Origin: an uncultured Caryophanales bacterium
Lineage (GTDB): Bacteria > Bacillota_I > Bacilli_A > Acholeplasmatales > Anaeroplasmataceae
Length of the DNA stretch: 38,081 nucleotides
Assembly: GCA_946405105.1 (NCBI GenBank)
Contig: CAMJFY010000012.1
Location: 1-38,081 of the forward strand
Reading direction: 5' to 3'
Shown here in pieces: positions 1-38,081 of the stretch. A program made the translations under genes and the position numbers. The notes under the pieces were generated by a model. The model was not told the DNA's origin. It saw only the letters and a program-made list of their open reading frames with translations, and did not search any database. Each line of letters starts with the position of its first letter. The stretch's first letter is position 1.

Positions 1-40
1 TAGTAAGTTAAATCTTGCGAGAGTAGGTAGCTGCCAGGCT
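1..40 (+). rRNA. rrf: 5S ribosomal RNA, 3' end (cut by the window edge)
   Basis: The first 40 bases match the conserved end of bacterial 5S rRNA: a GCGAGAGTAGG segment followed by the closing strand CTGCCAGG. The 5' two thirds lie outside the window. A terminator follows at 66-95, so this should be the end of an rRNA operon. The exact last base cannot be fixed without the partner strand. Confidence 0.85.
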
Positions 41-65
41 GTCTCTTTGTAATATTTGATTATCG

Positions 66-95
66 ACTTCAGTTATATCTGAAGTTTTATTTTTA
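66..95 (+). terminator. Intrinsic terminator of the rRNA operon
   Basis: A seven-base stem, ACTTCAG with CTGAAGT, has a six-base loop and is followed by a T-rich run to 95. It lies 25 bases past the 5S end. Confidence 0.8.
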
Positions 96-110
96 ATAGC
101 CATATTCTTA

Positions 111-139
111 TTGACAAAAAAAGTATCTTATTATAAAAT
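111..139 (+). promoter_or_regulatory. Promoter for tRNA-Val/tRNA-Thr
   Basis: TTGACA at 111-116 and TAAAAT at 134-139 are separated by 17 bases, a near-consensus sigma-A promoter. It starts right after the rRNA terminator and 18 bases before the first tRNA, so the tRNAs have their own transcription start. Confidence 0.75.
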
Positions 140-156
140 TTTTAGTGTCAATATTT

Positions 157-232
157 GGAGGTTTAGCTCAGTTGGGAGAGCATTTGCCTTACAAGCAAAG
201 GGTCAGCGGTTCGAGCCCGTTAACCTCCACCA
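157..232 (+). tRNA. tRNA-Val (anticodon TAC)
   Basis: Acceptor stem GGAGGTT pairs with AACCTCC. The anticodon stem is TTTGC/GCAAA and the loop CTTACAA gives anticodon TAC at 190-192. A TTCGA T-loop is present and the 3' CCA is encoded. Confidence 0.95.
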
Positions 233-236
233 TTAT

Positions 237-312
<76 letters not shown>

Positions 313-324
313 CTTATACTAATC

Positions 325-360
325 AGCGTTGATTAATTTCAGCGCTTTTTTTATTTTTTT
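325..360 (+). terminator. Intrinsic terminator after tRNA-Thr
   Basis: AGCGTTGA pairs with TCAGCGCT (one G-T pair) around a six-base loop, followed by a long T run interrupted by one A. Confidence 0.8.
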
Positions 361-374
361 AATTATATTTATGA

Positions 375-380
375 TATAAT
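375..380 (+). promoter_or_regulatory. -10 element upstream of pyk
   Basis: A perfect TATAAT lies 20 bases before the pyk start. The matching -35 position falls in the T-run of the preceding terminator and is weak, so this is only a partial promoter call. Confidence 0.5.
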
Positions 381-400
381 TAATACAAGAAGGTGATTTT

Positions 401-1822
401 ATGCGTAAGACAAAAATTATTTGTACCTTAGGTCCTGCATGTGATGATGATGCATTATTAAAGGAAATGATTAAAAATGGTCTTGATTGTGCAAGATTAA
501 ATTTTTCTCATGGAACACATGAGGAACAAAAGGTAAGAATGGATAGAGTAAAAAGAGTAAGAGAAGAATTAGGTATTCCTCTACCTATTTTATTAGATAC
601 AAAGGGTCCTGAAATTCGTGTTAGAACTTTCAAGGATGGTAAGGTTGAATTAAAGAAGGGTCAAGAATTTAAATTCTGTGCTGACTTTGATTTAATTGGT
701 GATGAAACAAAGGTTGGCCTAACATATCCTGATTTGACTAAATATGTTAATAAGCCAGGAATTAAAATTTTAGCTGATGATGGTAAGATGTCATTTGAAA
801 CTGTAAGAGTTGAAGGCAAAGATATTGTTACTAAGGTTTTAAATGATGGTTATTTATCTAATAAGAAATCAATTAATATTCCTAATGTAGTAGTTGATAT
901 GCCATATGTATCAGAAGCAGATAGAAAAGATATTATCTTTGGTATTCAAGAATGTGTTGATTATATTGCAGCATCATTCGTAAGAAGAAAAGAAGATGTA
1001 TTCGAAATTAGAAAGATATTAGATCAATATGATACATCTGGTAAGATTAGAATTATTTCTAAGATTGAAAATACTGAAGGTATCCAAAAGATGGATGAAA
1101 TAATTGAAGCATCTGACGGTATCATGGTAGCTCGTGGAGATATGGGTGTTGAGGTTCCATTCAAGTGCTTACCTCCAATTCAAAAAGAATTAATTAGAAA
1201 ATGTTATGAATCAGGTAAGATTGTTGTTACTGCAACACAAATGCTAGATTCAATGCAACAAAATCCACGTCCAACAAGAGCAGAGGTATCAGATGTTGCT
1301 AACGCTATCTTTGATGGCACAACAGCAATCATGTTATCAGGAGAATCAGCTGCAGGTAAATATCCATTAGAATCTGTATCAGCAATGAGAGATATTGCTG
1401 ATTTTACTGAAACTAATATTGATTTTAAGAAGAAATTCTTTGAAAAAGATCTAAATTTAGGAGATGACTTCTTATCAGCTATTTGTAATGCAGCTGCATT
1501 AACTGCATACCAAGTAGATGCAAAAGCAATTATTTGTGTTACTAACCATGGTCAAACTGCATTTAAGATTTCTGCATATAGACCATCTTGCCCAATTATT
1601 GCAATAACAGTAAATGCTAAATCATGTAGACAATTAAATCTAGCATGGAATGTATACCCTGTTTATGCTGAGAAAAAGAACACAATTGATGAATTATTCC
1701 AATACGCAATTGATAAGGCTTTAGAAACAAAAATTGTTAAGCCTGGCGATAAAGTAATTATTACTGGTGCTTCAGGTGTTGGAGAAGCAATTACAGATAC
1801 AATTAAAATCCATATTTTATAA
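401..1822 (+). CDS. pyk: Pyruvate kinase
   Basis: Transfers phosphate from phosphoenolpyruvate to ADP, the last ATP-yielding step of glycolysis, in the cytoplasm. The family signatures are present: LNFSHG at residues 33-38, DTKGPEIR at 66-73 (start of the B domain), the catalytic lysine K221 in KIENTEG, MVARGD at 242-247, and the strongly conserved ATQMLDSM...PTRAEVSDVAN stretch with GESAAG after it. At 473 residues it is the standard three-domain form and lacks the extra PEP-utiliser-like C-terminal domain of Bacillus pyruvate kinase. AAGGTG lies five bases before the ATG. The gene stands alone between two tRNA clusters and has its own terminator. Its allosteric effector cannot be read from the sequence. 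Confidence 0.97.
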   Translation: MRKTKIICTLGPACDDDALLKEMIKNGLDCARLNFSHGTHEEQKVRMDRVKRVREELGIPLPILLDTKGPEIRVRTFKDGKVELKKGQEFKFCADFDLIGDETKVGLTYPDLTKYVNKPGIKILADDGKMSFETVRVEGKDIVTKVLNDGYLSNKKSINIPNVVVDMPYVSEADRKDIIFGIQECVDYIAASFVRRKEDVFEIRKILDQYDTSGKIRIISKIENTEGIQKMDEIIEASDGIMVARGDMGVEVPFKCLPPIQKELIRKCYESGKIVVTATQMLDSMQQNPRPTRAEVSDVANAIFDGTTAIMLSGESAAGKYPLESVSAMRDIADFTETNIDFKKKFFEKDLNLGDDFLSAICNAAALTAYQVDAKAIICVTNHGQTAFKISAYRPSCPIIAITVNAKSCRQLNLAWNVYPVYAEKKNTIDELFQYAIDKALETKIVKPGDKVIITGASGVGEAITDTIKIHIL

Positions 1823-1823
1823 G

Positions 1824-1853
1824 AAAAATGCCCATTTTACTGGGCATTTTTTT
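1824..1853 (+). terminator. Intrinsic terminator of pyk
   Basis: AAAATGCCCA pairs with TGGGCATTTT around a six-base TTTTAC loop, ending in seven or more Ts. It starts directly after the stop codon. Confidence 0.9.
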
Positions 1854-1878
1854 AAATTAAAAAAAGTAAAAAAATCTA

Positions 1879-1907
1879 TTGATTAATTATTTTTATTATG
1901 CTATAAT
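1879..1907 (+). promoter_or_regulatory. Promoter for tRNA-Pro/tRNA-Gly
   Basis: TTGATT at 1879-1884 and TATAAT at 1902-1907 with a 17-base spacer, 32 bases before tRNA-Pro. Confidence 0.75.
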
Positions 1908-1939
1908 AAACGAGCGTATTTGGTAGAAATGCCGTATAT

Positions 1940-2016
1940 CGGGATTTAGCTCAGCTTGGTAGAGCGCTTGGTTTGGGACCAAGATGTCGTAGGTTCGAAT
2001 CCTATAATCCCGACCA
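1940..2016 (+). tRNA. tRNA-Pro (anticodon TGG)
   Basis: Acceptor stem CGGGATT pairs with AATCCCG. The anticodon arm CTTGG/CCAAG has loop TTTGGGA, so anticodon TGG reads CCA. CCA is encoded; 77 nt. Confidence 0.95.
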
Positions 2017-2025
2017 TTTATATAT

Positions 2026-2099
2026 GCGAGTGTAGTTCAATGGTAGAACCTTAGCCTTCCAAGCTAACTACGTGGGTTCGATTCCCATCACTCGCTCCA
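2026..2099 (+). tRNA. tRNA-Gly (anticodon TCC)
   Basis: Acceptor stem GCGAGTG pairs with CACTCGC, discriminator T, CCA encoded. The anticodon arm TTAGC/GCTAA has loop CTTCCAA, so anticodon TCC reads GGA. It is nine bases after tRNA-Pro. Confidence 0.95.
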
Positions 2100-2112
2100 A
2101 AATAATAATAAT

Positions 2113-2135
2113 GCACTGGATACAGTGCTTTTTTA
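2113..2135 (+). terminator. Intrinsic terminator after tRNA-Gly
   Basis: GCACTG and CAGTGC form a perfect six-pair stem with a GATA loop, followed by six Ts. Confidence 0.85.
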
Positions 2136-2165
2136 TTTTCATTATTAAATTATTAATAATTGGTG

Positions 2166-2194
2166 TTCAATTTTCAATTGAATTATGTTATATT
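2166..2194 (+). promoter_or_regulatory. Probable promoter of the DUF1538/PII-like operon
   Basis: TTCAAT at 2166-2171 and TATATT at 2189-2194 with a 17-base spacer. Both boxes differ from consensus. An alternative -10, TATTAT, starts two bases later. Confidence 0.5.
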
Positions 2195-2226
2195 ATCATG
2201 CGTAGAGATTAGAGGTAGTAGGATAA

Positions 2227-3753
2227 ATGATTAAGGAATTGTTAAGTGAGCTAAAGAAGTCATGCTTTTCAGTTTTACCAATTTATATATTAGTTTTGGT
2301 ATTGATGCTATTTAAGGTTATCGCCTTAACTGGAAATGAGATTTTATCATTTTCTTTAGCGACAATATTTTTAATTATAGGAATTTCACTATTTAATTAT
2401 GGTGCAGAGCACGCAATGACACCAATCGGAAGAATGGTTGGTAAGGGATTAACAAAACAAGGAAAGGTATTCGTTCTTTTAGTAGTAGTATTTATTTTTG
2501 GTTTGTTAATAACAATAGCTGAGCCTGATTTATCAGTATTAGCTACTCAAACAGAATCTGTTTTCCCTAAATTGTTATTAATTATATCAATTGGTGTATC
2601 TGTAGGATTTTTCTTGTTACTTGCAATATTAAAAATTTTAAAGAAAATAAATTTAATTAGAATATTAAGTGTTTTATATATGTTTGCCTTTGCAATGGTA
2701 GCTTTATTAGCATACCAAGGCAAAGAAAACATGGTAGCATTATGCTTTGATGGTGGTGGTGTTACTACAGGACCAATGACTGTACCATTTTTAATGTCTT
2801 TAGGTGCAGGTATTGCATTAATATTAGCTCAAAAGAGTGAAAAGGATGCATCATTCGGATTCATTGCTTTCTCATCAATTGGACCAGTTATTGTAATGTT
2901 GTTGTTATCACTTTTCTCTAAAGGAAATATGGTGTATGAATTACCAGATTATTCTGTCAGTGATAATTTCTTTCTAGAATATATTATTTGTATTTGGCAT
3001 AAAGTAAGAGAAGTAGGCTTATCTATTTCATTATTATTTATTTGTTATTTAGTAATTGATTTAATATTCTTACATTCAGGAAAAAAGAAAATATTATATA
3101 TGGTTAATGGATTAATATTTGCATATATAGGACTTGTATTATTCTTAGCTGCAGTTGATGCAACATATATAGGTATTGGATTTAAGATTGGTGAAGAATT
3201 ATCTAATTGTGATACTGCAATTGTTGTTATAATTGCATTTATAATTGGATCACTTACAGTATTAGCCGAACCAGCAATTAAGATTTTAATTTCTCAAGTA
3301 GAAGAAATGACTAATGGTTTAGTAAAAAGAAGAAGTCTTCTTGCAGCACTAGCAATTGGTGTTGGTGTAGCAATAAGCTTAGCATTTATTAGAATAATAT
3401 TTAAATTCTCTATTTTATATATTATTATTCCTGGTTATATTATTTGTTTTGTTCTTGCATTCTTTGTTCCAAAGATTTATACAGCAATCGCATTTGATGC
3501 TGGTGGAGTTGCATCAGGTCCATTAACATCAAGCTTTATATTACCTATGGCATTAGGTGTATGCTCTAAGCTTGCACCAGATGGAATATTATCATATGGA
3601 TTTGGTATTGTTTCTTTAGTTGCTTTAAGTCCATTGCTTTCTATTGAAATATTAGGTGTATTCTCAGTATTCAATAACAAGCGTAAGGTAAAGAGTGAAA
3701 TAAAGAAAGCATTAAGGGAAGAAGATAAGATTATCATATCTTTTGGTGATTAA
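2227..3753 (+). CDS. DUF1538 family integral membrane protein (putative transporter)
   Basis: A 508-residue protein with about twelve hydrophobic segments, built as an internal duplication. An AEP motif at residues 98-100 is followed by FDGGGVTTGP at 174-183. The same pair recurs as AEP at 347-349 and FDAGGVASGP at 423-432, so both marks are offset by exactly 249 residues. This glycine-rich signature following a helix is what I recognise as DUF1538. The substrate is not known to me. Polar, glycine-rich stretches inside two membrane repeats suggest broken or re-entrant helices of a transporter or channel (inference). Two PII-like genes follow within one base or less, so transport may be gated by a PII-type sensor, as in the AmtB-GlnK or SbtA-SbtB pairs. 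The start has AGGAT just upstream and AGAGG 11 bases upstream. Confidence 0.8.
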   Translation: MIKELLSELKKSCFSVLPIYILVLVLMLFKVIALTGNEILSFSLATIFLIIGISLFNYGAEHAMTPIGRMVGKGLTKQGKVFVLLVVVFIFGLLITIAEPDLSVLATQTESVFPKLLLIISIGVSVGFFLLLAILKILKKINLIRILSVLYMFAFAMVALLAYQGKENMVALCFDGGGVTTGPMTVPFLMSLGAGIALILAQKSEKDASFGFIAFSSIGPVIVMLLLSLFSKGNMVYELPDYSVSDNFFLEYIICIWHKVREVGLSISLLFICYLVIDLIFLHSGKKKILYMVNGLIFAYIGLVLFLAAVDATYIGIGFKIGEELSNCDTAIVVIIAFIIGSLTVLAEPAIKILISQVEEMTNGLVKRRSLLAALAIGVGVAISLAFIRIIFKFSILYIIIPGYIICFVLAFFVPKIYTAIAFDAGGVASGPLTSSFILPMALGVCSKLAPDGILSYGFGIVSLVALSPLLSIEILGVFSVFNNKRKVKSEIKKALREEDKIIISFGD

Positions 3754-3754
3754 T

Positions 3755-4081
3755 ATGAAGACAAATACACATTTAACTAAATTATATTTAATGGTAATTA
3801 CTTTACCAAAAGGAAAAAAAGAAATAATTGGTGATATGTTAGAAAGATATGATGTAACAGCATATCTATCTACATTAGCTCGTGGAGCTATTGATAAAAC
3901 ATTCACTAAGGATCTAATGTTTTGTGTTATCAAAGAAGATCAAATAAAAGATGCAATGCTAAAGATTGAAGATAAATTTGCTAAATTTAGAAGTAATATT
4001 TCAATGGTATATACAATTCCACTCGATAGTATTATAGGAGTATCTAGTTATATGACTTTAGCTAATGGAGGTACAAAATAA
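3755..4081 (+). CDS. PII-like signal protein 1 (short T-loop type)
   Basis: About 108 residues in a predicted beta-alpha-beta-beta-alpha-beta (ferredoxin-like) pattern: strand KLYLMVITLP, helix, strands around TAYLSTLARGAI, strand LMFCVI, helix, strand SMVYTIPL. This is the order of PII proteins, but the region where the nucleotide-gripping T-loop should be is short. I chose the ATG at 3755, one base after the upstream stop, with GGTGAT before it. TTG at 3743 and GTG at 3746 are in frame and would add only four or three residues. Its last base overlaps the next gene, so the two are translationally coupled. Assignment rests on predicted fold and context more than on a strict motif. Confidence 0.6.
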   Translation: MKTNTHLTKLYLMVITLPKGKKEIIGDMLERYDVTAYLSTLARGAIDKTFTKDLMFCVIKEDQIKDAMLKIEDKFAKFRSNISMVYTIPLDSIIGVSSYMTLANGGTK

Positions 4082-4419
4082 TGGATGTAAAATTATATAA
4101 TATTGTTGCTATAGTAAATGAAGGTTATTCCGATTGGGTTATGGAGCTTGCTAAGTTTAAAGGAGCAAGAGGTGGAACTATCATTCCTGCAAACGGTAGT
4201 GTTACTGCTGATGCTATGAAATTATATGGAATTGGAATTCATCCTGAAAAAGAAATTGTTTTAATATTAGTAAATGAAGATTTAGTAAATGGAATATTAG
4301 AATTGCTATATGATAAGCTAGGAAGCCAATCAGAAGCAATGGGTATATTCTTTACATTACCAGTTGCACATGCATCTGAAAATTTATTAGAACAATATAT
4401 AGAAAAAAAAGAAGAATAA
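4081..4419 (+). CDS. PII-like signal protein 2 (full T-loop type)
   Basis: A 112-residue protein with the PII strand-helix order. GARGGTIIP at residues 28-36 resembles the conserved run that leads into the T-loop of PII proteins, and about 15 residues of probable loop follow before strand EIVLILV. It begins on the last base of the preceding gene with GGAGG nine bases upstream. PII proteins are trimers that bind ATP, ADP or cyclic nucleotides between subunits and dock onto membrane transporters. By analogy this one and its neighbour should sense a metabolite and control the DUF1538 protein, possibly as a heteromer (inference). No uridylylation tyrosine can be assigned with confidence. Confidence 0.65.
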   Translation: MDVKLYNIVAIVNEGYSDWVMELAKFKGARGGTIIPANGSVTADAMKLYGIGIHPEKEIVLILVNEDLVNGILELLYDKLGSQSEAMGIFFTLPVAHASENLLEQYIEKKEE

Positions 4420-4423
4420 AATA

Positions 4424-4455
4424 AAAAGCCAACAGATTTGATTCTGTTGGCTTTT
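4424..4455. terminator. Bidirectional terminator between the PII-like operon and purC
   Basis: AAAAGCCAACAGA and TCTGTTGGCTTTT form a perfect 13-pair stem with a six-base loop. The left arm starts with As and the right arm ends in Ts, so it works in both directions between two convergent genes. Confidence 0.9.
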
Positions 4456-4458
4456 AAA

Positions 4459-5142
4459 TTACTTCTTTAAAATTACTTTTGTTAATTCGATTGGATCCAT
4501 GATCTTATCGCCCTTGTATACTCTCATGTTTCCAGATGCGATTTCATCAATTAGTATTACTTCATTGTTGTTGTAACCAAATTCAAATTTGATATCCCAT
4601 AAATCTAAGCCCATTGTCTTTAAATCATCAGCAACAATCTTAGTGATCTTTAATGTTTGTTCCTTAATTGAATCATACATTTCAGCTGTCATAACATTTA
4701 ATGCTACTAAAGCATCCTTAGTTACTAGTGGGTCACCTAAAGCATCATTCTTGAATGTGCATTCAACATATCCGCCTTCAAGTGGTGTACCATTCTTAAT
4801 ATATTCACCATATCTTCTAACAAAAGAACCAGTTGCTACTAGTCTACAAACAACCTCTAGACCATGGCCGAATACCTTTGCAGGTAAAACTTCCATTGTA
4901 GCATTTTCTACATTAGCACTAACATAATGAGTCTTAATTCCAGCCTTCTTTAATATTTCAAAGAAATGGATTGAAGTTTCTAGATTTGATCTACCGATAC
5001 CAGCAATCTTTAAACCAACTTGGTTCTCACCTGGATCAAAAACTCCATCCTTTCCAGTACAATCATCTTTAAATTCTAGTAATACGTTTCCGTTTTCTAA
5101 TTGGAATACATTTTTTGTTTTTCCTTCGTATAATTTTTTCAT
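4459..5142 (-). CDS. purC: SAICAR synthetase (PurC)
   Basis: Joins CAIR and aspartate using ATP to give SAICAR in de novo purine synthesis. The 227-residue protein shows LYEGKTK at residues 4-10, SFVRRYG at 106-112, EFGY at 187-190 and [11 protein letters not shown] at 197-207. The last is usually DEISPDNMR, so the SPD step is ASG here. The part after residue 28 ([18 protein letters not shown]) also differs from the Bacillus-type enzyme, so this looks like a divergent subfamily. AGGAGG lies five bases upstream of the ATG (complement of 5148-5153). It is a lone gene, with no other pur gene nearby. Confidence 0.9.
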
Positions 5143-5224
5143 ATTATCCTCCTATACAAAACTATTTTATCACAGATGTTAAAAAAATAAATAATAAAAT
5201 TTTTATATTTATTTATTTTAATTA

Positions 5225-5233
5225 TGGTATAAT
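5225..5233 (+). promoter_or_regulatory. Extended -10 promoter for the small unknown gene
   Basis: TGGTATAAT gives a TGn-extended, perfect -10 box. No convincing -35 box is seen in the AT-rich sequence upstream. The start would lie about 15 bases before the gene, leaving a short leader. Confidence 0.6.
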
Positions 5234-5255
5234 TTTATATCGAAGAGGTATTAAA

Positions 5256-5603
5256 ATGGAAGAAGTAAAAAACAAAATAACAAAAGTCGAAATTGACAAT
5301 TATTCATTAGCTATCACAAAGGGTTATGAATACACTAACAAGGATGGTAAGCATAGATATTCTTATAATGATGTTTACTATGTTGATGGTGAAAGAGTAT
5401 GTAGAAAACATTCAAATGAAAAAGGAGATTTCTATTACAATGTTGAATTAATGGATGTTGTAATTGAAGAATTCCCAATGAAGGATGGAACACAAGGCTC
5501 AAAGACATATCCTTTATCTGAAGTACCTTACTTAGCAGCTAATGCTGATGAGGCAAATGAAGAAGTATTAATGAATTATTTAAAATTTAAAACTCATAGA
5601 TAA
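5256..5603 (+). CDS. Hypothetical protein, 115 residues
   Basis: I do not recognise this protein. I took the start at ATG 5256 because it follows an extended -10 box by 22 bases and an AGAGGT ribosome site; an upstream in-frame extension would run through the promoter. The product is soluble and charged, without a signal peptide or membrane segment. Its N-terminal half is rich in tyrosine (YSLAITKGYEYTNKDGKHRY, then YNDVYYVDGE) and looks mostly beta-stranded; the C-terminal part is probably helical. It has its own promoter and terminator, so it is expressed as a single-gene unit between purC and rpmB, both on the other strand. Confidence 0.65.
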   Translation: MEEVKNKITKVEIDNYSLAITKGYEYTNKDGKHRYSYNDVYYVDGERVCRKHSNEKGDFYYNVELMDVVIEEFPMKDGTQGSKTYPLSEVPYLAANADEANEEVLMNYLKFKTHR

Positions 5604-5607
5604 AAAT

Positions 5608-5634
5608 AAAAAGCTTCGTCTGAAGCTTTTTTTC
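5608..5634 (+). terminator. Intrinsic terminator of the small unknown gene
   Basis: AAAAAGCTTC pairs with GAAGCTTTTT around a four-base GTCT loop, ending in seven Ts. It lies four bases past the stop codon. Confidence 0.85.
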
Positions 5635-5649
5635 GTCCTATAAAGAGCA

Positions 5650-5671
5650 AAAAAACAGGCTAAGGCCTGTT
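5650..5671 (-). terminator. Intrinsic terminator of rpmB
   Basis: Read on the minus strand, AACAGGC pairs with GCCTGTT around a four-base loop and is followed by a run of seven Ts (the A run on the plus strand ending at 5655). It lies 29 bases downstream of the rpmB stop. Confidence 0.8.
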
Positions 5672-5699
5672 AAATGCGCACAATTTTGAACCTATTTAA

Positions 5700-5888
5700 T
5701 TAAGCTCTTTCAATCTTTGCCTTCTTTAATGCTCTAGCAGAAATCTTAACCTTCTTAACATTTCCGTTTTCGTCTTTGATATGTACTGTTTGAAGGTTAG
5801 CCTTCCAAGTACGACGAGTAGCATTTAAAGCATGAGATCTCTTGTTACCTGTAACTGTAGTTTTACCAGTTAAATAACATTTTGCCAT
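5700..5888 (-). CDS. rpmB: 50S ribosomal protein L28
   Basis: Small protein of the large ribosomal subunit. The 62 residues carry the L28 pattern: [12 protein letters not shown] near the start, [11 protein letters not shown], and NLQTVHI, with a basic C-terminus. Only one cysteine (C4) is present, so this is the zinc-free type. AAGGAGGT (complement of 5896-5903) lies seven bases before the ATG. It is transcribed as a single gene, divergent from fakA, as rpmB often is next to the asp23/fakA locus in Bacilli. No asp23 gene is present here. Confidence 0.95.
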
Positions 5889-5928
5889 AGTTACTACCTC
5901 CTTGCAACAAAAATCATTCAGCCCTAAT

Positions 5929-5957
5929 ATTTTACATTATATAAAAATAAATAGCAA
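5929..5957 (-). promoter_or_regulatory. Promoter of rpmB
   Basis: On the minus strand TTGCTA (5957-5952) and TAAAAT (5934-5929) are 17 bases apart. The resulting leader is about 35 bases and holds the strong ribosome site. Confidence 0.6.
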
Positions 5958-6037
5958 GAACTTTTTTTAAAAAAGTAACATTTAATATTATAATGTAATT
6001 ATAATTATTAATAGACGTTCTAGAAGTGCTCTTTTAT

Positions 6038-6066
6038 TTGACAATTTGACTAATAAGTGATAATAT
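6038..6066 (+). promoter_or_regulatory. Promoter of the fakA leader
   Basis: A perfect TTGACA at 6038-6043 is followed after 17 bases by TAATAT at 6061-6066. Transcription should start near 6073, leaving a leader of about 188 nt before fakA. Confidence 0.65.
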
Positions 6067-6072
6067 TGTTAT

Positions 6073-6260
6073 AACTAGTTTATTGTGGATAACACAATGT
6101 GGGGGAACTAGATAAAGGAGGATTATTATACGGACGTGGTTTTTGCTAATTTTATGAAAAATTAGAAATTGATAATATTTTATTTTAATTAAGTTAAACG
6201 AAAATACAGCGGGGCTGTATATTACATATATTATATTTTAATCTTAGGAGGTATTACCAC
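6073..6260 (+). promoter_or_regulatory. Long structured leader of fakA with an orphan ribosome site
   Basis: This fills most of the 372-base gap between rpmB and fakA. It holds nested stems CTAGTT/AACTAG (6075-6080 with 6106-6111) and ATTGTG/CACAAT (6082-6087 with 6093-6098). A strong AAGGAGG follows at 6115-6121, with no ATG, GTG or TTG at the right distance after it. There is an 8-pair hairpin CTAATTTT/AAAATTAG at 6146-6165 and a 7-pair hairpin ATACAGC/GCTGTAT at 6204-6220. Neither of these is followed by a clean T run. The real fakA ribosome site is AGGAGGT near 6247. I cannot match the leader to a known riboswitch. Confidence 0.5.
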
Positions 6261-7889
6261 ATGAGTGTTAGTAGTATTGATGTTGCACTTTTTAGAAGAA
6301 TGGTAATAAACGGAGCTGTTAACTTAAAGAATAATCACGAAGAAGTTGACAGACTAAATGTATTCCCAGTACCTGATGGAGATACTGGAACAAACATGAG
6401 CATGACTGTTACATCTGGTATCAGAGAATTAGAAGCATGTGAGTCAAGCTCAATTATAGATAATGCTAAAGTATTATCTCGTGGTGCCCTAATGGGAGCT
6501 AGAGGTAACTCAGGCGTTATCCTTTCACAATTCTTTAGAGGTCTATATGTTGGATTAAAAGAAATCCCACATAATTATTTAACAATAGAAGATTTTACAA
6601 ATTGTTTACAATCAGGACGCGAAATTGCTTATAAGGCAGTTATGGAGCCTGTTGAAGGAACTATTCTTACAGTTATCAGAGAAGCAATCGCTGCTGTTAA
6701 GGAACAATCATTTGAAACAATTGATGATTTATTAGCTTGCTATTTAGCAGCTGCTAAGAAATCATTAGAAAATACACCTAACCTATTACCAGTTTTAAAG
6801 GAAGCTGGAGTAGTAGATTCTGGTGGAGCTGGTTTTGTAAAGATTATTGAAGGTATGGATTTAGCTTTAAAGGGCGAAATTCTTACTGCAGCAGATGCTC
6901 AACCACAGGTTGCAGAAGCTAAGAAGGAAGAAATTGATATCAAGTTCTTATATTCAATTGATTTCGTTTTAGAATTAAAGAAGCCAGATCAATTTGTTGA
7001 AAAAGAATTAAAAGCTGCATTATCATTATTAGGTGATTCATTATCTGTAACAAGAGAAGAAAACCAAGTTAAGGCTCATATCAACACAAACAGACCTGGT
7101 AGAGCAATTGAAATATCTCAAAAGCAAGGTGAATTCTTATCATTAACAATTGATAATAGAAAGGTTCAAATTGCCAATAATGCTGCAAACCAACAAGTGG
7201 CAACTGCTACACCTATAGCACCTAAAAAGGAATTTGCTTTAGTTGCAGTATGTTTTGGTGATGGTATCGTTAATACATTCAAGGAATTAGGTGTTGACTA
7301 CGTAATTGAGGGTGGTCAAACAATGAACCCATCTACTGAATCATTCGTAGAAGCAATTAAGCAAGTTAACGCAAAGAATGTAATTATCATTCCAAATAAT
7401 TCAAATGTTATCATGGCTGCAAAACAAGCTGCAGGTATGGTTGATGGTGTTAATGTTGCAGTATTAAGAGCTAAAACAATCGCTCAAGGATATGCTTCAT
7501 TAGTTAACTACAACCCAGATGCATCTTTAGATGAGAATGTAGAAGCTATGACTGAACAAATTAACAATGTTACCTCAGGTGAATTAACATATTCTATTAG
7601 AGATACTGAAATCAAGGGTGTAAAGATTACATCTGGTGATTATATGGGTATTTCAAATGGTGAAATTGTTGTTTCTACAGCTAAGAAAGAGGATGCATTA
7701 AGAGATTTATTATCAAAGATTATTGATGATGAATCTGCAGTTGTAACTTTATTCTGTGGAAAAGATGTCACAAAAGAGGAAATGAAATTTGCTGAGAAAA
7801 CATGTTTAGATATTAATCCTGACATTGATGTTGAATTAATTGAAGGTAACCAAGATATCTATTCATATATCATCGCAGTAGAAAAATAA
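6261..7889 (+). CDS. fakA: Fatty acid kinase subunit FakA (DhaL/DAK2 family)
   Basis: ATP-binding kinase subunit that phosphorylates fatty acids held by a FakB protein, giving acyl-phosphate for PlsX/PlsY-dependent phospholipid synthesis. The N-terminal DhaL domain (about 1-200) has the nucleotide- and Mg-binding signature FPVPDGDTGTNM at residues 35-46, GARGNSGVILSQ at 79-90, and later PVEGTI and DSGGAGF. A middle domain and a C-terminal domain of about 220 residues complete the usual length (542 residues). No fakB gene is in the window. In Bacilli this gene usually follows asp23; here a structured leader takes that place. AGGAGGT lies about eight bases upstream of the ATG. Confidence 0.92.
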   Translation: MSVSSIDVALFRRMVINGAVNLKNNHEEVDRLNVFPVPDGDTGTNMSMTVTSGIRELEACESSSIIDNAKVLSRGALMGARGNSGVILSQFFRGLYVGLKEIPHNYLTIEDFTNCLQSGREIAYKAVMEPVEGTILTVIREAIAAVKEQSFETIDDLLACYLAAAKKSLENTPNLLPVLKEAGVVDSGGAGFVKIIEGMDLALKGEILTAADAQPQVAEAKKEEIDIKFLYSIDFVLELKKPDQFVEKELKAALSLLGDSLSVTREENQVKAHINTNRPGRAIEISQKQGEFLSLTIDNRKVQIANNAANQQVATATPIAPKKEFALVAVCFGDGIVNTFKELGVDYVIEGGQTMNPSTESFVEAIKQVNAKNVIIIPNNSNVIMAAKQAAGMVDGVNVAVLRAKTIAQGYASLVNYNPDASLDENVEAMTEQINNVTSGELTYSIRDTEIKGVKITSGDYMGISNGEIVVSTAKKEDALRDLLSKIIDDESAVVTLFCGKDVTKEEMKFAEKTCLDINPDIDVELIEGNQDIYSYIIAVEK

Positions 7890-7901
7890 TTTAATATAAA
7901 T

Positions 7902-7925
7902 AGGCTGGTCAACCAGCCTTTTTTT
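7902..7925 (+). terminator. Intrinsic terminator after fakA
   Basis: AGGCTGG and CCAGCCT form a perfect 7-pair stem with a TCAA loop and seven Ts. recG starts only 25 bases later and I see no good promoter between, so read-through may supply recG. Confidence 0.85.
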
Positions 7926-7949
7926 ATCAAAACAGGAAGGAGGTATCAT

Positions 7950-9947
7950 ATGCAATTTGATTATGATGTGTCTATTATCAAAGGTATTGGTAAAAAGACA
8001 AAAGAAGAATTAAATGAAAATAATATTTATACAGTTAAAGATTTATTATATTTCTTCCCTAAGACATATGATATCTTCGAAGAAAATCCTAAGCTACTTA
8101 GATCAGAGGAGTTAACTCTAATTAAAGGAACATTAGATACTAATCCAGTATTTATTAAAAAGAGAAGAAATTCTAATTCAATAATTTTTTATTTGAATTG
8201 TTATGATAATAGAATTAAATGTATTTTCTTTGGAGCTGATTATTTAAGATTTAAGCTCTATAAGGGAACTACATGCTTAATCTATGGTAAATATAATTCT
8301 CAATTTAAAGAATTTGTTGTTAAAAAGATTTTTTTTAATGATTTTGAATCAAAAATAGAATGTAATTATAGATTAAAAAATACAAATAATTCTACAATTA
8401 AAAAAGCAATATTAGATATATATTCTAATAATATTTCTATTAAAGAAACATTACCAGAAGAATTGATTTCTAAATATAAGCTATATGATATAAATACATA
8501 TGTATATAAATCTCATATACCAGAATCTAGAGATGATGTTAAACAAATATTAAGAAGAAGAAAATATGAAGAATTCTTTTGGTATTCAATTAGATTAGAA
8601 TATTTAAAAACTTTAAGAGAAGATATTTTAAAGCCCAAAAGATTTTATAACGAAAATGTAAAAGATTTTTTAGATAATATTCCTTTTGAGCTAACACTAG
8701 ATCAAAAAACAGTATTATCTGAAATTGATAAGGATATATTTTCTGGTAAGCCAATGAATAGATTAGTTCAGGGTGATGTAGGCTGTGGTAAGAGTATTGT
8801 TGCCCTATATTCGGCTTATGTAGAAATACTTGCGGGATATCAGGTTGCCATAATGGTTCCAACAGAAATTCTAGCTAGACAGCAATTTGAAGGTGCTGTA
8901 AATGAGCTTTCAAAATACGGAATTATTGTTGAGTTATTAACATCATCTACTAAAAATAAAACAGATGTTATTGAAAGACTTTCTAGTGGAAGAATTGATT
9001 TAATTGTTGGTACTCATTCATTAATTGAAGATAAAATTAAATTTAGTAAGCTAGGCTTAGTAATAATTGATGAGCAACATAAATTTGGTGTAAGACAAAG
9101 ACAAAGATTAATAGATAAATATAAATATTGTGATTGCCTATATTTAAGTGCAACACCTATTCCTAGATCACTTGGATTAACTATATTTGGTGATTTAGAT
9201 ATTTCATCTATTCATACAATGCCTGAAGGAAGATTACAAACTATAACTAAGATAGTTAATTATGATCATATTAAAGGATTGATGAAATCAATCACTAAAG
9301 AATTAGATAAAGGAAATCAGGTTTATGTTGTAGTTCCATATGTTACTGATAATTCAGAAGAAGACATTATGGATATAGACAAGGCTTGTAGCCTTTTTAA
9401 GGAATATTTCCCTGATAAAAATATCACATATGTTCATGGACAAATGAAGGCCATTGATAAAGAAAATGCAATGAATGATTTTGTCTCAAGACGAGCAGAT
9501 ATCTTAATTAGCACAACAGTAATTGAGGTTGGAGTTAATGTTAAAAAGGCAACAGTAATGGTTATTTGTGATGCTGATAGATTTGGATTGGCAACAATTC
9601 ACCAGCTTCGTGGTAGAGTTGGTAGATCTAGTTTCCAATCATATTGCATATTATTAACTGATGATGTTGAGAATGAAAGACTTAAAATTATTGAAAATAA
9701 TTTAGATGGATTTAAAATTGCTGAGGCTGATCTTAAGCAAAGAGGACCTGGTGATTATTTAGGTGATACTCAAAGCGGATATTTCCAGCTTGATTATGCT
9801 GATTTTTATGAGGATATAAAAATCTATGAATGTGCTAAAAAGGATGCAGAGGAATTCATCCTTAAATTTAAGAAAAAAGAATTAGAAAGTAATATATTTA
9901 ATGATATAATTAAAAATGAAACAAATAATCGAAATATAAATAATTAA
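7950..9947 (+). CDS. recG: ATP-dependent DNA helicase RecG
   Basis: Superfamily 2 double-strand DNA translocase that regresses stalled replication forks and processes branched recombination intermediates. The 665 residues fit the family. An N-terminal wedge domain with an OB fold is followed by the helicase core: Walker A GDVGCGKS at 275-282, DEQH at 374-377, SATPIPRSL, then TTVIEVGVNV and QLRGRVGR in the second RecA-like domain. Ribosome site GGAAGGAGG lies shortly before the ATG. It opens the recG-plsX-rnc-dnaD-like-nth block, in which gaps are 16 bases or less and several genes overlap. Confidence 0.96.
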   Translation: MQFDYDVSIIKGIGKKTKEELNENNIYTVKDLLYFFPKTYDIFEENPKLLRSEELTLIKGTLDTNPVFIKKRRNSNSIIFYLNCYDNRIKCIFFGADYLRFKLYKGTTCLIYGKYNSQFKEFVVKKIFFNDFESKIECNYRLKNTNNSTIKKAILDIYSNNISIKETLPEELISKYKLYDINTYVYKSHIPESRDDVKQILRRRKYEEFFWYSIRLEYLKTLREDILKPKRFYNENVKDFLDNIPFELTLDQKTVLSEIDKDIFSGKPMNRLVQGDVGCGKSIVALYSAYVEILAGYQVAIMVPTEILARQQFEGAVNELSKYGIIVELLTSSTKNKTDVIERLSSGRIDLIVGTHSLIEDKIKFSKLGLVIIDEQHKFGVRQRQRLIDKYKYCDCLYLSATPIPRSLGLTIFGDLDISSIHTMPEGRLQTITKIVNYDHIKGLMKSITKELDKGNQVYVVVPYVTDNSEEDIMDIDKACSLFKEYFPDKNITYVHGQMKAIDKENAMNDFVSRRADILISTTVIEVGVNVKKATVMVICDADRFGLATIHQLRGRVGRSSFQSYCILLTDDVENERLKIIENNLDGFKIAEADLKQRGPGDYLGDTQSGYFQLDYADFYEDIKIYECAKKDAEEFILKFKKKELESNIFNDIIKNETNNRNINN

Positions 9948-9963
9948 ATGGAGTGATTAAATT

Positions 9964-10977
9964 ATGATAAGAATTGGTGTAGATGCAAACGGTGGAGACT
10001 TAGGAGTAGAGACTACAGTTCCAGCAGCAATGAATGCCGTAAAGATGTTTGATGATATTGAAATAACATTATATGGTGATGAAAATAAAATTAAACCTTT
10101 ATTAACTAATTCTGAAAGAATTAAAATAGTTCATACAGATAAAACATTAAGTATGGGTGAAAAGGATCCTGTTAGAGCTGTAAGAAAAGAAAAGGATTCA
10201 TCACTTTGTATGGCTATGTATGCAGCTAAAAATGATGAGGTTGATGGTGTAGTTACATCAGGACCTACTCAATGTGTTGTTTTAGCATCACATGTAATAA
10301 TTAGAAGATTACCTCAAATGGAAAGAGTTGCATTATGTCCAATCATTCCAAATTTTGATGGAAAGCATAGATTAATGCTAGATGTTGGAGCTAATGTTGA
10401 ATTAAAACCAGAACATTTAGGTCAATTCGCAATTTTTGCTACAATCGCAGACAAGGAAATCTTCGGTGTAGAAAATCCATCTGTTGGTTATTTAAATATC
10501 GGTTCTGAGCCTGGTAAGGGAAGAGAAATCGATAAGGATGTATATTATTATTTAAAGGATTTAAAGGGAATTAATTTCTATGGAAATATTGAACCAGATC
10601 AAGCAATTAATTGTCCTACAGATATTATTTTAACTGATGGTTATAGTGGAAACATTTGCCTAAAGGCAGTAGAAGGTACTGCAAAAACAATGGGTAAAAT
10701 GCTAAAGCAAGAGGTATATTCATCACTTAAAAATAAGATTGGTGGATTATTCCTAAAGAAGGGTCTTCGCCGTTTCGCAAAGAGAATGGACTCTAAAGAG
10801 GTTGGTGGAGCAATGATTTTTGGTATTAATAAGCCAGTTGTTAAAGCACATGGTAATTCAGATGCTTATGCATTTACATCTGCAATTAGACAATTAAGAC
10901 AAATGATTGTATCTAATATTATTGAGAAGGTTGTTCCATATCTTCCTGAAATCGAAAGGAAGGAAGAAAATGCTTAA
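9964..10977 (+). CDS. plsX: Phosphate acyltransferase PlsX
   Basis: Converts acyl-ACP and phosphate to acyl-phosphate, the donor for the first acylation of glycerol-3-phosphate. The N-terminus has DANGGD at residues 6-11 (DAMGGD in most homologues), followed by the GE-KDPVRAVR and SGPTQ segments of the family. The length of 337 residues is normal. In many Firmicutes plsX sits with fabD-fabG-acpP; those genes are absent here, and rnc follows directly with an 8-base overlap. With fakA close by, both routes to acyl-phosphate (from FakA and from acyl-ACP) are encoded in the same region. Confidence 0.95.
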   Translation: MIRIGVDANGGDLGVETTVPAAMNAVKMFDDIEITLYGDENKIKPLLTNSERIKIVHTDKTLSMGEKDPVRAVRKEKDSSLCMAMYAAKNDEVDGVVTSGPTQCVVLASHVIIRRLPQMERVALCPIIPNFDGKHRLMLDVGANVELKPEHLGQFAIFATIADKEIFGVENPSVGYLNIGSEPGKGREIDKDVYYYLKDLKGINFYGNIEPDQAINCPTDIILTDGYSGNICLKAVEGTAKTMGKMLKQEVYSSLKNKIGGLFLKKGLRRFAKRMDSKEVGGAMIFGINKPVVKAHGNSDAYAFTSAIRQLRQMIVSNIIEKVVPYLPEIERKEENA

Positions 10978-11641
10978 TTCTAATAAATTAGAGGAAGCCA
11001 TTGGCTACCAATTTAAAAACAAGGATTTATTAACAATCGCATTGACACATTCATCATATGCGAATGAGCATGATATTGAATGTAATGAGAGAATGGAATT
11101 TTTAGGCGATGCAGTGTTAGAGTTATCTATGTCTAAATATCTTTTCTCAAAAATTCATTTAGATGAAGGTGTATTAACTAAAACAAGAGCTAAGGCAGTA
11201 TGTGAGGGTGCATTAAATGTATATGCTGCAAAAATTAATTTAGGTCAATATTTATACCTTGGTAAGGGCGAAGAGGCTACTGGCGGTAGAAATAGACCTG
11301 CAATTATTGCCGATGCATTAGAAGCAGTTTTAGGGGCAATCTTTTTAGATTCTTCATTTGACAATGCATATGAAATTGTAAATAGAATCATTATACCTTA
11401 TATGGATGAGGTATTACAAAATAAAGATTATAAATCACAATTACAAGAAAAGCTTCAAAGTGAAAAGAGAACTATTCATTATGAAATCACAAAGGATGAA
11501 GGACCTGCAAATAATAAAACATTTGAGGCAGTAGTTTATATGGATGATATTCTAATGGGTAGAGGAACTGGAAAAACAAAAAAGGAAGCTCAGCAAAATG
11601 CTGCAAAGAACGCATTAGAAAAGGAAGCGCAAATTGGATAA
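10970..11641 (+). CDS. rnc: Ribonuclease III
   Basis: Cuts double-stranded RNA in rRNA precursors and structured mRNAs. The catalytic domain shows NERMEFLGDAVL with E40, E43 and D47, and ADALEA with D115 and E118, so the full metal-binding set is intact. A dsRNA-binding domain (about 155-222) ends in the KKEAQQNAAKNALE helix. I took the ATG at 10970, giving 223 residues, because GGAAGG lies just upstream and the family begins here; it overlaps the plsX stop by eight bases. A catalytically dead relative is encoded at 36088. Confidence 0.95.
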   Translation: MLNSNKLEEAIGYQFKNKDLLTIALTHSSYANEHDIECNERMEFLGDAVLELSMSKYLFSKIHLDEGVLTKTRAKAVCEGALNVYAAKINLGQYLYLGKGEEATGGRNRPAIIADALEAVLGAIFLDSSFDNAYEIVNRIIIPYMDEVLQNKDYKSQLQEKLQSEKRTIHYEITKDEGPANNKTFEAVVYMDDILMGRGTGKTKKEAQQNAAKNALEKEAQIG

Positions 11642-11642
11642 T

Positions 11643-12245
11643 ATGTTAAAGAAAATATTTGAATCTGGTTATTTTAATTATCAGGATTTCATATTAGACA
11701 ACATAAAGAAATTATCTATAACACCAATCGAAGCATTTATCCTAATTAAGATGCTTGATCAATTTAAAAATGATAAAAGAATCTTAATAGATGATATCGC
11801 AAAAGAATTCGTAGAAAAAAGAAAAAACATTGAAGATTCAATGTCTAATTTAATGGAAAAAGGATATTGCTCTATCTATGTTTCATACGAAAATGGTTTA
11901 GGTGAAGAATCAATTTCTTTAGATGGCTTCTTTGAAATTGCTGAAAGAATTATAAATAACGTTAATGTTGTAAACAAAAATGATGAATTACAATCAGTAA
12001 TTGAATATCTAAAGAATGAACTAAATAGAGTTTTATCTTCTCAAGAAATAGAAATAGTAACAAGCCTTGTAAAGGATGATTTCTATACTCTAGATGATTT
12101 CAAGAACGCAATTGAGGTTAAATTAAAGGGTAAGAGTGTCATTACTATTAAAACAATTGCCAAGGCACTTGCTGCTAAGGAGAAGAAAACTAAGGTTCAA
12201 TCAAATAATGAACTGATGAAGGATTTTATTAAAAGCGTAAAATAA
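11643..12245 (+). CDS. DnaD-like replication initiation protein
   Basis: A 200-residue protein with the two-part DnaD layout: an N-terminal winged-helix-like part (KLSITPIEAFILIKMLDQF, residues about 20-95) and a C-terminal DnaB_2-type helical segment (LQSVIEYLKNELNRVLSSQE through the lysine-rich end). In Firmicutes DnaD helps load the replicative helicase. The ATG at 11643 lies two bases past the rnc stop. A TTG at 11634 has a better-spaced GGAAG site and would add three residues, so the exact start is open. Its stop overlaps the nth start by one base. DnaD next to nth is a familiar Firmicute pairing. Confidence 0.8.
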   Translation: MLKKIFESGYFNYQDFILDNIKKLSITPIEAFILIKMLDQFKNDKRILIDDIAKEFVEKRKNIEDSMSNLMEKGYCSIYVSYENGLGEESISLDGFFEIAERIINNVNVVNKNDELQSVIEYLKNELNRVLSSQEIEIVTSLVKDDFYTLDDFKNAIEVKLKGKSVITIKTIAKALAAKEKKTKVQSNNELMKDFIKSVK

Positions 12246-12871
12246 TGAATAAGATAACGGCAGAAAACATATTAAATGATATCAAAACTGAATATGTACC
12301 AACTCCAAAGCCAGAATTAGTATATAACAATAATTTTGAATTATTATGTGCTGTTATGCTATCTGCACAAACAACTGATAAAAGAGTTAATATAGTAACT
12401 AAGGATTTATTTAATAAATATCCTACACCAGAAGCCTTAGCTAAGGCTGATGTTAATGATGTTATAACAATTATTAAAAGCTTAGGTCTTTCTAATAATA
12501 AAGCTAATAACATTATTAATTTATCTAAAAAGCTAGTAGAAAATTTTAATTCTATAGTCCCAAATAATTTAGATGATTTAACTACCCTACCAGGAGTAGG
12601 AAGAAAGACTGCTAATGTTGTTTTAGGATTAGGATTTAATATTCCATCAATGCCAGTAGATACACATATTCATAGAATGAGCATTAGATTTAAGTTCATT
12701 AAAGAAGGCGAAAGTGTATTAGTGGCAGAAGAAAAGCTTAAAAAATATATCCCTAAAGAGCGTTGGATAGAAGCTCATCATTTATTGCTAATATTTGGTA
12801 GATATTATTGTAAAAGTCAAAATCCTTTATGTAAGGAATGTAAATTAAAAAAATATTGCAATAAAAAATAA
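12245..12871 (+). CDS. nth: Endonuclease III (DNA glycosylase/AP lyase)
   Basis: Removes oxidised pyrimidines and nicks the abasic site in base excision repair. All key residues are visible in the 208-residue protein: the helix-hairpin-helix LPGVGRKTA with catalytic K121, VDTH with D139, and a complete 4Fe-4S motif C-X6-C-X2-C-X5-C at C189, C196, C199 and C205. It begins on the last base of the DnaD-like gene, so translation is coupled, and it ends the recG block at a terminator. Confidence 0.96.
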   Translation: MNKITAENILNDIKTEYVPTPKPELVYNNNFELLCAVMLSAQTTDKRVNIVTKDLFNKYPTPEALAKADVNDVITIIKSLGLSNNKANNIINLSKKLVENFNSIVPNNLDDLTTLPGVGRKTANVVLGLGFNIPSMPVDTHIHRMSIRFKFIKEGESVLVAEEKLKKYIPKERWIEAHHLLLIFGRYYCKSQNPLCKECKLKKYCNKK

Positions 12872-12895
12872 AGTATTTCATAATAGAAATGTTTA

Positions 12896-12923
12896 AAAAG
12901 CGTAGTGTTTACTATGCTTTTTT
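12896..12923 (+). terminator. Intrinsic terminator of the recG-nth block
   Basis: AAAAGCGTAGT pairs with ACTATGCTTTT (one G-T pair) around a GTTT loop, with six Ts. Confidence 0.85.
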
Positions 12924-12933
12924 CTTTGTCCTT

Positions 12934-13021
12934 AATCCAAAAATGTGGATTATTCTTGAAAAAATGCATTTTTTGAGAAAATCATTTTTTTGATTAAAAA
13001 CAAGTGAAAAGTAAATATAAT
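12934..13021 (+). promoter_or_regulatory. Control region of the XRE-type regulator: inverted repeats and a -10 box
   Basis: AATCCA and TGGATT (12934-12951) form an inverted repeat. A perfect 16-base palindrome, six As, TGCA, six Ts, lies at 12959-12974. A perfect TATAAT is at 13016-13021, 30 bases before the regulator start, but a well-spaced -35 box is not clear. The palindromes are natural candidates for an operator of the downstream regulator (inference). Confidence 0.4.
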
Positions 13022-13051
13022 ATTTATGAAAAATTAGGAGGGAATAAAAAT

Positions 13052-14227
13052 ATGAAAAATATTATAATCGAAGAATTAAAAACTAGAATCACAGATCAGG
13101 AGACAGTCTCAGCAATAATAGGACCTGAAATAAGAATTAGGAGACTAGCACTTAGTAAGACATTAAAATTTATGGCATATCATGTATGTTCAGTTTCATA
13201 TGTATCTAAGATTGAAAGTAATTCAATAAAGCCTAACAGATATTTTTTAAATGAAATTGGTAAGAAGGTTCAAATGACTGAAGCACAAATTGATAAGCTA
13301 TTTGATTTAAGAGATTTATTGAACCAAGGTATTAAAGATTTTCTATTTGATACCAATATTAATATTAGAGAGGCAGTATCATCTAAAAAAGAATTTGTTA
13401 ATTATAGATTTAGAATATTAGTATTTCTAAATTCATTAATAACTAAAAATCTAAAACAATCATCAAAATCATATTTAGAGCTAGCAGATATTGTTAATAC
13501 AATGACTGATTATGATTTCAAAATTTATTCATTATTAGGATCTATATATTTATATAAGACTGGAAACGTTAGAGAAGCATATGAAAATTTAATACTTTTA
13601 TCTGAATTTGAATTAAATAATGATTTAAGGAATTTATTAGATGTATATATGTATTATTGCTTAAATGTATTAGGTAAGCCTGAGGTAGTTATATCTTATC
13701 TGAAGATAAGAGAAACACTAGCTTCTATTGGCGCTTTTGATTTATTAGATGAAGTTAATTATTTATATGCATATTATTACATTAAAAATGGATCATATGT
13801 TTATGCGTCTTCTTTAATAAAAACAATAAGAGATAAGAAAAGAAGAAACACAATAGAGGCAATTGTTCTACATCTTTTAAATAAGCCAATTAATACTTAT
13901 AAAAAGAAAGATTTATTAGCTCCTGCAAAATGCTTATATGATTATCTATATGATAAAGAATCATTAGTAAATGATATTGAAGCTCTAACTACAGAAGAAT
14001 TCCAAATCGATTTTAGTCCAATAATATTTAATTATTTATTATTAGAAAATTATACAGAAAAATATAGCTATATTATTTCTGATGCATCACATAAATTAAA
14101 AAGAAGTGATGATGCATTTATAAAAAAATTCTTTATTAAAGAAATATATACATTATGTGATCAAACAGCTAAATATAAAGCATTGTATGACATTTATAAG
14201 ATATATATGAAGGAGGAATTCATTTGA
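13052..14227 (+). CDS. XRE-type regulator with a helical-repeat C-terminal domain
   Basis: A 391-residue protein. Residues about 20-80 form a Cro/CI-type helix-turn-helix, recognisable by the IRIRRLALSKTLKFMA helix and the recognition part SVSYVSKIES. The remaining 300 residues are almost all predicted helices with regular tyrosine/leucine spacing (for example IYSLLGSIYLYKTGNVREAY and LLDEVNYLYAYYYIKNGSYV), like TPR repeats. HTH plus TPR-like repeats is the layout of the RRNPP regulators (PlcR, Rgg, NprR), which bind signalling peptides; no peptide gene is evident, so this is only a comparison. The ATG at 13052 follows TAGGAGGG; an in-frame ATG at 13004 would lie before the -10 box. The stop overlaps the next gene by four bases. 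Confidence 0.7.
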   Translation: MKNIIIEELKTRITDQETVSAIIGPEIRIRRLALSKTLKFMAYHVCSVSYVSKIESNSIKPNRYFLNEIGKKVQMTEAQIDKLFDLRDLLNQGIKDFLFDTNINIREAVSSKKEFVNYRFRILVFLNSLITKNLKQSSKSYLELADIVNTMTDYDFKIYSLLGSIYLYKTGNVREAYENLILLSEFELNNDLRNLLDVYMYYCLNVLGKPEVVISYLKIRETLASIGAFDLLDEVNYLYAYYYIKNGSYVYASSLIKTIRDKKRRNTIEAIVLHLLNKPINTYKKKDLLAPAKCLYDYLYDKESLVNDIEALTTEEFQIDFSPIIFNYLLLENYTEKYSYIISDASHKLKRSDDAFIKKFFIKEIYTLCDQTAKYKALYDIYKIYMKEEFI

Positions 14228-15687
14228 AAATAAAGCTTTTTATTATATCAATTTCTATTTTTATACTAACTATTTTATTTAATTTTAGCATCCATGCCGC
14301 AACATGGGAATTTAGATGGACCAACACAGTAGTGCACGTACCACTTGGTGGTAATCTATCTGAATATTCATTACAGCCTGAGGCAAGGCTATATAGAGAT
14401 GGTGCCTTACTTGCTGATGCTAATATATCATACCTAAGAGAAGGTGATTGGCTTTATTTTATGTCCAATGTAAACACAACAAGGGTTGGTACATATAAGG
14501 TATGGTATAAGGCATCTGAAAAAGATAAATATAGACCAGGAACATGTACGGGGTATAAAGCATTAATTAGCTTTGTTGTTGAAGATTTAGTAAAGCCTAA
14601 GGTAGATATAATAAGTGATAATGTATTTATTCAAAGAGAAAGTATAACTCCAACTACAACTAGATATGAGGAATTAACAAATCAAATAAAAGCGAATGTT
14701 AATGCCTCTGATAATTATTCAGAATGTGAAATAGTATTAAGCCATAATATTGATTTTACTAAAACAGGAACATATGATGTTACTGCAAGTGCAATCGATT
14801 CATCAGGTAATAGAGATTCAAAACCATTTAAGGTTTCTATTTATGATTCAAGCTATCCTGTAATAACCTTTAGTGGTACAGGAGATAATTTTTTAAAAAT
14901 ACCACTTGGTAGTAATGCCAATATAAGAGATTATTTTACAGCTACAGATGAAATTGATGGAGATATATCATCTTTAATAGAATATCCAATGGTTAAGGTA
15001 GATGAAATTTGTGAATATAATTATACAGTTAGTGTTAAAAACAAATCAGGTAATACTACAACAAAAACAATTAGAATTTATGTTGTTGATGATACACCAC
15101 CAACAATGAAGCTACAAACTCATAATTTATTATTAGACTATAAAACTAATTTTGATGAATATGATTTTGCATCAAAGGTATCATTAACAGATAATCTTCC
15201 AATTAATTATGATAATTTATCAATTACAACAGATGTAAAGAATGAGGTTGGATCATATACAGTTTGGTATAGCTATACAGATGGAGTATATGAGGTAGAA
15301 GATACAATTGATTTAAAATGTATATCTAAAGAAAAACCAAAGATTATGGCAGATGATATTGTAATAAAAGCTAAATCAAATGCTGATTTAAAGAACTATA
15401 TTACAGTTTATGATGATTCAGATAATAATATTTATGAGAGTTTAGAAATAGATGATAGTAAAGTAAATTATTTAAAGAAGGGCACATATTACGCAACTGT
15501 ATGTGCAACTAATTCATCAGGTCAAAGTGCTACTCAAAGAATAAAGGTAATAATATCTGGTTCTGTATTAGAAGAATCAAATATTGCTGTAATAATAATA
15601 TTAATAGTCTTTTTAATAATTACAATTGGTTATGGTGGTTTCTTTGTTTATTATTTCGTAATAAGAAAAAGAAAAAAGAGTAATTAA
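14224..15687 (+). CDS. Membrane-anchored surface protein with Ig-like repeats
   Basis: A 487-residue protein with a signal peptide (KIKLFIISISIFILTILF, probable cleavage after SIHA near residue 25). Several beta-rich repeats of about 80-90 residues follow, carrying recurring marks such as ASAIDSSGN, VSVKNKSGN and VVDDTPPTM, typical of bacterial Ig-like/DUF5011-type domains. A transmembrane segment at about 454-480 and a basic tail RKRKKSN fix it to the cell membrane with the repeats outside; there is no LPXTG sorting signal. The start is TTG 14224, with AAGGAGG seven bases upstream, overlapping the regulator stop as TTGA. The coupling suggests that the regulator and this protein act together. 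Ligand unknown. Confidence 0.75.
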   Translation: MKIKLFIISISIFILTILFNFSIHAATWEFRWTNTVVHVPLGGNLSEYSLQPEARLYRDGALLADANISYLREGDWLYFMSNVNTTRVGTYKVWYKASEKDKYRPGTCTGYKALISFVVEDLVKPKVDIISDNVFIQRESITPTTTRYEELTNQIKANVNASDNYSECEIVLSHNIDFTKTGTYDVTASAIDSSGNRDSKPFKVSIYDSSYPVITFSGTGDNFLKIPLGSNANIRDYFTATDEIDGDISSLIEYPMVKVDEICEYNYTVSVKNKSGNTTTKTIRIYVVDDTPPTMKLQTHNLLLDYKTNFDEYDFASKVSLTDNLPINYDNLSITTDVKNEVGSYTVWYSYTDGVYEVEDTIDLKCISKEKPKIMADDIVIKAKSNADLKNYITVYDDSDNNIYESLEIDDSKVNYLKKGTYYATVCATNSSGQSATQRIKVIISGSVLEESNIAVIIILIVFLIITIGYGGFFVYYFVIRKRKKSN

Positions 15688-15702
15688 ATGTCTGCATTAG
15701 TA

Positions 15703-15711
15703 TGATATAAT
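15703..15711 (+). promoter_or_regulatory. Extended -10 promoter of dnaE
   Basis: TGATATAAT is a TGn-extended, perfect -10 box. Transcription would begin about 20 bases before the ATG at 15738. This rules against the in-frame ATG at 15717, which would sit at the transcription start. Confidence 0.6.
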
Positions 15712-15737
15712 CATAAATGTTAGGACGGTCGATTATT

Positions 15738-18659
15738 ATGAAAGGATTTATTTATGGTCAAACTCAATATAATTTATTGAATAGTGCTGTAAGACTAAAT
15801 GATTATATTAAAATGGCAAAGAATAATTCCTTTGATTTTTTAACTATAACCGATAAGACACTTTATGGTGCATATAAATTTTATTTAGAATGTAAAAATA
15901 ATAATATTAAGCCTATTATTGGCATTGAATATTCATATGAAATAAACAATATTAAAAGCAGAGTATTATTATATGCCAAAAATAATAATGGATATAAAAA
16001 TATCATTAAAATATCAACATTATTAAAAACTGATAATAATGTATTAATTGATGATGTATTATCTTATGATGATATCTTTTTTGTTTATGTATTAAATAAT
16101 TCATATTTAGAAGCTTTATTAGAAGCTAATGATGATGAAATGGTAAATGAATTATTATTAAAACTAAAAAATGATAATTTATTTATTGGTGTTTCACCAA
16201 CTAATAAGCCATCAAAGATTAATAATATAAAGGCAATATCAGATTATGCAAATAAATTAAATATAAATATTTTACCTATACATCAATGTCTATATTTAAA
16301 ACCAGAAGATCAAATCATATATGAATCATTAAGAAAAATTGATAATGATGAAGCAAATATAGATGATTTTGATGATTATAGCTTTTTAATTAATCCATCA
16401 GCTGATGAAAGAATAGACTTATTTGTTAATAACATTAATCTAGATTTATATAATGAAAAAATTAATTTGCCTAAATTCCCTAACACTAAGGGAGTTTCCT
16501 CAAAACAATATTTAGATGCCCTATGTTTTAAAGGATTAGAAAAAAGAGGATTATATAACGATTTATATGTATCTAGATTAAATTATGAATTATCTATAAT
16601 CAATAAAATGAATTATGATGATTATTTCTTAATTGTATGGGATTATATTAGATTTTCTAAAACTCATGATATTTTAGTTGGTCCAGGTAGAGGTAGTGCC
16701 GCAGGAAGTCTTGTTGCGTATTGTCTTGGTATTACAGATGTTGATCCAATTAAATATAATTTATTGTTTGAAAGATTTTTAAATCCAGAAAGAATATCAA
16801 TGCCAGATATTGATACTGATTTCCCAGATAAGGAAAGAGATAGAGTAATCGATTATGTAAAGAATTTGTATGGAGATACTCATGTATGTAATATTACAAC
16901 ATTTGGTACATTCCAAATAAAATCATCAGCCAAAGATTTGGCTAAAGTATTTAAAATAGATCAGGAAAGAATAGATAATATTGTTAAAATGATTTATCAA
17001 TATGGATATGATAAATTATTAGAAGAATATAAAAATACTGATTTATATGATTTCTTATATGTAGCGAAGGGTATTGAGGATTTCCCTAAAAATATCTCTA
17101 CTCATGCTGCAGGTATTATCATTAGTGATAAATCATTAGATGATATAATACCACTTCAAAGTGGAATTAATAATTTATATCAATCTCAATTTGAACAACA
17201 AGACCTAGAAAAAATAGGATTATTAAAAATGGATTTCCTAGGTATTAAGAATTTAACTATGGTTAATGATATGATGTCACAAATTGATGGATTTGATATG
17301 AAGACATTAAGAAATATACCATTAGATGATAAAAAGGTTTACGATCTATTAGGTAACGCAGATACATTAGGTATATTCCAATTAGAATCTGTGGGTATTA
17401 GAAAGGTATTAAGGGATTTAAAACCTGAAAAATTTAGCGATATTGTTGCAGTAGTAGCCCTATATAGACCAGGACCAATGGACAATATCCCTGAATTTAT
17501 TAGAAGAAGACATGGTGAAAAATTTGATTATATTCACCCTAATCTAGCTCCAATCCTAAAGGAGACATATGGTATTATTGTTTACCAGGAACAAATTATG
17601 CAAATAGCTCAGGTGTTCGCTGGCTTCTCACTTGGTGAAGCAGATTTATTAAGAAGGGCTATTTCTAAAAAGGATTCATCAAAGCTTGAGGCTCTATCAT
17701 CTAATTTCATTACAAGAAGCATTGAAAAAGGTTATTCTAAAGATCTAGCAACTAAAATATATGATTTAATATATAAATTTGCTGATTATGGTTTCAATAA
17801 ATCCCATTCAGTAGCTTATTCATTATTAGCTTATCAAATGGCATATTTTAAAGCTAATTATTTCAATGTGTTTATGTCTTGTATGCTAAATTATGAATTA
17901 AGTAATTCACAGACTTTAGCGTCATATGTTAATTATGCTAAAAGACATAATTTAATAATATTAGCACCAAATGTAAATGTATCTAGGGATAGATTCATTT
18001 ATGAAATTAATAGGCTATTTATGCCACTTTCTACAGTGTATTCAATCGGTTCGGTTCAAGAACGACAAATAATTGATGAAAGAGATAAAAATGGTCTTTT
18101 TAAATCATATAAGGATTTTAAGGAAAGATGTAGCTTTTTATCTCAAAGCCAAATAAAGGCATTAGTATTTGCCGGAGCCCTAGATATTTTTGGTAAAACA
18201 AAGAAGAATATGATTGATAATTCATCTAGTGAAAATGATTTAATATTAAATTATCTAGATGGAGTTATTGAAGAGAATAATGAATATGATTTTTCTATTT
18301 TAATGGAAAATGAAAGGAAATATTTAGGATTTAATTTAAATTACAATATTTATAATAATTTGAATGAATTAATTAAGAAATATAATACTATTCCATTAGA
18401 TAAAATAGCTATTGGAGAATATGTAAATGTTATTGTTTCTTTAAATAATATTAGAAAAATTAAAACTAAAAAGGGTGAAATGATGTGTCAGCTTACAATT
18501 ACTGATGGTAAGTCTGATTATAGAGCTATTATATTCCCTAAAAAATACGAATTATTAAATAACAAAATTGCCACAGATAAGCTTTTAATAGTTAGAGGAA
18601 GACTAGAAAAGGATAATAATTATACATCCTTTAGCATAATAGATATTAATAATATCTAA
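15738..18659 (+). CDS. dnaE: DNA polymerase III alpha subunit DnaE, degenerate PHP domain
   Basis: Replicative C-family polymerase; in Firmicutes this type extends primers, particularly on the lagging strand, beside PolC. The catalytic acidic residues are present: D357 and D359 in MPDIDTDF and D499 in LKMDFLG. GPGRGSAAGSLVAY, the RRHGEKFDY region and FNKSHSVAYSLLAYQ also match. An OB fold lies near the C-terminus (about 880-960). The 973-residue length is short for the family (Bacillus DnaE is about 1115). The N-terminal PHP domain has lost its usual metal ligands: the HLHVHS-type motif reads YGQTQY and TDHG/TDDH reads TDKT. I chose ATG 15738 over 15717 because of the promoter position. Confidence 0.93.
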   Translation: MKGFIYGQTQYNLLNSAVRLNDYIKMAKNNSFDFLTITDKTLYGAYKFYLECKNNNIKPIIGIEYSYEINNIKSRVLLYAKNNNGYKNIIKISTLLKTDNNVLIDDVLSYDDIFFVYVLNNSYLEALLEANDDEMVNELLLKLKNDNLFIGVSPTNKPSKINNIKAISDYANKLNINILPIHQCLYLKPEDQIIYESLRKIDNDEANIDDFDDYSFLINPSADERIDLFVNNINLDLYNEKINLPKFPNTKGVSSKQYLDALCFKGLEKRGLYNDLYVSRLNYELSIINKMNYDDYFLIVWDYIRFSKTHDILVGPGRGSAAGSLVAYCLGITDVDPIKYNLLFERFLNPERISMPDIDTDFPDKERDRVIDYVKNLYGDTHVCNITTFGTFQIKSSAKDLAKVFKIDQERIDNIVKMIYQYGYDKLLEEYKNTDLYDFLYVAKGIEDFPKNISTHAAGIIISDKSLDDIIPLQSGINNLYQSQFEQQDLEKIGLLKMDFLGIKNLTMVNDMMSQIDGFDMKTLRNIPLDDKKVYDLLGNADTLGIFQLESVGIRKVLRDLKPEKFSDIVAVVALYRPGPMDNIPEFIRRRHGEKFDYIHPNLAPILKETYGIIVYQEQIMQIAQVFAGFSLGEADLLRRAISKKDSSKLEALSSNFITRSIEKGYSKDLATKIYDLIYKFADYGFNKSHSVAYSLLAYQMAYFKANYFNVFMSCMLNYELSNSQTLASYVNYAKRHNLIILAPNVNVSRDRFIYEINRLFMPLSTVYSIGSVQERQIIDERDKNGLFKSYKDFKERCSFLSQSQIKALVFAGALDIFGKTKKNMIDNSSSENDLILNYLDGVIEENNEYDFSILMENERKYLGFNLNYNIYNNLNELIKKYNTIPLDKIAIGEYVNVIVSLNNIRKIKTKKGEMMCQLTITDGKSDYRAIIFPKKYELLNNKIATDKLLIVRGRLEKDNNYTSFSIIDINNI

Positions 18660-18674
18660 TAGCTTACTTTCTTA

Positions 18675-18703
18675 TTGAAAAAAAAGCCTATTAGTTTTAT
18701 AAT
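18675..18703 (+). promoter_or_regulatory. Promoter of fba
   Basis: TTGAAA at 18675-18680 and TATAAT at 18698-18703 with a 17-base spacer, 38 bases before the fba start. No clear terminator separates it from dnaE, although CTAATAG and CTATTAG flank this region as a weak inverted repeat. Confidence 0.75.
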
Positions 18704-18740
18704 AAAAGCATAATAGACGTATATAGGAGGAATTAAAAAT

Positions 18741-19610
18741 ATGCCATTAGTAAATGCAAAAGACATGATGCAAAAGGCTCTAGAGGGTCATTATGCCGTA
18801 GGAGCTTTTAATATTAATAATTTAGAATGGACAAAGGCTATTTTACAAACAGCACAAGAATTAAATTCACCAGTTATGCTAGGTGTTTCTGAGGGTGCAA
18901 ACAAATATATGACAGGATATAATGTTGTTGCCGATATGGTAAAGGCAATGATTAAATCAATGAACATTACAGTTCCTGTTGCATTACACTTAGACCATGG
19001 TACATATGAAGGAGCTCAAAAGGCATTACTTGCTGGTTATTCATCAGTAATGTTTGATGGTTCTCATTATGATTTAGAAGAAAATTTAGCAAAGACAAGA
19101 GATATCGTTGCTAAAGCACATTTCTTAGGTGCAACTGTTGAAGCCGAGGTTGGTACTATCGGTGGAGAAGAAGACGGCGTTATTGGACGTGGTGAGGTTG
19201 CAGATCCAAATGAATGCTTAGTTTTAAAGGAAACTGGTATTGATATGCTAGCTGCAGGTATTGGTAATATTCATGGTAAATACCCTGCAAATTGGCAAGG
19301 TCTTGATTTTGATGCCCTAAAGGCTATCAAGGCTAAGGTTGGAGATATTCCACTAGTATTACATGGTGGTACAGGTATTCCTGAGGATATGATTAAAAAA
19401 GCAATTTCTTTAGGTGTATGTAAGATTAATGTAAATACTGAATGTCAATTATATTTCCAAGAAGCAACTAGAAAATATATTGAAGCAGGAAAAGACCTTG
19501 AAGGTAAAGGATTCGATCCAAGAAAATTATTAGCTCCAGGTGTTGAAGCTATTAAAGAAATCGTTAAGATTAAAATGGAAATGTTCGGATCTGTTGGTAA
19601 GGCAGAATAA
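18741..19610 (+). CDS. fba: Class II fructose-bisphosphate aldolase
   Basis: Zinc enzyme that splits fructose 1,6-bisphosphate into glyceraldehyde 3-phosphate and dihydroxyacetone phosphate. In the 289-residue sequence the metal and catalytic residues stand out: LHLDHG with D85 and H86, GNIHGKYP with H178, and LHGGTG with H208. The EAEVGTIGGEEDG segment is typical of the FbaA/GatY group. AGGAGG lies upstream of the ATG and the gene has its own strong promoter. Tagatose-bisphosphate aldolases are close relatives, but the general fructose-bisphosphate assignment is the simpler reading. Confidence 0.95.
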   Translation: MPLVNAKDMMQKALEGHYAVGAFNINNLEWTKAILQTAQELNSPVMLGVSEGANKYMTGYNVVADMVKAMIKSMNITVPVALHLDHGTYEGAQKALLAGYSSVMFDGSHYDLEENLAKTRDIVAKAHFLGATVEAEVGTIGGEEDGVIGRGEVADPNECLVLKETGIDMLAAGIGNIHGKYPANWQGLDFDALKAIKAKVGDIPLVLHGGTGIPEDMIKKAISLGVCKINVNTECQLYFQEATRKYIEAGKDLEGKGFDPRKLLAPGVEAIKEIVKIKMEMFGSVGKAE

Positions 19611-19617
19611 ATATTTT

Positions 19618-19649
19618 ATATGGGATGAATTAAGTTCGTCCCATATTTT
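19618..19649 (+). terminator. Hairpin between fba and the RpiB-type gene, probably a terminator
   Basis: ATATGGGATGAA pairs with TTCGTCCCATAT (one G-T pair) around a TTAAG loop. Only four Ts follow, so termination may be partial and the next gene may be read from the fba promoter. Confidence 0.6.
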
Positions 19650-19669
19650 ATGAAAAGAGAGGAGATAAT

Positions 19670-20308
19670 ATGAGAATAGCATTAATAAACGAAAATTCAC
19701 AAGCAGCAAAGAATGAGTTAATTTTTAACACATTAAATAAGGTTGCAACAAAATATGGACATGTTGTAGATAACTATGGTATGTTTGGACCAGATGACAA
19801 ATCATTAACATATGTTCAAAATGGTCTTTTAGCAGGTATCCTAATTAATTCAGGTGCTGCAGACTTCATCGTTACAGGCTGTGGAACTGGTGGAGGAGCA
19901 ATGCTTGCATGTAATTCATTCCCTAAGGTATTATGCGGTTTAATTATTGAGCCATCTGATGCTTACCTATTTGGTCAAATCAATGATGGTAACGCAATTT
20001 CTATGCCATACGCAAAGGGATTTGGTTGGGGCGCTGAATTAAATCTTGAGAATGTATATGAAAACCTATTTAAGGCTCCATTTGGTGGAGGATATCCAAA
20101 GGAAAGAGTAGTACCTGAGCAAAGAAATAAAAAGATTTTAGATGGTGTAAAAGAAATTACTCATACACCTATGATTGATATCTTAAAGAAGATTGATAGA
20201 CAATTCTTATTAGATACAATTGATAGAGATAGCTTCAAGAAATTATTCTTCCAAAATGCTAAGGATAAAGAGATTGTAGCATTCATAAAAGAAGTATTAG
20301 GAATGTAA
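19670..20308 (+). CDS. RpiB/LacA/LacB family sugar-phosphate isomerase, long form
   Basis: The first 150 residues follow the RpiB/LacAB pattern: a Rossmann-like N-terminus, then TGCGTGGGAMLACN (residues 69-82) with catalytic C71, and a PKVLCG strand. Members interconvert aldose and ketose phosphates (ribose 5-phosphate/ribulose 5-phosphate, or galactose 6-phosphate and relatives). At 212 residues it is about 60 longer than classical RpiB, with an added helical tail after residue 150 (IDILKKIDRQFLLDTIDR). The substrate cannot be told from sequence. Its place behind fba suggests a role in central sugar-phosphate metabolism. Confidence 0.8.
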   Translation: MRIALINENSQAAKNELIFNTLNKVATKYGHVVDNYGMFGPDDKSLTYVQNGLLAGILINSGAADFIVTGCGTGGGAMLACNSFPKVLCGLIIEPSDAYLFGQINDGNAISMPYAKGFGWGAELNLENVYENLFKAPFGGGYPKERVVPEQRNKKILDGVKEITHTPMIDILKKIDRQFLLDTIDRDSFKKLFFQNAKDKEIVAFIKEVLGM

Positions 20309-20325
20309 TTATAATAAAATATTAT

Positions 20326-20368
20326 AAAACCATTGATTTCAAATGATTTCAATGGTTTTTATTTTTCC
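20326..20368 (+). terminator. Intrinsic terminator after the RpiB-type gene
   Basis: AAAACCATTGA pairs with TCAATGGTTTT around a 12-base loop, followed by T-rich sequence. Confidence 0.8.
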
Positions 20369-20370
20369 TA

Positions 20371-20399
20371 TTGCTTTTTTGGATTTTTTGTAATATAAT
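20371..20399 (+). promoter_or_regulatory. Promoter of rpoBC
   Basis: TTGCTT at 20371-20376 and a perfect TATAAT at 20394-20399 with 17 bases between. It gives a leader of about 183 nt before rpoB. Confidence 0.7.
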
Positions 20400-20405
20400 T
20401 GTAAA

Positions 20406-20588
20406 ATGCCTATTATGGCTGAAAATCGTTATTTTATTTTATGAATTTTAGTAAATAACTATAAGTTATTAAGCTTGTAGATTATATATATTTGTGGTCA
20501 TCCATAAAGAGGTATTAAACAGCCTTTTAGCTTTCTGCTATAAAGTCTCATGACAGTTTAAAAAAGAAGAAAGAAGGAAAAAATCTTT
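20406..20588 (+). promoter_or_regulatory. Untranslated leader of rpoB
   Basis: An AT-rich leader holding one clean hairpin (AATAACT, loop ATA, AGTTATT; 20454-20470) and a weaker TTAAAC/GTTTAA pairing across about 20515-20563 that encloses a short AGC/GCT element. I see no terminator-like T run, so attenuation is not evident. The rpoB ribosome site is AAGGA near 20575. Confidence 0.4.
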
Positions 20589-23500
20589 ATGAATTACAAG
20601 ACAGTTAATTATGGTAAGAAATCAGTAAGACGTAATTATTCAAAGATTCGTACTGATGTACAATTACCAGGATTAATCGAAATCCAAACTAAATCATTTG
20701 ATTGGTTTGTTGAGCAAGGATTGAAAGAAGTATTTGAAGACATTTCTCCAATTTCATCATTCAATGGTGATTTAAAGCTTTATTTTCAAGACTACCGCTT
20801 CGAAGATGCAAAGTATGATGTTGTTCAATCTAAATTGAGAAGATCAAACTATGCACGTCCTTTAAAGGTAGATGTTTTACTAGAACATACTGATACAGGT
20901 TCTATTGTAAAGCGTGAGCTATTTATGGGTGACATTCCTTATATGACTCCTGTTGGAACATTCGTTATCAATGGTGCTGAGCGTGTTATCATTTCTCAGA
21001 TCATTCGTTCTTCAGGTGTTTATTACACTAAGGAAATTGATAAGAAGACTGGAGATATCAAATTCGGTGGTACTGTAATGCCTACACGTGGAGCTTGGTT
21101 AGAATATGAAGCAGGCTCTAGAAATATTTGGTATGGTAAGATTGACCGTTCAAAGAAGATTTTATTAACTACAGTATTAAGAGCATATGGTGTATCTACT
21201 GATGATGAAATCATTAATTTATTTGGTGATAGTGAGCAATTAAGAGACACACTAGAGAAGGATCCAAATAAGAACTCTGAGGAAGCTATCGTTGATACAT
21301 ACAGCAAGCTTCGTCAAGGTGAACAAGTTCCAGTTGATGGTGCAAAGGATTATATTGCATCTAGATTATTTGATGAAAACAAGTATGATTTACAAACAGT
21401 AGGTCGTTACAAATACAACATTAAGCTTGATGTATTAAGTAGAGCAAAGGGTCATACTCTTTCTAGAGATGTTGTTGCTGTAAATGATTTATATGATGAA
21501 GAAACTGGTGAAGTAATTTTAGAGGCTGGTCAAGTTATTGCTAAGGCTGGAGAAAAGGTTGAAGGCGAAGTTTATAACAAGCTAGATAAGTCTCGTGCTG
21601 CATTCCGTGAAACTATTGATTTACATAATTTCTTATGTGAAAACCCTGAATGTGAAATCTTATACATCAACGTTCAAAAGGGTAGTGAAATGGAAGAAGT
21701 TAAGGTTATTGGTAATAACCATGCTGAAAAAGTATTACATGTTACAATGTCAGATATTATTGCTTCAGTAAGCTACTTCATGAATTTATATCATAACGTT
21801 GGTTCAATTGATGATATTGACCACTTAGGAAATAGACGTTTAAGATTAATCGGTGAATTATTAAAGAACCAATTCAGAATTGGTATGGCTAAGCTTAAGA
21901 AGAATATTGAGGACCGTATGTCTACTGTTGAAGTAGATAAGGCTACTCCTCAAAACTTAATTAACATTAAGCCATTAACTTCTTCATTAAAGGAATTCTT
22001 TGGTTCATCACAATTATCTCAATTCATGGATCAAATCAACCCACTTGCTGAAATCACTCAAAAGAGACGTATTTCTGCATTAGGTACTGGTGGTATCGCA
22101 AGAGACCGTGCCGGCGTTGAGGTTCGTGACGTTCATAATTCACACTATGGTAGAATGTGTCCTATTGAAACACCAGAAGGTCCATCTATCGGTCTTATTA
22201 CATCTTTAGCTACATACGCTAAGGTAAATGAATACGGATTTATTGAGGTTCCATACTTCACAGTTAAGAAGGATGCTAATGGAATCAATACACTAGATCC
22301 AAATGATATTAAGTATTTATCAGCAGATGATGAGGAAGGACAAATCATCGCTGCTGCAAACTCTAAGCTAGATGAAAATTATCATTTCGTTGATGAAAAG
22401 GTAATCGCTAGAAGCAATGGTGAAACAGTTATCGTTGATTCTTCAACAGTAACATACATGGACGTTTCTCCAAAGCAAGTAGTATCTGTAGCTGCTGCCT
22501 GCGTACCATTCCTAGAGCATGACGATGCCACTCGTGCGCTAATGGGTGCAAACATGCAACGTCAAGCAGTACCTATTATTAATCCTGAATCACCTATCGT
22601 TGGTACAGGTATGGAATACAGAGCTGCAAAGGATTCTGGATCTGCATTAATCGCATTACAACCTGGTGTTGTTGAATATGTAGATGCTAAGAAGATTTTA
22701 GTAAAAGAAGATAACGGAAATATCCGTAGATATGATTTATACCAATTCTTACGTTCTAACTCTGCAACAGCAATTATGCAAAGACCTATCGTTAAGGTAG
22801 GTGAAAAGATTGATGCTGGTGATGTTATCGCTGATGGTCAATCTATGAAGGACGGAGAATTAGCATTAGGTAGAAATGTTAGAATCGCATTCATGACATG
22901 GGAAGGATATAACTTCGAGGATGCCGTAATCATGTCTGAAAAGATGGTATATGATGATGTATATACTTCACTTCATATCGATGAATTCGAAATTGAAGCA
23001 AGAGAAACTAAGCTAGGACCTGAGGAATTCACTAATGAAGTTCCTAACGTTAAGCCAGAAGCTAGAAAGAATCTTGATGCTAACGGTATCATTATTCCAG
23101 GTTCTGAGGTTAAGGAAGGCGATATCCTAGTTGGTAAGACTACTCCAAAGGGTCAAACTGATCCAACACCAGAAGAAAGATTATTATTAGCTATCTTCAA
23201 TGAGAAGAGCCGTGATGTTAGAGATTCATCACTTCGTGTTCCTCATGGTGGTGGAGGAGTTGTTCAATCTGTACAACACTTCTCTAAGGCAAACGGAGAT
23301 GAAACTGCTCCAGGCGTATTAGAGGTAGTTAGAGTATTTATCGTTCAAAAGAGAAAGATTCAAGTTGGAGATAAGATGGCTGGTCGTCATGGTAACAAGG
23401 GTGTTATTTCTAATATCCTTCCAGTTGAGGATATGCCATATACAGCAGATGGTCATCCAATTGACATCATGCTTAACCCACAAGGTGTTCCATCTCGTAT

Positions 23501-24164
23501 GAACATCGGTCAGGTACTTGAATTACATTTAGGTATGGCCGCTAAGAAATTAGGCGTTAAGGTTGCAACACCAGTATTTGATGGTGCTACAATTGAAGAT
23601 ATTGAAGACATCATGAAGGAAGCAGGAATGCCTATCGATGGTAAGGAAACACTTTACGATGGTAGAAGTGGTGAGCCATTCGAGAATAAGATTTCTGTTG
23701 GTATCATGTATTTCGTTAAGTTAAGCCACATGGTTGATGATAAGCTACATGCTAGAAACGTTGGTAAGTATACATTAGTTACTCAACAACCAATGGGTGG
23801 TAAGGCTCAAAACGGTGGTCAACGTTTCGGTGAAATGGAAGTTTGGGCACTACAAGCTTATGGTGCTGCACATACATTAAGAGAAATGATGACTGTAAAA
23901 TCTGATGATTTAGTTGCACGTGATAGAACATTTGATGCAATCGTTGATGGTAGACCTATCCCTGATTCATCAATCCCTGAGTCTTTCAGAGTATTAACTC
24001 GTGAATTACAATCATTAGGTATTCATGTTGAATTAATTAACGAACAAGGTGAAAATGAGGTTAACCGTTCAATTGTTGACTTCAAGATTAAACCAGTTGT
24101 TTCTAATAGAACAAGCTACAGCTTAACTCAGTCTCCAGAGGCTGAAGGCTTAGACGAGGAATAG
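20589..24164 (+). CDS. rpoB: DNA-directed RNA polymerase subunit beta
   Basis: Beta subunit of the core RNA polymerase, 1191 residues, forming one side of the active-site cleft. The rifampicin-binding region (SSQLSQFMDQ, from about residue 473), DRAGVEVRDVH, CPIETPEGPSIGLI and GDKMAGRHGNKGV are all clear. Within the rifampicin pocket, residue 491 is Gln where E. coli has H526, and residue 483 is Ile where E. coli has N518. This predicts low rifampicin affinity. The stop is TAG, and rpoC starts 12 bases later behind GGAGGG. rpoBC form their own transcription unit, separate from rplJL. Confidence 0.98.
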   Translation: MNYKTVNYGKKSVRRNYSKIRTDVQLPGLIEIQTKSFDWFVEQGLKEVFEDISPISSFNGDLKLYFQDYRFEDAKYDVVQSKLRRSNYARPLKVDVLLEHTDTGSIVKRELFMGDIPYMTPVGTFVINGAERVIISQIIRSSGVYYTKEIDKKTGDIKFGGTVMPTRGAWLEYEAGSRNIWYGKIDRSKKILLTTVLRAYGVSTDDEIINLFGDSEQLRDTLEKDPNKNSEEAIVDTYSKLRQGEQVPVDGAKDYIASRLFDENKYDLQTVGRYKYNIKLDVLSRAKGHTLSRDVVAVNDLYDEETGEVILEAGQVIAKAGEKVEGEVYNKLDKSRAAFRETIDLHNFLCENPECEILYINVQKGSEMEEVKVIGNNHAEKVLHVTMSDIIASVSYFMNLYHNVGSIDDIDHLGNRRLRLIGELLKNQFRIGMAKLKKNIEDRMSTVEVDKATPQNLINIKPLTSSLKEFFGSSQLSQFMDQINPLAEITQKRRISALGTGGIARDRAGVEVRDVHNSHYGRMCPIETPEGPSIGLITSLATYAKVNEYGFIEVPYFTVKKDANGINTLDPNDIKYLSADDEEGQIIAAANSKLDENYHFVDEKVIARSNGETVIVDSSTVTYMDVSPKQVVSVAAACVPFLEHDDATRALMGANMQRQAVPIINPESPIVGTGMEYRAAKDSGSALIALQPGVVEYVDAKKILVKEDNGNIRRYDLYQFLRSNSATAIMQRPIVKVGEKIDAGDVIADGQSMKDGELALGRNVRIAFMTWEGYNFEDAVIMSEKMVYDDVYTSLHIDEFEIEARETKLGPEEFTNEVPNVKPEARKNLDANGIIIPGSEVKEGDILVGKTTPKGQTDPTPEERLLLAIFNEKSRDVRDSSLRVPHGGGGVVQSVQHFSKANGDETAPGVLEVVRVFIVQKRKIQVGDKMAGRHGNKGVISNILPVEDMPYTADGHPIDIMLNPQGVPSRMNIGQVLELHLGMAAKKLGVKVATPVFDGATIEDIEDIMKEAGMPIDGKETLYDGRSGEPFENKISVGIMYFVKLSHMVDDKLHARNVGKYTLVTQQPMGGKAQNGGQRFGEMEVWALQAYGAAHTLREMMTVKSDDLVARDRTFDAIVDGRPIPDSSIPESFRVLTRELQSLGIHVELINEQGENEVNRSIVDFKIKPVVSNRTSYSLTQSPEAEGLDEE

Positions 24165-24176
24165 GAGGGTACTAGA

Positions 24177-27100
24177 ATGAGTAAACAATATAAGTATATT
24201 AAAATTGGTCTAGCTTCTCCTGAAGAAATTATGTCATGGTCACATGGCGAAGTTTTAAAGCATGAAACAATTAACTATCGTACATTAAAACCAGAACCAG
24301 ATGGATTATTCTGTGAAAAGATTTTCGGTCCATCTAAGGATTATCAATGTGCTTGTGGAAAGTCTAGAAAATCTACAGACAAGGGTACAATTTGTGAAAA
24401 GTGTGGTGTTGAAATCACTGAATCTAAGGTTCGTCGTGAAAGAATGGGTCACATTAAATTAGCTTCACCAGTTGTTCACACTTGGTTCTTAAAGAATTCA
24501 CCTTCTCCATTAGCAACAATTCTAGAATTAAAAACTAGAGATCTTGAGGAAATTGTTTATTTAGCAAGCTATATTGTTACTGATCCAGGTAAGAATATTG
24601 GTTTAAAGAAGAAGCAAATCCTTAATGAAAGTGATTATGCTAGATTAAGCGAGCAATATCCAAAGCAATTCACTGCCCTAACAGGAGCAGATGCAATTAA
24701 GACTTTATTAAAGGGTATTGATCTTGAAGAAGAAAGAAAGATTCTAAGAAGAAAGCTTGCTTCATCTTCAAAGCAAAAGCGTGATAAGGTAATTAAGAGA
24801 CTAGAAATAGTTGAATCATTCTTACGTTCTGATAACAAGCCAGAATGGATGATTTTAGATGTATTACCAGTTATTCCACCAAGCTTAAGACCAATGGTTC
24901 AGCTTGAAGGTGGACGTTTTGCTACAACTGACTTAAATGATTTATATCGTCGTATTTTAAACCGTAACAATCGTTTAAAGAAGCAAATTGAGCAAAATGC
25001 ACCTTATTTAATTATTAAAAATGAAAAGCGTATGCTTCAAGAAGCAGTTGATGCTTTAATTGATAATACAAAGCATGGCAAGAAGGCTGCATTAGATAAG
25101 GCTCATAAGCTAAAGAGCTTATCTGATATGTTAAGAGGTAAGCAAGGACGTTTCCGTCAAAACCTACTTGGTAAGCGTGTTGACTATTCAGGACGTTCAG
25201 TTATCGTTGTTGGTCCATTCCTAAAGATGTATCAATGTGGTATTCCTAAGGAAATGGCATTAACATTATTCAAGCCATTCGTATTAAGAGAATTAACAAG
25301 AAAGAATACTGATAAGAGTAAAGAGAAGATTACAATCGCTGTAGCTAACAGAATGATTGATAATCAAGATGATTCAGTATGGAATATCCTAGAATCTGTA
25401 ATTAAGGAGCATCCAGTTCTATTAAACCGTGCCCCTACACTACATAGATTAGGTATTCAAGCATTCGAGCCAATTCTAATTGAAGGTAAGGCTATCCGTC
25501 TTCACCCATTAGTATGTACACCATTCAACGCTGACTTCGATGGTGACCAGATGGCTATCCACGTACCTCTATCTTTAGAAGCTCAAGCTGAAGCTAGATT
25601 ATTAATGCTTGCTTCAAACAACATTCTAAACCCAAGAGATGGTAAACCAGTTGTTACACCTTCTCAGGATATGATCTTAGGTAACTATTATCTATCACTT
25701 GAGAGAAAGGGTGAAGAAAACGAAGGCCATTTCTATAAGGATTTCGATGAAGCTTATATGGCTTACAAGAATGGTGCAATTACATTACATACACGTATCT
25801 TCGTAGATATTTCATATTTACCTGCACATAAGTTTGCTGGTCAAAATCTACCTTCAAGATACTTATTCACTACAGTTGGTAAGATGATTTTCAACAATAT
25901 TTTACCTCCTGAGTTCCCATATATTAATGAACCTACTGATGATAATCTTACTAAGGCTACACCAGCTAAGTATTTCTTAAATCCTTCAAAGGGATTTGAA
26001 GAATCTAAGAATGAATTATTTAACCATGATGAGGTAGCTCCATTTAAGAAGAAATTCATTGCTAAGATTATTGCTCAAGTATTCAAGAGATTCCAAATTA
26101 CTGAAACATCTAAGATGCTTGATAGAATTAAGGATTTAGGTTACCAATATTCAACTATTTCTGGTTTATCTATCTCTATGGCTGATGTATTGGATTACAA
26201 GGGCAAGGAAGTTCGTATCAACCAAGCTGAAAAGAGAATATCTGAAATCACTGATTTCTATGATATGGGTGCTATTTCTGAAAGAGACCGTAAGAAGCTA
26301 GTTGAAAAGGAATGGACAGATGCTCGTTCTGAAATCCAAAAGGGTCTATGGGAAGAATTATCAAAGCAAAAGAACAATGCAATTTTCATGATGGCCGATT
26401 CAGGATCACGTGGATCTGCATCTAACTTTGCCCAATTAGCAGGTATGCGTGGTTTGATGGCTAATACAGCCGGTGAAACTATCGAGGTACCAGTAAAGGC
26501 TAACTTCCGTGAAGGTCTATCTGTTGCAGAATTCTTCATTTCTACACACGGTGCTAGAAAGGGTTCTACAGATACAGCCTTAAAGACAGCAGAATCTGGT
26601 TACTTAACTCGTCGTTTAGTAGATGTATCACAAAATGTTGTTATTTCTACTGATGACTGTGGTACAGAAAAAGGATTCTATGTAGAAGATATTATTGATG
26701 AAAATAACCTTGAAGGTGGTAAGCCAAAGGTTATCGTTCAAGCATATACAAGAAGTATTGGTAGATTCGCTGCAAAGGATATTGTTAATCCTAACACAGG
26801 CGAAATCATCGTTAAGAGAAATGAATTAATTACTGAAGATCTTGCAGAAGAAATTAAGAATGCAGGTATCAATAGAATTTGTATTCGTTCTAACTTAACA
26901 TGTGCTGCTAAGACTGGTGTTTGTATGAAGTGCTACGGTAGAAACCTAGCAACAAATATGATTGTTGAAGTTGGTGAAGCTGTAGGTACAATCGCTGCTC
27001 AATCAATCGGTGAGCCAGGTACACAGTTAACAATGCGTACTTTCCATAATGGTGGTGTTGCCGGTGGAGATATCACTCAAGGTTTACCAAGAGTTCAAGA

Positions 27101-27938
27101 ATTATTCGAAGCTCGTAAGCCAAAAGGTAAAGCAACAATTTCTGAAATTGATGGTAGAATTAAATCTATCAATAATACAAAGGCTGGAAAGCAAATTATC
27201 GTTTCTAATGAAGAAACTGGTGAGGAAAAGGCATATACAATTGATGCAACTTCTGAATTATTAGTTTCTCAAGGTGATGAAATTAAGCGTGGTTCTAAGC
27301 TAATGAAGGGTTCAATTCATCCAAAGGAATTAATCCGTATCTTAGATGCTGAAGCAGTACAAAAGTACATTGTTGAAGAAGTTCAAAAGGTATACCGTTC
27401 TCAAGAAGTAGAAATTTCTGATAAGCATATTGAAATTATCGTACGTCAAATGATGAGAAAGGTTGTAGTTATCACTGAAGGAGATACTGATTTATTACCA
27501 GGTCATGAAGTATCAGTTAATGACTTCAAGAAGGCTGTTAATAAGGTATTAAGAGAAGGTGGAACTCTACCTGTTGCTAAACAATTATTATTAGGTATTA
27601 CTAAGGCTGCCTTAGCTTCTGATTCATTCTTAAGTGCTTCATCATTCCAGGAAACTACAAGAGTATTAACTCAAGCAGCTATCCAATCTAAGAGTGACTC
27701 ATTACAAGGTCTTAAGGAAAATACAATTATCGGTGGTTTAATCCCTGCTGGTACTGGTATCCTTGAAGAAGATACATTCGAGTGTGAGCATGCTCCAGTT
27801 GAGGAAGTAGTTGAAGAAACTGAAGAAAAAGCAACTGAAGAAGAATATGGAGATGTTGATGAAATCGATGAAGAAGAAATCACAGACTTCGATGCAGACT
27901 TCGCATTATCAAGCGAAGAAGCTTCTGATTTAGACTAA
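24177..27938 (+). CDS. rpoC: DNA-directed RNA polymerase subunit beta'
   Basis: Catalytic subunit of RNA polymerase, 1253 residues. The active-site Mg is held by D453, D455 and D457 in [12 protein letters not shown]. The N-terminal zinc site is C58, C60, C73 and C76. A second zinc site is formed by the cysteines around [18 protein letters not shown]. The C-terminus ends in a strongly acidic tail of about 50 residues, rich in Glu and Asp, which looks disordered; acidic tails on beta' vary between Firmicutes and its function here is unknown. The gene ends at a terminator, so it closes the rpoBC unit. Confidence 0.98.
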
Positions 27939-27947
27939 TTACAATTA

Positions 27948-27977
27948 AGGGTGTCATTATAAATGACATCCTTTTTT
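27948..27977 (+). terminator. Intrinsic terminator of rpoBC
   Basis: AGGGTGTCATT pairs with AATGACATCCT (one G-T pair) around an ATA loop, followed by six Ts. Confidence 0.9.
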
Positions 27978-27978
27978 C

Positions 27979-28007
27979 TTGTATTAGAAGACTAATTAAT
28001 GTAAAAT
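27979..28007 (+). promoter_or_regulatory. Promoter of the Sel1-repeat gene
   Basis: TTGTAT at 27979-27984 and TAAAAT at 28002-28007 with a 17-base spacer. Confidence 0.55.
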
Positions 28008-28040
28008 AATACTATAGAATGCGTTTCGGAGGTATAGTTT

Positions 28041-29207
28041 ATGCCAGAGTATGTCATTAATCAGTATAAAGGTGTATATAAAAGAGCAGTTGAGCTTTAT
28101 GGAGAAGAAAAGTTCAAAGAAGCTGCACCATTATTTGAAATGGTTGTTAAAAATGATCAATTAAATTATTCAGCATGTTATTATTTAGCTGATATGCTAT
28201 ATTATGGTAAAGGCTTAGAAAAAGATATTAGAAGAGCTTTCCAATTATATATGACTGCAGCAACTAATAAGGTTTCTGAAGCATCATACATGGTTGGTTT
28301 ATGCTATCTTGAAGGAAAAGGTATTGGACAGGATTCAGTTCAAGCCGTTGCGTGGTTCACTGAAGCTGCCAAGTATGCCCATCCATTAAGCCAATATTAT
28401 TTAGGATTAGCTTATGAAAAGGGTGAAGGTATTGCTAAAGATATCCCAAGAGCCGCTCAATGGTTAGTCCATGCAGCAAAGGCTGGTATTGTTGATGCTC
28501 AAAGAGAAGCTGGTATTTGTTATGAAATATTAGGCAAGATGAAGGGTGCAGCAACATTATTCCTAGCAGGTGCTGAAAATGGTGATCCTTATTGCCAAGA
28601 AAGAATAGCTGACTGCTATGCTGAAGGTAAGGGTGCATTACAATCTATTCCTTTAGCAATTCACTATTATGAGGAAGCAGCAAATAATGGAAATGGTAAT
28701 GCTCAATTTAAATTAGGTAAGAGATATGCCTTAGGTGAAGGTGTAAGACTTGATATGAAGAGAGCAATTGATTTATATGATAAGGCAGCAAAGGCTGGAA
28801 ACGCCACAGCACAAAATGCCTTAGCTGAATGTTACCACTTAGGTGATGGTATTGTTAAGAATGACCTATTAGCTATTGAATGGTGGACAAAGGCCGCTCA
28901 AGGTGGAAATGTAGATGCTATGATTCACTTAGCTGAAAACTTAACTGATCCATCTGATAACCAAATCGATAAGGATCTAGTTACTGCAAAGAACTGGTGG
29001 ACAAAGGCAGCCGAATTAGGCGATGCTTATGCAATGTATCGTTTAGGTGACTGTCTAGAAAAGGGTATTGGTGTATCACAAATTGATTTAGAATCAGCAT
29101 TTACATGGTATCGTCTATCTGCCCAAAATGGAAACGAGGATGCCAAGGATGCAGCATCAAGATTCTCAAAATCATTAACGGGAAAGGTAAAAATGAAGAA
29201 GTTATAG
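28041..29207 (+). CDS. Sel1-repeat (tetratricopeptide-like) protein
   Basis: A 388-residue protein made of about nine Sel1-like repeats of 36 residues, each with the pattern A...LG..Y..G.G...D...A...W...AA..G. Clear copies include YLADMLYYGKGLEKDIRRAF, YMVGLCYLEGKGI, YYLGLAYEKGEGI and FKLGKRYALGEGV. Such solenoids are scaffolds for protein-protein contacts. There is no signal peptide or membrane segment, so it should be cytoplasmic. CGGAGGT precedes the ATG. The next gene follows after 18 bases and a single terminator serves both. Binding partner unknown. Confidence 0.88.
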   Translation: MPEYVINQYKGVYKRAVELYGEEKFKEAAPLFEMVVKNDQLNYSACYYLADMLYYGKGLEKDIRRAFQLYMTAATNKVSEASYMVGLCYLEGKGIGQDSVQAVAWFTEAAKYAHPLSQYYLGLAYEKGEGIAKDIPRAAQWLVHAAKAGIVDAQREAGICYEILGKMKGAATLFLAGAENGDPYCQERIADCYAEGKGALQSIPLAIHYYEEAANNGNGNAQFKLGKRYALGEGVRLDMKRAIDLYDKAAKAGNATAQNALAECYHLGDGIVKNDLLAIEWWTKAAQGGNVDAMIHLAENLTDPSDNQIDKDLVTAKNWWTKAAELGDAYAMYRLGDCLEKGIGVSQIDLESAFTWYRLSAQNGNEDAKDAASRFSKSLTGKVKMKKL

Positions 29208-29225
29208 TTCTTAAGGTAGTGAAAA

Positions 29226-29720
29226 ATGGAATTATGTATTAGAAATAAATGGATATCTTTAAGTGGATCTTCTGTAATTAAGGATATAAACGAAAATGAT
29301 GTATATAAGCTAAAAGGAAAATTTTGGACCGTTACAAGAAAGAAATTCTTAAGAACATTAGATGATAAGGATTTATATATTATAAGAAATAAATTTTGGA
29401 CTTTCTTTGTTCATAAAGCATTTGTTATTAATCCTGATAATACAATTGCAGCAACAATAAGAAGAAAATATTTCTCAGTTCATGATCGTTATTTCATTGA
29501 TTGTAAATATGGTAAAGTAGAAATAACAGGAAACATATTAGGATTTAATTATCATATATTATTAGATGGAAAAGAAATTGGTCATGTCGCAAGAAGAATT
29601 AGCTTACGTGATTCATTTGTATTAACAATTGATGATAATGTAGAAGATATTCCATTCTTTGTTTCATTAGTTATAGCAATAGATAATATAACTGATGAAA
29701 GAAGAAGTGAAAGTAATTAA
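29226..29720 (+). CDS. LURP-one-related (Tubby-C-like) protein
   Basis: A 164-residue, beta-rich protein. Its repeated short strands (YKLKGKFWTVTRKKFLRTLD, LYIIRNKFWTFFVHKAFVI, IAATIRRKYFSVHDRYFI, then GNILGFNYHILLDGKEIGHV) and the closing hydrophobic helix FFVSLVIAIDNI match the twelve-strand barrel with a central helix of the LURP-one/Tubby-C fold. In eukaryotes related domains bind phosphoinositides or act as phospholipid scramblases; the bacterial role is not established. It is cotranscribed with the Sel1 gene. The start is weakly supported by GGTAGTG upstream. Confidence 0.7.
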   Translation: MELCIRNKWISLSGSSVIKDINENDVYKLKGKFWTVTRKKFLRTLDDKDLYIIRNKFWTFFVHKAFVINPDNTIAATIRRKYFSVHDRYFIDCKYGKVEITGNILGFNYHILLDGKEIGHVARRISLRDSFVLTIDDNVEDIPFFVSLVIAIDNITDERRSESN

Positions 29721-29724
29721 TAAT

Positions 29725-29754
29725 AGGCAAAGCATCAGCTTTGCCTTTTTATTT
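29725..29754 (+). terminator. Intrinsic terminator after the LURP-one-like gene
   Basis: AGGCAAAGC and GCTTTGCCT form a perfect nine-pair stem with an ATCA loop and a T-rich tail. Confidence 0.9.
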
Positions 29755-29878
29755 TGCCTAAAAGGAAAAATTAACTAGTTGAAAGATACTTTTTAATGAA
29801 AATTATGTAAAATAGCCTAAAAAACGCAAAAATACGTAATAAATATTACAAAATTATAAATATTTTAATTTTTATTAA

Positions 29879-29893
29879 AGAAAGCGTTTACAA
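29879..29893 (-). promoter_or_regulatory. Catabolite-responsive element (cre) upstream of the pectate lyase gene
   Basis: On the minus strand TTGTAAACGCTTTCT fits the CcpA consensus WTGNAANCGNWNNCW at every position. It overlaps the -35 box of the pectate lyase promoter, so bound CcpA should block transcription. A second, one-mismatch copy (ATGTAAGCGTTTTAT, 29893-29907) on the plus strand adjoins it, making an imperfect palindrome that spans the promoter. Confidence 0.8.
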
Positions 29894-29915
29894 TGTAAGC
29901 GTTTTATTGTATAAT
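29887..29915 (+). promoter_or_regulatory. Promoter of the pectate lyase gene
   Basis: TTTACA at 29887-29892 and TATAAT at 29910-29915 with a 17-base spacer. The -35 box lies inside the cre site. The 130 bases before it, from 29755, are AT-rich and show nothing else I can name. Confidence 0.75.
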
Positions 29916-29960
29916 CCGAAGTGTATTAACAAAAGATACTTATTTAAAGGGGAGGACAAA

Positions 29961-32231
29961 ATGAAAATTAAAAAGGTATCAGCAGTTTTTGCAATTACAG
30001 GACTAGTAGCAGCGTCTACAGTTACTGCACTAACAGTATCAGGTATTGCATCTGATAAAAAGAACGAAATCGTATTAGATGCAGCTACAGTTACTAGTAA
30101 TTCAGGAGTACAAATCCAAAGCGTTAAAGGAGACCAAGAATCACTTTATGCTACATTCAAGGGCGTAAGTGGTGCATCTGGCTATAATGCTTATGTGAAG
30201 AAAGGAAATGGAAGCTATGTTAAGCTAGATACTCAATTAATCAGACAATATTCTGGTTATTATAGAGTAGACGCAGTAGGTCTTTCAGCAGGTTCTTATT
30301 CACTAAAGATTATTCCAGTTATTAATGGCTCAGAAACAACAAATGCAAAGCAATGTGCTTTAGCTACTAACATTGATGTAGTTAGCTATGATAGAACAGG
30401 ATTTGCATTTAAGAAGAATGACAAGAATTCTACAGGTGATGCATCTGGTGCATACAATTCAGATGGTACATTAAAGTCTGGTGCTAAGGTATTCTATGTC
30501 ACTTCAAAAACAGCAAAAACAATTAGTACAACAGTAGTAAGCGACTCAAAGGGAACTAAAAAAACATTTACAGGTTTACAAGCAATCGTTACTGCATATC
30601 AAAAGGGCTTTGACACTACACCAGTAGCTTTTAGATTTATTGGTAAGGTTAATGCATCTGATATGGATTCTTTAGGATCATCTTCAGAAGGACTTCAAAT
30701 CAAAGGAAAAGCAGCCGGCTCAAAGATGAATATGACTTTCGAAGGTGTTGGTAATGATGCAACAATTTATGGATTCGGTTTCTTAATTAGAAATAGTAAT
30801 AATGTAGAAGTAAGAAACCTAGGATTCATGACAAAGATGGATGATAACGTATCTATCGACACAGGAAACTATAATATTTGGGTTCATGACTGTGATTTCT
30901 TCTATGGTGCAGCTGGATCAGGAGATCATGCTAAGGGTGATGGTGCTCTAGATATTAAGGGTACTTTATATGCAACATTATCTTATAACCATTTCTGGGA
31001 TACAGGTAAATCAACATTAAATAGTAATGGTGATGTAGTTGATTACGTTTCATATCATCATAACTGGTATGACCATTCAGATTCACGTCATCCAAGAGTA
31101 AGAAAATCTACAGCTATCCATGTTTACAATAACTATTTCGATGGTAATGCTAAATATGGTATTGGAGCAACAACAGGATCTTCAATCTTCTCTGAAGCAA
31201 ATTACTTCAGAAATTGTAAGAACCCTATGTTATCATCACTTCAAGGTACAGATGCTCAAGGACAAGGAACATTCTCATCTGAAACTGGTGGTATGATTAA
31301 GGCTTACAATAATAAGATTACTGGTGCAGCAGGATTAATTTATGCAAATGCTGGCGCTGGTACTCAAGGTGCAACATCAGGAGCTAATTCTAAATCATTT
31401 GATGCTTATTTAGCATCTAGTAGAAATGAAACAGTATCATCTTCATACAAGACAGTATCTGGTGGTACAACATATTCTAACTTCGATACTAATTCAAGTA
31501 TTATGTATTCTTATAGCGTTCAAACACCAGATGCAGCAGTTAGCACAATTAAATCATATGCTGGTCGTGTTGATGGTGGAGATTTGAAATGGACATTCAA
31601 CAACGCAACTGAAGATACAAATTATGGTGTAATTGCAGGCTTAAGAAGCGCAATTGATGGATATTCATCAAAGTTGGTTTCTTATCAAACTACAACATAT
31701 TCTACAAATAGTAGCTTAAATGTAACTGAATCAACAATTGGTGGTTCAAGCTCAAGCTCTGGCTCATCTAGCTCAGGATCTTCAAGCTCTGGCTCATCAA
31801 GTTCAGGTTCATCAAGCTCAGGAAGTGGAAGTAGTTCATCAGGTTCAAGCTCTTCAGGTTCAAGCTCATCAAGTAGCTCAGCAACAGCTTCTGGATTATT
31901 AACATTCAAGGGTAAGAAGGTTAATGATTCTGCAAAGATATTTACAGTAGCTGGAAGCTATAAAGAAATGAGCTATACATTAGATGGAACTAAATTAGAT
32001 TATGCATTAAAGGTTGACTCTAAGGGTTCAATTACGTTCACATTAAATCAATCAACAAAGATTACTGTATATGCTAAGGGTAAATCAAATGGTACAAAGA
32101 TTGTTGTTGGTTCAACTACTCAATCTTTAACTACAGATGTTAAGGCATATACATATACATTAGCTAAGGGAACTTATACAATTAAGCGTTCTTCAGGCGA
32201 ATCATATATCTTTGCTGTAAAGCTTGGATAA
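29961..32231 (+). CDS. Secreted pectate lyase, polysaccharide lyase family 1
   Basis: Cleaves polygalacturonate by beta-elimination outside the cell. The 756-residue protein has, in order: a signal peptide (1 to about 30); a small fibronectin-III-like domain (about 45-115); a PL1 parallel beta-helix (about 125-560); a Ser/Gly linker (593-645) of SSSSG-like units; and a C-terminal beta-sandwich (646-756) likely to bind carbohydrate. In the lyase, DGALDI near residue 326, YHHNWYDHSDSRHPRVR (about 365-381, holding the catalytic Arg and Ca-site neighbourhood) and HVYNNYF match family 1. The ATG at 29961 follows GGGGAGG. No sorting signal or anchor is seen, so it should be released or held by its C-terminal domain. 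Confidence 0.92.
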   Translation: MKIKKVSAVFAITGLVAASTVTALTVSGIASDKKNEIVLDAATVTSNSGVQIQSVKGDQESLYATFKGVSGASGYNAYVKKGNGSYVKLDTQLIRQYSGYYRVDAVGLSAGSYSLKIIPVINGSETTNAKQCALATNIDVVSYDRTGFAFKKNDKNSTGDASGAYNSDGTLKSGAKVFYVTSKTAKTISTTVVSDSKGTKKTFTGLQAIVTAYQKGFDTTPVAFRFIGKVNASDMDSLGSSSEGLQIKGKAAGSKMNMTFEGVGNDATIYGFGFLIRNSNNVEVRNLGFMTKMDDNVSIDTGNYNIWVHDCDFFYGAAGSGDHAKGDGALDIKGTLYATLSYNHFWDTGKSTLNSNGDVVDYVSYHHNWYDHSDSRHPRVRKSTAIHVYNNYFDGNAKYGIGATTGSSIFSEANYFRNCKNPMLSSLQGTDAQGQGTFSSETGGMIKAYNNKITGAAGLIYANAGAGTQGATSGANSKSFDAYLASSRNETVSSSYKTVSGGTTYSNFDTNSSIMYSYSVQTPDAAVSTIKSYAGRVDGGDLKWTFNNATEDTNYGVIAGLRSAIDGYSSKLVSYQTTTYSTNSSLNVTESTIGGSSSSSGSSSSGSSSSGSSSSGSSSSGSGSSSSGSSSSGSSSSSSSATASGLLTFKGKKVNDSAKIFTVAGSYKEMSYTLDGTKLDYALKVDSKGSITFTLNQSTKITVYAKGKSNGTKIVVGSTTQSLTTDVKAYTYTLAKGTYTIKRSSGESYIFAVKLG

Positions 32232-32261
32232 TACTTATATATCCTTATATATAATATATAG

Positions 32262-32289
32262 AAGCAAGGCTATTTTTAGCTTTGCTTTT
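32262..32289 (+). terminator. Intrinsic terminator of the pectate lyase gene
   Basis: AAGCAAGGCT pairs with AGCTTTGCTT (one G-T pair) around a short T-rich loop, followed by T-rich sequence. Confidence 0.75.
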
Positions 32290-32338
32290 ATTCATTTTTA
32301 TAGGGTAGAAATATTTTTTAATTTTTTTATATTTTTGT

Positions 32339-32367
32339 TTGACTTGCATATATCTATTTGTTATAAT
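32339..32367 (+). promoter_or_regulatory. Promoter of rplKA(JL)
   Basis: TTGACT at 32339-32344, 17 bases, then TATAAT at 32362-32367 with a TGn extension (TGT). This is among the strongest promoters in the window. Confidence 0.85.
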
Positions 32368-32377
32368 GTATAAGCAC

Positions 32378-32433
32378 GTGTATGCAAATACACTGGGAGT
32401 GGGAGGACTTCTAGGAAGTCTGTTAGACCACAT
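32378..32433 (+). promoter_or_regulatory. rplK leader with an L1-type box
   Basis: A GTGTAT/ATACAC hairpin with a GCAA tetraloop (32378-32393) precedes a structure closed by GTGG (32399-32402) and CCAC (32428-32431). Inside are a GAG bulge, the perfect stem GACTTC/GAAGTC and an unpaired TGTTAGA. The same outer form recurs before rplA. In many bacteria L1 binds such a site in the L11-L1 mRNA, mimicking its 23S rRNA target, and represses translation. Naming L1 as the ligand is inference from place and repetition. Confidence 0.6.
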
Positions 32434-32457
32434 CATTGAAAGAAGGAGGATAAGATT

Positions 32458-32883
32458 ATGGCTAAGAAAGTTGTAAAAGTAGTTAAATTACAAATCCAAG
32501 CCGGCAAAGCTAATCCAGCTCCACCAGTAGGTCCAGCACTAGGACAAGCAGGTGTTAATATTCCTGGCTTTTGTTCACAGTTCAATGACGCAACAAAGGA
32601 TAAAATGGGTTATACTTTACCAGTTATTATCTCAGTTTATGAGGATCGTTCATTTACATTCGTTGTAAAGACTCCACCAGCAGCAGATTTATTATTAAAG
32701 GCTGCAGGAATTCAAAAAGGTTCTGAGAACTCTAAGAAACATACTGTTGCAAAGATCACAAGAGATCAAGCTAGAAAGATTGCAGAAATGAAAATGCCAG
32801 ATTTAAATGCAAATGACATTGAAGCTGCAACAAATATTATTTGCGGAACTGCAAAGAATATGGGTATTGTTGTCGAAGGATAA
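32458..32883 (+). CDS. rplK: 50S ribosomal protein L11
   Basis: Protein of the GTPase-associated centre of the large subunit. The 141 residues include the N-terminal [20 protein letters not shown] segment near the thiopeptide contact site and the C-terminal rRNA-binding domain (GIQKGSEN...[18 protein letters not shown]). AAGGAGG lies seven bases upstream of the ATG. It is the first gene of the rplK-rplA unit. The usual upstream neighbours secE and nusG are not here. Confidence 0.97.
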
Positions 32884-32903
32884 TTTTGGTTGTTTATAAA
32901 CAG

Positions 32904-32946
32904 CCTAAAACTTGTGGGAGGAATTCCCGCTTGACCACATTTTAGG
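32904..32946 (+). promoter_or_regulatory. Second L1-type box in front of rplA
   Basis: GTGG (32914-32917) and CCAC (32935-32938) enclose GAG, a short GGAATTCC element and CGCTTGA, the same plan as the rplK leader. An outer stem CCTAAAA/TTTTAGG (32904-32910 with 32940-32946) covers the first bases of the rplA ribosome site AGGAGG, so folding should block rplA translation. Confidence 0.6.
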
Positions 32947-32955
32947 AGGATAAAT

Positions 32956-33645
32956 ATGAAGAGAGGAAAAAAATACGTTGAAGCAGCTAAGCTTGTAGAT
33001 TCAAGCAAGAGCTACTCAGCATTAGAAGCATTAGAATTAGCTTGCAAGACTTCAACTGCAAAATTCGATGCATCTGTAGATGTTGCATTCCGTCTTAACA
33101 TCGATCCACGTAAAGCTGAACAAAATATTCGTGGTGCTATCGTACTACCTAATGGTACTGGTAAAACTAGAAAAGTTTTAGTTATAGCTCGTGGTGCTAA
33201 GGCTCAAGAAGCTACAGAAGCAGGCGCTGACTATGTAGGTGAAGCAGAAATGATTAACAAGATTAATCAAGGCTGGTTCGATTTTGATGTAATCGTTGCT
33301 ACACCAGATATGATGGGACAATTAGGTAAGCTAGGACGTGTTCTAGGACCTAAAGGATTAATGCCAAACCCTAAGACTGGTACAGTAACAATGGATGTTG
33401 CTAAAGCTATTAAAGAAATTAAAGCAGGTAAGGTTGAATACCGTCCTGATAAGGTTGGTAACATTCAAATGACTATCGGTAAGGTTTCTTTTGGAGCTGA
33501 AAAGCTTAAAGAGAACTTAAAGGCTGTATATGATGCATTATTGAAGGCTCGTCCTTCAACAATCAAGGGTTCTTATGTAAAGAACGTTTCAGTTGCATCT
33601 ACTATGGGCCCTGGTGTCAAAGTTGATTTTAACTCAATCAACTAA
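32956..33645 (+). CDS. rplA: 50S ribosomal protein L1
   Basis: Forms the mobile L1 stalk that guides deacylated tRNA from the E site, and in many bacteria represses its own operon by binding mRNA. The 229 residues carry the typical [17 protein letters not shown] segment, [11 protein letters not shown], the [14 protein letters not shown] motif and the C-terminal [18 protein letters not shown]. It lies 72 bases after rplK, a gap that holds the probable L1 box. Confidence 0.98.
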
Positions 33646-33649
33646 TTAA

Positions 33650-33753
33650 ATAGCCGAAGACAGTAGGCGGGTGAAAAACCCTTAATTACCTACCGAGGAA
33701 AATAAAGATTGGCTAGACAAATCTTCTTTTACCTTGGTAGAAGAAGATTTTTT
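33650..33753 (+). promoter_or_regulatory. L10 leader with attenuator before rplJL
   Basis: The sequence from CCGAAGACAGTAGGCG to CCTACCGAGG is the conserved L10-binding leader: GTAGG (33663-33667) pairs with CCTAC (33689-33693) around an inner GGGT/ACCC stem. Downstream an intrinsic terminator stem (AAATCTTCTT/AAGAAGATTT, 33719-33750) precedes Ts. CTACCGAGG (33690-33698) can instead pair with CCTTGGTAG (33732-33740), which would break both the L10 site and the terminator. This gives a switch in which excess L10-L12 favours termination. Confidence 0.88.
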
Positions 33754-33782
33754 CATTTATAAAAACTAACGGAGGTGTAAGA

Positions 33783-34277
33783 ATGAAAGAAAGTATTGCA
33801 CAAAAGCAACAAGAAGTTTCAGAAGTAGTTGAAAGAATTAAGAGTTCAGCATCTGTTGTTGTATTTAAGTATCAAGGACTTACAGTTGAACAATTCCAAG
33901 ACTTACGTAGAGACATGCGCGCTAACGGTGGCGAAATCAAAGTAATTAAGAACAATATTACTAGACGTGCTGCAATCGAGTGCGGATACAATGATTTCTC
34001 TGATGCATTTGTTGGTCCAGTTGCAGTTGCATTCTCAAGTGATGCAGTTGCTCCAGCTAAGGTATTATTCAAGGCTGCAAAGGCTGAAAACGCAAAAGTA
34101 GAAGTTATTAAAGGTGTAGTAGATGGCGACATTTATTCATTTGATGATTTAAAGAAGCTATCAACATTACCATCTTACGAGACATTATTAACTCAATTAG
34201 CTGCTGGTATGTTAGGTACAGTATCTCAATTAGCAATTGGTTTAAATATGTTAGTAGAAAAAGGACAAGAAGCCTAA
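33783..34277 (+). CDS. rplJ: 50S ribosomal protein L10
   Basis: Base of the ribosomal stalk; its C-terminal helix carries L7/L12 dimers and it binds its own leader. The 164 residues show KQQEVSEVVERIKSS at the start, VVVFKYQGLTVEQFQDLR, and the VIKNNITRRA segment near the 23S rRNA contact. The helix ending in LAIGLNMLVEKG is the L12-binding spine. The ribosome site is CGGAGGTG. Expression should follow the leader attenuator just upstream. Confidence 0.97.
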   Translation: MKESIAQKQQEVSEVVERIKSSASVVVFKYQGLTVEQFQDLRRDMRANGGEIKVIKNNITRRAAIECGYNDFSDAFVGPVAVAFSSDAVAPAKVLFKAAKAENAKVEVIKGVVDGDIYSFDDLKKLSTLPSYETLLTQLAAGMLGTVSQLAIGLNMLVEKGQEA

Positions 34278-34317
34278 TAAAAATTAGAAGAATATTATAT
34301 ACGGAGGAAAAATTAAA

Positions 34318-34692
34318 ATGGCTAAATTAACTAAAGAAGTATTTATTGAATCATTAAAAGAAATGACTATCCTTGAAATTAAGGAATTAGTAGATGCAAT
34401 GAAGGAAGAATTCGGTATCGACCCAACTGCTGTTGCTGCTGCACCAGCTGCTGGTGGAGCTGCAGAAGCTGCTGCTGAAAAGACTGAATTCGATGTTGTA
34501 TTAACAAATTCAGGTGCTGCAAAGTTAGGTGTTATCAAGGTTGTTAAGGAAGTAACAGGCTTAGGATTAAAGGAAGCTAAGGATCTTGTTGACAACGCAC
34601 CAAAACCAGTAAAAGAGAAAGTTTCTAAGGCTGAAGCTGATGAATTAAAGGCTAAGTTAGAAGCTGCTGGTGCAACTGTAGAAGTTAAGTAA
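34318..34692 (+). CDS. rplL: 50S ribosomal protein L7/L12
   Basis: Multi-copy stalk protein that recruits and stimulates translational GTPases. The 124 residues have an N-terminal dimerisation domain (about 1-35), an Ala/Gly-rich hinge ([17 protein letters not shown]), and the C-terminal factor-binding domain with [32 protein letters not shown] precedes the ATG. It follows rplJ by 40 bases and its terminator lies 20 bases past the stop. Confidence 0.98.
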
Positions 34693-34711
34693 TAAAAGAC
34701 TTAAATTTAAT

Positions 34712-34741
34712 GGACTTAAGATTTATCTTAGGTCCTTTTTT
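34712..34741 (+). terminator. Intrinsic terminator of rplJL, touching the next gene's 5' end
   Basis: GGACTTAAGA pairs with TCTTAGGTCC (one G-T pair) around a TTTA loop, followed by six Ts. It ends eight bases before the ATG chosen for the methyltransferase gene. Confidence 0.85.
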
Positions 34742-34748
34742 AAACATT

Positions 34749-35360
34749 ATGAAAGACAATTTACATTATTATTCAGAAAATCAAGATAGTTTACAATCTA
34801 ATCCAACTGAATTTATTTTCAATTTTAAGAATCAAACATTCAAGTTTCATTCTGATGATGGTGTTTTTTCTAAAAATTATATAGATTATGGTACATTTGT
34901 TATGCTAAAATCATTTGTTCCAAATGATATTGATCTTCCAATCCTTGATATGGGAGCTGGCTATGGGCCAATAGGCATAGTAGTATCTAGACTATACAAT
35001 AAAAAAACAATCATGTGTGAAATAAATTCACGTGCATATGAATTAATTTTAAAGAATATTGAAGAGAATAATGCTAATTCAATTGCTTATCATTCAAATC
35101 TATTTGAAGCACTAGATGCAAATCAAAAATTTGCATCAGTTATTACAAACCCACCTATAAGAGCAGGTAAGGATATTGTATTTAAAATTTATGAGGGTGC
35201 ATATGAAAGATTGACTGAAGGCGGAGAATTATGGGTTGTTATTCAAAAGAAGCAAGGAGCTCCATCTTCAAAAGAAAAATTAATTTCATTATTTGGAAAT
35301 TGTGAAGTTATTAACAAGGATAAAGGCTATTATATTTTAAAGAGTATTAAGACTAATTAA
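34749..35360 (+). CDS. RsmC/YbxB-type 16S rRNA (guanine) methyltransferase
   Basis: AdoMet-dependent methyltransferase, related to E. coli RsmC and to YbxB of Bacillus, which also sits after rplL. At 203 residues it is the one-domain form. The N-terminal HYYSEN and FHSDDGVFSK match YbxB-type proteins, DMGAGYGPIG (67-76) is the AdoMet loop, and NPPIRAG (134-140) is the catalytic motif. I chose ATG 34749 because the family begins here. An in-frame ATG at 34710 would put the rplL terminator inside the gene. Neither start has a ribosome site, so expression is probably low and depends on read-through. Confidence 0.85.
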   Translation: MKDNLHYYSENQDSLQSNPTEFIFNFKNQTFKFHSDDGVFSKNYIDYGTFVMLKSFVPNDIDLPILDMGAGYGPIGIVVSRLYNKKTIMCEINSRAYELILKNIEENNANSIAYHSNLFEALDANQKFASVITNPPIRAGKDIVFKIYEGAYERLTEGGELWVVIQKKQGAPSSKEKLISLFGNCEVINKDKGYYILKSIKTN

Positions 35361-35380
35361 AAAATTAGTCTTTTTTCTTT
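35349..35380 (+). terminator. Intrinsic terminator of the methyltransferase gene
   Basis: AAGACTAATT pairs with AATTAGTCTT around an AAAA loop and runs into a long T tract. The left arm includes the last codons and stop of the gene. Confidence 0.85.
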
Positions 35381-35391
35381 TTTTATATTTG

Positions 35392-35400
35392 TGTTATAAT
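35392..35400 (+). promoter_or_regulatory. Extended -10 promoter of the HD-domain gene
   Basis: TGTTATAAT is a TGn-extended, perfect -10 box; only T-rich sequence occupies the -35 position. The transcript leader would be about 50 nt. Confidence 0.6.
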
Positions 35401-35456
35401 GATTATAGGTATTCGAGTTCAAAATTTATTATTTCAGTTAAAAACGGAGGTATTTT

Positions 35457-35951
35457 ATGTCTTTGTTAAATGATTTAGCTTTAAAAATGATGGAATATTA
35501 TAAAAATGACCCAAAAAGAATTAGTCATTTTATGAAAGTGCATAGCTATGCTAAGCTAATTGGTGAGGAGGAGCATCTAGATAAGGATATGCTATTTATC
35601 ACTGAGGCTGCTGCATATATTCATGATATAGGTATTAAAAATGCTCTAGCAAAATATAATAGCTCAATTGGTATGCTACAAGAAAAAGAAGGACCAGATG
35701 AAGCTAGAAAGATGCTAATAGAGCTTGGCTTTAGTGATGATCAAATAGAAAGAATATGTTATATTGTTGGAAATCATCATACATATTCAAAAATTGATAA
35801 TATTGATTTCCAAATAGTAATAGAAGCTAATCTAATAGCTAATTATTACGAGGATAATCTACCACTTGATAATATTTTATATTCTTATGACCAGGTGTTT
35901 AAAACAGAAACTGGTAAAAGGATAATGGAAAACATTTATAACTTAGCATAA
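35457..35951 (+). CDS. HD-domain phosphohydrolase-like protein
   Basis: A small (164 residues) all-helical HD-superfamily protein, a fold that uses metal ions to hydrolyse phosphate esters, often of nucleotides. H24 (in ISHFMKVHSYA), H56-D57 (HDIG) and the histidine pair 107-108 (GNHHTY) match the metal-binding pattern. The final ligand, usually Asp in an EAD-type motif, reads EAN at 123-125, so the last metal ligand may be altered. ACGGAGGT precedes the ATG and the gene is a single unit with promoter and terminator. Substrate unknown. Confidence 0.8.
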   Translation: MSLLNDLALKMMEYYKNDPKRISHFMKVHSYAKLIGEEEHLDKDMLFITEAAAYIHDIGIKNALAKYNSSIGMLQEKEGPDEARKMLIELGFSDDQIERICYIVGNHHTYSKIDNIDFQIVIEANLIANYYEDNLPLDNILYSYDQVFKTETGKRIMENIYNLA

Positions 35952-35992
35952 AAGATGGCCTCAAAGTAGAAGCTTAGGGGCCATCTTTTTTT
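35951..35992 (+). terminator. Intrinsic terminator of the HD-domain gene
   Basis: AAAGATGGCCTC pairs with GGGGCCATCTTT (one G-T pair) around a 14-base loop, with seven Ts. Confidence 0.88.
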
Positions 35993-36024
35993 ATGAAAAT
36001 ACTATGTAAAGCTTTTTCAAAAAT

Positions 36025-36053
36025 TTGACATAAAATACTATATTTGTTATAAT
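36025..36053 (+). promoter_or_regulatory. Consensus promoter of the RNase III-like gene
   Basis: Perfect TTGACA (36025-36030), 17-base spacer, perfect TATAAT (36048-36053) with a TGT extension before it. No other promoter in the window matches consensus so fully. Confidence 0.88.
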
Positions 36054-36087
36054 TACAAAGATTTCTGCCAATTTAGGAGGTGTTATA

Positions 36088-37050
36088 ATGAAGATTGATA
36101 TTAATGACGTTGAAGCATCAATTCAATATGAATTTAAAAACAAAATGCTACTACAACAAGCATTTATGATTACTGAAAACGACAATATTCCTTTTTCTAG
36201 TGAGGCTTTAAGGAATATAGGTAAAAGAACTATTAATTATTCATTAACACAAATTTTAACTGGTTTTTATGGATATTATAGTGAAAAAGGTATGTTTAGA
36301 ACAAAGAATTCTAATGAAGTATTTAATGATTTATTAAATAACTTATATTCAAAGGATATCTTTGCAAGAAATATAGAGCTTTTAGGTTTAGGAAAATATT
36401 TAGATTCTTCAGATAATGATTTCTTTAATGCAGATAGAAAACTATTTGAGGCAATAGTAGGTGCTGTTGCTCTAGATTCTAATTGGAATATGACTGTAAT
36501 AAATGATGTTTTATCATTTATATTAGATATAGATTATTATCTAGATAATGGATTTGATGATTTAAATCGTAATTTCGTTGTATTAGTTCATAACTGGACT
36601 ATTGAAAAGAACAGTCCACAGCCTGTATATGATTATGCCCAAGGCGATTCTGATACTGTATTATCATTTAAGTGTACACTTCATTTATTCTTAGATAATG
36701 TTGATTTTACATTTGTAGAAGAGGCTGAAAATAAATCAGTAGCGAGAATGAAGGCTGCAAAAAAGGCTTATACATATTTAGTTGAAAACAATTATGTTAA
36801 GACATTAAAGAACATTAATATTGAGGTTAAGCTTGAAACAGCAATGATGCAATTAGAGAAATTAGCAATGGATGGTAATTTCTCATTACCTAACTTCGAG
36901 GTAAATCCAAGTGGCAAAGGATATACTGCAATTTGTTCAATAGATGAATGTGATATGTCATTTAGTGGTTATGGTAAATACGATAGTGATGCCATTAATG
37001 AAGCTGCACTAAAGATGTTAAAGCACGTTTTAGGTTACGATATTCAATAA
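36088..37050 (+). CDS. RNase III-like pseudoenzyme with two dsRNA-binding domains
   Basis: A 320-residue relative of RNase III. The first 25 residues (VEASIQYEFKNKMLLQQAF) align with rnc (LEEAIGYQFKNKDLLTIAL). The catalytic motifs are destroyed: NERMEFLGD of rnc reads SEALRNIGK here, so E43 becomes R42 and D47 becomes K46; ADALEA reads RKLFEA, so D115 becomes K118. Only E39 and E121 remain. Two dsRNA-binding-like domains follow, at about 160-232 (ending KSVARMKAAKKAYTYLVE) and 249-316 (ending DAINEAALKMLKHVLG). It should bind but not cut dsRNA. TAGGAGGT precedes the ATG. Cotranscribed with the hydrolase gene after 20 bases. Role unknown; an RNA chaperone or ribosome-assembly role, as for mitochondrial mL44, is only an analogy. 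Confidence 0.72.
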   Translation: MKIDINDVEASIQYEFKNKMLLQQAFMITENDNIPFSSEALRNIGKRTINYSLTQILTGFYGYYSEKGMFRTKNSNEVFNDLLNNLYSKDIFARNIELLGLGKYLDSSDNDFFNADRKLFEAIVGAVALDSNWNMTVINDVLSFILDIDYYLDNGFDDLNRNFVVLVHNWTIEKNSPQPVYDYAQGDSDTVLSFKCTLHLFLDNVDFTFVEEAENKSVARMKAAKKAYTYLVENNYVKTLKNINIEVKLETAMMQLEKLAMDGNFSLPNFEVNPSGKGYTAICSIDECDMSFSGYGKYDSDAINEAALKMLKHVLGYDIQ

Positions 37051-37070
37051 TTAATTGAAAGGAAATTACC

Positions 37071-37997
37071 ATGGTTTATATAATTCTTGGTATTGTCTTA
37101 TTTCTATTATTGATTTATGTTATTAACTGTATTATTGTTTATAGAATAATATTTAGAAGAAACAAAGAAATTCCACTTGTTGATTTAGATTTATCTAAAA
37201 CACAATACAAAGATTTTGAAAATGAAGTAAGAACATATACTTCATTTTTTAATAACATAGAACCTGAGATAGTAGAAATAAAATCTTATGATAATTTAAT
37301 ATTAAAGGGTTATTATTATAAAAATACATCTAATGATTTTGTAATAATGTTTCATGGCTATAGAGCAACTCCATTAAATAATTTTGCTGTAATGGGAAAG
37401 CTTTTATATGAAAAAGGATATAATTTATTAATGATAGTAGAAAGATCTCATGGAATAAGTGAAGGAAAAGATATTACTTTTGGTGTAAAAGAAAGTAAAG
37501 ATTCACATTCATGGATTGAATTTGTTAATAATAAATATAATCCTAATAATATATTCTTATATGGCGTTTCAATGGGAAGTGCCGTTATATTATTAAATAA
37601 ATCATTAAATGAAGAAAAGAATGTTAGAGGCATAATTGCTGATTGTCCATTAGATAGATCTAAACATGCAGTAACATTTGGTTTAAAAAGAAAAATGAAA
37701 TTTATTCCATTTTTAACAGTATTTGGAGTATTATTAATCGCTAGATTGAAGGGAATAAGCTTCAAGGATGATATGGTTTACGAAAGAGTAAAAAATATTA
37801 ATGTTCCAATATTATTTATACATGGAAGAAATGACGATTTAATTCCTATTAAAAATGGAAGAAATATATTCAATAATGCTAACGAGCCTAAAAAGATGAT
37901 AGAAACAGAAGCATTACATGCTATGAGCATTTATTATAAATTAGATCTTGTTAGTAATGAAATATTTGAATTTATAAATAAATATAAAGAAAATTAA
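37071..37997 (+). CDS. Membrane-tethered alpha/beta hydrolase
   Basis: A 308-residue serine hydrolase of the alpha/beta fold. Residues 4-28 form a single N-terminal membrane segment that tethers the catalytic part; RIIFRR just after it suggests the catalytic domain is cytoplasmic (inside-positive). The oxyanion strand FHGYRAT (94-100), nucleophile S167 in GVSMGS, acid D255 or D256 in HGRNDD, and H283 in EALHAMS form the catalytic set. Substrate unknown; relatives act as esterases, lipases or peptidases. AAAGGAA lies before the ATG. It follows the RNase III-like gene and shares its promoter. Confidence 0.85.
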   Translation: MVYIILGIVLFLLLIYVINCIIVYRIIFRRNKEIPLVDLDLSKTQYKDFENEVRTYTSFFNNIEPEIVEIKSYDNLILKGYYYKNTSNDFVIMFHGYRATPLNNFAVMGKLLYEKGYNLLMIVERSHGISEGKDITFGVKESKDSHSWIEFVNNKYNPNNIFLYGVSMGSAVILLNKSLNEEKNVRGIIADCPLDRSKHAVTFGLKRKMKFIPFLTVFGVLLIARLKGISFKDDMVYERVKNINVPILFIHGRNDDLIPIKNGRNIFNNANEPKKMIETEALHAMSIYYKLDLVSNEIFEFINKYKEN

Positions 37998-38028
37998 AAA
38001 GCGTGTTCGTTTTGAACACGCTTTTGTT
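37996..38028. terminator. Bidirectional terminator at the end of the hydrolase gene
   Basis: AAAAGCGTGTTC and GAACACGCTTTT form a perfect 12-pair stem with a short T-rich loop. A-run on the left and T-run on the right allow use from both sides, implying a minus-strand transcript that enters from beyond 38081. Confidence 0.85.
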
Positions 38029-38032
38029 TATT

Positions 38033-38078
38033 ATGTTGGTCGAATGACCCACATGAAAACCGCCTGCTATGCAGGTGA
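38033..38078. other. Two adjacent hairpins at the window edge, possible part of an RNA gene
   Basis: ATGT-GGTC and GACC-ACAT form a stem with one mismatch and a GAAT loop (38033-38054). CCTGC and GCAGG form a second with a TAT loop (38062-38074). Both strands are compatible, but the bidirectional terminator at 37996-38028 would end a minus-strand RNA that holds them. I cannot match the piece to a known RNA family, and the rest is outside the window. Confidence 0.3.
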
Positions 38079-38081
38079 GAA

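Follow-up and report, generated by a model that had tools for sequence, protein, structure and literature searches.

The gene at 36088..37050 raises the question of why a bacterium that encodes an intact RNase III also carries an RNase III-like protein in which most of the acidic metal-site residues are lost. It lies in a window of 38,081 nucleotides, the whole stretch of DNA that was analysed, which comes from an uncultured Caryophanales bacterium of the Anaeroplasmataceae. The reading that we favour, with a confidence somewhat short of even, is that the gene encodes a functional protein of the RNase III fold that would not cut RNA and would act by binding it. Three features of the sequence stand behind it: a metal site that has lost four of its six acids and carries the fixed basic residues K46, R47, R117 and K118 at or next to them, purifying selection on the protein, and a strong, conserved promoter that belongs to the gene itself. 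The coordinates of the relevant features are collected in Table 1.

Table 1. Features of the gene, its control region and the rnc gene used for comparison (positions in the window).
Feature	Coordinates	Strand	Remark
Terminator-like hairpin and T run, end of the upstream HD-domain gene	35951..35988	+	-21.9 kcal/mol, z -4.9
Sigma-70 type promoter TTGACA-N17-TATAAT, TGT before the -10 element	36025..36053	+	12/12 match
Shine-Dalgarno AGGAGGTG	36075..36082	+	sequence reading
CDS (320 aa and stop) of an RNase III-family protein that has lost catalytic residues	36088..37050	+	
RNase III domain with a degenerate catalytic site, residues 1-156	36088..36555	+	
RNIGKR (residues 42-47), where rnc has EFLGDA	36211..36228	+	no variation at K46 or R47 within clade A
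R117 and K118, corresponding to the D114 site	36436..36441	+	R, then K or R, in 10 full-length clade A proteins
dsRBD1, residues 160-236, in which NKSVARMKAAKK is a partial basic motif	36565..36795	+	
dsRBD2, residues 246-316, from which the window protein has lost KKxAK	36823..37035	+	AF2 alpha-beta3-alpha
Intact rnc gene for RNase III of 223 aa, used for comparison	10970..11641	+	TIGR02191 240.8 bits, E 1.1e-71

An earlier note on this DNA had described the product as an RNase III-derived protein with two dsRNA-binding domains (dsRBDs), and this description is borne out by the AF2 model, by a fold search and by sequence profiles. Overall, what that note observed is confirmed, and its interpretation is supported in part. 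The RNase III fold was recovered over residues 4-157 (bacterial RNase III, PDB 2nug and 7r97) in a fold search whose rows mostly span residues 1-215, so that dsRBD2 was barely probed by it. The rnc profile TIGR02191 matches residues 9-229, dsRBD1 included, with a low score. With the family profile, residues 247-312 match TARBP2 (E 4.1e-7) and residues 161-316 match R2D2 (E 2.6e-5). The window protein, whose pI is 4.64 and charge -16, is acidic, and both of its dsRBDs are net negative. The basic motif of dsRBDs is of the KKxAK type; the alignment suggests that a usable one would be found in dsRBD1 in the subclade of the window protein, and in dsRBD2 in three other proteins (L008, L009 and L012).

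In E. coli numbering, the window protein keeps E38 (as E39) and E117 (as E121), and has R42 for E41, K46 for D45, an asparagine for E65 and K118 for D114, leaving two of the six acidic metal-site residues. The three basic replacements had been pointed out in the earlier note, to which the asparagine at the E65 column is now added. The ERLEFLGD-type signature is absent, with SEALRNIGK in its place. On the other hand, the rnc of the window has all six acidic residues, and a second frame with an RNase III domain in the same genome (C5:74378, 133-141 aa) is read here as Mini-III. Judged from the residues present, the RNase III fold of the window protein probably no longer cuts.

The gene is not confined to one genome. 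A protein search matched 20 of the 27 genomes of the genus at E <= 0.001, G024 only through its rnc, and a profile search of 55 genomes found the long paralogue, counted by frame length and coverage, in 19 of the 27 genomes of the genus and, outside it, in 3 of 28 genomes of the family (G031, G040 and G051). With the genus included each time, matches were obtained in 32 of 160 genomes of the order (E <= 1e-18), in 20 of 395 sampled genomes of the class and in 16 of 392 sampled genomes of the phylum (both E <= 1e-20). Absences in these counts are soft, since many of the genomes are incomplete assemblies.

A tree of 60 proteins, from which the six catalytic columns had been removed, contains clade A with the window protein inside (11 rows, support 100/100), clade C (9 rows, 100/99), rnc (10 rows, 100/100) and the remaining 30 rows, called group B here. 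The branch leading to rnc, with support 100/100, sets its rows apart from the 50 others. By this placement, which answers the earlier suggestion to examine the phylogeny together with rnc, the window protein belongs to an RNase III family separate from rnc, and a recent duplication of rnc is rejected. Clade A is present in 11 of the 27 genus genomes, including that of the window. Complete acidic sets are found in 10/10 rnc rows and 26/30 rows of group B, the other four differing at one position each, and in 0/11 and 0/9 rows of clades A and C. Clades A and C form a single clade with support of only 74/84, and for that reason the tree does not decide between one loss of catalysis and two. Nor can a topology in which rnc shares a side with clade A be rejected (p-AU 0.41). 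Because the data do not fix where the root lies among rnc, A, C and B, descent of clade A from a prophage gene is offered here as a proposal.

Several members at the margins of the family deserve mention. In two genomes of about 1 million bases (G568 and G623), the family member (L167 and L168) has 5-6 in-frame TGA codons, and when read with code 4 gives a long protein with apparently intact active-site motifs. A 208-aa frame in another genus of the family (L055 in G034) has a degenerate RNase III domain with part of the acidic set left, possibly a further loss of catalysis as judged from its residues. L047 (G031), L097 (G259) and L104 (G007:C22) have in-frame stops or only the C-terminal part and are apparently decaying copies.

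Within clade A, the replacements at the metal site are close to uniform. The D45 column holds K and the D114 column K or R in all 11 proteins, the E41 column holds R in 10/11, and the E117 column keeps E in 9/11. Across the 10 full-length proteins, a basic residue is invariably present at only six of the 320 columns (46, 47, 117, 118, 220 and 309), and the first four of these coincide with or adjoin catalytic columns (hypergeometric 6e-5, with the columns picked post hoc). Such fixing of opposite charge at a metal site, among proteins 35-38% identical to that of the window, would not be expected from drift alone. The column of E. coli F42, which we take to be a dimer contact, holds I, N or T in 11/11 clade A proteins, and this counts against a canonical dimer.

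That the gene is a decaying pseudogene or an artefact of annotation is hardly credible, even though its catalytic site is degenerate and other copies in the family (G031, G259, G007:C22) are broken. The dN/dS over the whole protein is 0.122 against L004 and 0.119 against L005, from the two complete pairs and with strongly diverged synonymous sites; it is 0.269 against L006, a fragment of 231 aa. In the same order, the RNase III domain gives 0.074, 0.059 and 0.173, and dsRBD1 gives 0.24, 0.16 and, for the fragment, 0.48. The sole computable pair for dsRBD2 gives 0.19. The window protein is under purifying selection. The frame is open in 11/11 clade A genes, one of them cut by a contig end, the promoter is present in 11/11, and basic residues are fixed at the old site. 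A pseudogene is ruled out by the dN/dS of ~0.12, the promoter and the synteny; with the conserved residues and the locus these observations mean that the gene is neither a pseudogene nor a recent duplicate of rnc.

The inheritance of clade A was compared with an rpoB tree of 24 of the 27 genomes, including all 11 with clade A. The three subclades of clade A correspond to three rpoB groups, which fits vertical descent with loss in the G005/G006 lineage, and the presence of the clade on the rpoB tree needs three changes. The gene tree joins the subclade of the window with that of G015, G017, G009 and G003 (95/86), whereas the rpoB tree joins the other two clade A groups instead (98/98). In the rpoB loci L150, L151 and L153-L156, the RNA polymerase beta of G001, G005, G006, G009, G016 and G017 matches in two parts, and that of G023 does so in pieces. 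The split lies near residue 988-990 of the window rpoB, in frames of 1270-1295 aa, and is apparently an insertion.

The earlier note had also singled out the promoter as the only full consensus in the window, and the match in Table 1 is indeed the single 12/12 instance. All 11 clade A genes have a promoter with 10-12 matches of 12 (12/12 in six) and, by eye, TGn before the -10 element. In the six clade C genes examined, the best promoters reach 8-9/12. No structured mRNA leader was found at the gene (z -0.03), and its codon adaptation is middling (0.641). The clade A locus lies downstream of rplKAJL-rsmC in the seven genomes whose contigs reach that far, the window included; rsmC is upstream in all seven, as are ribosomal protein genes wherever the available sequence extends far enough, and the remaining four contigs end too early to show it. 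In these seven genomes the context is one chromosomal locus, neither prophage nor mobile. Elsewhere in the window, the ORF at 29907-32231 encodes 774 aa with a serine-rich stretch and presumably resembles a secreted polysaccharide lyase.

The genes of group B have a different setting. They occur on 14 IMG/VR contigs, which supply 7 of the 30 group B rows of the tree, and on 12 of these contigs the group B gene lies within ~1.3 kb after genes belonging to a single recombinase cluster. These 12 contigs amount to 10 distinct ones, as three share one stretch. PHROGs and Pfam identify the recombinases as serine integrases on the contig tested (L111). Near-identical copies of the group B gene are found in genomes of three families (G151, G088 and G452) and on one viral contig. 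The context of the other rows was inspected in part; recombinase, replication-initiator or restriction genes lie near some and nothing telling lies near others. The term mobile fits many group B genes, not all. Their F42 column holds F or Y. A search of named phage and plasmid records with the group B protein L093 gave distant matches only, all below 60% identity (12/50,697 and 37/72,556). The window protein has no match in PHROGs, and phrog_28637, which matches group B, represents the RNase III family in general because its best match is true rnc (E 2.6e-54). On two IMG/VR contigs (L117 and L118), the genes next after the RNase III gene belong to one family. The copy on L118 has an NYN domain and an OST-HTH/LOTUS domain, so that two RNA-related genes adjoin, and a gene with a D5-type N-terminal domain lies nearby.

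This setting bears on the possibility that clade A serves defence or counter-defence, as a relative of prophage RNase III that would now block the prophage enzyme or sense phage dsRNA. On 12 of the 14 viral contigs just described, relatives whose sites are intact stand after recombinase genes; such relatives are also found within the genus (G005, G008 and G022), and RNase III is reported to control prophage toxin-antisense pairs in B. subtilis (PMC3531473). We nevertheless regard such a role as improbable. None of five family proteins matches any PADLOC model at E <= 0.01, which removes a known defence system from consideration, and the four neighbour genes of clade A that were scanned by Pfam are metabolic.

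Clade C is a second dead clade. Its best-conserved part is dsRBD2, with 66% identity in divergent pairs vs 31 and 38% for the other two domains. The ends of tRNA genes are usual integration sites, and in G010 and G012 the clade C gene starts 63 bases downstream of a tRNA gene (Glu and Arg, respectively). In G006, G013 and G016 it lies upstream of pheST, which was named from Pfam for G006 and from clusters for G013 and G016. These context observations come from loci L016, L017, L069, L070 and L080.

Whether a protein with such a site could still bind RNA may be judged from E. coli mutants. The E117K mutant (rnc70) does not cleave but still binds dsRNA, and is dominant over the wild type for one lambda mRNA; D45A also retains dsRNA binding (PMC8708148). 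Like clades A and C, rnc70 has an acid exchanged for lysine in the metal site, and 7/9 clade C proteins have K at the very same position. It is, however, a laboratory mutant with a single change, whereas clade A keeps E117 in most of its members and has its basic residues at D45 and D114. The precedent cuts both ways, because E41A, E65A and D114A show reduced dsRNA binding according to Table 1 of the same source (PMC8708148), and E41, E65 and D114 are three of the four positions changed in the window protein, although none of them is an alanine there. The favoured reading as a whole is further argued against by the acidic window protein, by its dsRBD2 without KKxAK, by the changed F42 column, by the middling codon usage, by the unfixed root and by the different subclade order in the gene and rpoB trees.

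The nearest rival to the binding reading is a non-catalytic partner subunit, which would pair with the RNase III of the cell, with Mini-III or with a prophage RNase III and alter or block cutting, much as KREPB6-8, themselves non-catalytic, form pairs with active RNase III proteins in the RNA editing of trypanosomes. The RNase III domain has been kept and is conserved best within clade A (in divergent pairs 43% identity, vs 30 and 31% for the dsRBDs), rnc and the Mini-III-like frame are candidate partners in the same genome, and pairs of catalytic and non-catalytic RNase III proteins have been described in kinetoplastids (PMC9508840). But the RNase III domain is also best conserved in the active group B (51% vs 34 and 37%), so its conservation is not special to clade A. 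The F42 column is changed in every clade A protein, and the E. coli F42 mutants with G, D or R are listed as inactive (PMC8708148, Table 1). The acidic charge counts against the partner and binding readings alike. On balance we consider a partner subunit unlikely.

If the protein does act by binding, the basic patch may take over the charge role of the metal ions. An RNA helix would then be held uncut in the old RNase III valley with the aid of at least one dsRBD, and the bound RNA, such as sense-antisense duplexes or stems of mRNA or rRNA, could be shielded from the true RNase III or presented to it. We infer that the protein may descend from a catalytically competent RNase III of a family often found in prophages and genomic islands. 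A bolder version, which we hold to be doubtful, combines these steps. Clade A would be a dedicated bacterial non-catalytic RNase III, a domesticated relative of prophage enzymes whose metal site became a fixed basic patch with a metal-free grip on dsRNA, serving either to shield dsRNA or, as a partner, to retune the RNase III of the cell. Clade C would be a second lineage, differently specialised, with K at the E117 position and mainly the last dsRBD conserved.

Two further roles for an inactive RNase III protein can be considered with the distribution data at hand. RNC1 of maize chloroplasts is likewise a catalytically inactive RNase III protein (PMC8708148). An intron factor of this kind would have some appeal here, as matches to group II introns occur in 6/11 clade A genomes vs 4/16 others, but the association is not significant (Fisher p 0.22) and the window genome, 91% complete, has no such match. 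A helper in type II CRISPR RNA maturation fares similarly. Cas9 is above the cut-off in 2/27 genomes, both without clade A, with some weak partial matches below the cut-off, including in the genome of the window. Both roles are unsupported by the intron and Cas9 distributions, and we consider them very improbable. RNC1 also differs from the window protein in its organellar location and in having two RNase III domains, not one.

The bacterial RNases III are among the closest known proteins. Bacterial rnc shares the fold and the profile match with the window protein, but has one C-terminal dsRBD, not two, and retains the acids, the signature motif and the F42 column that are changed in the window protein. 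Mini-III has an RNase III domain without a dsRBD. The long form of group B aligns with the window protein over its full length, has tandem dsRBDs and lies on the same side of the rnc branch; it differs in its mostly complete acidic sets and its frequent place beside recombinases, clade A having one chromosomal locus and its own promoter. The tandem dsRBDs of R2D2 and TARBP2, which are matched by the family profile, belong to animal RNA interference, and to our knowledge these proteins have no RNase III domain. A review of cyanobacteria describes extra RNase III genes, one of them reportedly inactive, which its authors attribute to a wrong start codon (PMC10989914). Among the matches listed in the open-access literature, as judged by title and opening of the abstract, none was a non-catalytic bacterial RNase III paralogue.

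Outside bacteria, several proteins with a dead RNase III domain are known. The comparison with mL44 made in the earlier note holds in that both proteins have an RNase III fold with lost catalytic residues. mL44 is a part of the large subunit of the mitoribosome and is probably not closer to the window protein than bacterial RNase III is. The shared fold and one weak Pfam hit are the whole support for a specific homology, and the comparison stands as an analogy. That the window protein is associated with the ribosome, as mL44 is in mitochondria, has in our view a low probability. In Trypanosoma brucei, KREPB6, KREPB7 and KREPB8 have an RNase III domain without the key catalytic residues and share the cell with active paralogues (PMC9508840); they belong to a eukaryotic editing complex and have a zinc finger where the window protein has dsRBDs. 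The window genome likewise encodes an rnc with all six residues in addition to the presumably dead relative. The binding-only effects of bacterial RNase III described in PMC8708148 are those of laboratory mutants. If the binding reading is true, the window protein would be a conserved natural pseudo-RNase III in which binding without cleavage has itself been selected in bacteria, a bacterial counterpart of mL44, RNC1 and KREPB6-8 with a link to prophage-borne RNase III genes.
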